In this document: one piece after another, positions 1 through 64,000 of the stretch
Layout: each line of letters opens with the position of its first letter
How positions within the stretch are numbered: the first letter of the stretch is position 1
Origin: Sphingomonas yantingensis
Lineage (GTDB): Bacteria > Pseudomonadota > Alphaproteobacteria > Sphingomonadales > Sphingomonadaceae
Length of the DNA: 64,000 nucleotides
Reading direction: 5' to 3'
NCBI RefSeq assembly: GCF_014199325.1
Contig: NZ_JACIJJ010000004.1
Coordinates: 310,001-374,000, forward strand
Position numbers and translations under genes: made by a program
The notes under the pieces: model-generated
The model's input: the letters and a program-made list of their open reading frames with translations, nothing else
What the model was told of the DNA's origin: nothing
Databases searched by the model: none

Positions 1-1027
1 CGGCGCGCGGCGTCGCCAGAATCGCCAACGCGATCGGCCCGCCCTTTCGCGACAGCCAGTCGAGCGCCTTGGTGATGCCGCGGGGCGAGGCGAACCACTC
101 GATCTCCGGCCGGACGGCGGTGTCGCCGAACAGGGCCGGATCGAGCGGGACCTTCGCCAGCGCCGGATCGGCAAGTCGCGCGCGCCGCTCGTCGGGCGTG
201 AGAGCCGCCCAACTCGCGGCAAGCGCGGCGGCGGCGGGATGCTTGAGACGAAACGCTTCCGCCGTCGTCAGGACGGGCAGCCGGTCGGCGCCCAGCGCAG
301 CGGCCCGCGCATCCACCGCCTCGCGGCCGAGGACGCCGATCAGCGTATCGGTCGCGGTATTGTCGCTGATCGCGATCATCAGCGTGGCGAGGCTTTGCAG
401 CGTCATCGGTGTGCCCGCCGGCCACCCTTGCGTGATCCCGCTGGGAAGTGAGGCGGGGGCGAGCGGAGCGACGTCCTCCCATCGATGCTTGCCCTCGGCC
501 ACCTGCGCCGCGAGCTCGGCGAGCACCCATAGCTTGAACGCCGACCCGATCGGCGCCGCCGCCTCGCCGCGATGCTCGGCCAGCGCGCGGGGGGCGGGGT
601 CCTCCAGCGCATAGACGCCGAAGCCGACCGTCCCCGGCAGCTTCGCTGCCTCTGCCACGATCGCGGCGAAGCTGTCCTGTCGGGGGGCGCTGCCGGTGAT
701 GCTGAAGCCCGCCACCTGGCGCGTGCCGCCGGGCATGAGCGTCAGCGCGACGCCGATACGCCCGCGCTCGTAGCCGATCGTCGCGGTCGCCTCGAGCGCG
801 TTGGCGCGGTCGATCCGCTCTACCCCCTTCGGCTTGCCCAAGCCTGCCGCGATCTGCGCGGCCAGCGCGTCGAAGCGCGCCTTGGGCACCTCGCTGCGGA
901 ATCGCTCGCCGAAGGTGGCGGCATAGTCGCCCTTTCCCGACAGCAGCGCGACGATTTCGGCCAAGCGGCGGTCGACGTCTGCCGGCGCCGGCTGGACGAT
1001 CGCGGGGGGCGGGGCAGTCTGGAGCAT
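1..1027 (-). CDS. Class A beta-lactamase-like serine hydrolase (3' end cut by window edge)
   Basis: The minus-strand frame from an ATG at 1027 stays open for 342 codons to the left edge, so the C-terminus is missing. The fold of class A penicillin-recognising enzymes is visible: an SxxK nucleophile motif in GSAFKLW at about residue 157, and an SDN motif in ISDNTATDTL at about residue 221. The first 150 residues are a separate domain of the kind found in cross-clan DUF3887/Cpn60-like extensions of such proteins; I do not name it. The chosen start gives no signal peptide, although the sequence just after it (LQTAPPPA) looks like the mature end of one, so the true start may differ. It lies 35 bp downstream of hemW on the same strand. 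Whether it hydrolyses beta-lactams or a cell-wall or ester substrate cannot be told here. Confidence 0.8.
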   Translation of the reverse strand, partial: MLQTAPPPAIVQPAPADVDRRLAEIVALLSGKGDYAATFGERFRSEVPKARFDALAAQIAAGLGKPKGVERIDRANALEATATIGYERGRIGVALTLMPGGTRQVAGFSITGSAPRQDSFAAIVAEAAKLPGTVGFGVYALEDPAPRALAEHRGEAAAPIGSAFKLWVLAELAAQVAEGKHRWEDVAPLAPASLPSGITQGWPAGTPMTLQSLATLMIAISDNTATDTLIGVLGREAVDARAAALGADRLPVLTTAEAFRLKHPAAAALAASWAALTPDERRARLADPALAKVPLDPALFGDTAVRPEIEWFASPRGITKALDWLSRKGGPIALAILATPRA

Positions 1028-1062
1028 TGCGGGACCCTCGCCGATCGGCCGGGCGCTGGCAA

Positions 1063-2196
1063 TCAGGCGGCGACGATCTCGCGCAGCATCGCCTCGAGCA
1101 CGGGCATCCCGGTATCGGTCGCGCGCAGGCGGTTGCCGTCGCGGGCGAGCAAGCCTTCGCGGACCAGCCGATCGACGCGTGGGGCGTCGACCGGCAGTGC
1201 ACCAAACGCCTCGATCCGCGAGAGGTCGACGCCCTCGCGCAGGCGAAGGCCCATCAGCAGCGCCTCGATCGCCTGTTCCTGCGGCACCAGCGCGTCTTCC
1301 GCCTCGATGCCGTGACCGTTGCGATCGACGGCGGACAGCCAGTTTTCGGGCTTCTTGCGGCGAAAGGTCGCATGGCCGCCGCGCCGGCCATGCGCGCCGG
1401 GTCCGACGCCGACATAATCGCGATAGCGCCAATAGGTGAGGTTGTGGCGGCTCTCCTCTCCCGGCCGCGCGTGGTTCGAGATTTCATAGGCCGGCAGCCC
1501 TGCCGCGGCGGTCATGGCCCGCGTCGTCTCGAACAGGTCGGCGGCGGCGTCGGCGTCGGGGATCGTCAGTTCGCCCTTCGCGGCCAGCGTGGCGAAGCGC
1601 GTGCCTGGCTCGATCGTCAATTGGTAGAGCGACAGATGGCCGGTGCCGAACCCCAGCGCGCGGGCAAGCTCGCCCTCCCACCCGACCAGCGACTGGCCGG
1701 GCAGCGCATAGATGAGGTCGAACGAGACGCGCGCAAACGCAGCCTGCGCGGTTTCCAGCGCCCCCAGCCCCTCTGCCACCGAATGCGCGCGGCCGAGAAA
1801 GCCGAGCGCCGCGTCGTCGAGCGATTGCAGGCCCAGCGACACGCGATTGACCCCCGCCGCCGCCACGTCGGCGAACCGCGCCGCCTCGACCGATGAGGGG
1901 TTGGCCTCCAGCGTGATCTCGCAATCGGGGGCGAGGCCCCAGTGGCGGTCCGCCGCCTCGATCAGCGCGGCGACCGTGGCGGGGGGCATCAGCGAGGGGG
2001 TGCCGCCGCCGAAGAAGATCGAGCCGATCCTCCGGCCGGGCGTCAGCACCGCTTCATGCGACAGGTCGGCGAGCAGCGCGTCGCGCCAGCGTGCCTGGTC
2101 GACGGCGTCGCGCACATGGCTGTTGAAGTCGCAATAGGGGCATTTGGAGACGCAGAACGGCCAGTGGATATAGAGGGCGAGGGGATCAGGGGACAT
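1063..2196 (-). CDS. hemW: Radical SAM haem chaperone HemW (coproporphyrinogen oxidase-like)
   Basis: This 377-residue protein begins with a radical SAM cluster motif, CVSKCPYCDF (CxxxCxxC, residues about 15-24), that would bind a 4Fe-4S cluster and S-adenosylmethionine. The GGGTPSL glycine motif follows at about residue 63, and a HemN C-terminal domain follows that. Members of this family are now regarded as HemW, which delivers haem to respiratory proteins, rather than as oxygen-independent HemN; the CxxxCxxC spacing and short N-terminus fit HemW. The usual alphaproteobacterial order rph-rdgB-hemW is kept on the minus strand, but four extra genes sit between rdgB and hemW. Length is typical. 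Confidence 0.93.
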   Translation of the reverse strand: MSPDPLALYIHWPFCVSKCPYCDFNSHVRDAVDQARWRDALLADLSHEAVLTPGRRIGSIFFGGGTPSLMPPATVAALIEAADRHWGLAPDCEITLEANPSSVEAARFADVAAAGVNRVSLGLQSLDDAALGFLGRAHSVAEGLGALETAQAAFARVSFDLIYALPGQSLVGWEGELARALGFGTGHLSLYQLTIEPGTRFATLAAKGELTIPDADAAADLFETTRAMTAAAGLPAYEISNHARPGEESRHNLTYWRYRDYVGVGPGAHGRRGGHATFRRKKPENWLSAVDRNGHGIEAEDALVPQEQAIEALLMGLRLREGVDLSRIEAFGALPVDAPRVDRLVREGLLARDGNRLRATDTGMPVLEAMLREIVAA

Positions 2197-2237
2197 CGCC
2201 GCCGCCTATGGACCGTCGTTGCACCGCGGGGAAGCGC

Positions 2238-2627
2238 TCAGCGAGGCCAGTCGCGCAGCCTGCGCGCGAATGCGGCAGGATCGGCATAATCGGGTTGCCA
2301 CTTCTCTCCGCTATGGTCGAAATCGACCTGCACAGCGCCGCTCGCACGCTCGATCCGAAGCAGGCATTTCTTCCATCCGGGCGCGCCGGGCTGCGCCGTC
2401 GAAGCGCGGAACGCTTTTGCCAGCGAGAGCACGTCCCAATTTTCCGGCGTTTCCGCTTCCCATCGGTCGCCCGTCTCGAAAACATAGCCGAAATCGCGAG
2501 TTCGGCCTTCCAGCTCGAAGACCAAAACGATGAGTTCCCAGTCGCGCGTGGCATAAACGATGTCGCCGACGATCGCCTGGCAAAGTGCGTGCAGCGCGGC
2601 GTCGGGCGCGGACCCGTCGGTTACCAT
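2238..2627 (-). CDS. Probable YezG/DUF600-like immunity protein
   Basis: This is a 129-residue soluble acidic protein with no signal or membrane segment. Residues about 24-50 read as alternating beta strands (ATRDWELIVLVFELEG, then FGYVFETGD), followed by WKKCLLRIERASGAVQVDF at about residues 84-102. That layout resembles the DUF600/YezG family, which neutralises LXG-type DNase toxins. The match is by eye and is not strong. It lies directly downstream of an RNase toxin and its immunity gene on the same strand, a usual place for orphan immunity genes in polymorphic-toxin loci. No matching second toxin is present. It could instead be an unrelated small domain of unknown function. Confidence 0.5.
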   Translation of the reverse strand: MVTDGSAPDAALHALCQAIVGDIVYATRDWELIVLVFELEGRTRDFGYVFETGDRWEAETPENWDVLSLAKAFRASTAQPGAPGWKKCLLRIERASGAVQVDFDHSGEKWQPDYADPAAFARRLRDWPR

Positions 2628-2658
2628 CGTCCGTGGTGCCGCTGCCGTCTACGAAAAC

Positions 2659-2952
2659 TTATCGCGCAAGCCGCACCACGAGCCCGCTCAGCCAGTCCCG
2701 ATAGCTAGAGCCCTCGCTCGCCGGGTTGTAATAGCAACCCGCCTCGTCGGTCAGGATCGTACGAAGCCGGGCCTCGTCGGTTTCGCGAGCCAGCAGAGCA
2801 TCGATCTCGCTCACCGCGGCTTCGCGCAGCGACCGCGGCTCGGCGTTGATCATCGCCGCGACCGCGGCATCGACCGTCGAAAATTCGCCCGGCCAGTCCT
2901 GATGCAGATAGCCGCCAAGCACTTGTTCGGTCGAGGTGAGGCTATGGGTCAT
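2659..2952 (-). CDS. CdiI-type immunity protein for the adjacent RNase toxin
   Basis: This 97-residue, mainly helical acidic protein carries the pattern of the CdiI_2 immunity family: an N-terminal YLHQDWPGEF (residues about 15-24), a central LLARETDEARLRTIL and a C-terminal GCYYNP...YRDWL. The start ATG overlaps the stop of the toxin gene in ATGA, which implies coupled translation and fixes the start. The same frame stays open far upstream inside the toxin gene, but that stretch is only a shadow. Its likely job is to bind the RNase domain of the upstream product in the cytoplasm. RNase A-type CDI toxins are typically paired with immunity proteins of this kind. Confidence 0.75.
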   Translation of the reverse strand: MTHSLTSTEQVLGGYLHQDWPGEFSTVDAAVAAMINAEPRSLREAAVSEIDALLARETDEARLRTILTDEAGCYYNPASEGSSYRDWLSGLVVRLAR

Positions 2953-4058
2953 GGAGCGGTAGGATAGCCGGTCACGATGCGATAGCCAGTCTCCATCGAC
3001 GCGTCGCGCTGTAGAACGAGACGGACCGAGTTGACGTCGGCCGCGTCGGCGGCGCCGCGATTGAGCGAAATCCCGGTGCTGGCACTGGCATTGTGGTTGA
3101 GGACGAGGCGATTGCCGCTCCCCGCAAGCCAGTCGTCGATCCGCTGCCGGTTCGCCGCGATCGCGTCGCCCACGACGGTCTCCGCGCGTTCGAGCGTCCG
3201 GAAAGACGACGCGCCCGATATTTTTGGATCGGCGTCGAGCCGTGCCCGCAGGTCGGCTTCGCTCTTGCCGACGTGGCGCTCGATCATGTGCCCGCCGGCT
3301 GCTTCGTGGGCGGCCAGCCCGCCGCCCGGCACTTGCTTCGTTGCGGCCGTGAAGAACTCGTCGAGCTGGCGTTTCGTCGCGTCGATCGATTCGCGTGCGC
3401 TGGCGGGCAGGGCGTCGAGCGCACCCTGCGGGATCGTACCGATCGCGTCGCGGACCTTTTGCAGCGCGGGAGCGAGCGTTTCGCGCAGCGCCGGGTTGTG
3501 CGCGACCGCGCTGACCGCGTCGCCTACGGTTTCGGCCCATTTGCCGATCTTGCCGAGCTTGGCGGCGTCGCCCGCCACCGGCACGATCGCGACGGCGGAG
3601 ATGACGCCGTTCATCGCATGGCCGCCGGCCTCGCCCCAATTGCCGGAGAACAGCGATCCGATCGCCCGGCCGGCCGACACCACCGCATTGGCGCCGTCGC
3701 TGATCGGCGTGGGATCGAAGATCCCGGCGACGTCCAGCGCCATCTGGCCGAGGTCGAGGCCGAGTTGCACCGGATCGGGGCCGGCGCCGGGCGCGGCGGC
3801 GTTGTCGTTGGCCGGCGCCTCGAGCGCGCGGGCGAGTTCGCCGCGCTCGACCGGGGTCAGGTGTGCCTCGATCTGGGTGCGGAGCGTCTGGTCGAAACCC
3901 GGCTGGGCGGTGCCGAGCTCGGTCAGGCGGGCGGCGAGGGCGGGCGCGTCGAACGTGCCGCCCACGCGCGCCTCCGCCGCCAGCGTCGCGGCCTGATCCG
4001 GGCTGGACGTGACGCTGGCGCTGCCCGAGCCGGAGATCGATGCGGTTTCGGCAAACAT
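2949..4058 (-). CDS. Polymorphic toxin with C-terminal bacterial RNase A-like (CdiA-CT) domain
   Basis: The 369-residue protein has three parts. Residues 1-80 are a polar N-terminal region. Residues about 95-180 are a hydrophobic, Gly/Ala-rich pretoxin-like region (IFDPTPISDGANAVVSAG ... AIVPVAGDAAKLGKIGKW). Residues about 249-369 are an RNase domain of the CdiA-CT RNase A type. In that domain the four active-site positions known for the Yersinia toxin appear to be kept: His262, Arg273 (eleven residues later), Thr363 and Tyr365 (in VTGYPT). I chose ATG 4058 over the in-frame GTG at 4073 because GGAAGGG lies at good spacing before it. There is no signal peptide, haemagglutinin repeat, PAAR or LXG domain, so the delivery route is unknown. 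The downstream gene should encode its antidote. Confidence 0.8.
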   Translation of the reverse strand: MFAETASISGSGSASVTSSPDQAATLAAEARVGGTFDAPALAARLTELGTAQPGFDQTLRTQIEAHLTPVERGELARALEAPANDNAAAPGAGPDPVQLGLDLGQMALDVAGIFDPTPISDGANAVVSAGRAIGSLFSGNWGEAGGHAMNGVISAVAIVPVAGDAAKLGKIGKWAETVGDAVSAVAHNPALRETLAPALQKVRDAIGTIPQGALDALPASARESIDATKRQLDEFFTAATKQVPGGGLAAHEAAGGHMIERHVGKSEADLRARLDADPKISGASSFRTLERAETVVGDAIAANRQRIDDWLAGSGNRLVLNHNASASTGISLNRGAADAADVNSVRLVLQRDASMETGYRIVTGYPTAP

Positions 4059-4178
4059 GCCATGCCCTTCCACGCAGCTTTCGATGCCGGGATTGGAGCA
4101 TGACGGTGCCGCTCTTGCGCTCGTCGGAGCGACTATGCCGCCTAATCGATCCGACTAGGCCGGCGTGCATGCGGCAAC

Positions 4179-4207
4179 AAAAAAGGGAAGCCCGTAGGCT
4201 TCCCTTT
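4179..4207 (-). terminator. Rho-independent terminator of the small membrane protein gene
   Basis: An 8-bp GC-rich perfect stem (4185-4192 with 4197-4204, loop CGTA) is followed on the minus strand by six T residues. It lies 37 bp after the stop of the gene at 4244-4486 and so separates that gene from the toxin gene. The opposite strand has only a three-T tail. Confidence 0.85.
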
Positions 4208-4243
4208 CCGGCCGCGCGTTGCCGGCCACAAGCTGATCGAAGA

Positions 4244-4486
4244 TCAGTTGCTGTCGGGCAGGCCGTTGTCGTCGCCGACGGTCAGGCCGAGCACGAGGAT
4301 CGCGATGACGCCCGCACCGATGATGAGGCCGAGGCCGCCGGCGCCGCCGAGCGCGCCGTTGGCGTCCTTGCTGGCGGTCGAAGCGCGGACGCTCTTGGCG
4401 ACCGACAGGTTCTGCGCCGGATTGGCGAGAACCGGAGCCGCAGTCATCGTGGTGGCGGCCAGCGCCAGAGCAATCTTACCGATCAT
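4244..4486 (-). CDS. Small exported or inner-membrane protein, unknown function
   Basis: This 80-residue protein has an N-terminal signal peptide ending near residue 21 (MIGKIALALAATTMTAAPVLA), a polar middle, and one Gly/Ile-rich transmembrane helix at about residues 47-68 (GALGGAGGLGLIIGAGVIAI). The tail is short and acidic. GGGAG lies 7 bases before the ATG, and a strong terminator follows, so it looks like a single-gene transcription unit. The upstream spacer (4487-4604) is AT-rich for this genome and should hold its promoter. Small proteins of this build are common in sphingomonads. I do not recognise a function. It lies in the insertion between rdgB and the toxin gene. Confidence 0.75.
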   Translation of the reverse strand: MIGKIALALAATTMTAAPVLANPAQNLSVAKSVRASTASKDANGALGGAGGLGLIIGAGVIAILVLGLTVGDDNGLPDSN

Positions 4487-4604
4487 GATACACTCCCTTT
4501 CAAACGTATTTCGCAGCGCCCGCTAGCGAGCAACTGCCCAAAAACTCGTTAACACGTACTTTGTTGCGTGCGCGATATCAAAAGCAGGGTTGATGACCCG
4601 GCAA

Positions 4605-5234
4605 CTAAAAAATAGCCGCAACCAGTTGCTTAAATGCATCGGCGCGGTGACTGGTCGCATGCTTTTCCGAGGGGTCCATTTCGCCGTACGTTTGCGTACC
4701 CCCTTCGGGCAGGAACATCGGATCATAGCCAAATCCCCGGTCCCCGCGCGGCGGCCAGACGAGCGTGCCGTCGACTCGCCCCTCGAACCATTCGACATGA
4801 CCGTCGGGCCAGGCGAGCGCGAGTGCGCAGACGAAATGCGCGGCGCGCGTGGGGGCGGGGTCGATCGCGGAAAGCTTGTCCTCGACTGCCTGCATCGCGA
4901 TGGTGAAGTCCTTGGTCGGTCCGGCCCAGCGCGCCGAGAAAATGCCCGGATCGCCGCCCAGCGCCTCGACGCACATCCCCGAATCGTCGGCCAGCGCGGG
5001 CAGGCCCGACAGGTCGGCCGCCTGCATCGCTTTCAGCTCCGCATTGGCGACGAAGGTGGTGCCGGTCTCCTCGGGCTCGGGCAGGTCGAGTTCGCCGGCC
5101 GAAACCGGCTCGATGCCATAGGGGGCGAGCAGCGCACGGATCTCCCGCACCTTGCCCTGATTGTGGCTGGCGATGACGAGCTTGCCGGGGCGCAGCTTGC
5201 GGATCGCTTGCGGCTCCTTGCCCTCGCCGCTCAT
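4605..5234 (-). CDS. rdgB: RdgB/HAM1 family dITP/XTP pyrophosphatase
   Basis: A 209-residue house-cleaning nucleotide pyrophosphatase that removes ITP, dITP and XTP. The signature [10 protein letters not shown] near the N-terminus, the acidic [11 protein letters not shown] (about residue 72), [10 protein letters not shown], and the C-terminal GFGYDPMF and SHR motifs are all present. The ATG at 5234 overlaps the stop of rph in ATGA, which decides the start over longer in-frame options. It forms one operon with rph. The usual third partner, hemW, has been separated by an insertion of four genes. Confidence 0.95.
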
Positions 5235-5947
5235 CGACCGACCGCCTTTCGCTGCGCCTCGAAGATCGAGTTGCAGCCGATCCGCGCGAGGCGGAGCAGG
5301 CGCAGCAGCGATTCCTCGTCGTAGCAAGCGCCCTCTGCCGTCGCCTGCGCCTCGGCGATGCGGCCATCGCCCAGCAGGACGAAATTGGCGTCGGCGTCGG
5401 CGGCCGAATCCTCGGGGTAGTCGAGATCGAGCACGGGGGTGCCATTATAGATGCCGCAGCTCACCGCCGCGACCTGATGCAGGATCGGATCGACGGTCAG
5501 CTTGCCCTCGGCCATCAGCTTGTCGACCGCGAGGCGCAGCGCCACCCACGCGCCCGAGATCGAGGCGGTGCGCGTGCCGCCATCGGCCTGGATCACGTCG
5601 CAATCGAGCACGATCTGCCGCTCGCCGAGCTTCTTGAGGTCGGTGACGGCGCGAAGGCTGCGGCCGATGAGGCGCTGGATTTCCTGCGTCCGGCCCGACT
5701 GCTTGCCCTTCGCCGCCTCGCGGTTGCTGCGCGTGTGCGTCGAACGCGGGAGCATCCCGTATTCGGCCGTCACCCAGCCCTCGCCCTTGCCGCGCAGAAA
5801 GGGGGGCACGCGCTCCTCGATGCTGGCCGTCACCAGCACGCGGGTGTCGCCGAAGCCGATCAGCACCGATCCCTCGGCGTGGCGGGTGAAGTTCGGCTCG
5901 ATCGAGATCGGGCGCATTTCGTCGGGGGCGCGGCCGGATGGGCGCAT
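5231..5947 (-). CDS. rph: Ribonuclease PH
   Basis: A 238-residue phosphorolytic exoribonuclease that trims tRNA 3' ends. It starts [13 protein letters not shown], followed by the RNase PH-type [16 protein letters not shown] and [20 protein letters not shown] (residues about 80-99), which carry the Arg pair for RNA and phosphate binding. The [19 protein letters not shown] motif follows at about residue 120. The start at 5947 matches the conserved family N-terminus; the frame stays open another 50 codons upstream without similarity. rdgB follows with a 4-base overlap. Confidence 0.96.
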
Positions 5948-6020
5948 CTGTTCAGCTCCTATTGGGTTTGGCTGGGCGATAGACCGCGCATGGCGCTCGC
6001 GCCAGCCTGACATGAGGGGA

Positions 6021-6533
6021 ATGCCCGTGAAGCTCCGTTCGATCGCCGCCGCGCTGCCGCTGCTCGCCGGGGCATGTGCAATGCAACCCGGCCCCAAAAC
6101 GGGTGCGCCGATCGCGATCGAGCGTGAGGCGGTTACCTATTCGACCGAGGTGTGTCGCGGCTTCTGTCCCGTCTATTCGGTGAGGATGACGCCTGAGGGC
6201 GAGGGCGTCTTCACCGGCGAGCAGCATACCGCCGTGACGGGCGAGCGGCGCTTCACCGTCGAGCCCGCGGTCGCCGCGCGCTTCATCGAGCATGTCGACG
6301 CGGTGAGGCCGGCCGGCGGCGACCGGCGGATCGAGATGGGCACCGCCGATTGCGGCACCGTCGCCACCGACCTGCCCGCGATCAACGTTCGCTGGGATTC
6401 GAACACCGGCGCCGCGCCGCAGTCGCTGCACCTCTATCTCGGCTGCAGCGCCGATGAGGCTCGGCGGGTACGCGCGGTGCTGGAGGCAGCGCCCTCGCTC
6501 CTCCCGATCGCCGCCTTCATCGGAAAGCGTTGA
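6021..6533 (+). CDS. Lipoprotein with DUF6438-type domain
   Basis: The product is about 170 residues with a lipoprotein signal peptide ([15 protein letters not shown]); the cleaved Cys is at about residue 19, although the lipobox is weak. The rest matches the DUF6438 pattern: [22 protein letters not shown], a threonine-rich strand, then [15 protein letters not shown] and a C-terminal LYLGC. Four or five conserved cysteines suggest disulphides in the periplasm. Starts at ATG 6021 or GTG 6027 are possible; GTG 6027 has the better-spaced GAGGGG. The function of the domain is unknown. It is divergent from rph and 31 bp upstream of hrcA. Confidence 0.75.
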
Positions 6534-6564
6534 GCGAACGCGCCGCGGTGCCTAGATCAGGGGC

Positions 6565-7608
6565 ATGACACCGCCGATCCACGAAATGACCGACCGCGCG
6601 CGCGAGGTGTTCCGGATCGTCGTCGAAAGCTATCTCGACACCGGCCAGCCGGTCGGGTCGCGCACGCTGTCGAAGATTTCCGGCCTCAACCTCTCGCCCG
6701 CCAGCATCCGCAATGTGATGCAGGACCTCGAGGAGTTCGGTTTGCTCGCCGCGCCGCACACCAGTGCGGGGCGGATGCCAACCGAAAGCGGCCTTCGCCT
6801 CTTTGTCGACGGCATGATGCAGAGCCACGAACCCTCGCCCGAGGAGCGCGCGGCGATCGAGGGCGGGGCGCGCGGCGGCGACGGCCCGGTCGAGGCGGCG
6901 ATCGCCAACACCACCGCCGTACTGTCGGGCCTGTCCGCTTGCGCGGGCCTTGTCCTCGTCCCCAAGCGCGAGCCGCGTTTGCGGCAGGTGAGCTTCGTCC
7001 CGCTCAGCCACGACAAGGCGCTGGCGGTGCTGGTGGGAGAGGACGGATCGGTCGAGAACCGCGTCGTCGATCTGCCGCCGGGCCTGCCCGCCTTCGCGCT
7101 CGAACAGGCGGCGAACTATCTCTCGGCGACGCTGGCCGGCCGGACGCTCAGCGAGGCGCGAAGCGCACTGTCGCAGCAGATCGCGCGCGAGCGGGCGGCG
7201 CTCGACGTGGCGGCGCGCGATCTGGTCGAACGCGGCCTCGCGATCTGGAGCGAGGATGGCGGCAGCCGCCCGGTGCTGATCGTGCGGGGGCAGGCGCGGC
7301 TGCTCGACACCGGCGCCGCCGACGACCTCGACCGCGTGCGACAGCTGCTTGACGAGCTGGAGGACAAGGAAGAGATCGCCCGCCTGCTCGATTCGGCGCG
7401 TGAGGGGGATGCGGCACGCATCTTCATCGGGTCGGAGAACAAGCTGTTCGCGCTGTCGGGCTCTTCGGTGATCGCCAAGCCCGTCCGCTCGCTCGACGGG
7501 CGGGTGGTCGGCGTGGTCGGGGTGATCGGCCCGACGCGGTTGAACTATGCGCGAGTCGTGCCCATGGTGGATTTGACGGCCGCGACGCTCTCGCGGCTTC
7601 TCAGCTAG
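6565..7608 (+). CDS. hrcA: Heat-inducible transcription repressor HrcA
   Basis: This 347-residue repressor has an N-terminal winged helix (residues about 10-80, with VGSRTLSKISGLNLSPASIRNVM as recognition region, then GLLAAPHTSAGRMPTE), a GAF-like core and a dimerisation region. HrcA represses groESL and other chaperone genes by binding CIRCE and needs GroEL for activity. I see no CIRCE inverted repeat between 6534 and 6564 or before grpE, so autoregulation through CIRCE is not evident here. grpE follows after 34 bp on the same strand, the usual alphaproteobacterial pairing. Confidence 0.95.
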   Translation: MTPPIHEMTDRAREVFRIVVESYLDTGQPVGSRTLSKISGLNLSPASIRNVMQDLEEFGLLAAPHTSAGRMPTESGLRLFVDGMMQSHEPSPEERAAIEGGARGGDGPVEAAIANTTAVLSGLSACAGLVLVPKREPRLRQVSFVPLSHDKALAVLVGEDGSVENRVVDLPPGLPAFALEQAANYLSATLAGRTLSEARSALSQQIARERAALDVAARDLVERGLAIWSEDGGSRPVLIVRGQARLLDTGAADDLDRVRQLLDELEDKEEIARLLDSAREGDAARIFIGSENKLFALSGSSVIAKPVRSLDGRVVGVVGVIGPTRLNYARVVPMVDLTAATLSRLLS

Positions 7609-7642
7609 AGACTTGAACGAACGGACTGTACGACAGGGGCTT

Positions 7643-8203
7643 ATGGAAAACGAACAAACGACGGCGGGCCAGCCCGCCGATGCCGAAGCGCTGCGCGAGG
7701 CGACGGCCGAAGCGGCGCCCGAGGTGGCCGAGGCCGATCGCCACGCCGAACTCGCCGAAGAGCTGGCCGAGGCGAAGCGCCAGGTCCTCTATGCACAGGC
7801 CGAGGTGCAGAATGTCCGCCGTCGCGCCGAGAAGGAAGCCGCCGATGCGCGCACCTATGCCGCCACGGCTTTCGCCCGCGACATCCTGTCGGTCGCCGAC
7901 AATCTGACCCGCGGCCTGTCGGCGATCCCCGAGGACGTGCGCGGCGAGGAGCGGTTCAAGGGCCTCGTCACCGGGCTCGAGGCGACGGGCCGCGAACTGG
8001 AGAGCATCTTCTCGCGGCATGGCATCACCCGCATCGCCGCGGTCGGGGAGACGCTCGACCCCAATCGCCATCAGGCGATGTTCGAGGTCCCCAGCGCCGA
8101 CGCCGCGCCGGGCACGATCGTGCAGGAAGTGCAGGCCGGCTACATGATCCGCGACCGCTTGCTGCGCCCGGCACTGGTGGGAGTCGCCAAGGCGGCGGAG
8201 TAA
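7643..8203 (+). CDS. grpE: Nucleotide exchange factor GrpE
   Basis: A 186-residue DnaK co-chaperone. An acidic disordered start (residues 1-40) leads into a long coiled coil (about 40-95, ELAEELAEAKRQVLYAQAEVQNVRRR) and a C-terminal beta domain ending in GYMIRDRLLRPALVGVAK, the family signature. The start ATG 7643 has CAGGGG before it; an upstream in-frame ATG at 7613 lacks a ribosome site and adds non-conserved residues. It is probably cotranscribed with hrcA. dnaK is not in the window. Confidence 0.95.
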   Translation: MENEQTTAGQPADAEALREATAEAAPEVAEADRHAELAEELAEAKRQVLYAQAEVQNVRRRAEKEAADARTYAATAFARDILSVADNLTRGLSAIPEDVRGEERFKGLVTGLEATGRELESIFSRHGITRIAAVGETLDPNRHQAMFEVPSADAAPGTIVQEVQAGYMIRDRLLRPALVGVAKAAE

Positions 8204-8212
8204 CGCTTCTGC

Positions 8213-8368
8213 GTCATCCCGGGCTCGACCCGGGATGACGCTTCTTCCCGCTTTGACGCAGAAGAAGCGGGACCCCGGAAAAAGTCGGTGGTAACGATTT
8301 GGGTAAGCGATACGCCCCACAAATCCCGTCACTCCGGCCCCCGAGCTGGGGTCCCGCGTCTTCTTCTG
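8213..8368. repeat. Intergenic palindromic repeats (sphingomonad REP-like unit, partly degenerate)
   Basis: The grpE-glnD spacer (8204-8480) holds a 27-bp perfect hairpin at 8213-8239 (GTCATCCCGGG, CTCGA, CCCGGGATGAC). A second unit has inward arms at about 8261-8278 (GAAGAAGCGGGACCCCGG) and 8328-8367 (GTCACTCCGG ... CCCGCGTCTTCTTC), with a spacer that ends in CAAATC. The same arms recur at 13720, 23777, 31987, 53636 and 54041. The first hairpin may also help end transcription of grpE. Nothing else is seen in this spacer. Confidence 0.85.
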
Positions 8369-8480
8369 TCAGCGCCATCCGCTGAGCCAGCGCGACCCCG
8401 GCTCAAGCCCAGCGCAACGACATGACGGGGCGCGCCGAACCCTCGCGACTTTTCAACCGTCGCCCCTTATCTAGGGCGCT

Positions 8481-11228
8481 ATGCCCAACCGCTTCGCCCA
8501 TCTGCCCCATCGCCGCGCGATCATCGACCGCCGGATCATCGCCGACCAGCTTGCGGCGGTCGAGGCGGCGAAGGGCGCCAGCCTGCGCCTGGCCGGCACC
8601 GCGATCCTCAAGCAGGCGCTCGACGACGGCCGGGCGGAGATCGAGCGGCGCTTCGCCGAGCATCCGACCCGCGGCCTCGAAACCGCGAACGCACAGGCGT
8701 TCCTCACCGATCAGCTGCTGCGCCTGCTCTGGGACTTCACCGTCCAACGCATCTATCCGAACACCAATCCGACCGCGGCGGAGCGGATGACGCTGATCGC
8801 GGTCGGCGGGTACGGGCGCGGCGAAATGGCGCCGCATTCGGACATCGACCTCGGCTTCCTCACCCCCTGGAAACGGACCGGCTGGTGCGAGCAGGTCATC
8901 GAATCGATGCTCTACGCCCTCTGGGACATGGGGCTGAAGGTCGGCCACTCGTCGCGCTCGCTGGACGAGATGGTGCGGATGGCGAAGAGCGACGTGACGA
9001 TCCGCACCGCCCTGCTCGAGGGGCGATATGTCTGGGGCGACACGCACCTGTATGACGAGGCGTCGCGGCGGTTCCGGGCGGAGGTGCAGGCCGACACCCG
9101 CGGCTTCATCGCGCAGAAGCTGGCCGAGCGCGATCAGCGCCACGTCAAGATGGGTGACAGCCGCTACGTCGTCGAACCCAATGTGAAGGAGGGGAAGGGC
9201 GGACTTCGCGACCTCCACACGCTCTTCTGGATCGGTAAGGATGCCTACGGCGTCCAGCGCGCGGCCGAACTGGTCGAGAAGGGCGTGCTCACCCGGCAGG
9301 AATATCGCCGCTTCAACCGCGCCGAAAACTTCCTCTGGGCGGTGCGGTGCCACCTGCACCTGATCGCCGGGCGGGCCGAGGACCGCCTGACGTTCGACAT
9401 GCAGCGAGAGATCGCGGCGCGGATGAATTACGGCGACCGGCCGGGGAAGATGGCGGTCGAGCGGTTCATGCATTTCTATTTCCTCCAGGCCAAGACCGTC
9501 GGCGACCTGACCGGGGTGTTCCTTGCGCATCTGGACGAGACATTCGCATCGCGCGGTCGCCGGTTCGGGCTGCCGTTCATCCGCCGGTCGCCGCGCAAGC
9601 TCAACGGCTTCGTGCTCGATCGCGGGCGGCTGGCGCTGCCCGCCGACGACTTCTTTCGCCAGGATCCGGTGCGGCTGATCGAGCTGTTCGCGCTTGCCGA
9701 CCAGCACGGGGTCGAGGTGCATCCGCAGGCGATGCGCGCGGCGGCGCGCGATGCCAAGCTGATCGACGACCACCGCGACGATCCGCGTGCCAACGCGCTG
9801 TTCCTCGGCGTGCTCACGTCCCCGCGCGATCCCGAGACGGTGCTGCGCTGGATGAACGAGGCGGGGGTGTTCGGCCGCTTCGTGCCCGATTTCGGCCGCG
9901 TCGTCGCGCAGATGCAGTTCGACATGTATCATCACTATACCGTCGATGAGCATACGATCCGCGCGGTGGGCCTGCTTGCGCGGATCGAGCAGGGGAAGCT
10001 GAGGGACGAGCACCCGATCTCGACCGCGCTGTTCCCCCAGATCGTGTCGCGCCGCGCGCTCTATGTCGCGGTGCTGCTCCACGACATCGCCAAGGGGCGC
10101 GGCGGCGACCATTCGGTGCTGGGGGCGGAGGTGGCGAAGCGCCTGTGTCCGCGGTTCGGGCTGACCGCGGCGGAGACCGAGGCGGTGGCGTGGCTGGTGC
10201 GCTGGCATCTCCTCATGTCCGCGACCGCGTTCAAGCGCGACCTTTCCGACTTCAAGACGATCCTCGACTTCGCCGGCGCGGTCGCCAGCCCGCAGCGGCT
10301 GATGATGCTGATGGTGCTGACCGTCGTCGATATCCGCGCGGTGGGGCCGGGGACGTGGAACGGGTGGAAGCGCCAGCTGATCGGCGATCTGTACGAGGGC
10401 GCCGAAGAGGTCCTCCGCCTTGGCCACAAGCAGCGTGGGCGCGGTGAGCGGGTGGCGGCGAAGCAGGACACGCTGGCGCAGACGCTGGGCTGGGACGCGC
10501 CCGCGTTCCAGCGCCTCGTCAAGAAACTGCCCGAAAGCTACTGGGTGGCCGAACCCGTCGACGTGCTGGAGCGCAACGCGCGGCTGATCGAGCGGGCGGG
10601 CGACGCCAAGCTGTCGATCGACACCCAGCCCGATCGGGAGCGCGGCGCGACGCTGGTCACGATCTATGCCGCCGACCATCCGGGCATCTTCTATCGCATC
10701 GCCGGGGCGATCCATGCGGCGGGCGGCAACATCATCGACGCGCGCATCCACACGACGCGAGAGGGCATGGCGCTCGACAATTTCCTCGTCCAGGATCCGC
10801 TCGGCCGGCCGTTCGACGATCCCGGCCAGCTCGAGCGGCTGACCGCGGCGATCGGCGATGCGCTGCTCAACCGCGCGCGGATCACCGAGCGGCTGCGCGC
10901 CAAGCCGCTCGTCCGCCCGCGTGCCGACGCGTTCGAGATCGAGCCGGCGGTGCTGATCGACAACCACGCCTCGAACCGGTTCACGGTGATCGAGGTGAAT
11001 GCGCGCGACCGCCCCGCGCTGCTCTTCCACCTCGCCAACGCGCTGTTCCAGTCGAAGGTGACGATCCATTCGGCGCACGTGGCGACCTATGGCGAGCGCG
11101 CGGTCGACACCTTTTACGTGACCGATTTGATCGGCGACAAAATCGACGCCGCCGCCCGGATGCGGTCGATCGAGCGGCGCCTGATGGAGGCAGCGGTGGG
11201 TGAGGGCACGCTGGCCGAGGCCGCATGA
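8481..11228 (+). CDS. glnD: Bifunctional [protein-PII] uridylyltransferase/uridylyl-removing enzyme
   Basis: This 915-residue nitrogen-status sensor uridylylates and deuridylylates PII proteins. The nucleotidyltransferase motif GGYGRGEMAPHSDIDLGF is at about residues 101-118. The GlnD-linking domain follows, then an HD domain (LLHDIAKGRGGDHS at about 533), and two C-terminal ACT domains (VTIYAADHPGIFYRIAGAI at about 720 and VIEVNARDRPALLFHLANAL at about 835) that bind glutamine. All catalytic motifs are intact and the length is typical for alphaproteobacteria. The next gene starts in its stop codon. Confidence 0.97.
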   Translation: MPNRFAHLPHRRAIIDRRIIADQLAAVEAAKGASLRLAGTAILKQALDDGRAEIERRFAEHPTRGLETANAQAFLTDQLLRLLWDFTVQRIYPNTNPTAAERMTLIAVGGYGRGEMAPHSDIDLGFLTPWKRTGWCEQVIESMLYALWDMGLKVGHSSRSLDEMVRMAKSDVTIRTALLEGRYVWGDTHLYDEASRRFRAEVQADTRGFIAQKLAERDQRHVKMGDSRYVVEPNVKEGKGGLRDLHTLFWIGKDAYGVQRAAELVEKGVLTRQEYRRFNRAENFLWAVRCHLHLIAGRAEDRLTFDMQREIAARMNYGDRPGKMAVERFMHFYFLQAKTVGDLTGVFLAHLDETFASRGRRFGLPFIRRSPRKLNGFVLDRGRLALPADDFFRQDPVRLIELFALADQHGVEVHPQAMRAAARDAKLIDDHRDDPRANALFLGVLTSPRDPETVLRWMNEAGVFGRFVPDFGRVVAQMQFDMYHHYTVDEHTIRAVGLLARIEQGKLRDEHPISTALFPQIVSRRALYVAVLLHDIAKGRGGDHSVLGAEVAKRLCPRFGLTAAETEAVAWLVRWHLLMSATAFKRDLSDFKTILDFAGAVASPQRLMMLMVLTVVDIRAVGPGTWNGWKRQLIGDLYEGAEEVLRLGHKQRGRGERVAAKQDTLAQTLGWDAPAFQRLVKKLPESYWVAEPVDVLERNARLIERAGDAKLSIDTQPDRERGATLVTIYAADHPGIFYRIAGAIHAAGGNIIDARIHTTREGMALDNFLVQDPLGRPFDDPGQLERLTAAIGDALLNRARITERLRAKPLVRPRADAFEIEPAVLIDNHASNRFTVIEVNARDRPALLFHLANALFQSKVTIHSAHVATYGERAVDTFYVTDLIGDKIDAAARMRSIERRLMEAAVGEGTLAEAA

Positions 11229-11524
11229 CGAACAGGACATCGATGACCCGCATTCCGCTTCTCGTTCTCGTCGCCCCCCTACTCGTGGCCGCGTTCGCGC
11301 CCGAGCAGCAGCAAGGCCTGAGTATGCCGACGCTGCTCCTCGTCAGCGTGGCGATCGTTGGTGTCGTCGTCCTGCGCGGCGTGCTCCTGCGACGCCACTT
11401 GCGGAAGCGGCCCCGGCGCCGGGCCGGTGATGACACGGGAACGGCGGACGCAGGCAACGCGCAGCAAGGCGGCGCAGCCGATTGCGGGGAGGAAGGCGGC
11501 GGCGATGGATCAAGTTGCGACTGA
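11225..11524 (+). CDS. Small single-pass membrane protein, unknown
   Basis: This 99-residue ORF begins in an ATGA overlap with the glnD stop. It encodes two short hydrophobic stretches (IPLLVLVAPLLVAAFA, residues about 10-25, and MPTLLLVSVAIVGVVVLRGVLL, about 34-55), then a basic patch (RRHLRKRPRRRAG), and a Gly/Asp/Ala-rich tail with two cysteines (AADCGEEGG ... SSCD). The translational coupling supports it as real; the composition of the tail is low-complexity. I recognise no family, and a link to nitrogen control cannot be inferred from position alone. Confidence 0.5.
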   Translation: MTNRTSMTRIPLLVLVAPLLVAAFAPEQQQGLSMPTLLLVSVAIVGVVVLRGVLLRRHLRKRPRRRAGDDTGTADAGNAQQGGAADCGEEGGGDGSSCD

Positions 11525-11545
11525 TCCGCAATATTTGGTCGCGCT

Positions 11546-11564
11546 ATTGAGAGTGACTTGCATC
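11546..11564 (+). promoter_or_regulatory. Possible Fur-type operator before the siderophore receptor
   Basis: The sequence ATTGAGAGTGACTTGCATC lies 45 bp upstream of a ferric-siderophore-type receptor gene and resembles the imperfect dyads bound by Fur in proteobacteria. The match is partial and was made by eye. Confidence 0.25.
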
Positions 11565-11609
11565 TTCTGTCTGTGGCGTTAGAGCGCTTCGCAGAAGGAG
11601 ACACGTTAG

Positions 11610-13712
11610 ATGCCCGCACCGCTGTTGCTCGCCGCGCTTTCGCTCGCCACGCCGATCGAGGACGATCCGCAAACCTCGCAGGAGATCGTCGTCACCGGCG
11701 TGCGCGATACGAGCGTCGACGAGAACGAATACGGCGTGCGCGCCGCGCGATCGGCGACCCGGCTGAACCTGAGCCAGAAGGACACGCCGCAGTCGATCAG
11801 CGTCGTCACCCGCGCGCAGATCGACGACTTCCAGCTTCGCGACGTCAACACGCTACTGAACACGACGACCGGCGTGAACGTGCAGCAGGCGGAGACCGAC
11901 CGCACCTATTACACCGCGCGTGGGTTCGAGATCACGAACTTCCAGCAGGACGGCATCGGCCAGCCCTTCGCCTTCGGGCTTCAGAACGGGGCGCTCGACA
12001 CCGCCGCCTATGAGCGGGTCGAGGTGCTGCGCGGTGCCAACGGCCTCCTGTCGATGACGGGCAACCCGTCCGCGACGATCAACTTCATCCGCAAGCGGCC
12101 GGGGACCGACCTCACGGGCAGCGTGTTGCTGACCGGCGGCACCTATGACACGAGGCGGGTCGAGGGCGACCTGACCGTGCCCCTCTCCAGCGACGGCACC
12201 GTCCGTAGCCGCATCGTCGGCGCGTATCAGGACGTCGGCAGCTATCTCGATCGCTATACCGGCAAGCGGTCGGTGCTGTACGGGATCGTCGAGGCGGATC
12301 TCACCCCGACCACCACGCTGTCGGTCGGCTATCAGCGCGAGGACAACCGCACCGACGGCGGCCTGTGGGGCGCGCTGCCGCTGTTCACCGCGCAGGGCAA
12401 TCCGACCGACTATCCGCGCTCGACCAGCACCTCGGCCGAATGGACGCGCTGGAACATCCTGACGCAGCAGATCTTCGGCGACCTGACGCAGGATCTGGGC
12501 GGCGGCTGGAGCGCCAAGGCGTCGGTGCTGCGCAAGGCGATCGACGAGGATACCAAGCTCTTCTACGTCTATGGCAACCCCGATGAGGCGACCGGCGACG
12601 GGCTGTTCGCCTATCCCGGCTGGTTCCGCGGGCCGACGCGCGAGCTGACGCTGGACGGCTATGTCACCGGGCCGTTGAACATCGGCGAGCGCAAGCATGA
12701 AGTCGTATTCGGCGTCAACCACGGCACAGCCAACCTGATGCAGTATTCGAGCTATCCGCCCGCGGGCGCGCCGCTCCCTGGCAACAGTGCGTTCGACGGC
12801 AGCATCGCCGAGCCGGTCTTCCCGCCCTTTACGCTCAGCGCCGACTACAACACCAAGCGTACGTCGGTGTACGGCCTCGTCCGCCTCAACCCGTTCGACC
12901 GGCTGAAGATCATGCTCGGCGGCAACTACACCTGGGTCGAGAGCAGCGGCTATTCCTATGGCGTCGACCGCGTCTATGACGAGAAGCGCGCGCTTCCGTT
13001 CGCCGGCGCGACGTTCGACGTGACGAAGAATGTCAGCCTCTACGCAAGCTATTCGGAAATCTTCAATCCGCAGTTCGAGATCGGCGAGAACCTGTTCATC
13101 CTGCCGCCGGTCAAGGGCGACAATCTGGAGGCTGGGGTCAAGGGAAGCTGGTTCGGCGACCGCTTCTACGCTTCCGCCGCCGTGTTCCGCGCCACGCAGA
13201 ACGACCTGGCCGAGGCGTCGATCTTCGACACCACGATCGGCCAGCAGCTCTATCGCCTCATCAACGCCCGGTCGGAGGGGATCGAGCTCGACGTCGGCGG
13301 CCAGCCGTTGCCGGGGCTCAACGTCAATGGCGGCTATACGGCACTGCGGCTGCGCGATCCGGATACCGGCGTGGCGGTACGGACCTATGTGCCGCGGCAC
13401 ACCGCGCGGCTCAACGTCACCTACACGCCGCCCGCGCTGCCCGAGGTGACGGTCGGCGGCGCGGTCCAGTATCAGAGCGAGATTTCGCGTGAGCAGCGGG
13501 CGGCAACCGCCACGACGCCGGCGATCCGCACGACGCAGGGTGATTATGCGCTGGTCGACCTGATGGCGCGTTGGACGATCAGCCCGGCGCTGTCGCTGAC
13601 CGCGAACGTGCGCAACCTGACCAACGTGAAGTACATCTCCAGCCTCTATTGGGAGCAGGGCTTCTACGGCGCGCCGCGCACGGCGAGCGCGACGCTGGCG
13701 GTGAAGTTCTGA
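11610..13712 (+). CDS. TonB-dependent siderophore receptor
   Basis: The 700-residue outer-membrane receptor starts with a short signal (PAPLLLAALSLATP), then a TonB box EIVVTGVRD (about residues 28-36) and a plug domain (DTPQSISVVTRAQIDDFQLRD ... FEITNFQQDGIG ... YERVEVLRGANGLLSM ... NFIRKRP). A 22-stranded barrel ends in the aromatic C-terminus SATLAVKF. The plug wording is that of the FhuE/FpvA/FoxA group, which takes up hydroxamate or mixed siderophores. AGAAGGAGA before the ATG is a strong ribosome site. No biosynthesis or inner-membrane transport genes are nearby, so it probably scavenges a foreign siderophore; the ligand is unknown. Confidence 0.9.
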   Translation: MPAPLLLAALSLATPIEDDPQTSQEIVVTGVRDTSVDENEYGVRAARSATRLNLSQKDTPQSISVVTRAQIDDFQLRDVNTLLNTTTGVNVQQAETDRTYYTARGFEITNFQQDGIGQPFAFGLQNGALDTAAYERVEVLRGANGLLSMTGNPSATINFIRKRPGTDLTGSVLLTGGTYDTRRVEGDLTVPLSSDGTVRSRIVGAYQDVGSYLDRYTGKRSVLYGIVEADLTPTTTLSVGYQREDNRTDGGLWGALPLFTAQGNPTDYPRSTSTSAEWTRWNILTQQIFGDLTQDLGGGWSAKASVLRKAIDEDTKLFYVYGNPDEATGDGLFAYPGWFRGPTRELTLDGYVTGPLNIGERKHEVVFGVNHGTANLMQYSSYPPAGAPLPGNSAFDGSIAEPVFPPFTLSADYNTKRTSVYGLVRLNPFDRLKIMLGGNYTWVESSGYSYGVDRVYDEKRALPFAGATFDVTKNVSLYASYSEIFNPQFEIGENLFILPPVKGDNLEAGVKGSWFGDRFYASAAVFRATQNDLAEASIFDTTIGQQLYRLINARSEGIELDVGGQPLPGLNVNGGYTALRLRDPDTGVAVRTYVPRHTARLNVTYTPPALPEVTVGGAVQYQSEISREQRAATATTPAIRTTQGDYALVDLMARWTISPALSLTANVRNLTNVKYISSLYWEQGFYGAPRTASATLAVKF

Positions 13713-13719
13713 CCGCTAC

Positions 13720-13801
13720 GTCACCCCAGCCCCCGAGCCGGGGTCCCGCTTCTTTCTTCAAGTAGAGAAGAAGCGGAACCCCGGATCAAGTCCGGGGTGA
13801 C
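13720..13801. repeat. REP-like palindromic pair
   Basis: An 82-bp inverted repeat: GTCACCCCAGCCCCCGAG.. CCCGCTTCTTTCTTC, a short centre, then GAGAAGAAGCGGAACCCCGG ATCAAG TCCGGGGTGAC. It belongs to the same family as the copies at 8213, 23777, 31987, 53636 and 54041, in the tail-to-tail arrangement with GTCA outermost. Confidence 0.85.
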
Positions 13802-13820
13802 GGTAGACTGCAGGGGTACG

Positions 13821-13854
13821 AAAAAGGGCGGCCCCATCGGGACCGCCCTTTTTT
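13821..13854. terminator. Bidirectional Rho-independent terminator between the TonB receptor gene and infC
   Basis: A ten-base stem with one mismatch (13826-13835 with 13839-13848, GGGCGGcCCC and GGGaCCGCCC) is flanked by five A residues on the left and six T residues on the right. It can therefore stop transcripts from both convergent sides. It lies 20 bp from the infC stop. Confidence 0.9.
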
Positions 13855-13874
13855 CGTCCAAACGCTGGACTCGC

Positions 13875-14417
13875 TTACTTCGGCGACAGGACCATCAGCA
13901 TCTGACGGCCTTCCATGCGCGGATAGCTCTCGACCTTCGCGTCCTCGGTACAGTCGGCGGCGACGCGCTGGAGCACCTGCATGCCGAGCTGGCCGTGGCT
14001 GAGCTCGCGACCGCGGAAGCGCAGCGTCACCTTGACCTTGTCGCCTTCGCCGATGAACTTGTGGATCGCGCGCATCTTCACGTCGTAATCGTGATCGTCG
14101 ATGTTCGGACGCATCTTGATCTCCTTGATCTCCTGCGTCTTCTGCGACTTGCGCGCGAGGTTCGCCTTCTTCTGCGCCTCGTACTTGTACTTGCCCACGT
14201 CGAGGAACTTGGCGACCGGCGGATCGGCGTTGGGCGACACTTCGACCAGGTCGAGGCCGACTTCCTTCGCCTGCTCCATCGCTTCGCGCGTGTACATCAC
14301 GCCCAGGTTCTCGCCGTCCTGGTCGATGACGCGGACGCGCGGGCTCTGGATGAATTCGTTGAAGCGGGGGCCGTTCATGGGCGGGGGCGCCAGCGGGCGC
14401 CGCATCGGGGGACGTAT
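13875..14417 (-). CDS. infC: Translation initiation factor IF-3, probable AUA start
   Basis: The product is IF-3: N-terminal domain with [18 protein letters not shown] and [20 protein letters not shown], a lysine-rich linker ([20 protein letters not shown]), and the C-terminal domain beginning [16 protein letters not shown] and ending [10 protein letters not shown]. The only clear ribosome site, AGGAG at 14426-14430, stands 8 bases before an ATA codon at 14417. The nearest ATG (14405) is 20 bases from it and would remove only four residues. ATA as start gives 180 residues; ATG gives 176. Non-AUG starts of infC are the known basis for IF-3 autoregulation (AUU in Escherichia coli), so AUA here is plausible. 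Confidence 0.93.
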
Positions 14418-14430
14418 AGCTGTTTCTCCT
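14415..14430 (-). promoter_or_regulatory. Shine-Dalgarno and AUA initiation codon of infC
   Basis: AGGAG (14426-14430) with 8-base spacing to ATA (14415-14417) on the minus strand. No other purine-rich stretch lies at workable spacing before the downstream ATG. This fits discrimination by IF-3 against its own mRNA. Confidence 0.65.
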
Positions 14431-14487
14431 GAGGCTATTTCGATTGCGTCATATAGTCGCACGGACCCGATTTTGGAAGCGCCATCG

Positions 14488-14519
14488 CCCGCCGCTCGCG
14501 ATCAATCGAGCGCGGCGGG
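14488..14519 (-). other. GC-rich stem-loop in the thrS-infC spacer
   Basis: An 8-bp stem (CCCGCCGC with GCGGCGGG) is extended by an imperfect inner helix. It sits between thrS and infC without a T-run. It may attenuate read-through from thrS or shape the infC leader; the sequence does not decide which. thrS-infC order is shared with enterobacteria. Confidence 0.4.
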
Positions 14520-14557
14520 CCACGGGGTGATGCGTCCGCGCAACGGTGGCCCGCCGA

Positions 14558-16558
14558 TCAGCGCAGATCGGGCGGCGTCGCTTCCTCGGTCAGCATCGCG
14601 ATCGCTTCGTCGAGGGTCATCATCCGCTGTCCCTCGCGGCCCAGCGTGCGGACCGCGACGGTGCCCTCCTCCGCCTCGCGCTTGCCGACGACCAGCAGGT
14701 GCGGGACCTTGGCGAGGCTGTGCTCGCGCACTTTGTAGTTGATCTTCTCGTTGCGCAGGTCGGCGTCGGTGCGGATGCCGGCGGCCTTGAGCTTTGCCTC
14801 GACTTCGCGCGCATAGCCGTCGGCGTCGGAAACGATCGTCGCGACCACCGCCTGCGTCGGTGCGAGCCAGACGGGCAGGCGACCGGCGAAATGCTCGATC
14901 AGGATGCCGATGAACCGCTCGTAGCTGCCGAAGATCGCGCGGTGGAGCATGATCGGGCGGTGGCGCTCGCCATCCTCGCCGACGTACGACGCGTCGAGCC
15001 GCTCGGGCAGCACGCGGTCGGACTGGATCGTGCCGACCTGCCACGTCCGCCCGATCGCGTCGGTCAGGTGCCATTCGAGCTTGGGCGCGTAAAACGCACC
15101 CTCGCCGGGCAGTTCTTCCCAGCCATATTCCGGGGTCGCCAGCCCCGCCTCGACCACCGCATTGCGCAGCTCGGTTTCGGCGAGGTCCCACATTTCCTCG
15201 GTCCCGAACCGCTTTTCGGGGCGCAGCGCGAGCTTGATCGAATAGGCGAAGCCGAAGTCGCGATAGATGCGGTCGGCGAGCTCGCAGAACGCGCGGACTT
15301 CCGCGACGATCTGGTCCTGGCGGCAGAAGATGTGCGCGTCGTCCTGCGTGAACTGGCGCACGCGCATCAGGCCGTGGAGCGCGCCGTGCGGCTCGTTCCT
15401 GTGGCAGCAGCCGTTTTCGTAGAGCCGCATCGGCAGGTCGCGGTACGACTTGATCCCCTGGCGAAAGATCAGGACGTGCGCCGGGCAGTTCATCGGCTTC
15501 AGCGCCATCCAGTCCGCGTCGTCGCTGACGATCGGGCCGTCATCGTCGGTGTTCGGCACCTCGTCGGGGATGACGAACATGTTCTCGCGATACTTGCCCC
15601 AATGGCCCGACGCCTCCCACTGGCGCGCGTCCATCACCTGCGGCGTCTTCACTTCCTGATAGCCGGCCGCGTCGATCGCGCGGCGCATATACGCCTCGAG
15701 CTGGCGCCAGATGACGAAGCCGTTGGGGTGCCAGAACACGCTTCCATGGGCCTCGGCCTGAAGATGGAAGAGGTCCATTTCCTGGCCGAGCTTGCGGTGG
15801 TCGCGCTTGGCCGCTTCCTCCAGCCGGTGAAGGTGCGCGTCGAGCTGCTTCTTGTTGAGCCAGCCGGTGCCGTAGATGCGGCTGAGCATCGCGTTCTTCT
15901 GGTCGCCGCGCCAATAGGCGCCCGACACGCGCGTCAGCTTGAACGCGTCCGCCGCGACCTTGCCCGTGGAGGCGAGGTGCGGACCGCGACACATGTCGAG
16001 CCACGCATCCTCGCCTTTGCCCGCGCGATAGACGGTCAGTTCCTCGCCGTCGGGCAGCTCTGCGGCCCATTCGGCCTTGAACGTCTCGCCCTGCGCCCGC
16101 CAGCGCGCGATCAGGTCCTCGCGGCTCCAGACTTCGCGGATCAGCGGCTTGTCGGCGGCGATGATGCGGCGCATCTCCGCCTCGATCGCGGGCAGGTCGT
16201 CCTCGGTAAAGGGCCGGTCCTTCGGCGCGAAGTCGTAGTAGAAGCCGTCGTCGGTCGAGGGGCCGAAGGTGATCTGCGTCCCCGGAAACAGCGACTGCAC
16301 TGCCTCGGCCAGGATGTGCGCATAGTCGTGGCGGACGAGTTCGAGCGCGTCGGCCTCGTCCTTCGACGTGATGAGCGCGAGCTCAGCGTCTCCATCGAAC
16401 GGCCGCATGATGTCGCGCACCTCGCCATCGACGCGCGCGGCCATCGCCGCCTTGGCGAGGCCCGGCCCGATCGCGGCCGCGATGTCCGCGGGGGTGGTCC
16501 CCGGCGCTACCTCACGAACCGAACCGTCAGGGAGCGTGATCTTGAACATCGCAGACAT
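14558..16558 (-). CDS. thrS: Threonine--tRNA ligase
   Basis: The 666-residue class II synthetase has an N-terminal TGS domain ([16 protein letters not shown]), the editing domain with [12 protein letters not shown] (HxxxH) and a Cys-containing [10 protein letters not shown], and the catalytic core with motif 2 ([20 protein letters not shown]), the Zn-binding cysteine in NCPAHV, and the anticodon-binding end ([13 protein letters not shown]). I chose the start at 16558 (MSAMFKI); 16549 is equally possible, since neither has a strong ribosome site. infC follows 140 bp downstream on the same strand. Confidence 0.96.
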
Positions 16559-16685
16559 TCGCGCGGGCTTTCGTCGCTTGTGATGGGAAGGGGCGCATAT
16601 GCCCGCCCGCGCCCGCACTGGCAATCGCCGCGGCCCGACCAAAAGCGGGATTGGGGGCGGGGCGGCGGCGACCTAGCTCACGGGA

Positions 16686-17837
16686 ATGAGCCACGAACCC
16701 ACCCGCGCCGCCGGCCTCGCCCGCCTCGACGCCTTCGCCCCCGGCATGGGCCGCCGCTATGCTGCCGAGCGGAATCACGACCGTGGCGGCGCGGGCGAGT
16801 GGCCGGGGAACGTGTCGGCGCTGTCTCCCTATCTGCGGTATCGGCTAGTCGAGGAACAGGAAGTGCTGGCGCGGGCGCTGGCGGAACATGGGCCGGACAA
16901 GGCCGACAAGTTCGTCAGCGAAGTCCTGTGGCGCGGTTATTTCCGCGGCTGGCTGGAACAGCGGCCGGCGGTGTGGGACCGCTATCTGGCCGAGCGCGAC
17001 GCGGCGCTGGCGGCGGTCGAGGCGAATGGCGGGCTGGCGCGCGACTATCGCGCGGCGGTCGGGGGGCGGACGGGGATCGACTGTTTCGATGCCTGGGTGG
17101 GCGAACTGACCGAGCACAACTGGCTGCACAATCACAGTCGCATGTGGTTCGTGAGCATCTGGATCTTCACGCTGCGGCTGCCCTGGGTGCTGGGGGCGGA
17201 CTTCTTCCTGCAGCACCTGCTCGACGGTGATTCGGCGTCGAACACGCTGTCGTGGCGCTGGGTCGCGGGGCTCCACACCCGCGGCAAGGCCTATGCCGCG
17301 CGGGCGGACAACATCGCGAAGTACACGGACGGCCGTTTCGATCCGAAGGGACTTGCGGCGCATGTCGAGCCGCTGACCGAGGATTTCGAGCCGGCGCTGA
17401 CCCGCTTCGTGTCGCCGCCGAAGCCGAAGGTAGAGGGCGAGTGGGTGCTCCTCTTGCACGAGGGCGATCTGGCGATCGAACATCCGCTGCCGACAGCGCC
17501 TGCCGGGGTGATCGCACTGGCGCCGCGGGACGAGGGTTTGTCCGAGGCGGTGGCCGCGTTCCGGCGTGCGGCGGGTGAGGATGCAGCGGCGCGTGCGAGC
17601 AAGGCTTATGGCTGCCCGATCCTGCCGTGCGACCGTCCAGAGGCGATTGAAGCGGTGGCCGACGGTCGCCCGGTCGTCGCGCCTTATGTCTCGATCGGCA
17701 ATGCCCCGGCGCTGGCCGGCGTTACGACCTTCGTCCGCGACTACGACGCGGCGATCTGGCCGCTCGCGACGGCGGGGTTCTTCAAGGTGAAGAGCGGCGC
17801 GCCGGCAAAGCTGCGCGCGCTCGGCCTGCCGGGCTAG
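16686..17837 (+). CDS. Photolyase/cryptochrome-like FAD protein with the antenna-like domain at the C-terminus
   Basis: Residues about 20-245 of 383 match the helical FAD-binding domain of DNA photolyases: [13 protein letters not shown], then [16 protein letters not shown], then [40 protein letters not shown] and [11 protein letters not shown]. The usual N-terminal alpha/beta antenna domain is absent; the protein starts at the FAD domain and divergent thrS leaves no room upstream. Instead residues about 255-383 read like an alpha/beta domain in the right internal order ([48 protein letters not shown]). This suggests a circular permutation of the photolyase fold. Activity (repair or light sensing) is not known. 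The gene overlaps the convergent LD-carboxypeptidase gene by 4 bp. Confidence 0.8.
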
Positions 17838-18655
17838 GCGATGCCGAACGGGACGACGGTGTTTTCCGCATCATGGCCGATCTTCGCACGGCCCAGATAG
17901 GGGACGCGCATCTCGCGGCACCAGCGCGTCATCATCGCCTCGATCGTCTCGCCGAACGCTTCCGGCCCGTCGCCCTCCGGCACGTCGGTGACGCTGCCGA
18001 GGCGGATCCCCGCCAGCCCACGAAGCTGCGGCGCATTGGCGAGTTGGAACATCATCCGGTCGATCCGGTAATAGCTCTCGCCGACCTCTTCGAGCAGCAG
18101 CACGTGGTCGGTCAGGTCCGGCACCCAGGGCGTTCCCAGCATCGCGGTGATGATGGCGAGGTTGAATGCCGCCGCCGGCCGCCCGTCGAGCCCGGGTTCG
18201 AGCGCGCGGCGGTCCTTGCCCGTCAGCCATGCGAGCGCCCGCCACGCCGGCCCGCCGCGGTTGCGCGCCGTCGCCTCGGTCGACATCGGCCCGTGGCAGG
18301 GCCGTCCGATCCGCCGGGCATAGAGCGCACCCAGCAGGAACCCCATGTCGGAAAAGCCCATATAGGTCTTGGCCCGCGCCGCGTCGGTGAGCTTCGGCAT
18401 CACCTCGGCCAGGATGCGGTTCGAGCCGTAACCGCCGCGCGCAAACCAGATCGCGTCATAGGCGGGGTCGTTGGCGTAGCGCAGGAACGTCTCGGCACGC
18501 AGCGCGTCCGGCCCGGCGAAATGCCCCGCCTCGGCAAAGCATTGCGGGTCGAAGGCCAGCTCCGCCTCGGGAAACTCCAGCGCCGCGAACGCCGCGCCGC
18601 GGGCGGCCGATTCGGGGCGGATCGAACGGGCGGGGGCGACGACGGCGATCCTCAT
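17834..18655 (-). CDS. LD-carboxypeptidase (peptidase family S66)
   Basis: This 273-residue cytoplasmic enzyme removes the terminal D-Ala from recycled murein tetrapeptides. S66 features are present: [14 protein letters not shown] at the N-terminus, GGYGSNRIL, the nucleophile Ser in GFSDMG (about residue 102), the Glu in [15 protein letters not shown], and the His in KIGHDAEN near the C-terminus. It lies divergent, with 54 bp between starts, from a MurC/Mpl-type ligase that would use its product, which supports a shared recycling role. The family also contains MccF-type immunity enzymes, but the neighbour favours LdcA. Confidence 0.9.
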
Positions 18656-18709
18656 GCGCGCCTGTCTCTAGGCTTGCCCTCGTCCGCGCAAGTGCCGATA
18701 GCGGCGGCC

Positions 18710-20110
18710 ATGCACCAGCGTTATTTCTTCGTGGGCGTGGGCGGGTCGGGGATGATGCCGCTGGCGATGATCCTGGCCGGCCGCGGCGCGGCGATCGCCG
18801 GGTCGGACCGGACGCTCGATCAGGGCCGGCTGGCGCCGAAGTTCGCGGCGCTCCGCGCGCTCGGCATCGACCTCTACCCTCAGGACGGCACCGGCATCGT
18901 CTCGCCCGACCAGATCGTCGTTGCCTCGGCCGCGGTCGAGGAAACGGTCCCCGACATGGCCGCGGCCACGCGCGTCGATGCGCAGCGGATGCGCCGCGCC
19001 GACCTGCTCGCGTCGCTGTTCAACGACAGTCGGGTGCGGATCGGCGTCGCTGGGACCAGCGGCAAGTCGACCGTCACCGGCATGATCGGGTGGATTCTCC
19101 ACGCGCTCGGCCGCGATCCGACGGTCATGAACGGCGCGGTGATGAAAAACTTCGCGACCGCCGATCGCCCCTTTGCCAGCGCGCTGGTGGGGCAGGGCGA
19201 CGCCTTTGTCAGCGAAGTCGACGAGAGCGACGGGTCGATCGCGCTCTATTCGCCCGACATCGCGGTGCTCAACAATGTCAGCCTCGACCACAAATCGCTG
19301 GACGAACTGCGCACGCTGTTCGGCGACTTCGCGGGCAAGGCATCGCGGGTGATCGTCAATGCCGGCGATCCCGAAGCGGCGGCACTGGCGGCGACGATCG
19401 GCAGCGACCGGCGCACGACCTTTGCGATCGAGGCCGAGGCCGATCTCGTCGCGCGCGATATGATTCCCGAGCCGTTCGCGATTCGCTTCACGCTGGAGGG
19501 GGAGGGCAGGTCGCTGCCCGTCCGCCTGTCGGTGCCGGGCCGCCACAACGTCGCCAACGCGCTCGCCGCGATCGGCGCGGTCGTGGCGAGCGGGGTGCCG
19601 ATCGAGGATGCGGTGCGCGCGATCGAGGGGTTCGTCGGCCTCAAGCGCCGGTTCGAGCTTGTGGGGGAGGCGAGCGGCGTCACCGTCATCGACGATTTCG
19701 GGCACAACCCGGATAAGATCGCCGCGACGCTCGACACGCTGATGGCGTTTCCCGGCGCGCTCAAACTCCTGTTCCAGCCGCACGGCTATGGCCCGCTCAA
19801 GGTGATGCGCCGTGAACTGGTCGAGAGCCTCGCTGCGCGGCTGCGGCCCGGTGACGAGCTCGTGCTACCCGATCCGGTCTATCACGGCGGCACCACCAGC
19901 CGCGAGGTGACGAGCGCCGACATCGTCGCCGACCTGACAGCACAAGGCGCCCCCGCGCGCCACATCCCCGACCGCGCCGCCGCCGCCGCGCACCTCGTGG
20001 CGAACGCCGTGCCCGGCGACCGCATCGTCGTGATGGGCGCGCGCGACGATACCTTGAGCCAGCTTGCCGCCGACATGCTCGCCGCGCTCGACAAGAGGAC
20101 CCAGCCATGA
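18710..20110 (+). CDS. MurC/Mpl-type Mur ligase, probable murein tripeptide ligase
   Basis: The 466-residue ATP-dependent ligase has a Rossmann start ([17 protein letters not shown] ... AGSD), the ATP loop [11 protein letters not shown] (about residue 112), [24 protein letters not shown], and a C-terminal domain with [11 protein letters not shown] and [10 protein letters not shown]. The closest families are MurC and Mpl. Two family positions differ: GTSGKS for GTHGKT and GHN for GHH. Essential murC normally sits in the division cluster, and the adjacent LD-carboxypeptidase gene suggests this copy is Mpl, joining L-Ala-gamma-D-Glu-meso-DAP to UDP-MurNAc. I chose ATG 18710; GTG 18692 is in frame. 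The next gene overlaps by 4 bp. Confidence 0.75.
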
Positions 20111-20814
20111 CCGACCACGCCCGCATCGCCTTTCGCGTGACCGAGGGGGAGGGGCCGACGATCGTCTTCCTGCCCGGCTATGCCAGCGACATGACTGGGA
20201 CAAAGGCCCTGGCGCTGGAGGCGTGGGCCAAGGCGAACGGTCGCGCCTTCATCCGCTTCGACTATCGCGGCTGCGGCGAGAGCGAGGGCGCGTTCGAGGA
20301 CTACACCCTCGCCGACTGGCGTGACGACGTGCTGCTCGTCGTCGATCAGGTGGCGAAGGGGCCGGTGGTGCTCGTCGGATCGTCGATGGGCGGCTGGATC
20401 GCGCTGCTCGTCGCCAAGGCGCGACCCGAGCGCGTGACCGCGCTGGTCGGCATCGCCCCCGCGCCCGACTTCACCGACTGGGGATTTTCCCAGGCGGACA
20501 AGATGACGCTGCTGACCGACGGGCGGCTGGAGAAGCCGTCGCCCTATTCGGACCAGCCGACGGTGACGACCCGTGCCTTCTGGACCGCGGGGGAGGCGAA
20601 CCGGCTGATGCACGGGACGATCTCGCTCAAGCTGCCCGTCCGGATCGTCCAGGGGATGCGCGACCCCGACGTGCCGTGGGAGCGCGCGGCGCGGCTGGCG
20701 CAGTTGATCGAGGGCGACGACGTGCAATGCTGGCTGGTCAAGGACGGCGATCACCGCCTCTCGCGCGATCAGGACGTGGCGATGATCGTCCGGGCGGTGG
20801 AGGAGGTCTCGTAA
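20107..20814 (+). CDS. Alpha/beta hydrolase (ABHD10-like)
   Basis: A 235-residue serine hydrolase with the oxyanion region [15 protein letters not shown], the [10 protein letters not shown] turn, the nucleophile elbow GSSMGGW (Ser at about residue 94), an Asp in [10 protein letters not shown] and a His in KDGDHRLS. This arrangement resembles the ABHD10 group of small thioesterases and deacylases. It starts in an ATGA overlap with the Mur ligase gene, so it is probably cotranscribed with it. The substrate cannot be told. Confidence 0.85.
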
Positions 20815-20832
20815 CGTCAGCCGTTTTATTTC

Positions 20833-20859
20833 GTCACCCCGGGTCAAGCCCGGGGTGAC
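20833..20859. repeat. Single REP-like hairpin
   Basis: A perfect 11-bp stem (GTCACCCCGGG with CCCGGGGTGAC) around TCAAG. It is a minimal copy of the dispersed palindrome and lies between two convergent genes, where it may also act as a terminator, though no T-run follows. Confidence 0.85.
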
Positions 20860-20894
20860 GGTCGATTGTGGGTGACGGGCGGGTCGCTCGGCAA

Positions 20895-21602
20895 TTACCG
20901 CAGATAGAAATCCACCGTCGTCACCACGCGTACCTTCTTGAACGGCGTGTCGGCGACGCCGTAATTCGCCTGATCGCCGTCGCGGGCCTCGACCGAGAAA
21001 TAGCCCTGCGTCGCGCTCTTGATCGCGCCGACGCCGGTCGCGCTGTCCTTTGCGAACTGCTCGGCTGAGGCGCGGGCGTCGCGCGTCGCTTCGGCCACCA
21101 TCGCGGGCTTGATGTCGTTGAGCTTCGTGAAGCTGTAGGTAAGGCCCGATCCCTCCTGTAACACCACGCCGTCGCGAACGAGGTCGAACTGCCGCGCCGC
21201 CGCCTTCTGCGCGCGCACCACGTCGCCGGTTCGCAGTTGCAGCCGCTGCGTCACCGTGAACCGCTGCACACCGTTGTTGTCGTAGTTCTGCATGACGCTC
21301 GCGCCCGCCGGACGCAGCGTATCGGCGGGGAAGCCGAGGCCGGCGAAGAAGCGGCGGATCGCGGCCGTATCGCCGTCGATCTGGGCGCGCACCGCCGCCA
21401 GATCCTCGCCCAATCGTGAATAATTGAGCGTCCAAACGGCAAGGTCGGCGGTGACGTTCCGCTCGGCCAGCCCGCGCACCGTCACCGAACGGTCGGCCGC
21501 CCGCGCGCGGCGCAGGCCGTCGCCCAGCAGATAGCCGCCGATGACCAGCCCCAGCGCGACCAGCGCCGCGGCGATCAAGGTGAACGAACCCCGCTTTTCC
21601 AT
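20895..21602 (-). CDS. SIMPL (DUF541) domain periplasmic protein
   Basis: This 235-residue protein has an N-terminal signal anchor ([21 protein letters not shown], about residues 7-27) and a SIMPL domain: [21 protein letters not shown], then [20 protein letters not shown] and the C-terminal [19 protein letters not shown] proteins include BP26/OMP28 ring-forming proteins and YggE, which protects against oxidative stress; the biochemical role is not settled. It converges on the alpha/beta hydrolase gene and is divergent from gloA. Confidence 0.88.
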
Positions 21603-21690
21603 CGTTATCGACTCCCCATATGCAACGCGGCGATGCTGCGTGTCTGCCGATGAACCGTTGCTTACATACGACGAATGGAGTCGAGTGGCG

Positions 21691-22146
21691 ATGAATTACC
21701 TCCACACGATGATCCGCGTGACCGACCCCGACGCGACAATCGCGTTCTTCGAGCTGCTTGGCCTCAAGGAAGTGCGGCGCATGGAGAATGCGGGCGGCCG
21801 CTTCACGCTGATCTTCCTCGCCACGCCCGAGGACATGAACGGTCCCGGCGAGCGCGCGAAGGCGGAGGTCGAGCTGACCTATAACTGGCCCGCCGAGGAC
21901 GGCAGCGCGCCGGAAGTCTATACCGGCGGGCGCAATTTCGGGCACTTGGCTTACCGCGTCGACAATATCTACGAGACGTGCCAGCGGCTGATGGACGGCG
22001 GCGTGACGATCAACCGCCCGCCGCGCGACGGCAACATGGCGTTCGTGAAGACCCCCGACAACATCTCGATCGAGCTGTTGCAGGCCGGCGACGCGCTCGC
22101 GCCGGCCGAGCCGTGGGCGTCGATGCCGAACACCGGGGCCTGGTAA
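21691..22146 (+). CDS. gloA: Lactoylglutathione lyase (glyoxalase I)
   Basis: A 151-residue vicinal-oxygen-chelate enzyme that converts the methylglyoxal-glutathione hemithioacetal to lactoylglutathione. The two beta-alpha-beta-beta-beta modules carry the metal ligands His ([10 protein letters not shown]), Glu ([10 protein letters not shown]), His ([13 protein letters not shown]) and Glu (DNISIELLQ). [20 protein letters not shown] is characteristic of GloA. The start ATG 21691 fits the family N-terminus. gloB begins one base after the stop, so the two are a single glutathione-dependent detoxification unit. Confidence 0.94.
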
Positions 22147-22147
22147 G

Positions 22148-22882
22148 GTGGACGGCCCGCTCGAGATCGTTCGCGTGCCCGTGCTCAGCGACAATTATGT
22201 CTGGCTGATCCACGATGACGAGAGCGGCGAGACCGTCGTCGTCGATCCGGGCGAGGCCGCGCCGGTACTCGCGGCTGCCGATGCGCGCGGGTGGCGTATC
22301 GGTCAGGTCTGGAACACGCACTGGCACCCCGACCACACCGCGGGCAATCAGGCGATCAAAGACGCGCATGGCGCGGCCGTGACCGCGCCGGCGGCGGAGG
22401 CGGCGAAGATCCCGACTGCTGACAGGCTGGTGGCCGAGGGCGACACGGTCGCGATTGGCCGGCGACAGGCGCGGGTGTGGGAAACGCCCGCGCATACCGC
22501 CGGCCATGTCAGTTTCCATTTCGAGGAGGAGGCGCTGGTCTTCGTCGGCGACACGATGTTCGCGATGGGCTGCGGCCGGCTGTTCGAGGGGACGGCGGAC
22601 CAGATGCACGCCGCGCTTCAGCGGCTGGCGGCGCTGCCCGAGCAGACAATCGTCTACTGCGCGCACGAATATACGCTGTCGAATGCGAAGTTCGCCGCCC
22701 ATGCCGAACCCGACAATGCCGCGATCGCCGACCGCCTGAAGCGGGTGGAGGCCCTTCGCGCCGATGGCCAGGCGACGGTGCCGACCACCATCGGCGACGA
22801 GCGCACGACCAACCCGTTCGTTCGGGTCGACAACGCCGCCGCACTGGCGCAGCTTCGCGGGCAAAAGGACCAATTCAGCTAA
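22148..22882 (+). CDS. gloB: Hydroxyacylglutathione hydrolase (glyoxalase II)
   Basis: A 244-residue metallo-beta-lactamase-fold thioesterase that hydrolyses lactoylglutathione. It has the signature THWHPDHTAGN (residues about 57-67), a second His in TAGHVSFHF, the bridging Asp in FVGDTMFAMGCGRLFEGT, and CAHEYTLSNAKFA for glutathione binding. The start is GTG at 22148, one base after the gloA stop; no ATG lies near the conserved N-terminus (LEIVRVPVLSDNYVWLI). Confidence 0.95.
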   Translation: MDGPLEIVRVPVLSDNYVWLIHDDESGETVVVDPGEAAPVLAAADARGWRIGQVWNTHWHPDHTAGNQAIKDAHGAAVTAPAAEAAKIPTADRLVAEGDTVAIGRRQARVWETPAHTAGHVSFHFEEEALVFVGDTMFAMGCGRLFEGTADQMHAALQRLAALPEQTIVYCAHEYTLSNAKFAAHAEPDNAAIADRLKRVEALRADGQATVPTTIGDERTTNPFVRVDNAAALAQLRGQKDQFS

Positions 22883-22947
22883 GCCTCGTGCGCTCAGCCC
22901 GCGTTCAGGCGTTGGGGTATCCACTCGCATTCTCACAGGAGCCGGCC

Positions 22948-23370
22948 ATGTCGCGAATCACTACCCTCGTAGCGCTCTCGATCGCCGGCACTGCGCTGTC
23001 CGGCTGTGCGGCCACCCCGCGCGAGCAGGCGGCGATGGCGGAGCGGAATGCCCGCGACGCCGTGCGGCTCGATCAGCGGCTGGCAGGGTTCACGCCCGGC
23101 AAGCCGGTTTCCTGCCTGCCGGTCAGCACCTCGCGGCGGAGCGAATATTTCGGCGACACGATCGTTTACGAGGTCAGCGGGAGCCTCGTCTATCGCACCG
23201 ATACCAGTGGGGGCTGCACGCTCAACCGCGACGACATTCTCGTGACCCAGACGCCGATCGGCTCGCTTTGCCGCGGCGATATCGCGCGCACGATCGATCG
23301 CGGGTCGAGGTTCCAGACCGGGTCCTGCACGCTCGGCGACTTCGTCCCCTATCGCAAGGATCGCAGCTGA
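22948..23370 (+). CDS. Cysteine-containing lipoprotein, first of two tandem paralogues
   Basis: This 140-residue protein has a clear lipoprotein signal (LVALSIAGTALSGC, Cys at residue 20). The mature part shares a frame of conserved positions with the next gene: GKPvsC, a tyrosine strand, GGC, a DDI strand, GSLCRGD, a RGS loop, SCTLGDFVPYRK. Beyond the lipid Cys, four cysteines (in VSCLP, GGCTL, LCRGD, GSCTL) are shared, which suggests two disulphides. Function unknown; Sphingomonadales-type small outer-membrane or periplasmic lipoprotein. The stop overlaps the ATG of the next gene (TGATG). Confidence 0.8.
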   Translation: MSRITTLVALSIAGTALSGCAATPREQAAMAERNARDAVRLDQRLAGFTPGKPVSCLPVSTSRRSEYFGDTIVYEVSGSLVYRTDTSGGCTLNRDDILVTQTPIGSLCRGDIARTIDRGSRFQTGSCTLGDFVPYRKDRS

Positions 23371-23771
23371 TGCGCGCCGCTGCTCTGTTCGCCGTGCTCG
23401 CGGTCGCGGGCTGTGCGCCGCAGCAGCAGGCGGCGAGCGCCCTTGCCGCGCGCGGCGATCGCGAACTCGCCGCGGCGATCGGCGGTCGGGTCGCGGGCAA
23501 GCCCGAACGCTGCATAAACCCGGTCAACACCGGCGGTCCGCAACTGATCGCCCCCGACCGGCTCGTCTATCGGGATGCCGGCACCGTCTGGGTCAGCCGC
23601 GCGGAGGGATGCCCCTTCATCGGCCGCGACGAAATCGTGATCGCCGAGGTCTATGGCGGCCAGCTTTGCCGCAACGACCGCTTCCGCACGGTGCAGCGCG
23701 GCACGAGCGCGGGTATCGCAGGCCCGTTCTGCCGCTATGGCGATTTCACGCCCTACCGCCGCGCGCGGTGA
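23370..23771 (+). CDS. Cysteine-containing lipoprotein, second of two tandem paralogues
   Basis: This 133-residue protein has a lipoprotein signal (LFAVLAVAGC, Cys at about residue 15). It repeats the pattern of the preceding gene: GKPERCINP, LVYRDAGTVWV, EGCPFIGRDEIVI, GGQLCRNDRFRTVQRG, FCRYGDFTPYRR. Overall identity with the first copy is modest but the four mature cysteines line up, so the pair arose by an old tandem duplication. It is translationally coupled by a one-base overlap. Function unknown. Confidence 0.8.
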   Translation: MRAAALFAVLAVAGCAPQQQAASALAARGDRELAAAIGGRVAGKPERCINPVNTGGPQLIAPDRLVYRDAGTVWVSRAEGCPFIGRDEIVIAEVYGGQLCRNDRFRTVQRGTSAGIAGPFCRYGDFTPYRRAR

Positions 23772-23776
23772 TTATC

Positions 23777-23864
23777 GTCACCTCGGACTTGATCCGGGGT
23801 CCCGCTTCTTCTTTCCGACAACAGGAGCAGAAGAAGCGGGATCCCGGATCAAGTCTGGGATGAC
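23777..23864. repeat. REP-like palindromic pair
   Basis: An 88-bp inverted repeat with GTCACCTCGG ACTTGAT CCGGGGTCCCGCTTCTTC on the left and GAAGAAGCGGGATCCCGG ATCAAG TCTGGGATGAC on the right, centred on a short unrelated stretch. It lies between the second lipoprotein gene and the convergent hslU. Confidence 0.85.
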
Positions 23865-23875
23865 GGAAGTAAGGG

Positions 23876-25168
23876 CTAGAGCACGTAGCGACTGAGGTCC
23901 GTGTTCCGCGCGATACCGGCCAGCTGTGCCTCGACATACGCCGCATCGACCGTGACGGTCGAACCGCCGCGATCCTCGGCATCGAAGCTCACTTCCTCCA
24001 GCAGCTTCTCCATCACGGTCTGAAGCCGGCGCGCGCCGATATTCTCGACCTCGCCGTTCACCTGCGCGGCGATGCGCGCGATCGCGCGGATGCCGTCGTC
24101 GGTAAAGGCGATCTGAACCCCCTCGGTGCCGATCAGCGCGCGATATTGTTCGGGCAGGCTCGCCTTGGTGTCGGTCAGGATCGCGACGAAATCATCCTCG
24201 GTCAGACCCTTCAGCTCGACCCGGATCGGCAGGCGGCCCTGAAGCTCCGGCAGCAGGTCGCTGGGCTTCGCCACATGGAACGCGCCCGACGCGATGAAGA
24301 GCACATGGTCGGTCTTCATCGGCCCGTACTTGGTCGCCACCGTGGTCCCCTCGATCAGCGGCAAGAGGTCGCGCTGCACGCCCTCGCGGCTCACCGATCC
24401 GCCGCGCACGTCGCTGACGGCGATCTTGTCGATCTCATCAAGAAAGACGATGCCGTTCGCCTCCGCGTCAGCGAGCGCGGCACGATGCACCTCGTCCTGG
24501 TCGAGGCGCTTGTCGGCCTCTTCCTCGACCAGCTTGGCCCAGGCGGCGTGGACGTTCATCTTGCGCCGCTTGAGCTGCGGCCCGCCAAGGCCGCGCATCA
24601 TCTCGCCCAGGTTTATCATCTGCGGCGCGCCGCCGGGCACCTCGAACGGCATCGGGCTGGATGCCTCCAGCTCGATCTCGATCTCGGTATTGTCGAGATG
24701 CCCTTCGTTCAGCCGCTGGCGGAACGCCTCGCGCGTTGCCTGGCTCGAATCCTTGCCGGTCAGCGCGTCGAGCAGGCGCGTCATCGCGGCGGCTTCGGCC
24801 TTGTCCTTCACCGCGACGCGGCGGCGTTCCTTCTCCAGCCGGATCGCTTCCTCGACGAGGTCACGCGCGATCTGCTCGACGTCGCGGCCGACATAGCCGA
24901 CTTCGGTGAACTTGGTCGCCTCGACCTTCACGAACGGCGCATCGGCGAGCTTGGCCAGGCGTCGGCTGATCTCGGTCTTGCCGCAGCCGGTCGGCCCGAT
25001 CATCAGGATGTTCTTCGGGGAAACCTCGTCGCGCAGGTCGGCGGACAGCTGCTGCCGGCGCCAGCGATTGCGCAGCGCGACGGCGACCGCGCGCTTGGCG
25101 TCCTTCTGGCCGATGATGTGCGAATCGAGGGCGGCGACGATCGCCTTGGGGGTGAGAGTGTCGGTCAT
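23876..25168 (-). CDS. hslU: ATP-dependent protease ATPase subunit HslU
   Basis: The 430-residue AAA+ unfoldase of the HslUV protease. Walker [18 protein letters not shown] (about residues 56-72), the pore motif GYVGRD, a large I-domain (about 115-240), Walker [11 protein letters not shown], sensor regions, and the C-terminal tail ending DLSRYVL that docks into HslV are present. It lies downstream of hslV with a 121-bp spacer containing palindromic repeats, an unusually long gap for an hslVU operon. Confidence 0.97.
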
Positions 25169-25177
25169 TTTTTACTC

Positions 25178-25285
25178 GCTCCCCTCCCTGGAAGGGAGGG
25201 GCTGGGGGTGGGTTGGTTCGCGGGGCAGACCGATCGTGCTTTGCAGACCGACCGACCCCCGGCCTCTCCCTTTCAGGGAGGGGAG
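25178..25285. repeat. Second type of intergenic palindrome (CTCCCCTCCC... family) in the hslV-hslU spacer
   Basis: Left arm GCTCCCCTCCCTGGAAGGGAG then GGGCTGGGGGTGGGTTGG; right arm ACCGACCCCCGGCCTCTCCC then TTTCAGGGAGGGGAG. Each arm forms its own small hairpin and the two arms also pair with each other. The arm sequence differs from the GAAGAAGCGGG family. The element sits inside a probable operon, so it may affect mRNA stability between hslV and hslU. Confidence 0.75.
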
Positions 25286-25289
25286 TAGC

Positions 25290-25841
25290 TCAGCTTGCGC
25301 TTTCCAGCGTCTCCACCGTCAGCCGGTCGTTGGTGTAGACGCAGAGCTCCGCGGCGATGCCCATTGCTTTCCGCGCCAGCACTTCCGGATCGGGCTCGTA
25401 GTCGGCGAGCGCGCGCGCCGCGGCGAGGGCGAAGTTGCCGCCCGACCCGATCGCCGCAATCCCGCCCTCGGGCTCCAGCACGTCGCCATTGCCGGTGACG
25501 ACCAGCGTCACGTCGTTGTCCGCGACGATCAGCATTGCCTCGAGATTGCGGAGGAACTTGTCGGTGCGCCAGTCCTTGGCCAGCTCGACCGCGGCGCGCA
25601 GGAGCTGGCCCTGATGCCGCTCGAGCTTGGCCTCCAGCCGCTCGAACAGGGTGAAGGCATCGGCGGTCGCGCCCGCGAAGCCTGCAATGACCTTGCCGTC
25701 GCCGAGCGGGCGTACCTTTCGGGCATTGGGCTTCATGACGGTGTTGCCGGCCGAGACCTGGCCGTCGCCCGCGATGACCACGCGGCCCCCGCGGCGCACG
25801 GAGAGGATCGTCGTGCCGTGCCACGCATTGTCTTTGCTCAT
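25290..25841 (-). CDS. hslV: ATP-dependent protease subunit HslV
   Basis: The 183-residue proteasome-like peptidase. The short propeptide MSKDNAWHG precedes the catalytic N-terminal Thr of [41 protein letters not shown] and [11 protein letters not shown] follow as expected. I use ATG 25841; an ATG three codons upstream is also possible and does not change the mature protein. First gene of the hslVU pair. Confidence 0.97.
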
Positions 25842-25883
25842 GGCGCGCATATGGGGAGGGGCCGCCCGCTGCCAAGAGCGCGG

Positions 25884-26297
25884 CTATTTCTCCACGCCCC
25901 TGACCTTGCCCCACTGGCGCATCGCCGCATAGCCCAGATAGCCGGTGCCGAAGAGCGTGTAGAGTTCCTCGGGCAGTGCGCGCAGATAGCCGGTGATGCC
26001 GCGCGCGATCGCGTCGGCGGTGGCCGGGCTGGCGGCGGCGATCAGGCCCATCGGGATCGCCCAGAGAAACAGTGCGTACATGACGTAGAGGAAGCCCGGC
26101 CGCGCCCGACTGGTCCACGGGTCGGGTGACTGCGCCTCCGCCACGATTGCAGAGAGCTGGGCGCGCAGCTGTTCCAGCTCCTGGCTGCCCTGAAGCTTCA
26201 GCAGTTCCAGCTTGGCGGCGTCGCGCGCACGCGGGTCGGGGATCACCTTGTCGATGAGGCCGGCGAGCGGGCCGATGATCGTGTCGAGGATGCTCAT
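25884..26297 (-). CDS. Holin of the 3TM family (gene-transfer-agent release type)
   Basis: This 137-residue protein has an amphipathic N-terminus (SILDTIIGPLAGLIDKVIPD), a charged helix (RARDAAKLELLKLQGSQELE), the family signature of SPDPWTSRARPGFLYVMY, and hydrophobic segments at about residues 68-90 and 105-125. This matches the three-TM holin family first linked to GTA release. It starts in an ATGA overlap with the endolysin gene and would make pores that let that enzyme reach the wall. No capsid or tail genes are in the window. Confidence 0.85.
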   Translation of the reverse strand: MSILDTIIGPLAGLIDKVIPDPRARDAAKLELLKLQGSQELEQLRAQLSAIVAEAQSPDPWTSRARPGFLYVMYALFLWAIPMGLIAAASPATADAIARGITGYLRALPEELYTLFGTGYLGYAAMRQWGKVRGVEK

Positions 26298-26854
26298 GCG
26301 CCGTTCTCCACCGGATCGGCGAGGCGATTGGCGAGCCAGCCATAGAGAAACGCCTCGTTCGCCGGGCGCTGTTCGGCAAGGCGGAGATATCGCTCGCCCT
26401 GCATCGCCTCGACCGCTTTCAGAAGGACGATTTCGCCGCGATCCCCGCGAACCGCTAGAAACGCATCGAGCGCTGCGAGCGTTCGCGGCCCGATCCGGCC
26501 ATCGACGGCGATGTCCGCATAGTCGCGGCCCTGCCGGTTGAGCGCGGTCAGCGCGCGCTGGAGGAACCCGCTCGCGACTGCCGGCCCCATGTTGACGCCG
26601 GTGTCGAACAGCTCCGCCGCCAGTCGCGGTGCCCGTTCCGCCACCGCATCGAAGCGCGGCGCCAGCCAGTAGCGGCTGCGATACAACGACGCGGCGGCAC
26701 TTCGCGGATAGTCGCGCATCGCCCCGCGATAGCCCGAGGCGCGCGCAGTCTCCTCCGTCACGCCCCAGCGCGTCGGACCGCCGCGATCGGCGGGGTGATC
26801 GACGAAGCCCCCCTCGCGCGCGATGAGATCGTCGATCATCGTCTCGATTTCCAT
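26294..26854 (-). CDS. GH108-type N-acetylmuramidase (endolysin)
   Basis: This 186-residue protein has the GH108 catalytic signature REGGFVDHPADRGGPTRWGV (residues about 13-32), whose Glu is the acid catalyst, followed by SLYRSRYW and FDTGVNMGP. A small peptidoglycan-binding domain comes at the C-terminus (GRIGPRTLAALDAFL). There is no signal peptide, as expected for a holin-dependent endolysin. It is followed by the 3TM holin gene with a 4-base overlap. In Rhodobacter capsulatus a similar endolysin-holin pair, separate from the structural cluster, releases GTA particles. Confidence 0.9.
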   Translation of the reverse strand: MEIETMIDDLIAREGGFVDHPADRGGPTRWGVTEETARASGYRGAMRDYPRSAAASLYRSRYWLAPRFDAVAERAPRLAAELFDTGVNMGPAVASGFLQRALTALNRQGRDYADIAVDGRIGPRTLAALDAFLAVRGDRGEIVLLKAVEAMQGERYLRLAEQRPANEAFLYGWLANRLADPVENGA

Positions 26855-26930
26855 GCTACTCTCCCGCCCGAAACGATTCGACGGCTAACCCATATGGTTC
26901 GCTGTAGGACAGGTGCGAAAGGGCGTGAGC

Positions 26931-27536
26931 ATGGGCGAGGATACCAACCGGCGGGCATGGCTGATCGGCGGTGGCGTCGCGGGCGCGGCGGCGGCGGGCG
27001 TCGCGGCGTGGTGGCTGACGCGTACCGAGACGCCCGATTACTCGCTGGTGCTCAAGGACGGGGCGATCGAGGTCCGCGCATATGGCGCGCTGCCGATCGC
27101 GGAGGCGGTGCATGAGGGCGACCGCGACGCGGCGCTCGGCAAGGGCTTTCGCGCGCTGGCCGACTATATCTTCGCCAAGTCGCGGGTGGGCGAGAAGATC
27201 GCGATGACCGCGCCGGTCATCGCCGACCGCGCCGGCGACAAGTGGCGCACCCGCTTCATCCTGCCCGCGCAGTATCGGGACCTGACGCCGCCCGAACCCA
27301 CAGGGAACGAGGTGACGACGGCGACACTGCCCGCGCGCCGCGTGGCCGCAATCCGCTTTGCGGGCCGCGCCGATGATGCGCTGCTGGCCGAGCGCGAGGA
27401 CGAACTGCGCGATTGGCTCGGCAGCTACGGCCTCAAGCCGACGGGGCCGGCCGAATACGCCTTCTACAACGCGCCCTTCGTGCCGGGGCCGCTTCGTCGG
27501 AACGAGGTGCTGCTGCCGGTCGCCAGTATCTATTGA
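26931..27536 (+). CDS. SOUL-family haem-binding protein
   Basis: This 201-residue protein has a twin-Arg/signal-anchor N-terminus (NRRAWLIGGGVAGAAAAGVAAWW) followed by a SOUL/HBP domain: YSLVLKDGAIEVRAYGALPIAEAVHEG, the KIAMTAPVIAD motif typical of the family, WRTRFILPAQY, and the end YAFYNAPFVPGPLRRNEVLLP. SOUL proteins bind haem or porphyrin; the role in bacteria is not defined. ATG 26931 has AAGGG at 8 bases, better than GTG 26913. It is divergent from the endolysin gene. Confidence 0.88.
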   Translation: MGEDTNRRAWLIGGGVAGAAAAGVAAWWLTRTETPDYSLVLKDGAIEVRAYGALPIAEAVHEGDRDAALGKGFRALADYIFAKSRVGEKIAMTAPVIADRAGDKWRTRFILPAQYRDLTPPEPTGNEVTTATLPARRVAAIRFAGRADDALLAEREDELRDWLGSYGLKPTGPAEYAFYNAPFVPGPLRRNEVLLPVASIY

Positions 27537-27567
27537 AGCCGGTGTCCTAGAGGACTATATCACTCTC

Positions 27568-27789
27568 ATGTTGAACCTGCTCTCGATCCTCATCGGACTC
27601 GTCGCGCTGCCGTTCCTGCTGTTCGGCTTCATCCCGTTCCTCGGCTGGTCGCTGTGGTTCGGGTTGATGATCCCGGCTGTGGGCGCGGTGGTAGGGGCGT
27701 TGTCGGACAGCAATGCCGGCCGCAACCTCAACCTCGTCATTCTGGGCATCGGCGCGATTCGCCTCGCGCTCGGCGGCGGCATCATCTGA
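27568..27789 (+). CDS. Small two-helix membrane protein
   Basis: A 73-residue very hydrophobic protein with helices at about residues 3-45 (LLSILIGLVALPFLLFGFIP, then GWSLWFGLMIPAVGAVVGAL) and 55-72 (LNLVILGIGAIRLALGGGII). It follows the SOUL gene by 31 bp and ends at a strong terminator. Function unknown. Confidence 0.7.
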   Translation: MLNLLSILIGLVALPFLLFGFIPFLGWSLWFGLMIPAVGAVVGALSDSNAGRNLNLVILGIGAIRLALGGGII

Positions 27790-27798
27790 TACGAAAAA

Positions 27799-27825
27799 GG
27801 CCCGGCGATCGCTCGCCGGGCCTTT
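27799..27825. terminator. Bidirectional Rho-independent terminator
   Basis: A perfect 10-bp stem (GGCCCGGCGA with TCGCCGGGCC, loop TCGC) has T-rich ends on both strands (TTTCGTT plus; TTTTTCG minus). It lies between the small membrane protein gene and the convergent YR-repeat protein gene. Confidence 0.88.
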
Positions 27826-27844
27826 CGTTCAGGCTAACGGTCGC

Positions 27845-28411
27845 TTAGCGGCAGCTGACACCGCCGCGGTCGATCTCGCGGCCCAGCAGCGCACCGCCGC
27901 CTGCACCGAGCAGCGTTCCGAGCAGGCCCGAATTGCCGTTGGTCAGCACGTTGCCGAGCACGCCGCCGCCCACCGCGCCGATCACCAGACCGGTCGTGCC
28001 GTCATTGCGGCGGCAATAATACCGCCCATCATTGCCGCGATAGAGCCGGTCGTTCCGGCCAAGGCGGCGCGGCTGATAGTAGCGGCCGTCGCGATAATAG
28101 TTGTCGGCATAGTAGCGGCGCTGGCCCGGGGGCAGGCGATTCCAGTCATAGTTGCGGGCCTGACGCCAGTCGCGGCGATCCTCGCGATAGTCCTGGCGGG
28201 CGTCGCGGACGTTGTCGCGATACTCGCGGCGCGCCTCGCGCACGTCGCGGCGCGAGTCGGCGTCGCGAAGGTCCTCGCGATACTCGCGCTGCGCGTCGCG
28301 CACTTCGCGGTTGTATTCGCGGTTATACTCGCGCGGGCTCTGCTGGGCTATGGCGGGCACGGCCGGGATCGCGACTGCGGCGATCAGCGCGCCGAGGATG
28401 GGGGTACGCAT
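27845..28411 (-). CDS. Secreted YR-repeat, RcnB-like/glycine-zipper protein
   Basis: The 188-residue protein has a signal peptide (ILGALIAAVAIPAVPAIAQ), then about 60 residues of short charged repeats (REYNREYNREVRDAQREYRE and onward, alternating D/R/E/Y). A short tyrosine-rich domain follows (YDWNRLPPGQRRYYADNYYR) that resembles RcnB-family proteins, and the C-terminus is a glycine-zipper membrane segment (GLVIGAVGGGVLGNVL ... GTLLGAGGGALLG). AGGAGG lies 7 bases before ATG 28411. It is probably an envelope protein. The repeats give short-period DNA repeats at 28190-28330. Confidence 0.75.
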   Translation of the reverse strand: MRTPILGALIAAVAIPAVPAIAQQSPREYNREYNREVRDAQREYREDLRDADSRRDVREARREYRDNVRDARQDYREDRRDWRQARNYDWNRLPPGQRRYYADNYYRDGRYYQPRRLGRNDRLYRGNDGRYYCRRNDGTTGLVIGAVGGGVLGNVLTNGNSGLLGTLLGAGGGALLGREIDRGGVSCR

Positions 28412-28494
28412 CGAACTTCCTCCTGTCATAGGTGGCGGAAGAACGACGCGACCCACATCAAGTTTCGTGAACGTAAAACTACGTTCGGTTCAGG

Positions 28495-29316
28495 TTAGAG
28501 CCGGGTCGTGCCAGGATAGGCAAAAAGAAGATCAGTCTCCTGATCTGCCTCGATATTTTCCGAACCCGTCACCGATACGCATTCGCCCGCCTGCCATTCG
28601 ACGCCGGCGACATTTCCATTGCCGCGGACCGGCACCAGCCATCCGGTAACGCCCACGGGCAGCGACACGTCGCGTCCGCCGGTCCAGCGTTCGAGCACGA
28701 ACTTCGGCCCCTCGACGAGGATCGTGCGCCCCGCCTCGACCTCGCCGGGCGAGGGGTAGGGGACGTAGGGCACCGGATCGCTGACCGCGACGCCGTCGTC
28801 GAGATGCAATTCGCGCGGTCGGCCGTAGTCGTAGAGGCGATAGGTCGTCTCGCTGTTCTGCTGCACCTCGATCAGCGTGATGCCGGCACCGATCGCGTGG
28901 ATCGTGTTCGATTCCGAATAGAGGAAGTCGCCCGCCTTCACCGGCTGCCAGTGGACCAGATCCTCGATTGACCCGTCCAGCGCGGCGGCGCGCAGTTCCT
29001 CCGCCGACAGCGGGCGGACCGTACCGAGCGCGATGGTCGAATCGGGTTCGGCATCGAGGATCAGCCAGCATTCGTCCTTGCCGCGCGGCAGGCCGCGGGC
29101 CTGCGCCTGCTCGTCATTGGGGTGGACCTGCACCGACAGCTTCTCGCTGGTGAACAGATATTTGATGAGCAGGTCGGGGGTCGCATCGCCCGGTTCCTGG
29201 AACCAGACCTCGCCCACCGGCTCGCCGCCGGGCGCCGGATCGGGAAAGCCGGGAAACAGGTGCGTGCGGCCCCAGGGTTTTTCGACGCGGTGGGTGGCAA
29301 GCTTGGTCGCGGGCAA
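28495..29316 (-). CDS. Class I mannose-6-phosphate isomerase-type enzyme
   Basis: The 273-residue cupin enzyme carries the PMI type I zinc motif SVQVHPNDEQA (about residues 60-70), the Glu in DECWLIL, and the third His in SNTIHAIGAG. It is shorter than classical ManA and matches the short bacterial form that interconverts fructose-6-phosphate and mannose-6-phosphate for GDP-mannose and exopolysaccharide synthesis. No polysaccharide genes are adjacent. It is divergent from bamD. Confidence 0.9.
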   Translation of the reverse strand: MPATKLATHRVEKPWGRTHLFPGFPDPAPGGEPVGEVWFQEPGDATPDLLIKYLFTSEKLSVQVHPNDEQAQARGLPRGKDECWLILDAEPDSTIALGTVRPLSAEELRAAALDGSIEDLVHWQPVKAGDFLYSESNTIHAIGAGITLIEVQQNSETTYRLYDYGRPRELHLDDGVAVSDPVPYVPYPSPGEVEAGRTILVEGPKFVLERWTGGRDVSLPVGVTGWLVPVRGNGNVAGVEWQAGECVSVTGSENIEADQETDLLFAYPGTTRL

Positions 29317-29460
29317 GGGGCTTCTCCGTCGGATGGCAGTGGCTGCTGCAACGCAGCGGTATCGGCGCGGGCTCCCCCGCGAGCAACCGTTTTTCAGGTG
29401 CGTCCGCCCGCCTCCAAAAATCCGTTGTTCGCGCCTTCAACCCTCGGGTAAGGAGGCGCG

Positions 29461-30291
29461 ATGCGTAGCCTGCCCACCCGCCCGTTCGCGATCGCCGCGA
29501 TTGCCCTGTCCGCCTTCGGCCTGTCGGGCTGCGCCAAGTCGAAGAAGGGCGCGGATATCCCCTATGTCGCGCGCGACGTGGGCACGCTCTACACCGCGGC
29601 CAAGCAGCGCCTCGATCGCGGCCAGTACAAGCAGGCGGCGGCGCTGTTCGATGAGGTCGAGCGCCAGCATCCCTATTCGATCTGGGCGCGCCGCGCGCAG
29701 CTGATGAGCGCGTTCAGCTATTACCTGAACAAGGATTACACCGAGTCGATCCAGTCGGCGCAGCGCTTCCTGTCGGTGCATCCGGGCAATCGCGACGCGC
29801 CCTATGCCTATTATCTGATCGCGCTCGGCTATTACGAGCAGATCACCGATGTGACGCGCGACCAGAAGATCACGCAGCAGGCACTCGACGCGCTGGGCGA
29901 GCTGTCGCGCCGCTATCCCGACACGCGCTATGCCGCCGATGCGCGGCTGAAGGTCGATCTGGTCCGCGACCACCTGGCTGGCAAGGAGATGGAAGTCGGG
30001 CGCTTCTATGGTCGACGCGGCCAGTGGCTTGCCGCGTCGATGCGCTATCGCACCGTCGTCGACCAGTTCCAGACGACCAGCCACGCGCCCGAGGCGCTGC
30101 TGCGCCTGACCGAGGCCTATCTGAACCTCGGCCTGCGCGAGGAAGCGAAGAAGTCGGCCGCCGTGCTCGGCGCCAATTATCCGGGCACCGACTGGTACGA
30201 GCGCGCGTACAAGCTGGTGAACGAATATCCCGTGCTGCCGGCGCAGCAGGTCGAGAAGCCCGCCAAGGAAATGCAGCCGGTCGGCGCCTGA
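29461..30291 (+). CDS. bamD: Outer membrane assembly lipoprotein BamD
   Basis: The 276-residue lipoprotein has a clear signal with lipobox LSGC (Cys at about residue 24), then five TPR repeats (YTAAKQRLDRGQYKQAAALFDEVE ... YLNLGLREEAKKSAAVL). It is the essential partner of BamA in inserting beta-barrel proteins. AAGGAGG sits 5 bases before the ATG. recN follows after 22 bp, the common sphingomonad order bamD-recN. Confidence 0.95.
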   Translation: MRSLPTRPFAIAAIALSAFGLSGCAKSKKGADIPYVARDVGTLYTAAKQRLDRGQYKQAAALFDEVERQHPYSIWARRAQLMSAFSYYLNKDYTESIQSAQRFLSVHPGNRDAPYAYYLIALGYYEQITDVTRDQKITQQALDALGELSRRYPDTRYAADARLKVDLVRDHLAGKEMEVGRFYGRRGQWLAASMRYRTVVDQFQTTSHAPEALLRLTEAYLNLGLREEAKKSAAVLGANYPGTDWYERAYKLVNEYPVLPAQQVEKPAKEMQPVGA

Positions 30292-30313
30292 CGCCCGCCG
30301 CGACGCCCCGCTC

Positions 30314-31978
30314 ATGCTGAACGCGCTGTCGATCCGCGATGTGGTGCTGATCGAGGCGCTCGACCTCGATTTCGGCCCGGGCCTTGCCGTGCTCACGGGT
30401 GAGACGGGCGCGGGCAAGTCGATCCTGCTCGACGCGCTCGGCCTCGTCCTCGGCGCGCGCGGCGACAGTGGGCTGGTGCGCCACGGCGCCACGCAGGCGG
30501 TGGTGACGGCCAGTTTCGAGACGCCCGACGCCGCCGGCCCGATCGCCGCGCTGCTCGCCGACAACGGCCTCGACCTCGATCCCGGTGAGCCCTTGATGAT
30601 CCGCCGCCTGGTCAAGGCCGATGGCGGCAGCCGTGCGTTCGTCAACGACCAGCCGGCGTCCGCCGGTCTGCTGCGCGAACTCGGCGCAATGCTGGTCGAG
30701 ATCCACGGGCAGCACGACGATCGCGGGCTCCTCAACCCGCGCGGGCACAGGGCGCTGCTCGATGCGTTCGCGCGGACCGACACGGCGGCGGTCAATGCCG
30801 CGTGGCGGGACTGGCGCGCCGCGCTCGCCAAGCTGGACGAGGCGCGGGCGGTGCAGGAGGTGGCCGAGCGTGACCGCGACTACCTCGCCCACGCGGTCGA
30901 GGAACTGACGAAGCTCGCGCCCGAACCGGGCGAAGAGGCATTGCTGGCCGAGCGCCGCGCGACGATGCAGCACGGCGAACGGGCGGCGGGCGAACTCGCT
31001 GCGGTCGCCGACTTGCTCGACGGATCGGACGGCGCGCTGTCGCGCCTGCGGCAAGCGGCGCGTATCCTCGAACGCACCGGCGACGCGCATCCCGCGCTGG
31101 TCGAGGCTCTGGCGGCGATCGATCGCGCAATCGTCGAGGCGGCGGGGGCGCAGGATCAAATCGATGCCGCGGCAGAGGCGCTCGCCTTCGATCCCGCAGT
31201 GCTGGAGGCGGACGAAGCGCGGCTGTTCGAACTGCGCGGGCTGGCCCGCAAGCACCGCGTCCAGCCTGACGATCTCGCCGCGCTGGCGGCGGACTTCGCC
31301 GAGCGACTGGCGCTGGTCGAGGGCGGGGAGGCGAGCATCGCCGGCCTGACCCGCGCCGCCGCGACCGCAGAAGCGCGATTTGCAGAGGCGGCTGGCGTGC
31401 TTTCGGCGCAGCGGACAGAGGCGGCTGCTCGCCTTGATGCCGCGGTGATGGCCGAACTCGCGCCGCTGAAGCTCGACGCTGCTCGCTTCCGCACCGCCGT
31501 CGTGCCGCTGGCGCGCGAGGGCTGGGGGCCGGATGGCAGCGACCGCGTCGAGTTCGAGGTGTCAACCAATCCCGGCGCGCCGTTCGCCCCCTTGATGAAG
31601 ATCGCCAGCGGCGGCGAATTGTCGCGCTTCATCCTCGCGCTCAAGGTCGCGCTGGCGGAGGAGGGCGGCGCCCGCGCGCTGGTGTTCGACGAGATCGATC
31701 GCGGCGTCGGCGGCGCGGTGGCGAGCGCGATCGGCGAACGGTTGTCGCGGCTGTCGGGCCGCAACCAGGTGCTCGTCGTCACGCACAGCCCACAGGTCGC
31801 GGCACGCGGCGACCGGCACTATCGCATCGCCAAGTCGAGCGACGGCACGGTCACACGCACCGGCGTCACCCCGTTGGATGCCGACGAACGGCGCGAGGAA
31901 ATCGCTCGGATGCTGTCGGGGGCGGAAGTGACGCCCGAAGCCCGCGCGCAGGCGCAGCGATTGCTCGCCGTCGCCTGA
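30314..31978 (+). CDS. recN: DNA repair protein RecN
   Basis: The 554-residue SMC-like ATPase acts in double-strand break repair. Walker A GETGAGKSILLDAL is at about residues 33-46; the central coiled-coil arms run from about 155 to 370; the ABC signature SGGELSRFILALKVAL and Walker B LVFDEIDRGVGG are near 430-475. All motifs are intact. It is probably cotranscribed with bamD. I see no LexA box before it. Confidence 0.95.
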   Translation: MLNALSIRDVVLIEALDLDFGPGLAVLTGETGAGKSILLDALGLVLGARGDSGLVRHGATQAVVTASFETPDAAGPIAALLADNGLDLDPGEPLMIRRLVKADGGSRAFVNDQPASAGLLRELGAMLVEIHGQHDDRGLLNPRGHRALLDAFARTDTAAVNAAWRDWRAALAKLDEARAVQEVAERDRDYLAHAVEELTKLAPEPGEEALLAERRATMQHGERAAGELAAVADLLDGSDGALSRLRQAARILERTGDAHPALVEALAAIDRAIVEAAGAQDQIDAAAEALAFDPAVLEADEARLFELRGLARKHRVQPDDLAALAADFAERLALVEGGEASIAGLTRAAATAEARFAEAAGVLSAQRTEAAARLDAAVMAELAPLKLDAARFRTAVVPLAREGWGPDGSDRVEFEVSTNPGAPFAPLMKIASGGELSRFILALKVALAEEGGARALVFDEIDRGVGGAVASAIGERLSRLSGRNQVLVVTHSPQVAARGDRHYRIAKSSDGTVTRTGVTPLDADERREEIARMLSGAEVTPEARAQAQRLLAVA

Positions 31979-31986
31979 ACCCGTCG

Positions 31987-32246
31987 GTCACCCCGGACTT
32001 GATCCGGGGTCCCGCTTCTTTCTTTCGCCGGAAGCAAGAAGGTGGTTCACGCAGAGACGCGGAGAGGTTGCGATCGCTGCCGGGTCAGCGGCTCCTATCC
32101 GCGGCACACCTGCTTTCAGGAGTTGGGTTGGGCTGCTACGCGGCCGCAGGCGCGATCTCTCCGCGCCTCCGCGCCTCCGCGTGAACCTACTTTCCTTTTG
32201 CGCGAGGAGAAGAAGAAGCGGGACCCCGGATCAAGTCCGGGGTAAC
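31987..32246. repeat. REP-like palindromic pair interrupted by another inverted-repeat element
   Basis: The recN-pyrF spacer is filled by one composite. The outer arms are GTCACCCCGGACTTGATCCG then GGGTCCCGCTTCTTTC at 31987-32022 and GAAGAAGCGGGACCCCGG ATCAAG TCCGGGGTAAC at 32210-32246. The two arms are normally only a few tens of bases apart in this family. Here they are separated by a 142-bp element with its own terminal inverted repeats, annotated separately. No gene is seen in the spacer. Confidence 0.85.
32045..32186. mobile_element. MITE-like element with inverted ends, nested in a REP pair
   Basis: The 142-bp stretch begins GTTCACGCAGAGACGCGGAG and ends with the reverse complement of GTTCACGCGGAGGCGCGGAG. 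Its right end contains a GCGCCTCC direct duplication. No ORF fits. The position, exactly inside a REP-type pair, and the terminal inverted repeats suggest a non-autonomous insertion. Target-site duplication is not clear by eye. Confidence 0.5.
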
Positions 32247-32250
32247 GAGG

Positions 32251-32925
32251 CTAGAGCGTCGCCTCGATCGCCCGAGCCGCCATGTCCGGGTCCTCCGCCT
32301 GCGTGATCGGACGACCCACCACCAGGATCGACGCCCCCGCATCCAGCGCGGCGCGCGGCGTCACTACCCGCTTCTGGTCGCCGACCGGGCCATCGGCGGG
32401 CCGCACCCCCGGTACGACGAAGAAACCGTGCGGCCACGCCTTCTTCGCTGCGGCGACCTCGGCGCCGGAGCATACGATGCCGTCGACCCCGGCATCGTAT
32501 GCCAGCTCGGCGAGGCGCAGGACCTGCTCGTGCGGATCGCGCTCAACGCCGATCGCGCGGAGGTCCTCGCCGTCGAGGCTGGTGAGCGTCGTGACGGCGA
32601 CGACCTTCGTCCCCGTCGGCGCCGCCGCCTTCGCATCCTCGAGCATCGCACGCCCGCCCGAGGCATGGACGGTCAGGATCGCCGGCTCCAGCGGGCGGAG
32701 CGCCTGGATCGCCTTGGCAACGGTATTGGGAATGTCGTGGAACTTGAGGTCGAGGAAGATCGGCAGCCCGATCTCCGCCATTTCCTTCACCCCTGACCGA
32801 CCGTTCGCCATGAAGAATTCGAGGCCGAGTTTCAGCCCGCCGACATGATGCCGCACGCGCTTGGCAATCGCGGCGGCGCGCTCCAACTCGGGGGTGTCGA
32901 GCGCGACGAACAGCGGCGAGCTCAT
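32251..32925 (-). CDS. pyrF: Orotidine 5'-phosphate decarboxylase
   Basis: The 224-residue TIM-barrel enzyme makes UMP. It has LFVALDTPELERA, GLKLGLEFF, the catalytic DLKFHDIPNTV (about residues 60-70), HASGGRAMLEDA, VCSGAE and the phosphate-binding VPGVRP and GRPITQAEDP. ATG 32925 overlaps the stop of the upstream lapA-like gene (ATGA). The same frame is open further upstream but without similarity. Confidence 0.96.
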   Translation of the reverse strand: MSSPLFVALDTPELERAAAIAKRVRHHVGGLKLGLEFFMANGRSGVKEMAEIGLPIFLDLKFHDIPNTVAKAIQALRPLEPAILTVHASGGRAMLEDAKAAAPTGTKVVAVTTLTSLDGEDLRAIGVERDPHEQVLRLAELAYDAGVDGIVCSGAEVAAAKKAWPHGFFVVPGVRPADGPVGDQKRVVTPRAALDAGASILVVGRPITQAEDPDMAARAIEATL

Positions 32926-33284
32926 GCCCGCGTCTCCACCGGCGTCTCGGCAGGAATCAGCGGCGGTGCGGCGACGGGTGAGGCTGTGAGGACCGGATCG
33001 CCCGGCACCGCGGCGGGTGGAGGCGCCGCCTGAACCGCCCGAAGCTCCGCCACGGTCCGCTCGCTGCTGGCAAGCCGAGACTTCAGCCGCCAGCGCGTGC
33101 CGACATGGACCAGCCACAGCGGCAGAAACCCCAAGAGGAACATGACGCCCATCAGGAGCGGCAGGTTGATGTCGGCGACCAGCCCGCCCCACAGCTTCAC
33201 CGGCACCGGTGCCCAATTGTTGAACGAGAAGGCAACGACGATGCCGGCGATCAGCACCCAAATCAACGTGCGCAGAAACTGCAT
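32922..33284 (-). CDS. LapA/DUF1049-type inner-membrane protein
   Basis: This 120-residue protein has two transmembrane helices (LRTLIWVLIAGIVVAFSFNN, about 4-23, and LPLLMGVMFLLGFLPLWLVH, about 41-60), the LapA-domain NNWAPVPVKLW between them, a short coiled coil, and a Pro/Ala-rich tail. In Escherichia coli LapA lies close to pyrF and works with LapB in control of lipopolysaccharide synthesis. The pyrF link is kept here but no lapB is present. Overlaps pyrF by 4 bp. Confidence 0.82.
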   Translation of the reverse strand: MQFLRTLIWVLIAGIVVAFSFNNWAPVPVKLWGGLVADINLPLLMGVMFLLGFLPLWLVHVGTRWRLKSRLASSERTVAELRAVQAAPPPAAVPGDPVLTASPVAAPPLIPAETPVETRA

Positions 33285-33337
33285 TGCGACCCCTAGGGCA
33301 GTGGAGCCGCGATGCTAGGCCCAGATGCCCGCCGCGG

Positions 33338-35641
33338 CTAGTCCCCGCGGGGACCAAGCTCGGCGCGGATCGAGGCGAGCAGGCCCGGGATCGTCGTCAG
33401 CCGATCCGCTTCCTCGTCGAGGATCGCGTGGAACAGCGCGCGCTTGATCGCGGTCGCACGGCCGGGGCGCAGGCGGGTGCCGGCAGGCAGCGACGACAGG
33501 ACGATATCGACCAGCCTCTCCGCCCCGTGCAGGCGGCCCCAGAGATAGTCGTTCTCTCGATAGGCGCGGCTGAAGAACGCGCCGAAATTGTGGAACTGCG
33601 TTCCCTTGAGGCAGGCGTCCGCGCCGCCTTCGCGGATCGCAGTCGCGTCGTCAGGGCTGATGCGGTCGACGCGGACGGGATCGAACTCGTCTAACCCCTC
33701 GCCCTGCAGCAGCGGCAGCGTGGCGATATCGAAGAAGGGAAAGCCGAGATAGGCGAGCAGCAGCGGCCGTTTGAGGTCGCGCGACAGCCCGCTCAGCGCC
33801 GTGGCGAGCGCGGCATCGGTTTCCGCGTCGAGCCGCGTCAGGTTCAGCGTAGCGTCCAACGCATCCAGCGCCGCACCGGCATCGGCGGGCAGCCGGCGCG
33901 CCACGTCGCGAAGGCCGGCATGCGGCTCGGCACGCTGCGCCTCCAGATAGGCCGACAAGGCGGTGTACGCCGCCTCGCGCACCTCGCTCAGGTCGCTGCG
34001 TTCGTGATCCCCGTCCTGCTCGCCGATGCGCCGGACGAGCAGGCGCAGGCGGCGGATGCGAAAGCCGATGTCGAACGCGCGCAGAAACGCGATCGCCTCC
34101 GGCCCCGCGCCGCCGGCATGGGCGGTGCCGATCTCGTACGCCCCCCGCTCGCGCGCGGCCGCAGCGACGGCTTCGCGGATGCGGCGCTGGGGTTCCGGGC
34201 CCTCGCGCCCGGCGAGCTGTGACAGGAGCTGGGCGGTGCGGTCGATCACGCCCTCGAGCTTGAGGATGCCGTATGCCGCCTGTCCGTAGCCCGCGCGCGT
34301 GGCCGCCGCCGCCTGCGCCCGGCGACGCCATGCCGCCAGCCGCTTCGGCGTCGGATAGTCGAGGAGGAAGGTATAGCCGAACAGACCCTCGACCTGCCCC
34401 TCCACCTCGCCGCGAAGCTGGTCGAGGATCGCGTTCATCCGCTCGATTCGCGCCGACCGGGCTGACAGCGCCTCCAGGCTGTCGCGGATCGGCTGCTGGC
34501 GCGGGATTTCTGACAGGGCGCCGATCAGCGTCTGGAAGAAGCCGGGCACGCCGTCGATCTTGCCGTTGAGCGCAAAGGCGAAGCCGGGGGCAGGGTCGAT
34601 GAAGACGAAGCGACGGTCGATCTGTCGCCGCGCGGGCCGCTCGCGCAGCGCAGCGATGGCTGGGCGGAACGGCGCGTTGGCGAGGACGGAGCCGTCGATC
34701 AGCACCGCCCGCTCGGCCCCGCGCGCGCTTGCGTGGCGCGGCATTGCGCGGGCGAGGAAGGCGTCGCGCGTCGGCCATTCGCTCTGGCGCGCCGCCATCA
34801 CGCGGTCGAGCTCGGCGACGGTGAAGGGCGGGAAGGCGCCCGGAAAGCTCGACGTCGCCCGTGCGGCGAAGGTGAGGTCGGGCGCCTCGGCCAGTCGCTC
34901 CCCCGGCCGCCCCTGCGACGAGAAGGAGAGGACGAGGCGATGCTCGGTCTCGACAACCTCCGCCGGCGAGTTGAGCCGCAGCCGTTCCGGATGCCCCGCG
35001 AAATCGGTGACGGTGACGAACAGGTCGAGGGGCTGGCCGGCGGGAAGCAGGCGCGGGCCGGCCGGCGCCGCCGCCATCGCGTCGAACGCGTCGAGGATCA
35101 GGTTGCACAGCCGCTCACCCCCGAACGGCGGCTCGAACCAGCGGGAGCGGACGAAATGGTCGAGCTTGGCGCGCACCTCATCCCGCGCCGCGGCCTCCAC
35201 CGTTTCGTCGATCAGCTTGCCGCTGCCCGCCGCCATCCAGGCGAGCGGGCGCGCCCAGAACTTGGTCATCGCGTGGCCGGGCGCCTGGGCCGGGTCGATC
35301 AGCCGCTCCACATCGGCATCGCGCAGCCACAGGTCGGTCAGCGGGTCGAGGCTCTCGCCCGTGTCGATCGCCCGGGCGAGGAACACGCTGTTGATGCCGC
35401 CCGCCGATGCGCCGGCCAGAATGTCGGTCAGCACGCGCAGCCGCACGCCGGATGCTTCGGCGATCTCCTCGAACATCGCGCGATAGACGCGCTCGCTGCC
35501 TCCCGACGCCGGATCGCCCGCGCAGAACGCGCGGCTGGCGCTGAGCAGTCGCCACAATTCCTTGGTGATGCCGTGCATGTAAACGGCGAGGCTGATGCCG
35601 CCGTAACAGACCAGCGCGAGCCGCAATTCCTTGTCGCGCAT
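33338..35641 (-). CDS. Large patatin-like phospholipase
   Basis: The 767-residue protein starts ELRLALVCYGGISLAVYMHG, the oxyanion region of patatins. The nucleophile Ser is in GASAGGINSVFLA (about residue 75), and the catalytic Asp is in DGSVLANAPF (about 320). The long C-terminal half matches the DUF3376-containing patatin-related proteins that are nearly double the size of ordinary patatins. It should be a lipid acyl hydrolase; the substrate is unknown. ATG 35641 overlaps the stop of the upstream nuclease gene by one base (TGATG), so the two are coupled. Confidence 0.88.
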   Translation of the reverse strand: MRDKELRLALVCYGGISLAVYMHGITKELWRLLSASRAFCAGDPASGGSERVYRAMFEEIAEASGVRLRVLTDILAGASAGGINSVFLARAIDTGESLDPLTDLWLRDADVERLIDPAQAPGHAMTKFWARPLAWMAAGSGKLIDETVEAAARDEVRAKLDHFVRSRWFEPPFGGERLCNLILDAFDAMAAAPAGPRLLPAGQPLDLFVTVTDFAGHPERLRLNSPAEVVETEHRLVLSFSSQGRPGERLAEAPDLTFAARATSSFPGAFPPFTVAELDRVMAARQSEWPTRDAFLARAMPRHASARGAERAVLIDGSVLANAPFRPAIAALRERPARRQIDRRFVFIDPAPGFAFALNGKIDGVPGFFQTLIGALSEIPRQQPIRDSLEALSARSARIERMNAILDQLRGEVEGQVEGLFGYTFLLDYPTPKRLAAWRRRAQAAAATRAGYGQAAYGILKLEGVIDRTAQLLSQLAGREGPEPQRRIREAVAAAARERGAYEIGTAHAGGAGPEAIAFLRAFDIGFRIRRLRLLVRRIGEQDGDHERSDLSEVREAAYTALSAYLEAQRAEPHAGLRDVARRLPADAGAALDALDATLNLTRLDAETDAALATALSGLSRDLKRPLLLAYLGFPFFDIATLPLLQGEGLDEFDPVRVDRISPDDATAIREGGADACLKGTQFHNFGAFFSRAYRENDYLWGRLHGAERLVDIVLSSLPAGTRLRPGRATAIKRALFHAILDEEADRLTTIPGLLASIRAELGPRGD

Positions 35642-36330
35642 CAGTGAAGTAGTGCCCAGATCGGCAGGTGGTCGGACGCGACACGGGCGGCGGCGCTCAT
35701 ATGGACGCCGCACTCGGTGATGGTGAGGCCGGGGCTCACCATGATCCGGTCGAGCCGGCCGATCGGTCGGCGCGCATGGAAGCTTGGCCCCGTTTCAGCG
35801 ATTGCATGGCTGCGCCCGAAATCCTGAAGGCATCCGGCGGTCGGCCGCCATTCGTTGAGGTCGCCCATCATCACGCTCGGCAGCTTATGCTGTGCAGCAT
35901 CGAGGTGGTCGAGCACCGCCTTCGCCTGTTTCCGTCGCCACAGGCCCGACAGGTCTAGATGCATTCCGACCACGCGCAACTTGTGCTTGCCGATGCGCAG
36001 GTCGGCGCGCACCGCGCCGCGCGGTTCGAGCGCCGGCAGGACGATCGGCTGCGCGTCGAGGATCTCGGCGGATTTGCGCACGAGCAGGACGTTGCCGTGC
36101 CAGCCCATGCTGGCGGCACGGACGGCGACGGGCACCGCCTGATAATCGCTGTGCTCGGCGAGTAGATGCGGGGTCAGCACCGCGGCGCGCGTGCCGAACC
36201 GGCGGTCGGCCTCCTGCAAAGCGACGATATCGGCGTCGATCTCGCGCAGCACCTCGAGGATGCGGTCCGGGCTGCGGCGGCGGTCGGTGCCGATGCCCTT
36301 TCGCATGTTGTAGCTGGCGACCTTCAGCAT
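35641..36330 (-). CDS. Endonuclease/exonuclease/phosphatase family protein
   Basis: The 229-residue EEP-fold enzyme has SYNMRKGIG at the start, ALQEADRRFG (metal-binding Glu), the H-x-D type GMHLDLSGL, GDLNEW, and the final SDHLPIW with the catalytic Asp-His. Such proteins cleave phosphodiesters in DNA, lipids or sugar phosphates. The tight coupling with a patatin gene makes a phospholipid or headgroup substrate worth considering; this is inference from position. Confidence 0.85.
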   Translation of the reverse strand: MLKVASYNMRKGIGTDRRRSPDRILEVLREIDADIVALQEADRRFGTRAAVLTPHLLAEHSDYQAVPVAVRAASMGWHGNVLLVRKSAEILDAQPIVLPALEPRGAVRADLRIGKHKLRVVGMHLDLSGLWRRKQAKAVLDHLDAAQHKLPSVMMGDLNEWRPTAGCLQDFGRSHAIAETGPSFHARRPIGRLDRIMVSPGLTITECGVHMSAAARVASDHLPIWALLH

Positions 36331-36373
36331 CGTCAGGCTGAAAGCCGCCGCGGCGCCGCGGGTTCCGCCCGGC

Positions 36374-37726
36374 TCACCGATCGAGCTCGATCCGCGCGAT
36401 CAGCCCGCCCCCGTCGCGGTTCTGTAGCGTCACCCGCCCGCCCGCATCGCGCACGATCGCGCGAGTGAGCGCGAGGCCGAGGCCGATCCCGCCGGTATCG
36501 CGATTGCGCGAGCTTTCGAGGCGAACGAACGGATCGAACACCGCATCGAGCTTGTCGGGGGGCAGGCCGGGGCCGCGATCGCACACGGCGATGACGACGC
36601 GGCTCGCCTCGTTCGCGATCTGCACCTCGGCCGCGCCGGCATATTTGATTGCGTTCTCAATGAGGTTGCGCACCGCTCGCCGCATCAGGCTGGGGCGCAG
36701 GCGCATGCGGATGCGCTCTGCCTCGTCGAAGGCGACGTCGTGGTCGAGGTCGCGGAAATCCTCGACCACCGCATCGACGAGTGCCGCAAGGTCCACATCG
36801 GCCAGCGGCTCCGACGGGCGGCCGAGCCGCGCGAGCGAGAGAATGTCCTCCAGCGTCCGCGTCATCTCGTCGACGATATCGGCCATCCGCTGCCGGTCGG
36901 TGTCGTCGTCGACCGATTCGATGCGAACGCGCAGCGCCGCCAGCGGCGTACGCAGGTCGTGACCGATCGCGCCGAGCATCCGGTCCTTCTCATCCAGCAT
37001 CGCCGACACCCGCGAAGACAGCTCGTTATACGCGGCGATCAGCGCGCGCAGGTCGCCCGGCCCGCGTTCGACCATGGGCTCGGGATCACTGCCCGGCGCG
37101 AAGGCTCTCGCACGGGCGGTGAGTTCGGACAGCGGCCGCGCCACGCGCCGGCCGATCCAGAGGACGGGCAGCAGGACGACCGCGTAGAGGATCAGCGTCT
37201 GCGCGATGAGCTGCCAGACCAGCCCCTGTTCGGTCCGCGGCCACGGGCCGTTGAGGCTGAGCCAGCGGCCGCCCGGCAGCTCGACCCCTACGATCACCTC
37301 GGCCCCCAGGCTGGCGAGGCGGCGGGCGCGGTCTGGGCGCATGTCCGCGAGCCGCGGGTCGTTCGGGCGGAAACGACGGATGCCGCTGACGACGGTCCGA
37401 TAGGTGATGTTGCTGTCGGCAAGGCCGGCACGGATGCCCGCCTCGATCTCCTCGGCGTGCGGGAGCCCGGCGGGCACCGGGTTCGCCCGGACAATGCGCA
37501 GGCGCGAGCGCGGGCGCTCGAACCCGGCGATGCGGCCAGACTGATAGCGCTCGGCGGCGTCGACGACGCGCGTCACCGTGGGCACGACGATCTGCGTAAA
37601 GCGCAGTTCGCGCCGCTCGCGATAGAGGAGGGCGAAGTTGATCGCCTGCGCCACGAACAGCGCCACCGCAACGAGCAGCGCGATCTGGCCGGAGAGGCTG
37701 CGCGGCGGCCCGAGGGGAACTTTCAC
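36374..37726 (-). CDS. Two-component sensor histidine kinase
   Basis: The 450-residue kinase has one TM helix at about 11-33 (QIALLVAVALFVAQAINFAL), a periplasmic sensor region of about 130 residues, a second TM at about 165-185 (TLILYAVVLLPVLWIG), HAMP, HisKA with the phospho-His in GHDLRTPLAALR (about 250), and HATPase_c (N box NLIENAIKYA, DRGPGLP, GGIGLGLALTRAI). The start is GTG 37726, in a GTGA overlap with the response regulator stop. The periplasmic domain is not one I recognise. An EF-hand protein gene lies just upstream of the pair. Confidence 0.9.
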   Translation of the reverse strand: MKVPLGPPRSLSGQIALLVAVALFVAQAINFALLYRERRELRFTQIVVPTVTRVVDAAERYQSGRIAGFERPRSRLRIVRANPVPAGLPHAEEIEAGIRAGLADSNITYRTVVSGIRRFRPNDPRLADMRPDRARRLASLGAEVIVGVELPGGRWLSLNGPWPRTEQGLVWQLIAQTLILYAVVLLPVLWIGRRVARPLSELTARARAFAPGSDPEPMVERGPGDLRALIAAYNELSSRVSAMLDEKDRMLGAIGHDLRTPLAALRVRIESVDDDTDRQRMADIVDEMTRTLEDILSLARLGRPSEPLADVDLAALVDAVVEDFRDLDHDVAFDEAERIRMRLRPSLMRRAVRNLIENAIKYAGAAEVQIANEASRVVIAVCDRGPGLPPDKLDAVFDPFVRLESSRNRDTGGIGLGLALTRAIVRDAGGRVTLQNRDGGGLIARIELDR

Positions 37727-38442
37727 AGGCGGGTGACTTCGGCCGCCAGCGTGTAGCCGCCGCCCCACACAGTCTTGATAATCGCAGGGTTCTTTGCATC
37801 CGCCTCGATCTTCTTGCGCAGCCGGCTGACCTGATTGTCGATCGCGCGGTCGAAGGCAGCGGCTTCGCGCCCCTGTGTCAGGTCGAGCAGCTGGTCCCGC
37901 GTCAGCACCTGTCGCGGGCGCGTGACGAGCGCGAGAAGCAGATTGTATTCGCCGGTCGACAGCGGCACCTCCACCCCCTCGCGGTCGACCAGCGTGCGCT
38001 CGCCGGTCTTGAGAACCCAGCCCGAAAAGGCATAGGCGCCAGCCTCCGGCGCATGCTGCCGCACCGAGCCGGAAGCAACACGGCGCAGGATCACCTTGAT
38101 CCGGGCGAGCAGCTCGCGCGGGGAAAACGGCTTCACCACGTAATCGTCGGCGCCCATCTCAAGGCCGACGATCCGGTCAGTCTCCTCGCTGCGCGCGGTC
38201 AGCAGGATGACCGGCGTCTCACTCGTCTCGCGGATGTGGCGACAGAGGCTGAGGCCGTCCTCGCCCGGCATCATGATATCGAGAATGGTAAGGTCGATCG
38301 CATAGGCCGCCAGCCGCGCACGCGCACCCTCCGCATCGCCCGCCTGCGTCACGCGAAAGCCCTGCTTGGTCAGGTACTGTGCGAGCGGTTCGCGGATCGA
38401 GCGTTCGTCGTCGACGAGGAGGAGGTGCGGAATCTCGGCCAT
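37723..38442 (-). CDS. OmpR/PhoB-type response regulator
   Basis: The 239-residue regulator has a receiver domain with DDE (about residues 11-13), phospho-acceptor Asp in LTILDIMMPGEDG (about 53), Thr in LLTARS and Lys in VVKPFSPREL, followed by a winged-helix DNA-binding domain (LVDREGVEVPLSTGEYNLL ... RAIDNQVSRLRKKIE ... VWGGGYTLA). Its stop overlaps the kinase start. I used ATG 38442; an in-frame TTG two codons earlier is less likely. Targets are unknown; repeated TGTCGC sites upstream of the nearby EF-hand gene are candidates. Confidence 0.93.
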   Translation of the reverse strand: MAEIPHLLLVDDERSIREPLAQYLTKQGFRVTQAGDAEGARARLAAYAIDLTILDIMMPGEDGLSLCRHIRETSETPVILLTARSEETDRIVGLEMGADDYVVKPFSPRELLARIKVILRRVASGSVRQHAPEAGAYAFSGWVLKTGERTLVDREGVEVPLSTGEYNLLLALVTRPRQVLTRDQLLDLTQGREAAAFDRAIDNQVSRLRKKIEADAKNPAIIKTVWGGGYTLAAEVTRL

Positions 38443-38538
38443 GTGCAAACCTTGGCAGGCGGCGGGGCGCCCTGACTAGCGAAAAGGTTGCGCCGGGCGA
38501 GCGTCGGGGAGGAGGCTCGCCCGCCCGGCGCGCCGGCG

Positions 38539-39117
38539 TCAGGCGCCGGTAGCGGGTGGGGTCATGCCGGGGCCGCCGCGATGACCGCGCCGGGCCTGCA
38601 TTTCGACGGCGTCGATGCGGCCGTCGGCGTTGGTGTCCATCTTCTGGAAGCGCTGCTGCGCGCCCGCGACGAACTCGGCCTGGCTGATCGCGCCGTCGCG
38701 ATCGGTGTCGAGCCGGGCGAGCATCCGCTCGCCGCCGCCGCGTCCACCGCGCTTGCCCCATTTGCCCTGGCGCTCGCCGGGCTCGATCGTGCCGTCACGA
38801 TCGGTGTCCGCCCGGGCGAAGCGATCGGCGGCGGCGGCGCGGAACTCGGCCTGGCTGATCGCGCCGTTCTTGTCGGTGTCGAAGCGGCCGATCATCCGGG
38901 CGGCGCGCGGCCCCTTGAGTTCGTCGGCGCTCAATTGGCCGTCGCGGTTCGCATCCAGCTTGGCGAAGCGCTGATCGGCGCGCGCCATCGCCTCGGCCTG
39001 CGTCGTGGGCGGGGCGGGGCGCTGGTTCATGTCCTGCGCGGCATAGGCCACACCGGCAAAGGCGGCGCCGCCGAGTGCGGTGGCGGCAATCCATCGGGGA
39101 AGGGTCCTGGCGTTCAT
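38539..39117 (-). CDS. Secreted EF-hand calcium-binding protein
   Basis: The 192-residue protein has a signal peptide (WIAATALGGAAFAGVAYA) and five EF-hand loops: DANRDGQLSADE, DTDKNGAISQAE, DTDRDGTIEPGE, DTDRDGAISQAE and DTNADGRIDAVE, each with Asp or Asn ligands at positions 1, 3 and 5 and Glu at 12. A basic Gly-rich linker lies between the third and fourth loops. It is likely a periplasmic Ca2+ binder. I chose ATG 39117 for its AGGA at 8 bases; 39123 is possible. It precedes a response regulator-kinase pair by about 100 bp on the same strand. Confidence 0.88.
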   Translation of the reverse strand: MNARTLPRWIAATALGGAAFAGVAYAAQDMNQRPAPPTTQAEAMARADQRFAKLDANRDGQLSADELKGPRAARMIGRFDTDKNGAISQAEFRAAAADRFARADTDRDGTIEPGERQGKWGKRGGRGGGERMLARLDTDRDGAISQAEFVAGAQQRFQKMDTNADGRIDAVEMQARRGHRGGPGMTPPATGA

Positions 39118-39183
39118 CGTCATCGTCCTGTCTGGGCGACGGGGTTCATTCCCGACGTCGTGGGTCACGTTATGGCGGGCGCC

Positions 39184-39232
39184 TGTCGCGCCGATATGTC
39201 GCCCGGCCGTAGGGTTTGTCGCGAGATGTCGC
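39184..39232. promoter_or_regulatory. Repeated TGTCGC sites in a divergent intergenic region
   Basis: The spacer 39118-39421 between the EF-hand gene and the TonB receptor gene holds no gene. Four copies of TGTCGC lie on the plus strand at 39184, 39197, 39217 and 39227. The last two, in tTTGTCGCgA and gATGTCGCaG, are 10 bp apart, the one-turn spacing of direct half-sites bound by OmpR-family regulators. The nearby OmpR-type regulator is the obvious candidate, but the motif is common by chance at this GC content. I see nothing else definite in the spacer. Confidence 0.3.
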
Positions 39233-39421
39233 AGTGCAAGGTTTCAAATCGCTACGTTTCGGAAGGCGGGTATGCTCCTTTCGAGTGATGGCATGGACGC
39301 AACACTGTCCGGAAATCCCCTTGATGACGGTGCAGATAGCGCTTGACGTACGAGGCGTCGCATCGCTTATTCGAGCAATGGGTACGCACAGGTTCAGATG
39401 TGCGGTCCGGGAGGAGAGGAT

Positions 39422-42217
39422 ATGACCAAGCCGCAGTTGATGACCGCGTGCGGGCTTGCCGCGCTGACGCTCGCATGGGGATCGCCCGCCTTCGCACAGA
39501 CGGCCGCGACCGACCCCGCCGCGCAGCCGGCAAGCCCCACCGAACAGGCATCGACCGAGCAGTCGAGCGACGATGCCGCCGCCGACATCATCGTGACGGC
39601 GCAGGGCCGCGCGCAGATCCTGACCGACGTGCCCGTCGCCGTATCCGCGGTATCGGCGGAGGCGCTGCAGCTTTCGGGCGCGACGGACATTCGTGCGCTC
39701 AATCAGCTCGCACCGTCGCTGCTCGTCAGCTCGACGGGCTCGGAAGCGAACGGGTCGGCGCGTATCCGCGGCATCGGTACGGTCGGCGACAATCCCGGCC
39801 TCGAAAGCTCGGTCGCGGTGTTCATCGACGGCGTCTATCGCTCGCGCTCTGGCATCGGCCTCAACGAGCTGGGCGAGATCGACCGGATCGAGGTGCTGCG
39901 CGGGCCACAGGGGACGCTGTTCGGCCGCAACGCGTCGGCGGGCATCATCAACATCGTCTCGAAACAGCCGACCTTCGACGGCATCCACGGCATGGCCGAG
40001 GCGACGTACGGCAATTACGACTTCTGGCGGCTTCAGGGCGCGCTGAACCTGCCGCTCGGCGAGACGCTCGCGGCGCGGGTCGACGGCGTCTATGTGAAGC
40101 GCGACGGCTTCTACAACGACGTCGCCAACAACATCGACGTCAACAACCGCGACCGCTGGTTCGTCCGCGGCCAGCTGAAGTTCGAGCCGACGAGCGATTT
40201 CAGCGTCCGCATCATCGGCGACTATACCAAGCGCGACGAGCGGTGCTGCGGCGCGACTTATGTCGACCGCTCGGTCACGCCATCGGTCGGCAACCTCAAC
40301 AACCCCGCGACGCCGCTGACGACGGGGCTGGCCAACGGTAACAACATCATCAACGTCCTGCGCGACCTCGGCCAGCCGCTGGCGTCGTTCAATCCGGGTT
40401 ACGACCGGACGATCTATTCGACGCCGGGCCGCAGCTTTGCCGGCAAGACGACCGACAAGGGCATTTCGGGCCAGATCGACTATGATTTTGGCGCTGCGAA
40501 GCTGACTTCGATCACCGCCTATCGCGACTACAAGTCGGACCAGGGGTCGGACACGGACTATTCGACGATCGACATTCTTTACCGCGCGGCGGACGGCAAT
40601 TCCTATCGCCAGTTCCAGACGTTCAGCCAGGAACTGCGGCTTCAGGGCGAGGCGTTCGGCGGCAAGCTCGACTGGCTGGTCGGCGGCTATTACGCCAACG
40701 AAGACCTGACGGTGAACGACAATCTGCGCTTCGGGAACCAGTATGGCCGGTTCGCGACCTGCCGCATCATTTCGGGCAGTGCGCTGGCGTCGCTCTACTC
40801 GCCGACCAACGCATCGTGCATCAGCCCCACGGGCCGCGCGGTGCTCAACGGGCAGGTGCCGGGCGTCGCCTCGCCGTTGGGCGCGGCGGGGCCGCTCGTC
40901 GTCGCCGCGCTCGACCGTCTGAACGGCATCAACGACCGCGGCACGGTGCGCGATCATTTCGAGCAGAACAGCCGCAACTATGCGTTCTTCACGCACAACA
41001 TCATCCATCTGGCCGACACGCTCGATCTGACGCTCGGCCTTCGCTACACCAACGAGCGCAAGCGGCTGGATGCCAGCTTCCAGAACGACAACACCGCGTG
41101 CGTCCAGAACCAGCAGGCGCTGGGCAGCTTCCTCGCCAACCCCGCGCTTGCCGCGGTGGCGGGCGGCATCATCGGCCTGTCGTGCCAGGGTAACTCGACC
41201 GCAGAAATCAACAATGCGACGCTCAGCGACGAGCGCAAGGAAGACGAGTTCACCGGCACCGCGATCGTGTCGTGGAAGCCGACGGACGACGTGCTCCTCT
41301 ACGGCAGCTATTCGCGCGGCTACAAGGCGGGCGGCTTTAACCTGGACAAGTCGGCGCTGAAGAATCCGCTTCAGAGCTTCGCGCAATTGGGCGGTGTGCA
41401 GGCGCTGTCGCGCAACCTCCAGTTCGACCCCGAGATCGTGAACGCGTACGAAGTCGGTGCCAAGCTGTCGGTCCGCAACTTCACGCTGACTGCTGCGGCA
41501 TTCCGGCAGGAGTTCAAGAATTTCCAGCTCAACACCTTCAACGGCGCGGTCTTCCTCGTCGCGACCGTCAACTCGTGCGACACGGACCTGGGCGGCGGGG
41601 ATCGCGATCTGAGCGCGGCGACTGGGGCGTGCGCGCCCGACGACGTGAAGTACGGCGTCGTCTCTCAGGGCGTCGAGCTAGAGGCGAGCGTGCGTCCAAT
41701 TCGCGACGTCAACATCAACCTCGGCATGACGTACGCCGACACGCACTACCGCGAGAACCTGGTCGGCAGCGCCAACGGCATCCCGCTCGACCCGGCGCTG
41801 CGCGTCCTGCCCGGCAAACAATTGTCGAACGCGCCGGAAATCGTCGCGACGGCCAGCGCGTCGTGGACGCCGGAGCTCGGCAGCTCGGGGCTACAGGCGC
41901 TGTTCTACGTCGATACACGCGTGACCGACGACTATAACACCGGCTCCGACCTGTTCCCGCAAAAGGCGCAGGACAGCTTCGTCCTCGTCAACGCGCGCGT
42001 CGGCATCCGAGGCCGTGACGAACTATGGGCGCTGGAGCTCTGGGCGCAGAACCTGACCAATACCCAGTATACGCAGGTCGCGTTCAACTCGCCGTTCCAG
42101 GCGGGTGCGACCAGCGCGCCGTTCGTCGACCCGTCCTTCCCGGGCGGCCGCCAGATCTTCTCGCAATATCTGGCCGAGCCGCGCACCTATGGCGTGACGC
42201 TGCGTACCCGCTTCTGA
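39422..42217 (+). CDS. Large TonB-dependent receptor
   Basis: The 931-residue outer-membrane receptor has a signal peptide (LAALTLAWGSPAFAQ), a TonB box DIIVTAQGRAQ (about residues 56-66), a plug domain (LTDVPVAVSAVSAEALQLSG ... RIRGIGTVGDN ... IDRIEVLRGPQGTLFGRNAS), and a long barrel ending in YGVTLRTRF with C-terminal Phe. The style (dVPVAVSAvsaeaL) is that of the numerous sphingomonad and Caulobacter receptors for plant-derived or aromatic compounds rather than classical siderophore receptors. GGAGGAGAGG precedes the ATG. The ligand is not known, and downstream catabolic genes are convergent, not cotranscribed. Confidence 0.9.
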   Translation: MTKPQLMTACGLAALTLAWGSPAFAQTAATDPAAQPASPTEQASTEQSSDDAAADIIVTAQGRAQILTDVPVAVSAVSAEALQLSGATDIRALNQLAPSLLVSSTGSEANGSARIRGIGTVGDNPGLESSVAVFIDGVYRSRSGIGLNELGEIDRIEVLRGPQGTLFGRNASAGIINIVSKQPTFDGIHGMAEATYGNYDFWRLQGALNLPLGETLAARVDGVYVKRDGFYNDVANNIDVNNRDRWFVRGQLKFEPTSDFSVRIIGDYTKRDERCCGATYVDRSVTPSVGNLNNPATPLTTGLANGNNIINVLRDLGQPLASFNPGYDRTIYSTPGRSFAGKTTDKGISGQIDYDFGAAKLTSITAYRDYKSDQGSDTDYSTIDILYRAADGNSYRQFQTFSQELRLQGEAFGGKLDWLVGGYYANEDLTVNDNLRFGNQYGRFATCRIISGSALASLYSPTNASCISPTGRAVLNGQVPGVASPLGAAGPLVVAALDRLNGINDRGTVRDHFEQNSRNYAFFTHNIIHLADTLDLTLGLRYTNERKRLDASFQNDNTACVQNQQALGSFLANPALAAVAGGIIGLSCQGNSTAEINNATLSDERKEDEFTGTAIVSWKPTDDVLLYGSYSRGYKAGGFNLDKSALKNPLQSFAQLGGVQALSRNLQFDPEIVNAYEVGAKLSVRNFTLTAAAFRQEFKNFQLNTFNGAVFLVATVNSCDTDLGGGDRDLSAATGACAPDDVKYGVVSQGVELEASVRPIRDVNINLGMTYADTHYRENLVGSANGIPLDPALRVLPGKQLSNAPEIVATASASWTPELGSSGLQALFYVDTRVTDDYNTGSDLFPQKAQDSFVLVNARVGIRGRDELWALELWAQNLTNTQYTQVAFNSPFQAGATSAPFVDPSFPGGRQIFSQYLAEPRTYGVTLRTRF

Positions 42218-42228
42218 TGGGGAGAGGG

Positions 42229-42260
42229 GGGGCGGGGGCTTTCGGGCCTCCGCCCCTTTT
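42229..42260 (+). terminator. Rho-independent terminator of the TonB receptor gene
   Basis: An 11-bp stem with one mismatch (GGGGCGGGGGC with GCCTCCGCCCC), a 6-base loop and four T residues. It ends one base before the stop codon of the convergent alcohol dehydrogenase gene. Confidence 0.8.
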
Positions 42261-43346
42261 CTATTCGAAGACGACAACCGACCGCACGCTGTCGCCGGCG
42301 CGCAGCTTGTCGAAGGCGGCATTGATGTCGGTCAGGGCGATCCGCTCGGCCACCATCGTGTCGAGGTCGAGCAGCCCGTCGAGATACATCCGCACCAGGC
42401 GCGGCAGGTCGATTGGGAAGCGGGTGGAGCCGAGTAGCGAGCCCTGCAATTTCTTGCCCGTCAGGAACGAGGGGCCGGGTAGCGACACCGAGTGACCCGG
42501 CGCGATCATGCCGAGGATCGTCGCGGTCCCGCCGCGTTTCAGGAGTGCCCAAGCGAGTTCGGCCGTCGCCTGCCGCCCGACCGCCTCGATCGCGTAATCG
42601 ACCCCGCCGCCGGTCAGCGCCATCAGCTCGCGCGCGGTATCGTCCGGGGCAAAGGCGTGGGTGGCGCCCATCTTGAGCGCAAGGTCGCGCTTGTCGGCGA
42701 CCGGGTCGATCGCGGCGATCACGCCGGCGCCTGCGATCCGCGCGGCGTTGATCGCGGCCAGCCCGATGCCGCCCGCGCCGATCACCGCAACGCTCTCGCC
42801 GGGCTTCACCTTGCTGTCGTTGAACACCGCCCCCGCGCCGGTGATGACTGCGCAGCCGAGCAGCGCGGCGCGATCGAGCGGCATCGCCTTGTCGATCGCG
42901 ACACACGCATTCTCGTGCACCAGCATCGCGCCGGCGAAACCCGAGAGGTTCAAGAACGGTGTCAGCGGCGTGCCGTCCTCAAGACTGAGGCGCGGCGGCG
43001 CATCCTTCGGCCGCCGCGTTGCGGGACTGACGCACAGCGACGGGCGGCCGCTGGCGCAGAACTCGCACGCGCCGCAAAAGACGGTGAAGAAGGTGACGAC
43101 ATGATCGCCCGGCTTCACACTTACCACGCCGTCGCCAACGGCCAGCACGACGCCCGCTGCCTCGTGCCCCGGCACCATCGGCATAGGGTGGGGGAAGGCG
43201 CCGTCGACGAAGTGCAGGTCCGACCGGCACACCCCGCATGCGGCGGTGCGGATCAGCACTTCGCGCGGACCCGGCGCGTCGACCTCGATCGTCTCAATTG
43301 TCAGTGGGCTGCGGGGTTCGCGAAGGACGGCGGCCTCGACCTTCAT
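42261..43346 (-). CDS. Zinc-dependent alcohol dehydrogenase (class III-like MDR)
   Basis: The 361-residue medium-chain dehydrogenase has the catalytic zinc ligands Cys in CGVCRSDLH and His-Glu in GHEAAGVV, and the structural zinc set [15 protein letters not shown]. The NAD fold is [22 protein letters not shown]. The closest group is the AdhC-like, NAD-dependent alcohol/formaldehyde dehydrogenases of actinobacteria and sphingomonads. It starts where the acyl-CoA dehydrogenase gene stops (4-bp overlap), so both belong to one operon with an oxidation role. Confidence 0.9.
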
Positions 43347-44581
43347 GCGCCGTACCGCCCGAACTCGGCGCGGGCGATCGCGCGGTTATGCACCTCATCC
43401 GGCCCGTCGGCGAAGCGGAGCGTGCGCAGCCCGGCCCAGGCGGCGGCGAGCGGCGTATCCTGCGACACGCCCATGCCGCCGTGCGCCTGGACCGCGTCGT
43501 CGAGCAGTTGCAGCGCCATCGTCGGGGCCTGCACCTTGATCATCGCGATCTCGAGCTGCGCGGCCTTGTTGCCCGCGCGGTCCATCATGTCGGCGGCCTT
43601 GAGGCAGAGGAGGCGCGTCATCTCGATATCGATGCGCGCGCGGGCGATCCGCTGTTCCCAGATCGAATGGTCGGCGATCCGCTTGCCGAAGGCGGTGCGC
43701 GCCATGAGGCGCTTCGCCATCAGCTCGATCGCCATCTCGGCCGTGCCGATCGTGCGCATGCAGTGGTGGATGCGCCCCGGTCCGAGCCGTCCCTGCGCGA
43801 TCTCGAACCCGCGCCCTTCGCCGAGCAGCAGGTTTTCGGCGGGCACGCGGACATTCTCCAGCACCACCTCGCCATGCCCGTGCGGCGCGTGGTCGTAGCC
43901 GTAGACGCTCAGCATCCGCTCGATCCGCACGCCCGGCGTGTCGAGAGGGACGAGGATCATCGACTGCTGCTGATGCCGCTTCGCCTCGGCATTGGTCTTG
44001 CCCATCAGAATCGCGATCTTGCAGCGCGGATCGCCTGTGCCCGACGACCACCATTTGCGGCCGTTGATGACATAATGGTCGCCGTCGCGCCGGATCGAGG
44101 TTTCGATGTTGGTCGCGTCGGACGAAGCGACCGCCGGCTCGGTCATCAAAAAGGCCGAGCGGATCTCGCCGTTCATCAGCGGGCGCAGCCAGCGCTCCTT
44201 CTGTTCCAGCGTGCCGTAGCGTTCGAACACTTCCATGTTGCCGGTGTCGGGCGCGGAGCAGTTGAACACTTCGCTCGCCCAGTGAAAGCGCCCCATTTCC
44301 TCGGCACAGAGCGCGTATTCGAGGTTGGTGAGCTGCTCCCCCTCGAACCGGAACGTCTCGTCCACGGGCTTTAGCGCGGGGGCGGGGGGCATGAACAGGT
44401 TCCAGAGGCCGGCGCCGCGCGCTCGCGGCTTCAGTTCCTCGATGACCGACGACGGCGCCCAACGGTCGCCGCGCTCGACCTCAATGTGATATTCATGGTC
44501 ACGCGGGGCGATCTCGCGGGCGATGAAATCGCGCACCCGGTCGCGGAAATGCGTCTGGCGCTCGGTCAGCGTGAAGTCCAT
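43343..44581 (-). CDS. Acyl-CoA dehydrogenase (long form, ACAD10/11-like)
   Basis: The 412-residue flavoenzyme starts [20 protein letters not shown]. It carries [19 protein letters not shown] (FAD/substrate region), [33 protein letters not shown], and [13 protein letters not shown]; the end is [15 protein letters not shown]...[10 protein letters not shown]. That set fits the ACAD10/11-like bacterial acyl-CoA dehydrogenases. GGAGGGG before ATG 44581 fixes the start. It is divergent from the fused TetR regulator and cotranscribed with the alcohol dehydrogenase. Confidence 0.92.
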
Positions 44582-44703
44582 CTGGCCCCTCCGGCAATTG
44601 GCGTTTGCGATGGGGTTAGACCATACCCGATCTTCGGACAAGCCGGCCGAAGGGTGTCTCGCCGCTTCGTTAGCGAGGAGCGGCGGGCACGCGCAAAAAA
44701 CAC

Positions 44704-44720
44704 TGGTTCTTCGAAAACCA
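44704..44720. promoter_or_regulatory. Candidate operator, TGGTT-N7-AACCA
   Basis: A 17-bp inverted repeat (TGGTTcttcgaaAACCA) stands 17 bp before the start of the TetR-type regulator gene, in the 156-bp spacer shared with the divergent acyl-CoA dehydrogenase gene. Position and symmetry suit autoregulation and control of both transcripts. Confidence 0.5.
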
Positions 44721-44737
44721 TTCGCTAATCTCGGGCC

Positions 44738-45985
44738 ATGAGCGCGAACGAGGGGGCCGTACGGGCGGCCGAGGGGACCAAACGCTTTCAGGCCAAGCGC
44801 GACGCGATCCTCGCGGCGGCGGCAGAGGCGATCAACGAGCAATCGGCAAAGGGCATGACCTTTGCCGACGTGGCGCGGCGTGTCGGGCTCAATACCACCA
44901 GCGTCACCTATTACTTCAAGCGCAAAGAGGATCTGGCCGCCGCGACGTTCGAGCAGACGATCGATACGCTGCTCGCGACGCTCGACGACGCGCTGGAACA
45001 GGCGACGCCGCAGGACCGGGTGGCACGGTTTGTCGCGCTCACCTTCGCCCGGCTGGCGCGGGTGCGCGAGGGGACGGATTCCTCGGTCGCCGTGCTGTCC
45101 GACCTTCGCGCGATGGACGAGCCCGCCAAGGGCGCGCTGCTCGCCCGCTGGCGCGAGGTGTTTCGGCGGACGCGGCAATTGTTCGGACCGATGACGACGC
45201 GGGCGCAGACCGACCTCAACGGCGCGCGCGCGCACGTGCTGCTCGAAAACAGCTTCTGGCTGACCGTCTGGCTCGACCGCTATGACCTGGACCAGTTCCC
45301 GCGGATCGAGGCGCGGCTGATGGAGCTGTTCGCCGGCGGGCTGGCCGGGCCGAACGCGCGCTGGTCGCCGCAATTGCTCGACCTCACCCACGGAGCGCCG
45401 CGGACGAGCCGGGAGAATTTCCTGCTCGCCGCCACGCGCCTCATCAACGAGCTCGGCTATCGCGGCGCATCGGTGCAGCGGATCGCGAGCGAGCTCAACG
45501 TCACCAAGGGCAGCTTCTACCACCATCTCGACGCCAAGGACGATCTGGTCGCGCAATGCTATGCGCGCAGTTTCGAGACGATTACCGGCGCGCAGCGAGA
45601 GGGCGATGCGGCGGGCGGCAGCCACTGGCAGCGGCTGTCGAGCATGATCGCAACGCTGCTCGACATCCAGTTTTCGGAAGCGGGGCCGCTCCTGCGCACC
45701 ACCGCGCTGTCAGGCCTTCCGGTCGAGACGCGGCAGGGGATGATCGATCGGTCGAACCGAATCGCCCGTCGCTTTGCCGGCACGATCAGCGACGGGATTG
45801 CCGAGGGGTCGTGCCGCGCGGTCGACCCGCTGGTGGCGGCACAGGCGCTGATGGCGATCCAGAACGCCGCGTTCGACATGCGTAAATGGGCAAGCACGAT
45901 GCCACGCGAGCGGGCGGTCGCGCTCTACGCCTCGACGCTGATGTTCGGGATGTTCGACGATTCGGTGATCGAGGGGGCACGCTGA
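44738..45985 (+). CDS. Tandem (fused) TetR-family regulator
   Basis: The 415-residue protein contains two TetR units. The first HTH is at about residues 20-66 ([13 protein letters not shown] ... [26 protein letters not shown]), with its own helical domain to about 205. A second HTH is at about 228-275 ([40 protein letters not shown]), with a second ligand-type domain to the end. Most TetR proteins have one unit of about 200 residues. The fusion could bind as an intramolecular pseudo-dimer. The neighbouring genes suggest an acyl-CoA or alcohol-derived ligand. Its stop overlaps the SDR start by one base. Confidence 0.9.
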
Positions 45986-46779
45986 TGCGGTTCGAGGGTA
46001 AGTCGGCGATCGTCACGGGCGCGGGCTCCGGCATCGGCCGCGCGACTGCGATCTGGCTGGCAGTGGAAGGGGCGGCGGTGGTCTGCGCTGACCTGTCGGG
46101 TGCCGATGCAACCGCAGCGACGATCCGCGAGGCGGGCGGCCGGGCGATCCACGCGACCGCCGACGCAGGCGACGAAGCGGCGGTGGCCGAGCTGGTCGAG
46201 GCGGCGGTGGCGGCGCATGGCGGGCTCGACGTCTTCCACGCCAATGCCGGGGTGTCGGGCGGGCTGGCGGGTCTGTTCGACCAGAGCGCAGCCGACTGGG
46301 CGGAGATCCTGCGCATCAACCTGATCGGCCCCTTCCTTGCCGTAAAATACGCCGCGCCGCGCATGGCTGAGCGCGGGGGCGGATCGATCGTGCTGACCGC
46401 CAGTGTCGCGGGGCTTCGTTCGGGCGCGGGCGGGGCGGCTTACTCCGCGTCGAAGGCGGGCGTCATCAACCTGGCGCAGACCGCGGCGCAGCAGCTCACC
46501 GGCTCGGGCGTCCGGGTGAACGCGGTCTGTCCCGGTCTGATCGAAACCGGCATGACCCAGATGATTTTCGACCGCGCGCGCGAAAAGGGTGTGGAGGACA
46601 GGATCGGCGCGCTCAATCCGCTGAAACGCCACGGCGCGCCTGAGGAGATCGCCGCCGCCGTCCTGTTCCTCGCCAGCGACGCGGCCAGCTATGTCAACGG
46701 TCAGGCGATCGTCGTCGACGGCGGCCTCTCGTCCAGCCACCCGATGACCGTCCAGCGATATGGCCGCGTCGCTGCCTGA
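45985..46779 (+). CDS. Short-chain dehydrogenase/reductase
   Basis: The 264-residue classical SDR has the cofactor motif [10 protein letters not shown] (about residues 12-21), HANAG, the catalytic Ser in LTASVAG, and YxxxK in YSASKAG (about 155), ending with the GQAIVVDGG segment. An Asp in CADLSG after strand 2 points to NAD(H). It starts in TGATG with the regulator stop. With the divergent acyl-CoA and alcohol dehydrogenases it may oxidise a hydroxyacyl or alcohol intermediate; the substrate is not known. Confidence 0.92.
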
Positions 46780-46897
46780 TCAAGCAACGCTTGCCGTCCG
46801 ACAAGCCGAAAGCCCTTCCATTCGCGGGCGGACCTTCTAAAGCGGCCGTCGTTTTCTTGTCCCCATGCGGGGCGTTTACGACAGGAAGTTGCGGACC

Positions 46898-47923
46898 ATG
46901 GGTTATCGGATCGTCGTCGCGGGTGCCACGGGCAATGTCGGGCGCGAGATGCTCAACATCCTCGCCGAGCGCGAGTTTCCGGCCGACGAGATCGCGGTGC
47001 TCGCCAGCAGCCGCTCGGTCGGCGAGGAGGCCGAATATGGCGAGACCGGCCGCCGTCTGAAGATCCAGAATATCGAGCATTTCGATCCCAACGGTTGGGA
47101 CATGGCGCTCTTCGCGATCGGCAGCGACGCGACCAAGATCCATGCGCCCCGGTTCGCGGCGGCGGGCTGCGTCGTGATCGACAATTCATCGCTTTATCGC
47201 ATGGATCCCGACGTGCCGCTGATCGTGCCCGAGGTGAACCCCGACGCGATCGATGGCTATACGGCCAAGAACATCATCGCCAACCCGAACTGCTCGACTG
47301 CGCAGATGGTCGTGGCGCTGAAGCCGCTGCACGATGCCGCCGGCATCAAGCGTGTCGTCGTTGCAACCTATCAGTCGGTGTCGGGCGCGGGCAAGGCGGG
47401 GATGGACGAGCTGTTCGAGCAGAGCCGCAACATCTTCGTCGGCGATCAGGCGGAGCCCAAGAAGTTCACCAAGCAGATCGCCTTCAACGTCATCCCACAC
47501 ATCGACAGCTTCCTCGACGACGGGTCGACCAAGGAAGAGTGGAAGATGGTGGTCGAGACCAAGAAGATCCTCGACACCAAGATCAAGGTCGTCGCCACCT
47601 GTGTCCGCGTGCCGGTGTTCGTCGGCCATTCCGAAGCGATCAACATCGAGTTCGAGCGCGAGCTGTCGGCCGAGGATGCGCAGACGATCCTGCGCGAGGC
47701 GCCGGGCGTGATGCTCGTCGACAAGCGCGAGGACGGCGGATACGTCACGCCCGTAGAATGCGTCGGCGACTTCGCCACCTTCGTCAGCCGGGTGCGCGAG
47801 GATTCGACGGTCGAGAACGGCCTGTCGCTGTGGTGCGTCAGCGACAATCTGCGCAAGGGGGCGGCGCTGAATGCAGTGCAGATCGCCGAGCTCCTGGGCC
47901 GTCGCCACCTCAAAAAGGGTTGA
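46898..47923 (+). CDS. asd: Aspartate-semialdehyde dehydrogenase
   Basis: The 341-residue enzyme makes aspartate semialdehyde for lysine/DAP, threonine and methionine synthesis. It has YRIVVAGATGNVGREML, ASSRSVGEE, the active Cys in IIANPNCSTAQMV (about residue 135), QSVSGAGKAGM, and the His in VFVGHSEAI. I chose ATG 46898 from the conserved N-terminus; AGGAA lies 12 bases upstream, slightly far. Confidence 0.95.
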   Translation: MGYRIVVAGATGNVGREMLNILAEREFPADEIAVLASSRSVGEEAEYGETGRRLKIQNIEHFDPNGWDMALFAIGSDATKIHAPRFAAAGCVVIDNSSLYRMDPDVPLIVPEVNPDAIDGYTAKNIIANPNCSTAQMVVALKPLHDAAGIKRVVVATYQSVSGAGKAGMDELFEQSRNIFVGDQAEPKKFTKQIAFNVIPHIDSFLDDGSTKEEWKMVVETKKILDTKIKVVATCVRVPVFVGHSEAINIEFERELSAEDAQTILREAPGVMLVDKREDGGYVTPVECVGDFATFVSRVREDSTVENGLSLWCVSDNLRKGAALNAVQIAELLGRRHLKKG

Positions 47924-47953
47924 GCGCAGCGGCCCTCGCGCTAGTCAGGCGCG

Positions 47954-48724
47954 ATGACCGATCAATCGACGCTCCACCACCTGACCGCGGCCGACGGCAC
48001 GCGCCTTGCCTGGCACGAACTGGGCGAGGGGCGGCCGATCGTCCTGATACACGGCTACATGTCCGATGCGTTCACCAACTGGATGCGTTGGGGCCATGCG
48101 GGCAAGGTCGCGGCGCAGGGTTACCGCGTCATCATGCCCGACCTGCGCGCGCACGGGCAAAGCGACCGCCCGCACGATGCCGCCGCCTACCGCCCCGACG
48201 TTCTGGCCGAGGATGCAGAAGCGTTGATCGCGCAGCTCGACCTTACCGACTATGACCTTGGCGGCTATTCGCTGGGCGCGCGCACGACGATGCGGGTGCT
48301 CGACCGGGCGATCGCGCCCGCGCCGCGGCGGGTGATCTTCGTCGGCATGGGGCTGGAGGGCCTCACCGACACGAACCGCCGTAGCGGCCGTTTCCGCGGC
48401 ATCCTCGACAATCTCGGCACGTTCGAGCGCGGGTCGCCCAAATGGATGGTCGAGGCGTTCCTGAAGACGACGAAGGGCGATCCGGTGGCGCTACGCCACA
48501 TCCTCGACACGTTCGTCGATACGCCGATCGAGCGGGTGCGCGCGATCACGCAGCCGACCTTGGTGCTGGCGGGCGAGGAGGACGACGACAATGGCTCGCA
48601 TCGCGAGCTCGCGGCGGCGATCCCGGGCGCGGCGCTGGCGGAGGTGCCGGGCGGACATATGAGCGCGGTGACGAAGCCGGAACTGGGCGACGCACTGGCC
48701 GACTGGCTCGACCCGGCCCACTGA
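47954..48724 (+). CDS. Alpha/beta hydrolase
   Basis: The 256-residue hydrolase has the oxyanion motif VLIHGYMSDAFTNW, the DLRAHGQSDRP turn, the nucleophile elbow GYSLGAR (Ser at about residue 101), an acidic residue in LAGEEDDDNG, and a C-terminal His in VPGGHMSAV. It follows asd by 30 bp on the same strand. Substrate unknown. Confidence 0.87.
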   Translation: MTDQSTLHHLTAADGTRLAWHELGEGRPIVLIHGYMSDAFTNWMRWGHAGKVAAQGYRVIMPDLRAHGQSDRPHDAAAYRPDVLAEDAEALIAQLDLTDYDLGGYSLGARTTMRVLDRAIAPAPRRVIFVGMGLEGLTDTNRRSGRFRGILDNLGTFERGSPKWMVEAFLKTTKGDPVALRHILDTFVDTPIERVRAITQPTLVLAGEEDDDNGSHRELAAAIPGAALAEVPGGHMSAVTKPELGDALADWLDPAH

Positions 48725-48729
48725 GTCGA

Positions 48730-48843
48730 TCAGTCGGCCGGCGGCGGATTTCGCTTCAGCGTCCCGTCGCCCAGCCGCGTCGGGCGCAGCAGCAGCCACA
48801 CGGTCGCCGCCACCCCGATCGCGCCGAGCGCTCGCGGGCTCAC
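48730..48843 (-). CDS. 37-residue membrane peptide overlapping the end of amn
   Basis: A GTG start lies in a GTGA overlap with the amn stop. The peptide has one hydrophobic stretch (ALGAIGVAATVWLLLRP, residues about 5-21) and a basic, proline-rich end (LKRNPPPAD). The overlap with amn and the membrane-helix composition support it as a real small gene, but length and high GC make chance possible. No function known. Confidence 0.4.
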   Translation of the reverse strand: MSPRALGAIGVAATVWLLLRPTRLGDGTLKRNPPPAD

Positions 48844-50273
48844 CGGAACGGTGGCTCGTTGAACGCGCGCAGCTTGCGGCTATGCAACTTGGCGCCCTCG
48901 CGGCGGAGTTCCTCGACCGTCTCGATGCCGATCCGCATATGCTCGCTGATCGCGCGCTCGTAGAAGCGGTTGGCCTGACCCGGCAGCTTGAGTTCGCCGT
49001 GCAGCGGCTTGTCGGAGACGCACAGCAGCGTGCCGTAGGGAACGCGGAAGCGGTATCCCTGCGCGGCGATCGTCGCCGATTCCATGTCGATCCCGACCGC
49101 GCGGCTGAGCGAGAACCGCAGCGCCGAGGCGGAGAAGCGCAGCTCCCAGTTGCGATCGTCCGTGGTGACGATCGTCCCGGTACGCAGCCGCCGCTTGAGC
49201 TCGTCGCCGGACTGCCCGGAGATCGTCTGTGCCGCGCGGGCGAGGGCCTGCTGCACCTCTGCGATGGCGGGCACGGGGATGGCCGGCGGCAACACCTCGT
49301 CCAGCACATGGTCGTCGCGCAGATAGGCGTGGGCGAGCACATAGTCGCCGATCCGCTGGCTGGGGCGCAGGCCGCCGCAATGGCCGATCATCAGCCAAGC
49401 CTCGGGCCGGGTGACGGCGAGGTGGTCGGTGATCGTCTTGGCGTTCGACGGGCCGACGCCGATGTTGACCAGCGTGATGCCGCTGCGATCGGGCGCGATC
49501 AGGTGATAGGCGGGCATCTGGTGCCGGCGCCACGCGCTGTCGGCGACATGATCGGTCGGATCGGCGCCCGGCTCCAGATACAGCCCACCCGCGCCCGACA
49601 GCGCGGTATACTGACCCTTGCCGAGCTGCTCGGTGCCCCAACGCACGAACTCGTCGACATAGCGGTGATAGTTGGTGAATAGCACATACTTCTGCACATG
49701 CTCGGTCGGCGTGCCGGTATAGTGGCGCAGCCGCGCGAGGCTGAAATCGGTGCGGAGGCCATCGAACAGCGCCAGCGGGCGCGTGCCGTCCAGGCTGACC
49801 CACAGACCGTCGGCAATCTCGTCGCCGATATGCGCGAGCTCGGTCGCGGGGAAGAAGCGGGCGAGTTCCGAGGCCGAAACCTCGTCCAGTTGCAGTGCAT
49901 GGCCGGGATCGAGGACATAGGGGAAGGGGATTTCCTGCCGCCCCGGCACCGCCTCGACTTCGACGTCGTAATCTTCGATCAGGAGCGTCAGCTGTTCAGT
50001 CAGATAGTCGCCGTACATCGCCGGCTTGGTTACGCTGATGCGATAGTCGCCCGCGGTGACGAGTCGGCCGAACGAGCGCGTCGGCGCGGGACGGTCGGGG
50101 CCGCCGGTATAGCGGACGCGAATCTCGGGATAAGCGAAACTGCCGTCCTTGCGCATTTCGGGCGCGGGGGCTTCGCCGGTGGATAGATAGGTCTCGAGCG
50201 CCGCCTGAAGGCGCGAGACGGAGGCGGTGTAGAGCCGATCGAGTTCGGCGACGATTGATTCTGCCTTTGTCAT
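48840..50273 (-). CDS. amn: AMP nucleosidase
   Basis: The 477-residue enzyme splits AMP to adenine and ribose-5-phosphate and so regulates the adenylate pool. The N-terminal AMP-nucleosidase domain (about 10-170, with VRYTGGPDRPAPTRSFGRLV) and a C-terminal nucleoside-phosphorylase-like domain (ITLVNIGVGPSNAKTITDHL, MIGHCGGLRPSQRIGDYVLA, GIDMESATIAAQGYRF) are both intact. Length is typical. Confidence 0.95.
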   Translation of the reverse strand: MTKAESIVAELDRLYTASVSRLQAALETYLSTGEAPAPEMRKDGSFAYPEIRVRYTGGPDRPAPTRSFGRLVTAGDYRISVTKPAMYGDYLTEQLTLLIEDYDVEVEAVPGRQEIPFPYVLDPGHALQLDEVSASELARFFPATELAHIGDEIADGLWVSLDGTRPLALFDGLRTDFSLARLRHYTGTPTEHVQKYVLFTNYHRYVDEFVRWGTEQLGKGQYTALSGAGGLYLEPGADPTDHVADSAWRRHQMPAYHLIAPDRSGITLVNIGVGPSNAKTITDHLAVTRPEAWLMIGHCGGLRPSQRIGDYVLAHAYLRDDHVLDEVLPPAIPVPAIAEVQQALARAAQTISGQSGDELKRRLRTGTIVTTDDRNWELRFSASALRFSLSRAVGIDMESATIAAQGYRFRVPYGTLLCVSDKPLHGELKLPGQANRFYERAISEHMRIGIETVEELRREGAKLHSRKLRAFNEPPFR

Positions 50274-50364
50274 CTTGGACGGCTAATTCGCCGCGATGAC
50301 GCTGGCAAGACGGGGCCGTGACGATTCCGCGGCGGTACGCTGATCGCACCGCCGCGGGGGATCG

Positions 50365-50817
50365 TCAGTGCTGGGTCGCGCCGTTGGGCTTGGCGACGGG
50401 CTTCTTCGCGGCAGGTTTGCGCGCCGGCGCCTTGGTCGTCGCGGGCTTCTTGGCGGCAGCCGCCTTTGCGGTCGCCGGCTTCGGCGGAGTCGCGGCCTTC
50501 TTCACCGTGGGCTTGCGCTTGGGCGCGGGCTTGGCTTCCTTGCGCTTCTCGACCAGCTTGGTGGCGCCGAACGCAGCGCCGGCGATGGCGGCGGCGGTGC
50601 CCACCGCGATCGCGGCGGCGGCGACGGGGTGGCGCTTGGCCGTGTCGACCGTCGTCTCGGTCACTTCGTCCACGCGCTTCGCCGCCTTCTTGGCAACGAT
50701 GCGGCTCTTGTCGGCGGCGGTGGTCGCCGCCTTCTTGACGGTGGCGCTTGCCTTTGCGGCCTTGGTCTTGGTCGCTTCGGCCGCGTCGTGCGCGGCCTTG
50801 GTCACGTCGGTGGTCAT
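50365..50817 (-). CDS. Histone H1-like Ala/Lys/Pro-rich protein with a central hydrophobic segment
   Basis: The 150-residue basic protein has an N-terminal amphipathic helix rich in Ala, Lys and Thr (THKAAHD-type repeats, about residues 5-60), a hydrophobic Ala/Gly stretch (HPVAAAAIAVGTAAAIAGAA, about 63-82), and a C-terminal tail of (K/P/A) repeats (PKRKPTVKKAATPPKPATA) like eukaryotic H1 tails or phasin PhaF. The N-terminal half with its glycine/alanine helix recalls the ElaB/DUF883 type. It may bind DNA at the membrane or coat granules. The function is not known. Confidence 0.75.
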   Translation of the reverse strand: MTTDVTKAAHDAAEATKTKAAKASATVKKAATTAADKSRIVAKKAAKRVDEVTETTVDTAKRHPVAAAAIAVGTAAAIAGAAFGATKLVEKRKEAKPAPKRKPTVKKAATPPKPATAKAAAAKKPATTKAPARKPAAKKPVAKPNGATQH

Positions 50818-50869
50818 CGCGAAATCTCCTTTCGGACCAGCAACATTCCAAGGCCGTCACGGTTCCGGT

Positions 50870-51349
50870 TCAGAGCTTTTCGAGGAGATGGTCGGCCGAG
50901 CTGACGCTGAATTCGCCGGGCTGTTCGACATGGATCTGTTCGACGACGCCGTCGTTGACGATCATCGCATAACGCTGGCTGCGCATGCCCATCCCGTAAG
51001 CGCTGCCGTCCATCTCCAGCCCAGCCGCCTTCGCGAACTCGCCGTTGCCGTCGGCGAGCATCGTCACCGCATCGGCATTGTTCGCCTTGCCCCACGCGCC
51101 CATCACGAACGCATCGTTGACGGAGGTGCAGGCGATCTCGTCGATGCCCTTTTCCTTGAGCTCGTTCGCGCGCTCGATGAATCCGGGCAGGTGCCGCGCC
51201 GAGCAGGTCGGCGTGAACGCGCCGGGCACCGCGAACACCGCGACGCGGCGGCCCTTGAAGAAATCGGCGGCGCCGATCTGCTCTGGGCCTTCGGCGCCGG
51301 CCTTGACCAGTTTTGCGTCGGGAATGCGGTCGCCTGCCTTGATCGTCAT
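50870..51349 (-). CDS. Peroxiredoxin (Prx5 type)
   Basis: The 159-residue thiol peroxidase has the peroxidatic Cys in PGAFTPTCSARHLPGF (about residue 49), with Pro and Thr of the PxxxTxxC motif, and an Arg in GMRSQRYAMIV. No obvious resolving Cys is present, as in the atypical or one-Cys Prx5 proteins that rely on glutaredoxin. AGGAG stands before ATG 51349. It is divergent from yqgE. Confidence 0.93.
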   Translation of the reverse strand: MTIKAGDRIPDAKLVKAGAEGPEQIGAADFFKGRRVAVFAVPGAFTPTCSARHLPGFIERANELKEKGIDEIACTSVNDAFVMGAWGKANNADAVTMLADGNGEFAKAAGLEMDGSAYGMGMRSQRYAMIVNDGVVEQIHVEQPGEFSVSSADHLLEKL

Positions 51350-51451
51350 GCCATGCTCCTGTTGGACTGGACGCCAGCTTGGCGCGGCCCACGCCTTTTT
51401 CAAGCGATGGCGGATCGCATTCGCCGCTCTTATTGTTCTTCGGCGATGGTT

Positions 51452-52018
51452 ATGTCCGTTTCCGCCAGCCCGTTCCTGACCGGCCAGTTCCTGCTGGCGA
51501 TGCCGGGGATCGGCGATCCGCGCTTCGAGCAGGCGGTGATCGCGATGTGCGTGCACGATGCCGACGGTGCGCTCGGCATCGGCATCGGTGCGCTGGTCGA
51601 GGGACTGACGTTCCACGACGTCCTCGAACAGCTCGACATCCCCACCGACGGCGTGCCCGCGGTGCCGGTGCATTTCGGTGGGCCGGTCGAGCCGCGTCGC
51701 GGCTTCGTCGTCCATAGCGCCGACTGGAGCGGCCAGGACACCGTCGATGTCGCGGGCCGCTGGGCGCTATCGAGCACCGTCGACGTACTGCGTGCGATCG
51801 CCGAGGGGCGGGGGCCGTCGCGCTGGATCGTCGCCTTGGGCTATGCCGGCTGGAGTGCGGGGCAGCTCGACGAGGAGATGACGCGCCACGGCTGGTTCAA
51901 CGTCGACGGGGACGAGGCCTTGTTGTTCGATGCCGACGTCAATGCGCGCTGGCTGACCGGTTTCGCGAGCGTGGGCATCGACCCGCTGCTCCTTTCGACC
52001 AGCGCGGGCAACGCCTGA
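51452..52018 (+). CDS. YqgE/AlgH family protein
   Basis: The 188-residue protein matches UPF0301: LTGQFLLAMPGIGDPRFEQAV, ALGIGIGALVEGLTFHDVLEQL, VPVHFGGPVEPRRGFVVHS, and LGYAGWSAGQLDEEMTRHGWF. The biochemical role is unsettled; AlgH affects alginate gene expression in Pseudomonas. ATG 51452 was chosen over the ATG two codons earlier; neither has a clear ribosome site. Confidence 0.9.
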   Translation: MSVSASPFLTGQFLLAMPGIGDPRFEQAVIAMCVHDADGALGIGIGALVEGLTFHDVLEQLDIPTDGVPAVPVHFGGPVEPRRGFVVHSADWSGQDTVDVAGRWALSSTVDVLRAIAEGRGPSRWIVALGYAGWSAGQLDEEMTRHGWFNVDGDEALLFDADVNARWLTGFASVGIDPLLLSTSAGNA

Positions 52019-52044
52019 CAGTCCCAGCGGCTGGCGATCACACT

Positions 52045-52058
52045 TAAAGATATCTTTA
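52045..52058. promoter_or_regulatory. Perfect 14-bp palindrome upstream of ahcY
   Basis: TAAAGATATCTTTA is a perfect palindrome in an AT-rich patch that stands out from the GC-rich surroundings, 65 bp before the ahcY ATG. Such cores resemble operators of ArsR-type regulators of the SAM/SAH cycle described in other proteobacteria; this is recollection, not a database result. No SAH or SAM riboswitch fold is evident in the short leader. Confidence 0.45.
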
Positions 52059-52123
52059 TATCGCGTTTGCGTTTGAGCGATCGGCGCGGTAAGGCGCACG
52101 GCATCCATCCAGACCCAGGAGTA

Positions 52124-53551
52124 ATGCCCGTGGCCACCGCCCCCGTCCTCGCGACGAAGGATTACGTCGTCGCCGATCTGTCGCTCGCCGATTTCGGCCG
52201 CGCCGAGATCAAGATCGCCGAGACCGAGATGCCGGGCCTGATGGCGCTGCGCGAGGAGTTCGGCGCGTCGCAGCCGCTCAAGGGCGCGCGCATCACCGGT
52301 TCGCTCCACATGACGATCCAGACCGCAGTGCTGATCGAGACGCTGACCGCGCTGGGCGCCGACGTTCGCTGGGCGACGTGCAACATCTTCTCGACGCAGG
52401 ACCACGCCGCCGCCGCGATCGCCGCGTCGGGCGTGCCCGTCTTCGCCGTGAAGGGCGAGACGCTGGCCGATTACTGGAACTATGTCGGCGACATCTTCAG
52501 CTGGGACCATGAGGTCGAGGGCCAGACCGCTAACATCATCCTCGACGACGGCGGCGACGCGACGATGTTCGCGCTGTGGGGCGCCAAGCTCGAAGCCGGG
52601 CACACCATGCCCGAGCCCGAGAACGAGGAAGAGGTCGAGATGCAGCGCGCGCTCAAGGCGTTCGTGGCGCGCAAGCCCGGCTACCTGACAGAGACGGTCA
52701 AGAACCTGAAGGGCGTGTCGGAAGAGACGACGACCGGCGTCCACCGCCTGTACGAGATCGCCAAGAAGGGCGAGCTTCCGTTCCCCGCGATCAACGTCAA
52801 CGACAGCGTCACCAAGTCGAAGTTCGACAACCTCTATGGCTGCAAAGAATCGCTGGTCGACGCGATCCGCCGCGCCACCGACGTGATGCTGGCGGGCAAG
52901 GTCGCGGTCGTCGCCGGCTTCGGCGACGTAGGTAAGGGCTCGGCCCAGTCGCTCCGCAACGGCGGCGCGCGCGTGATGGTGACCGAAGTCGATCCCATCT
53001 GCGCGCTCCAGGCCGCGATGGAAGGGTTCGAGGTCGTAACGATGGAGGAAGCGGTGACCCGCGCCGACATCTTCGTCACCGCCACCGGCAACGCCGACGT
53101 CATTACCGCCGATCACATGAAGGCGATGCGCCCCATGTCGATCGTCTGCAACATCGGCCACTTCGACAGCGAGATCCAGATCGCCGCTTTGTCGAACTAC
53201 AAGTGGACCGAAGTGAAGCCGGGCACCGACCTGGTCGAGTTCCCCGACGGCAAGCAGATCATCGTCCTTGCCAAGGGTCGTCTCGTGAACCTCGGCTGCG
53301 CGACCGGCCACCCGTCGTTCGTCATGTCGGCCAGCTTCACCAACCAGACGCTCGCGCAGATCGAGCTCTGGACCGACGGCGACAAGTACGAGAACAAGGT
53401 CTACGTCCTGCCCAAGCACCTCGACGAAAAGGTCGCGGCGCTGCACCTCGAGAAGCTGGGCGTGAAGCTGTCGAAGCTGTCCGACAAGCAGGCCGGCTAT
53501 ATCGGCGTGCCGGTCGAGGGGCCGTTCAAGCCGGACCACTACCGCTATTGA
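52124..53551 (+). CDS. ahcY: Adenosylhomocysteinase
   Basis: The 475-residue NAD-dependent enzyme hydrolyses S-adenosylhomocysteine to adenosine and homocysteine and so keeps methylation going. It has [34 protein letters not shown], the NAD fold [39 protein letters not shown] and the conserved end [10 protein letters not shown]. The insert of about 40 residues typical of proteobacterial forms is present ([18 protein letters not shown] region). AGGAG lies 4 bases before the ATG. Confidence 0.97.
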
Positions 53552-53587
53552 CGCGAGCGGGCGGGGCTACCCGTCCCCGTTCGAGAG

Positions 53588-53621
53588 GGGCGCGGCTTCC
53601 GCTCGGAGGTCGCGCCCTTTT
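53588..53621 (+). terminator. Rho-independent terminator of ahcY
   Basis: A 7-bp perfect outer stem (GGGCGCG with CGCGCCC, plus weaker inner pairs) is followed by four T residues, 37 bp after the ahcY stop. Confidence 0.8.
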
Positions 53622-53635
53622 CGTTGCGCGCGTGA

Positions 53636-53739
53636 GAGAAGAAGCGGGACCCCGGATCAAGTCCGGGGTGACATGGTTGGGTAGGTGTTGCCCTAGCCAA
53701 AATCGTCATCCCGGGCTTGACCCGGGATCCCGCTTCTTC
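53636..53739. repeat. REP-like palindromic pair on the right-hand side of ahcY (unit A)
   Basis: Arm 1 (53636-53672) reads GAGAAGAAGCGGGACCCCGG ATCAAG TCCGGGGTGAC. Arm 2 (53705-53739) reads GTCATCCCGGG CTTGA CCCGGGATCCCGCTTCTTC. They enclose a 32-base spacer containing TGGTTGGG and CCCTAGCCAAAATC. The ends facing outward are GAAGAAGCGGG. The stop of the GIY-YIG gene is 6 bases from arm 2. Unit B at 54041 has the same structure. Confidence 0.9.
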
Positions 53740-53744
53740 CTTCT

Positions 53745-54035
53745 TCACCCAAGCGTTTCGAACAGGTCCCGCCACTCGCGATTGTCGCGCTCGATCAGCT
53801 CGAACTTCCAATCGCGCTGCCAGCGCTTGATCCGCTTCTCGTGCGCAATGGCGTCAAGCGTCGTTTCAGTACGCTCCGCCCAGACCAACCGGTCGAGGCC
53901 GTAGCGACGACAGAAGTCTGACCCTTCGCCGGCCCGATGTTGCGCGACGCGAGCCGCTACGTCCGCCGTCACCCCGACGTACATCGTGCCGCGGTAGCGA
54001 TCCGCCATGATGTAGACCCAGCCGCCCGTCGCCAT
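53745..54035 (-). CDS. Single-domain GIY-YIG nuclease flanked by REP-like units
   Basis: The 96-residue protein is a bare GIY-YIG domain of the YhbQ/UPF0213 type: WVYIMADRYRGTMYVGVT (the Y..G.MYVG version of GIY-YIG, about residues 6-23), catalytic Arg in ARVAQHRAGEGS, the Lys/Glu helix in AIAHEKRIKRWQRDWKFELI with its Glu, and an aromatic end NREWRDLF. It should nick or cut DNA with Mg2+. Units A and B of the repeat lie immediately on either side and in the same orientation. ATG 54035 fits the domain start; upstream codons in frame belong to the repeat. A role in repeat maintenance or mobility is inference. Confidence 0.9.
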   Translation of the reverse strand: MATGGWVYIMADRYRGTMYVGVTADVAARVAQHRAGEGSDFCRRYGLDRLVWAERTETTLDAIAHEKRIKRWQRDWKFELIERDNREWRDLFETLG

Positions 54036-54040
54036 TGGCG

Positions 54041-54150
54041 GAAGAAGAAAGAAGCGGGATCCCGGGTCAAGCCCGGGATGACGTGACTGGTTAGGGACGG
54101 TCCCCAACAAAATCCGTCACCCCGGACTTGATGCGGGGTCCCGCTTCTTC
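54041..54150. repeat. REP-like palindromic pair on the left-hand side of mfd (unit B)
   Basis: Arm 1 (54050-54082) reads AGAAGCGGGATCCCGGG TCAAG CCCGGGATGAC; arm 2 (54116-54150) reads GTCACCCCGGACTTGATGCG then GGGTCCCGCTTCTTC. They enclose a spacer with TGGTTAGGGACGGTCCCC then AACAAAATCC. Spacer and arms align with unit A at 53636, so the two units are direct copies around the GIY-YIG gene. Confidence 0.9.
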
Positions 54151-54165
54151 TGCTTCTCCGGGCAG

Positions 54166-57100
54166 TCAACCCGCCGCCTTCGCCAACCCCCGACTGATCT
54201 GCAGCGCCGCGTTCAAGCGCGCCTTGGGCGTCGCGAAGGGGCGGTTGACGACCAGCTTCATGTCCGGGCGCAGCTTCGCCGTTCCCTCCAGCCGGCCGAC
54301 ATAGGCCATCAGCCCATCGACATTGGGGAAATGATCCTTGGCGAAGCTGACCAGCGCGCCCTTCGGTCCCACGTCGAGCTTGGCGATGCACGCGGTCTTG
54401 GCATTGAGCTTGGCTTCCATCAGCACCAGCAGGTTCTCGGTCGCCTCGGGCAGCTTGCCAAAGCGGTCGATGAGTTCGGCGGCGAACGCCTCGATCCCGC
54501 GACGGTCCTCGACGTCGTTGAGCCGGCGATAGAGACCCATGCGCAGGTCGAGGTCGGGGATGAACTCCTCGGGCAGCATGATCGGCGCATCGACGGTGAT
54601 CTGGGGCGAGAAGTCGCCGGGCTTCAGGTCGCCGTCGTCGGCGGTGCGCCCTGACTTGGCCTCGAGGATCGCTTCCTCCAGCATCGCCTGGTAGAGTTCG
54701 TAGCCGACCTCCTTGATATGCCCCGACTGCTCGTCGCCGAGCAGGTTGCCCGCACCGCGAATGTCGAGGTCGTGGCTGGCGAGTTGGAAGCCCGCCCCCA
54801 GCGAATCGAGGTCGGACAGCACCTTCAGCCTCTTGTCCGCCGCCTCGGTCATCATCCGCTCGGGCGGGGTCGTCAGGTACGCATAGGCGCGCGTCTTGGC
54901 CCGCCCGACGCGGCCGCGAAGCTGATAGAGCTGGGCGAGGCCGAACTTGTCCGCGCGATTGACGATCATCGTGTTGGCGCTCGGAATATCGAGGCCGCTT
55001 TCGACGATGGTGGTGGAGATCAGCACCTCGAACTTCTTGTCGTAGAAGGCGGACATCCGCTCCTCGACCTCGCTTGCCGCCATCTGGCCGTGTGCGACGA
55101 CGTAGCGAACCTCGGGCACTTCGTTTCTGAGGAACTCCTCGATCTCGGGAAGGTCGGCGATGCGCGGGGTGACGAAATAGCTCTGACCGCCGCGATAATG
55201 CTCGCGCAGCAACGCCTCGCGCAGCACGACCGGGTCCCATGGCATGACGTAAGTGCGCACGGCGAGGCGATCGACCGGCGGCGTCTGGATCACCGACAGC
55301 TCGCGCAGCCCCGACATCGCCATCTGAAGCGTGCGCGGGATCGGCGTGGCGGTGAGGGTGAGGACGTGGACGTCGGCCTTCAGCGCCTTCAGCCGCTCCT
55401 TGTGCGTGACGCCGAACCGCTGTTCCTCGTCGACGATGACGAGGCCGAGGCGCTTGAAGTCGAGGCCCTTGGCGAGCAGCGCGTGGGTGCCGATCACCAC
55501 GTCGATCGTCCCGTCCGCCAGCCCTTCCTTCACCTTCTTGATCTCGGGCGCGGGGACGAGGCGGCTGATGCGGCCGACATTGATCGGGAACCCCTCGAAC
55601 CGGGCGGAGAAGTTGGTGTAGTGCTGGCGCGCGAGCAGCGTGGTGGGGCAGATGACCGCGACCTGCATCCCCGCCATCGCCCCGACGAACGCGGCGCGCA
55701 GTGCCACCTCGGTCTTGCCGAAGCCCACGTCACCGACCACCAGCCGGTCCATCGGCTTGCCGGAGGACAGGTCGCCGAGCACGTCGTCGATCGCGCGGTC
55801 CTGATCCTCGGTCTCCTCGTAAGGGAAGCGGTCGAGGAAGGCGGGATAGCCGCCGGCATCGGGTTCGGCGACCTGGCCGGGGCGCAGCGCGCGCTTGGCG
55901 GCGGTCTTGATGAGCTCGCCCGCGATCTCGCGGATGCGTTCCTTCATCGCCGCCTTGCGCCGCTGCCAGCCCTCACCGCCGAGGCGGTCGAGGCTCGCGC
56001 CCTCTTCGCTCGAACCGTAGCGGCTCAGGACCTCGAGATTCTCGACCGGGACGTAGAGCTTGTCGCCGCCGGCATAGGTGAGCGCGACGCAGTCGTGCGG
56101 CGCCTTCTGTACCGGGATCTGCGTCAGCCCCTCGTACCGGCCGATGCCGTGATCGACATGGACGACGAGGTCGCCGGGCGACAGCGTGGCGAGTTCGGCG
56201 AGGAAGGCGTCGGTCGATTTCTTGCGCTTCTTGCGCCGGACCAGCCGGTCGCCGAGCATGTCCTGCTCGGTCAGCACCGCGATCCCAGGCGCGGTGAAGC
56301 CGTGGTCCAGGGGCAGGACGATCAGGCTGACGCCGAAGCTCTTGGTCGTATCCGCCTTGCCCAGCGCGTCCTGCCACGTGTCGGCGAGCACGGCGCCCTT
56401 CAGCCCGTGATCGACGAGCAGGCCCATCAACCGCTCGCGCGCGCCTGCCGAATAGCTGGCGAGGATCGGCTTGCGGCCGTCCTTGCGCAGCTTTTCGACA
56501 TGGCTTGCGACGGCTTCGTACACGTTGGCCTGCGCGGTGCGTTCGGGCGTGAAGTCGCGCGGGCCGTCGACGCCGAAGTCGAGGACACGGGCGCTTTCCG
56601 GCTCGTGGAACGCGGTGACGAGGTGCGCGGGGGCTTCCTCGACCCGCTTCGCCCATTCGTCGGCGAGTAGGTAGAGCTGGTCCTGGCCGAGCGGGCGATA
56701 GCTGCCCGGATCGCTCGACTGCGCGCGGACGCGGTTCGCCTGATAGTCGGCGATCCCCTCGAACCGCGCCTCCGCCGCCGAGACGGCATTGGCGTCGCGG
56801 ACGATGACGGCATCAGCGGGCAAATGGTCGAACAGCGTCTCCAGCCGCTCCTCGAACAAGGGCAACCAATGCTCCATGCCGGCAAGGCGGCGGCCGTCGC
56901 TGATTGCTTGATAGAGCGGGTCGCCCGTCGCGGTCGCGCCGAACCGCTCACGGTATCGGGTGCGGAAGCGTCTGATCGTGTCCTCGTCGAGCAGCGCTTC
57001 GGACGCGGGCAGGAGGGTGAAGCCGTCGATCCGGCCGGTGGTGCGCTGGTCGGCGGGATCGAACGTCCGCACGCTCTCGATCTCGTCGCCGAAGAAGTCG

Positions 57101-57645
57101 AGGCGCAGCGCCTGTTCCGCGCCGGAGGGGTAGAGGTCGGCCAGCCCGCCGCGAATCGCGAACTCGCCCGCGTCGTGGACGGTATCGGTGCGGACATAGC
57201 CGTTGCCCGCGAGCAGCGCCGCTAGCTTGTCGAGCGAGATGCGCTCGCCGGGGGCAAGACGGGCGACGAGCTGGCGGACGCGGAAGCGGGTCAGGACGCG
57301 CTGCGTCGCGGCATTGACCGTCGTCAGGAACAGGCGCGGGCGCGTGGCCTTCTGCTGAAGCGTGTGGAGCGCCGCCAGCCGTTCCGACATGACGCGCAGC
57401 GAGGGGCTGGCGCGGTCGTAGGGAAGGCAGTCCCAGGCGGGGAACTGCACCACCTCGATCTCCGGCGCGAAATAGGGCGCGGTTGCGGCGATCGCGCGCA
57501 TCTCGTTGTCGTCGGTGGCGACGAACACCGCGCCGCCCGATGCCGCGCGCGTGAGGTCGGCGAGCAGCGAGGGCAGGAAGCCGCTCGGCACGCCCGCGAG
57601 GGTGAGCGGGGCCTTGGCGGTGAGGATCTTAGAGAGGTCGGGCAT
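54166..57645 (-). CDS. mfd: Transcription-repair coupling factor Mfd
   Basis: The 1159-residue translocase removes RNA polymerase stalled at DNA lesions and recruits UvrA. UvrB-like domains are at the N-terminus (about 1-350), the RNA-polymerase-interacting domain is at about 490-560 (GDLVVHVDHGIGRYEGL), and the RecG-like motor has GDVGFGKTEVALRAAF (about 645) and VDEEQRFGVTHKER. The TRG motif and C-terminal D7 domain follow. Length is normal. Confidence 0.97.
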   Translation of the reverse strand: MPDLSKILTAKAPLTLAGVPSGFLPSLLADLTRAASGGAVFVATDDNEMRAIAATAPYFAPEIEVVQFPAWDCLPYDRASPSLRVMSERLAALHTLQQKATRPRLFLTTVNAATQRVLTRFRVRQLVARLAPGERISLDKLAALLAGNGYVRTDTVHDAGEFAIRGGLADLYPSGAEQALRLDFFGDEIESVRTFDPADQRTTGRIDGFTLLPASEALLDEDTIRRFRTRYRERFGATATGDPLYQAISDGRRLAGMEHWLPLFEERLETLFDHLPADAVIVRDANAVSAAEARFEGIADYQANRVRAQSSDPGSYRPLGQDQLYLLADEWAKRVEEAPAHLVTAFHEPESARVLDFGVDGPRDFTPERTAQANVYEAVASHVEKLRKDGRKPILASYSAGARERLMGLLVDHGLKGAVLADTWQDALGKADTTKSFGVSLIVLPLDHGFTAPGIAVLTEQDMLGDRLVRRKKRKKSTDAFLAELATLSPGDLVVHVDHGIGRYEGLTQIPVQKAPHDCVALTYAGGDKLYVPVENLEVLSRYGSSEEGASLDRLGGEGWQRRKAAMKERIREIAGELIKTAAKRALRPGQVAEPDAGGYPAFLDRFPYEETEDQDRAIDDVLGDLSSGKPMDRLVVGDVGFGKTEVALRAAFVGAMAGMQVAVICPTTLLARQHYTNFSARFEGFPINVGRISRLVPAPEIKKVKEGLADGTIDVVIGTHALLAKGLDFKRLGLVIVDEEQRFGVTHKERLKALKADVHVLTLTATPIPRTLQMAMSGLRELSVIQTPPVDRLAVRTYVMPWDPVVLREALLREHYRGGQSYFVTPRIADLPEIEEFLRNEVPEVRYVVAHGQMAASEVEERMSAFYDKKFEVLISTTIVESGLDIPSANTMIVNRADKFGLAQLYQLRGRVGRAKTRAYAYLTTPPERMMTEAADKRLKVLSDLDSLGAGFQLASHDLDIRGAGNLLGDEQSGHIKEVGYELYQAMLEEAILEAKSGRTADDGDLKPGDFSPQITVDAPIMLPEEFIPDLDLRMGLYRRLNDVEDRRGIEAFAAELIDRFGKLPEATENLLVLMEAKLNAKTACIAKLDVGPKGALVSFAKDHFPNVDGLMAYVGRLEGTAKLRPDMKLVVNRPFATPKARLNAALQISRGLAKAAG

Positions 57646-57669
57646 CGGCTTCCTAGGCGGCGCGGAGGA

Positions 57670-57936
57670 TCACTCGGCGATCGGGACGTAGTTCAGCGCC
57701 TCCAGCGCCTGCATCATCGGGCCGCGATATTCGGGCGGGACCGGCTGCGACTGCGTGGCCCAGCCCATGATGTCGACGTCCTGCTCCTCCAGCAGCCGCT
57801 CGAACAGGTCGATCTGCGTGTCGTCCCATTCGCCATGCTGCCGGTCGAAGAAGCCGCCGATCAGCAGGTCAGCTTCCTTGGTCCCGCGATGCCAGGCGCG
57901 GAAGCGCAGGCGCTTCAGTCGGTGTTCGCGGTCCAT
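57670..57936 (-). CDS. sdhE: FAD assembly factor SdhE
   Basis: The 88-residue five-helix protein helps attach FAD to succinate dehydrogenase. It carries the RxxRGxxE-type family motif in RAWHRGTKEADLLIGGFF (about residues 13-30), and DIMGWATQSQPVPPEY. GGAGGAAC lies before ATG 57936. The frame is open far upstream within antisense recG, which is not coding. It is 24 bp upstream of mfd on the same strand and divergent from recG, the usual alphaproteobacterial recG-sdhE-mfd order. Confidence 0.93.
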   Translation of the reverse strand: MDREHRLKRLRFRAWHRGTKEADLLIGGFFDRQHGEWDDTQIDLFERLLEEQDVDIMGWATQSQPVPPEYRGPMMQALEALNYVPIAE

Positions 57937-58011
57937 GGGCGTTCCTCCAATGCCGAATAGCCGGCGGGCGCTGGCGGCGGCCGTCGGCTGGTGTATGGGG
58001 GCGAGATAGGC

Positions 58012-60072
58012 ATGAGACCCCAATTGCTCAATCCGCTGTTTGCAGAGATCACCGCGCTGAAGGGCGTGGGGCCGGCGCTCGCCAAGCCGCTGGAGCGGCT
58101 GAAGATCGCGCGCGTCGTCGACATGGCGTTCCACCTGCCCACGGGTTACGTCGACCGCGTGCGGCGCGACACGCTGGATGCCGCCGACGCGGGGCGGGTC
58201 ATCGCGATCACACTGACCGCGATCGATTATCGCACCTCGAGCGGGCGCGGGCCGACACGGGCGATCGCGGCCGATGCAGCAGGCAACGTCGTCGCGCTCA
58301 CCTATTTCGGCGGCCATTCGGGCTGGGTGAAGAAGCTGTTTCCGCTGAACGAGCCGCGGTTCGTGTCGGGCAAGCTCGAAACCTATGGCGAGGTGCTCCA
58401 GATCGTTCACCCCGACATCGTTGTGCCGCCGGAGGAAGCGGAGACCGTGGGCGGGCGAGAGGCGATCTACCCGCAGTCGGAGGGGGTGAACTCCAAACGC
58501 CTCGCCAATTTCGCCGCACAGGCGATCGAGCGCGCGCCCGAGCTGCCGGAATGGATCGAGCCGAGCGTGCTCGCGCAGCGGCAATGGCCGGGCTGGCGCG
58601 AGGCGCTGGCGCGCATCCATGCCGACCCGTCGGACGGCCCGGCGCGCGCACGCCTCGCCTATGACGAACTCCTCGCCAATCAGCTCGCGCTGTTGCTGGT
58701 CCGCGGGGAGGCGCGGGCGAAGCGGGGGCGGGCGCTGACGGGCGACGGCCGGCTGCGCGCGAAGTTGACCCTGCCCTACACCCCCACCGGCGCGCAGTCG
58801 CGGACCGTGGGCGAGATCGAGGGCGACATGGCACAGGCGCGGCCGATGCTCCGCCTGCTTCAGGGCGATGTGGGCTCCGGCAAGACGCTGGTCGCGACGA
58901 TGGCGCTGCTGATCGCGGTCGAGGGTGGGGCGCAGGGTGCGCTGCTGGCCCCCACCGAAATCCTCGCGCGCCAGCATTACGAGAACCTCTCACGCAGCCT
59001 GTCGGGCATCGCCCGCGTCGCGATCCTGACCGGCCGCGACAAGGGTCGTTTGCGAGAGGCGACGCTGATGGGCCTCGCCGCGGGCGAGATCGACATCCTG
59101 ATTGGCACGCACGCGATCTTTCAGGAGGCCGTCACCTATCGCGACCTCGGCCTCGTCGTGGTGGACGAACAGCACCGCTTCGGCGTCGCGCAGCGGATGC
59201 TGTTGCAGGCGAAAGCAGAACGCCCGCCGCACCTGCTCGTCATGACCGCGACGCCAATCCCGCGCACGCTGACGCTCGCGCAATATGGCGAGATGGATGT
59301 CAGCCGCCTCGACGAGATGCCGCCGGGGCGCGAGCCGATCGAGACGCGCGTGGTGTCGGAAGATCGGCTGGCCGAGGTGATCGAGGGGCTGGGCCGGCAT
59401 CTGGCGAGCGGCGGCCAGGCCTATTGGGTGTGCCCGCTGGTCGAGGAGAGCGAGAAGTCCGACATGGCCGCCGCCGAGATGCGCGCGGAGGTGCTGCGCA
59501 AGCGCTTCGGCGACGACGCGGTTGCGCTGGTCCATGGACGGATGAAACCGCCCGAAAAGGATGCCGAAATGGCGCGCTTCTTGTCCGCCCGCGCGGGCGT
59601 GCTCGTCGCGACGACGGTGATCGAGGTGGGCGTGGACGTGCCCAATGCGACGCTGATCGTCATCGAACATGCCGACCGGTTCGGCCTTGCCCAGCTCCAC
59701 CAGCTGCGCGGCCGGGTGGGGCGCGGCGGGGGCAAGTCGATCTGCCTGCTCATGCGCGGCGGCGGGCTGTCGGAGACGTCACGCGCGCGGCTGGCGCTGA
59801 TGCGCGAGAGCAACGACGGGTTCGTGATCGCCGAGCGCGACCTCGAGCTGCGCGGCGCCGGTGAACTGCTCGGCACGCGCCAGTCGGGGGAGGCGGCGTT
59901 CCGGCTGGCCGCGCCGGAAATGCTGGGCGAGCTGCTGCCCGTCGCCAATGCCGACGCCCGCCTGCTGGTCGATCGCGACGGGGGCCTGAGCGGCCCACGC
60001 GGGGAAGCGGCGCGGATGGCGCTGTACCTGTTCGAGCGCGACGCCGGGGTGGCGCTGCTGCGGTCGGGTTGA
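58012..60072 (+). CDS. recG: ATP-dependent DNA helicase RecG
   Basis: The 686-residue helicase remodels stalled forks. It has the wedge domain (about 1-160), Walker A GDVGSGKTLVATMAL (about 285), DEQHRF in VVDEQHRFGVAQRM, TATPIPRTLTLAQYGEMDVS, the TRG region QLHQLRGRVGRGG and the C-terminal GELLGTRQSG. ATG 58012 fits the family start. Confidence 0.97.
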   Translation: MRPQLLNPLFAEITALKGVGPALAKPLERLKIARVVDMAFHLPTGYVDRVRRDTLDAADAGRVIAITLTAIDYRTSSGRGPTRAIAADAAGNVVALTYFGGHSGWVKKLFPLNEPRFVSGKLETYGEVLQIVHPDIVVPPEEAETVGGREAIYPQSEGVNSKRLANFAAQAIERAPELPEWIEPSVLAQRQWPGWREALARIHADPSDGPARARLAYDELLANQLALLLVRGEARAKRGRALTGDGRLRAKLTLPYTPTGAQSRTVGEIEGDMAQARPMLRLLQGDVGSGKTLVATMALLIAVEGGAQGALLAPTEILARQHYENLSRSLSGIARVAILTGRDKGRLREATLMGLAAGEIDILIGTHAIFQEAVTYRDLGLVVVDEQHRFGVAQRMLLQAKAERPPHLLVMTATPIPRTLTLAQYGEMDVSRLDEMPPGREPIETRVVSEDRLAEVIEGLGRHLASGGQAYWVCPLVEESEKSDMAAAEMRAEVLRKRFGDDAVALVHGRMKPPEKDAEMARFLSARAGVLVATTVIEVGVDVPNATLIVIEHADRFGLAQLHQLRGRVGRGGGKSICLLMRGGGLSETSRARLALMRESNDGFVIAERDLELRGAGELLGTRQSGEAAFRLAAPEMLGELLPVANADARLLVDRDGGLSGPRGEAARMALYLFERDAGVALLRSG

Positions 60073-60080
60073 AGTAGCCC

Positions 60081-60219
60081 GCACCCCGGCGGAGGCCGGG
60101 GTCCAGTTGCGGGCGGCCGATTTGGATGCGGATACGGCACCCAACTGGACCCCGGCCTTCGCCAAAGTACGGTGAGGCGGGGAAGGGTGCCGCGAGCCCC
60201 GGAACAAGTCCGGGGTGAC
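60081..60219. repeat. Third type of intergenic palindrome plus a REP-like half-arm
   Basis: An inverted repeat GCACCCCGGCGGAGGCCGGG then GTCCAGTTG at 60081-60109 faces CAACTGGACCCCGGCCTTCG at about 60142-60163, a different palindrome from the GAAGAAGCGGG family. A lone degenerate arm, GAGCCCCGGAACAAGTCCGG then GGTGAC, follows at 60194-60219. No gene is seen in 60073-60249. Confidence 0.75.
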
Positions 60220-60249
60220 GATCAGGGAGCGATCCGCTACCGCGCGGCC

Positions 60250-60690
60250 ATGAACGCGCTCCTTCCTTTCATCGCCGCGCTTCTGGGCGGGATCGGCCTG
60301 GCGTCGCAGCCGCCGACCAATGCCGCGCTCGGCCGCGCGGTGGGGTCAGTGACGCTCGCCGCGCTGATCTCGTTCGCGGTGGGGACGACGATCCTGATCG
60401 CCGCGTGGCTCAGCTTCGACCGGACGCCGCTGTCCGCGCTCCGGGGCGTGAAGCCCTGGATGTTCGTCGGCGGCGCGTACGGCGCCTTCTACGTCGCGGC
60501 GACGGCGTTCGCGGCGCCGCGGCTGGGTCTCGCCTCGATGCTGACGATCGCGATTGCGAGCCAGCTCGTTGCCGCGCTCGTCATCGACCATTTTGGCCTG
60601 ATCGGTCTGCCGCGCTCGCCCGTCACCTGGGTCAAGATCGCGGGCGTGCTGCTCGTGCTCGTCGGCGTCGTGATCGTTCGAAAGGGTTAG
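60250..60690 (+). CDS. DMT/DUF606-type membrane transporter
   Basis: The 146-residue protein has five predicted helices, beginning LLPFIAALLGGIGLASQPPT, LAALISFAVGTTILIAAWL, MFVGGAYGAFYVAATAFAAP, MLTIAIASQLVAALVID and VKIAGVLLVLVGVVIV. This is the half-size DUF606 (YdcZ) form of the drug/metabolite transporter superfamily, which works as a dimer. Substrate unknown. It overlaps the convergent PilZ gene by 4 bp. Confidence 0.87.
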   Translation: MNALLPFIAALLGGIGLASQPPTNAALGRAVGSVTLAALISFAVGTTILIAAWLSFDRTPLSALRGVKPWMFVGGAYGAFYVAATAFAAPRLGLASMLTIAIASQLVAALVIDHFGLIGLPRSPVTWVKIAGVLLVLVGVVIVRKG

Positions 60691-61004
60691 GGGCGCAGGA
60701 TCGCCGCCAGCATTTCGTAATAGCTTGCCCGGTCGATGCCCTGACCAAAGCGCCCGCCGATCCGGCCGCCGAGCGACCAGCGAACCTCCGCCACCACCAC
60801 CCCCACGACGGGCAGTGTCACGCGGATGCGCGTCCCCTCCGCAAGCTCCGTGTCGCAGCGCGCCATCAGGCCGTGCGGCGACAGGTTCACGATGGTGAGC
60901 GACAGCGGCCGGGCATCCGGGCCAAAGGCGCGGGCACGCCAATGGACATGATCGCGATGCTCGGCCCGGTCGTCGTGAAAGATACGCTGCGCTGACTGTG
61001 CCAC
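60687..61004 (-). CDS. PilZ-domain protein
   Basis: The 105-residue single-domain protein has the c-di-GMP-binding features: RxxxR in RAEHRDHV (about residues 13-17) and NxSxxG in VNLSPHGLMAR (about 39-45), then a beta-barrel with IRVTLPVVGVVVAEVRW. Both motifs look complete, so c-di-GMP binding is likely; the effector it controls is not evident from neighbours. Confidence 0.9.
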   Translation of the reverse strand: MAQSAQRIFHDDRAEHRDHVHWRARAFGPDARPLSLTIVNLSPHGLMARCDTELAEGTRIRVTLPVVGVVVAEVRWSLGGRIGGRFGQGIDRASYYEMLAAILRP

Positions 61005-61081
61005 CTTAGCCCTCCGCCCCCGAGCGATCGTTATCCCGGACAGCGATAAAGGCTTGGCGAAGGAAGGCGGCTAACGCGACG

Positions 61082-62314
61082 TTACCCTTGCCGGATCAAC
61101 AGCCCGTGATGCTTCTTGCCCGCCGACACGCGCACGTCGGCGCCGTCGACGGTGATGACCATCGCCTCATCCTCGACCTTGACGCCGTCCACGCGTGCGC
61201 CGCCGCCCTTGATGAGGCGGCGTGCCTCGCCCTTCGACGCGGCGAAACCAAGCGCGACGAGCGCATCGACGATGGCGATCGATTCGCCGGCGACGGCGTG
61301 GGTCGGCAGCGCCTCGCCCGCGGCGCCTTCCTCGAAGGTCCGCCGCGCGGTCTCGGCCGCCAGCACCGCGGCGTCGCGGCCGCGGCACATCGCCGTCGCC
61401 TCGTCCGCCAGCACCTTCTTCGCCTCGTTGATCTCGGCCCCGCCCAGCGCCTCCAGCCGCGCGATCTCATCGAGCGGCAGGTCGGTGAACAGGCGCAGGA
61501 ACCGGCCAACGTCCGCGTCGTGCGTGTTCCGCCAGAACTGCCAATAGTCGTACGCCGGCAGCGCATCCTCGTTCAGCCAGACCGCGCCCGACATCGTCTT
61601 GCCCATCTTGCCGCCATCGGCCGTGGTGATGAGCGGGGTGGTGACGCCGTACACCTCGGTCCGGTCGACGCGGCGCGTCAGCTCGATGCCGTTGACGATG
61701 TTCCCCCACTGGTCGGACCCGCCCATCTGGAGCCGCACGCCCAGCCGCCGCGACAGCTCGCGGAAATCATAGGCCTGGAGGATCATGTAGTTGAATTCGA
61801 GGAAGCTCAGCGACTGCTCGCGGTCCAGCCGCAGCTTGACCGAATCGAAACTGAGCATCCGGTTGACCGAGAAATGCTGGCCGATGTCACGCAGGAACGG
61901 GATGTACTCGAGCTTGTCGAGCCAGTTGGCATTGTCGACCATCACCGCATCCGACGGCCCGTCGCCGAAGGTCAGGAAGCGGTCGAACACCGTCCTGATC
62001 GACGCGACGTTGCTCGCGATCACCTCGTCAGTCATCAGCCGCCGCGCCTCGTCCTTGAAGCTCGGGTCGCCGATCTTGCCGGTGCCGCCGCCCATCAGCA
62101 CGACGGGCTTGTGCCCCGCCTGCTGCATCCGGCGCAGGAGCATGATCTGGACGAGGCTGCCGACATGGAGCGAGGGCGCGGTCGGGTCGAAACCGATATA
62201 GCCGGGCACGATCTGCTTTTCGGCCAGCGCATCGAGCGCCGCCGCGTCGGTGACCTGGTGGATATAGCCGCGCGCCGACAGCGTGCGAAGAAGCTTGGAC
62301 CGGTATTCGCTCAT
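61082..62314 (-). CDS. tyrS: Tyrosine--tRNA ligase
   Basis: The 410-residue class I synthetase has the HIGH region as SLHVGSLVQ (about residue 49), the tyrosine pocket in GFDPTAP and [19 protein letters not shown] in [11 protein letters not shown] in place of KMSKS, and a C-terminal S4 domain ([20 protein letters not shown]). Start ATG 62314 ([12 protein letters not shown]) matches the family; the frame is open upstream without similarity. Confidence 0.97.
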
Positions 62315-62397
62315 GATGCCTGCGCCGATAGCATGAAATTGTCGCGGTGCGAGGGGGGACGTCTCGACTTCGCCCGCGCGGCGGCTAGAGGAAAGCG

Positions 62398-63498
62398 ATG
62401 GACAAGGGTGCGTGCGTGAAGGCGATCGGGTTGATGTCGGGCACTTCGCTCGATGCGATCGATGCCGCGCTGATCGAAACCGACGGCGAGGGGCAGGTGC
62501 GCTCGCTGGGCTTCGTCGCGATCGAGTGGTCGGCCGAGGATCGCGAGCTATTGATGGCGGCGACCGAACGGGCGCTGACGATGGCATCGCCGGGCGCCGA
62601 TCCGCTGATCGAGCGAGCCGAGGCTCGCGTTGGCGCCGCTCATGCCGAGGCGGTTGCGACGCTGCTTCGCGAAACGGGTGCCGACGACGTGGCGGTGATC
62701 GGCTTTCACGGCCAGACGATCGCGCACCGCCCGGATCGCGGCTGGACGTGGCAGCTCGGCGACGGCGCGGCGCTCGCGGCGGCAACGGGGATCGACGTGG
62801 TCGCCGATTTGCGCAGCGCCGACGTGGCCGCGGGCGGACAGGGGGCGCCGCTGCTCCCCGTCTATCACCGCGCGCTGGTCGCCGGACAGACGGGGCCGGT
62901 GGCGGTACTCAACCTTGGCGGGGTCGCCAACGTCACGTACATCGACGGCGACACGCTGATCGCGTTCGACACCGGCCCGGCCAATGGCCTGATCGACAGC
63001 TGGGTCGGCGAAACGCGCGGGGCTCGCTTCGACGAAGGCGGCGCGCTGGCGGCGGCGGGGCGGGTGGATGAGGCGGTGCTGACCGCGATGCTTGACCATC
63101 CCTATTTCGACATGGCGCCGCCCAAGTCGCTCGATCGCAACGACTTCACCGTCCAGCCCGCTCGCGGCCTAGCCGAGGCGGACGGGGCTGCGACGCTGAC
63201 CGCGTTCACGGCGCAGACCGTGGCGGAGGGGTTGCGGTTGCTCCCCACCCGGCCGACGCGGCTGATCGTCGCGGGCGGCGGCCGGCATAATCCGACGCTG
63301 ATGGCGATGATCGCCGAGCGGACCGGCCTGACGCCCGAGCCCGCCGACACGCTTGGCTGGAACGGCGACGCGCTGGAGGCGGAGGGGTTCGCTTATATGG
63401 CGGTGCGGGCGCTCAAGGGCCTGCCGATCAGCTTCCCCGGCACCACCGGCGCGCCAGAACCGATGACGGGCGGCGTCGTCCACCGGGCGTGCGCATGA
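62398..63498 (+). CDS. anmK: Anhydro-N-acetylmuramic acid kinase
   Basis: The 366-residue kinase converts anhydroMurNAc to MurNAc-6-phosphate during cell-wall recycling. It has [63 protein letters not shown] and [13 protein letters not shown] 62398 gives [11 protein letters not shown]; the conserved part begins at residue 8, so GTG 62416 is also possible. It is divergent from tyrS, the usual sphingomonad arrangement. The LD-carboxypeptidase and Mur ligase elsewhere in the window serve the same pathway. Confidence 0.95.
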
Positions 63499-64000
63499 TC
63501 GCTGGCCTCATCTTCGCGACCGAAGCCGCCGAGGACCGCGGCGAGGCGCTGGCGGCGACGTCGCCGTTCGGCGGCATGACGCTGATCGAGTATCAGGCGC
63601 GGCTGCTGATCGGCTGCGGCGCAGGGCAGCTCATGATCGCCGTCGCGCGCGTCACGCCCGCGCTGCTGGCGGCAGTCAATCGCATCGCCCGGCGCGGCGT
63701 CGCGGTCGATGTCGTCCGCTCGGCCGAGGAAGCCGCGGCCAAGGCGCATCCGCTCGCCAGCATCGTCGTCGTTGCCGATTCGCTCGTCACCACCGATCAG
63801 GCGATGCGCGCCATCGCCTTTGCCCAGCCCGACACGCTGATGGTGACGGCGGAAGCCGCCTCGCCCGCCGCGGTGGAGCGGGTCGATGCAGGCCATGTCT
63901 GGGCGGGGCTTGCGGCGCTGAGTGCCACGCGGCTTAAGGAAATCGCGGGGATGCCGCGCGAATATGATTTCCAGTCGACGCTGCTGCGCGTCGTCGTGGC
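63495..64000 (+). CDS. Nucleotidyltransferase-fold protein (N-terminal 168 codons; right edge cut)
   Basis: The frame starts in an ATGA overlap with the anmK stop and is open to the right edge. The visible part reads as a Rossmann-like nucleotidyltransferase start (AGLIFATEAAEDRGEALAAT, PFGGMTLIEYQARLLIGCG, then LMIAVARVTPALLAAVNRIA). It lacks the GxGxR(M/L) of ordinary sugar-phosphate nucleotidyltransferases. Later strands (LASIVVVADSLVTTDQAM, QPDTLMVTAEA) fit the same fold. The function is not recognised. Tight coupling suggests a link to anmK. Confidence 0.7.
   Translation, partial: MIAGLIFATEAAEDRGEALAATSPFGGMTLIEYQARLLIGCGAGQLMIAVARVTPALLAAVNRIARRGVAVDVVRSAEEAAAKAHPLASIVVVADSLVTTDQAMRAIAFAQPDTLMVTAEAASPAAVERVDAGHVWAGLAALSATRLKEIAGMPREYDFQSTLLRVVV

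Follow-up and report, generated by a model that had tools for sequence, protein, structure and literature searches.

A GIY-YIG nuclease gene enclosed by two REP dimers

The window, a stretch of 64,000 nucleotides from Sphingomonas yantingensis, contains at positions 53636-54150 a gene for a 96-aa GIY-YIG protein enclosed by two REP dimers, units A and B, each composed of two 31-nt REPs arranged head to head (Table 1). The initial annotation had described both units as inverted pairs with similar spacers that stop within a few bases of the gene, and our measurements agree: the arms of unit A span 48 nt inside 53638-53739 with 81% complementarity, those of unit B span 50 nt inside 54049-54149 with 78%, the spacers of 32 and 33 nt are similar in sequence, and the gap between the gene and the nearest REP is 12 nt at the stop end and 16 nt at the ATG end. 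Its wording of two direct copies holds for the units as wholes but is incomplete, as the inner REPs of A and B, matching at all 31 of 31 positions, also form an inverted pair around the nuclease gene with their tails towards it. It is this inner inverted pair that recurs elsewhere.

Table 1. Features of the REP-enclosed nuclease locus, in positions of the window.
Feature	Position	Strand	Remarks
CGTC-type REP, unit A outer copy	53642..53672	-	head to spacer, tail outward; preceded by T, not C
32-nt spacer, head-to-head dimer A	53673..53704	.	
CGTC-type REP, unit A inner copy	53705..53735	+	tail to gene; identical to unit B inner copy
96-aa single-domain GIY-YIG nuclease gene	53748..54035	-	PF01541, catalytic residues kept
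CGTC-type REP, unit B inner copy	54052..54082	-	tail to gene
33-nt spacer, head-to-head dimer B	54083..54115	.	resembles dimer A spacer
CGTC-type REP, unit B outer copy	54116..54146	+	

Folded singly as single-stranded DNA, the two REPs of unit A each give an 8-bp stem and a 5-nt loop (-9.5 and -9.3 kcal/mol), and the whole units also fold, unit A as a hairpin of -39 kcal/mol (z -10.2) and unit B at -35.2 kcal/mol (z -7.4). A C precedes three of the four REPs and a T the remaining one. An Rfam scan of the window returned nothing at gathering score. The neighbouring ORFs, 52067-53551 and 54166-57645 (-), are presumably ahcY and mfd, as recognised by eye. Longer minus-strand ORFs at 53745-54110 and 53545-53811 run across the REPs and yield 'HPGLDPGSRFF' peptides; gene starts in databases that carry such REP-derived peptides are probably annotation artefacts.

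REPs across the genome

The 31-nt consensus, roughly GTCAYCCCGGNNTTGANNCGGGRTCCCGCTT, occurs 129 times at up to three mismatches in the 3.56-Mb genome of the window (G000), and the reversed pattern used as a control does not occur. At this density, about two genes per million would be expected to have REPs no more than 40 nt away on each side. Variants of the stem are compensated, which would be expected if the hairpin is important: A/T, C/G or G/C stands beside the CTTGA loop, and the outer end has T/A or C/G. The tail in this genome is TCCCGCTT, and ATCCA-like tails were seen in more distant loci. Among 40 pairs picked by hand from the listed places, the tail-to-tail arrangement accounts for 26 and the head-to-head one for 14; for one of the 40 (L143) the scan detected a single partner only. 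No remnant of a nuclease gene was found in the genome's own tail-to-tail dimers with spacers of at least 25 nt.

Single REPs and dimers also occur at many further positions of this genome, as would be the case if the REPs were ordinary intergenic ones, serving as terminators or mRNA stabilisers and lying beside the nuclease gene by chance or at an insertion-tolerant spot. We consider that explanation scarcely credible in view of the enrichment around homologous genes, the matching of types and the copies of the unit at different sites described below.

Other repeats were noticed along the way. A tail-to-tail REP pair at 31987-32246 of the window surrounds 198 nt with another inverted repeat, rich in CGCGGAG and CTCCGCG, and a pair at L149 (G000:C4:405985-406225) likewise surrounds 179 nt with another inverted repeat, so that a second repeat family seems to be nested inside the REP pair at both places. 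A second CGTC-type repeat, GTCATCCCAGCGAARGCTGGGATC, occurs at eight places in the genome, beside neither of its two nuclease homologues.

The enzyme retains the GIY-YIG core

The 96-aa protein matches PF01541 with an E value of 2.6e-11 in a profile search. Conserved Tyr, Arg and Glu residues have established roles in the GIY-YIG superfamily, and all three are present in the domain. Of 229 homologues, 213 were aligned, 16 being left out for a stop or an odd length; in this alignment Y8 (98%), Y19 (99%), G21 (100%), R29 (98%), H33, E66 (100%), K70, K77, N85 and W88 are conserved at 98-100%. The predicted structure has a mean pLDDT of 95.4, and a Foldseek search with the model placed 1zg2 (UPF0213 BH0048; E 1.1e-3) first, followed by Slx1 chains. 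VIA-align gave Z 7.3 and rmsd 3.0 over 92 residues to 6sei_C and Z 5.8 to UvrC 1ycz, values that are middling by themselves; its ranks 1-17 are all Slx1, HIGLE, UPF0213, UvrC or I-TevI, with unrelated rows beginning at Z 3.8, and this list supports a GIY-YIG fold for the predicted model.

In the tree, the window nuclease, the Neisseria gonorrhoeae homologue and other members fall into one 137-row clade (100/99), in a tree of few columns and many open forks. YhbQ and a Salinivibrio relative lie outside it, YhbQ as a long branch whose placing is less sure. Phage proteins yielded 14 records at E up to 0.01, with a top identity of 36%, and 11 of them cover 80% of the query. Comparison of the window gene with two relatives gave dN 0.158 at dS 1.2-1.4. 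Between older copies of the gene NG86 dN/dS is low (L046/L058, dN 0.029 and dS 0.382), and between recent copies it is higher, reaching about 1 (L185/L187, 0.029 over 0.030).

Inverted REP pairs bracket homologous nuclease genes

We assembled the best 80 of 132 named Sphingomonadales loci from a protein-only search and added the two homologues of G000. In this set of 82 (best 80 of 132 plus two), REPs within 150 nt stood on both sides of the gene in 66 loci, upstream only in five, downstream only in five and on neither side in six; 63 of the 66 have heads outward and tails to the gene. The remaining sequence of the same 82 loci held 34 REPs in 695,617 bp. All six loci scored as having no REP (L057, L060, L065, L076, L081 and L082) carry a variant REP on both sides. 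In a motif-free comparison of the same set, 78 of 82 loci had an inverted flank match above the 99th percentile of 409 control ORFs, and 21 of 82 had a direct, non-inverted match above it; the control is imperfect, in that an ORF at L054 (score 101) outscores all but two nuclease loci. Thus, the enrichment of repeats around GIY-YIG homologues relative to other genes, on which the initial annotation had let its proposal depend, was found. Matching arms were absent from four of 81 Sphingomonadales loci. The second homologue of G000 (L002) is unbracketed, with one REP on one side. In one of the named relatives (best 80 of 132), L074, the unit likewise lies next to mfd.

The association of repeat and nuclease extends beyond sphingomonads. 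A homologue is present in 215 of 398 genomes of the phylum, and matching inverted arms flank 80 of 109 surveyed homologues compared with 8 of 208 control placements. With stricter hairpin scanning, repeats stood on both sides of 40 of 107 phylum loci versus none of 103 controls, with one of 18 controls positive in the plasmid set. Orientation is looser outside Sphingomonadales, as 26 of the 40 nearest pairs in the phylum survey have heads outward. The 29 unbracketed homologues among the 109 do not cluster on the tree (29 changes versus 29.9 with shuffled labels) and would therefore seem to be sporadic losses or cases whose repeats escaped the scan.

From a plasmid collection, 36 matches were found and 18 fetched; 14 of the 18 loci have matching arms, including those from Azospirillum, Sinorhizobium, Rhizobium, Shinella, Planktothrix and Spirosoma, and the four below the arm-match threshold come from Photobacterium, Salinivibrio, Rhizobium tumorigenes and Aeromonas. 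The Aeromonas locus (L123), scored as unbracketed, shows dRS3-like repeats further out. Furthermore, repeats with ATTCCC-N8-GGGAAT flank the N. gonorrhoeae homologue (45% identity across residues 7-92); PMC9778887 gives this as the dRS3 sequence, and Di Nocera et al. (PMC3733652) place dRS3 under CGTC-1.

Repeat type follows nuclease type

The repeats differ greatly from locus to locus, yet mostly agree on the two sides of one gene. In 27 genomes with at least two fetched copies, the arms match those of their own nuclease locus in 74 of 92 loci; those of paralogues more than 70% identical match in 73 of 78 ordered pairings, and those of more divergent paralogues in 24 of 178. With eight more genomes added (35 in all), the corresponding counts are 89 of 110, 90 of 98 and 25 of 182, the last including divergent paralogues that do have common arms, and none of 5000 permutations reached the observed sum of arm matches. 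Flank similarity also rises with nuclease identity (rank correlation, rho 0.79 over 140 pairs). G111 and G071 each contain two nuclease types with two REP types, and the second REP type of G071 occurs as an exact match only in the two copies around its nuclease. A match between the arms of a single locus could be explained by local inverted duplication alone; the agreement between related paralogues at different sites could not.

Copies of the unit at different sites, empty alleles and remnants

Near-identical paralogues have little in common beyond REP-gene-REP, about 0.4-0.5 kb, which indicates that the unit spreads. Five paralogues in G071 have 408-478 bp in common at 94.6-98% identity, and eight of their ten pairs lack any other match within 2 kb on either side, the other two having one or two further matches. 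The five copies in G139 have a common stretch of 401-605 bp at 87.6-94.4%, with one further match in six of ten pairs. Copies within two named genomes give the same picture: 355 bp in common for L046/L058, 354 bp for L047/L058 and 392-451 bp for L027/L037/L039, in each case apart from short REP matches. Identity between paralogues ends near the REPs, but in G071 it extends about 30 nt past them, and the comparison defined no target-site duplication. Sharing of both flanks sorts 81 loci into 64 sites, and the true number may be lower, given that in 63 pairs just one flank is common.

Many units (L185-L189, L191-L193 and L179-L182) have in common a motif resembling CATTGCGGACGTTCG some 20-30 nt beyond the REPs, in some cases on each side with the order inverted; it may be a favoured target or mark where the unit really ends.

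Strains without the unit, whose empty sites the initial annotation had proposed to read, were compared at several places. Seven plasmids have the unit in the Sphingobium fnrL region, four of which were read, one showing a frameshifted gene; at least four others lack it there (four read). Of the four empty alleles, one holds a double-headed palindrome identical to the expected product of joining the left and right REPs through their common stem half, one holds a changed form of it, and two have no REP. A similar double-headed palindrome occurs in Sinorhizobium C101 where strain Ak57 has the unit and a truncated second copy. Such alleles can be ordinary deletions through the short repeats in the stems. 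In Azospirillum lipoferum 4B (L119), a unit with REP dimers lies between sufB and sufC and is absent from four aligned relatives, the surrounding bases being too diverged for a clean junction. At the window locus no empty site was readable among 23 genomes of the same genus, in which the 1.5 kb past ahcY held neither the nuclease nor mfd.

Within scanned loci mostly chosen for having the nuclease, we counted 102 tail-to-tail REP pairs 25-400 nt apart, of which 79 enclose the gene (69 scored as full, and 10 from the 12 scored as 'partial', which are full-length and diverged), two enclose truncated remnants (L079 and L187) and 21 have no gene. The remnants indicate that at least some gene-less dimers derive from the nuclease unit. 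A two-tailed REP was seen upstream of the gene in L020 and two-headed REPs in L232, L233 and L236, forms expected from exchange between inverted REPs through their stems.

REP number tracks close nucleases, with exceptions

We binned 249 genomes of the family by their nuclease match, counting a match as close at E below 1e-38; these genomes are related and not independent, so that p-values from the comparison are overstated. Where the nuclease is close (n=30), the median is nine REPs of the window type, with at least one in 29 of the 30 genomes. The median falls to one in genomes with a mid match (n=53) and to zero in those with a far match (n=96) or with no homologue found (n=70), where 11 of 70 have at least one REP. 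One exception, G212, has 232 REPs and a UvrC-like protein as its sole GIY-YIG match; G128 and G136, with five and six REPs, again have only a UvrC-like match. G212 may have lost the nuclease recently, its assembly may have a gap at repeats, or its REPs may do without a nuclease. Conversely, G146 has a close nuclease and no REP of the window type, and its arms look like another REP type.

A PF01797 profile search for RAYT found no match in G000, and RAYT was rejected as the driver for lack of the gene. If a RAYT or a different transposase did the moving of the REPs, the GIY-YIG gene would be a passenger caught between them, as might be imagined for the two of 19 REP-bearing genomes that do carry RAYT-family genes. 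In the other 17, G000 included, none was found; moreover, other genes at the same loci show no such bracketing (409 control ORFs), and REP type tracks nuclease type within genomes, so we judge the passenger explanation very improbable.

A proposed two-part unit of nuclease and cognate repeats

Collectively, bracketing, type matching, copies at multiple sites, present and empty alleles, low dN/dS in older copies and retained catalytic residues are observed, and they support a nuclease-repeat partnership in which the types are matched and which spreads as a unit. Counted against it are G212, with its 232 REPs and no such nuclease, and the 29 of 109 homologues that are unbracketed. From sequence, the nuclease is a candidate for the missing partner enzyme of the CGTC class of REPs. 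The reading we favour, and consider somewhat probable, is a two-part unit in which an Ssn-type site-specific nuclease is joined to its own CGTC REPs and its cutting drives their spread. Judging from the homology to a Neisseria protein and from reported work on Ssn, the likeliest activity would be site-specific nicking of single-stranded REPs. The nuclease would recognise and nick its cognate REP hairpin when this is single-stranded, as may happen after passage of a replication fork, in the course of repair or on DNA entering the cell; repair of the broken REP from another REP-bearing locus would copy REP-gene-REP to new places, and gene-less REP dimers would remain as deletion products and further sites.

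Binding, single-strand cleavage and the nuclease itself as the force behind the spread are what we infer here, and passive copying by homologous recombination or gene conversion could account for the copies instead. One such alternative would make the nuclease an Ssn-type gatekeeper, which cuts incoming or exposed single strands at REPs and shapes transformation and recombination, with copies spreading passively through recombination between repeats. It would fit with Neisseria SsnA, which reportedly acts on NTS repeats and modulates transformation, with the Neisseria homologue in the same clade and the dRS3-type repeats at its flanks, and with G212, a REP-rich genome without such a nuclease, which suggests that REPs persist without it. 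We regard it as rather unlikely, since a discrete unit of 0.4-0.5 kb at sites otherwise little alike would not readily arise from recombination between 31-nt repeats.

A broader form of the two-part reading, which we put forward tentatively and with more doubt than confidence, is that the GIY-YIG enzyme is the missing dedicated mobiliser of CGTC REPs throughout bacteria. At about 0.4 kb, REP-nuclease-REP would then be a minimal autonomous element, spreading through single-strand cuts in its own palindromes; scattered REPs and dimers, neisserial dRS3 included, would be its non-autonomous descendants. The initial annotation had suggested a GIY-YIG nuclease as a different mobiliser or maintenance enzyme in place of RAYT; the enrichment, the type match and the absence of RAYT from G000 bear out the replacement, and the mobilising role is still a presumed one. 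If true, this would be a new kind of transposition, with a GIY-YIG enzyme as the driver of its own element outside introns. The matching of nuclease and repeat types, locus by locus and within genomes, would provide a defined enzyme-substrate pair with many natural variants, and a sizeable collection of predicted single-strand cutters whose recognition sites can be read. It would thereby give concrete form to the question of what makes or maintains CGTC REPs, left open in PMC3733652.

Comparison with known systems

CGTC-tagged REPs form one of the two large super-families of REPs and, according to Di Nocera et al. 2013 (PMC3733652), 'apparently lack a dedicated transposase'; no associated transposase was found in that work, and the term 'GIY' does not occur in it. 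The window REPs resemble them in the unpaired head (CGTC, in one of the four here TGTC; the super-family has CGTC/TGTC), the 8-bp stem and 5-nt loop (8-9 bp and 4-5 nt in the super-family), the frequent inverted dimers and the mostly alphaproteobacterial hosts. They differ in the tail, TCCCGCTT here and CCA there, and in the tail-to-tail pairs, common in G000 and called rare in the same source; because most but not all CGTC tails fit CCA (PMC3733652), the TCCCGCTT tail alone is no bar to membership.

RAYT, a tyrosine transposase, is called single-copy and unable to move itself by Bertels and Rainey 2011 (PMC3116915). As in REPIN-RAYT systems described there, short inverted-pair palindromes lie beside an enzyme gene and the REP type is matched to the enzyme; here, by contrast, the gene is of the GIY-YIG type, the REPs are of the CGTC type and the units are multi-copy, and G000 has no REP-flanked Y1_Tnp gene. 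A search of open-licence literature by titles and abstract openings found no pairing of GIY-YIG genes with REPs as a mobile unit, and the term 'GIY' is absent from RepRanger 2025 (PMC12306157) and from PMC6006769.

UPF0213/YhbQ proteins (BH0048, structure 1zg2; E. coli YhbQ) are similar in fold and core motifs; YhbQ and the Salinivibrio relative differ in lying outside the 137-row clade, the Salinivibrio gene being unbracketed and yhbQ overlapping its neighbour yhbS.

Among the closest known systems are the Ssn nucleases, reportedly presented by Chenal et al. in Nat Commun in 2025 as a family of site-specific single-strand GIY-YIG nucleases that target genomic repeats. They are said to cleave in a sequence-specific manner, on single-stranded DNA only, and to have many copies of the cognate repeat in the genome, some near the gene. 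The N. gonorrhoeae homologue of our analysis is presumably SsnA, and NTS may be dRS3. The likeness lies in the small single-domain GIY-YIG protein, in the Neisseria homologue of the same clade with dRS3-sequence repeats at its flanks, and in the many cognate repeats, 129 REPs in G000 with four at the gene. In view of this reported work, the label of an undescribed system, for which the initial annotation had named the locus its best candidate, is too strong or unproven. The window unit has another repeat sequence and another host group; in addition, its gene lies inside an inverted pair of repeats that spreads as a unit, as far as genome comparison tells. The enzyme family and the repeat family are both known, and what was not found in the open-licence literature is their systematic pairing as a mobile unit, part of which the Ssn paper may already contain.
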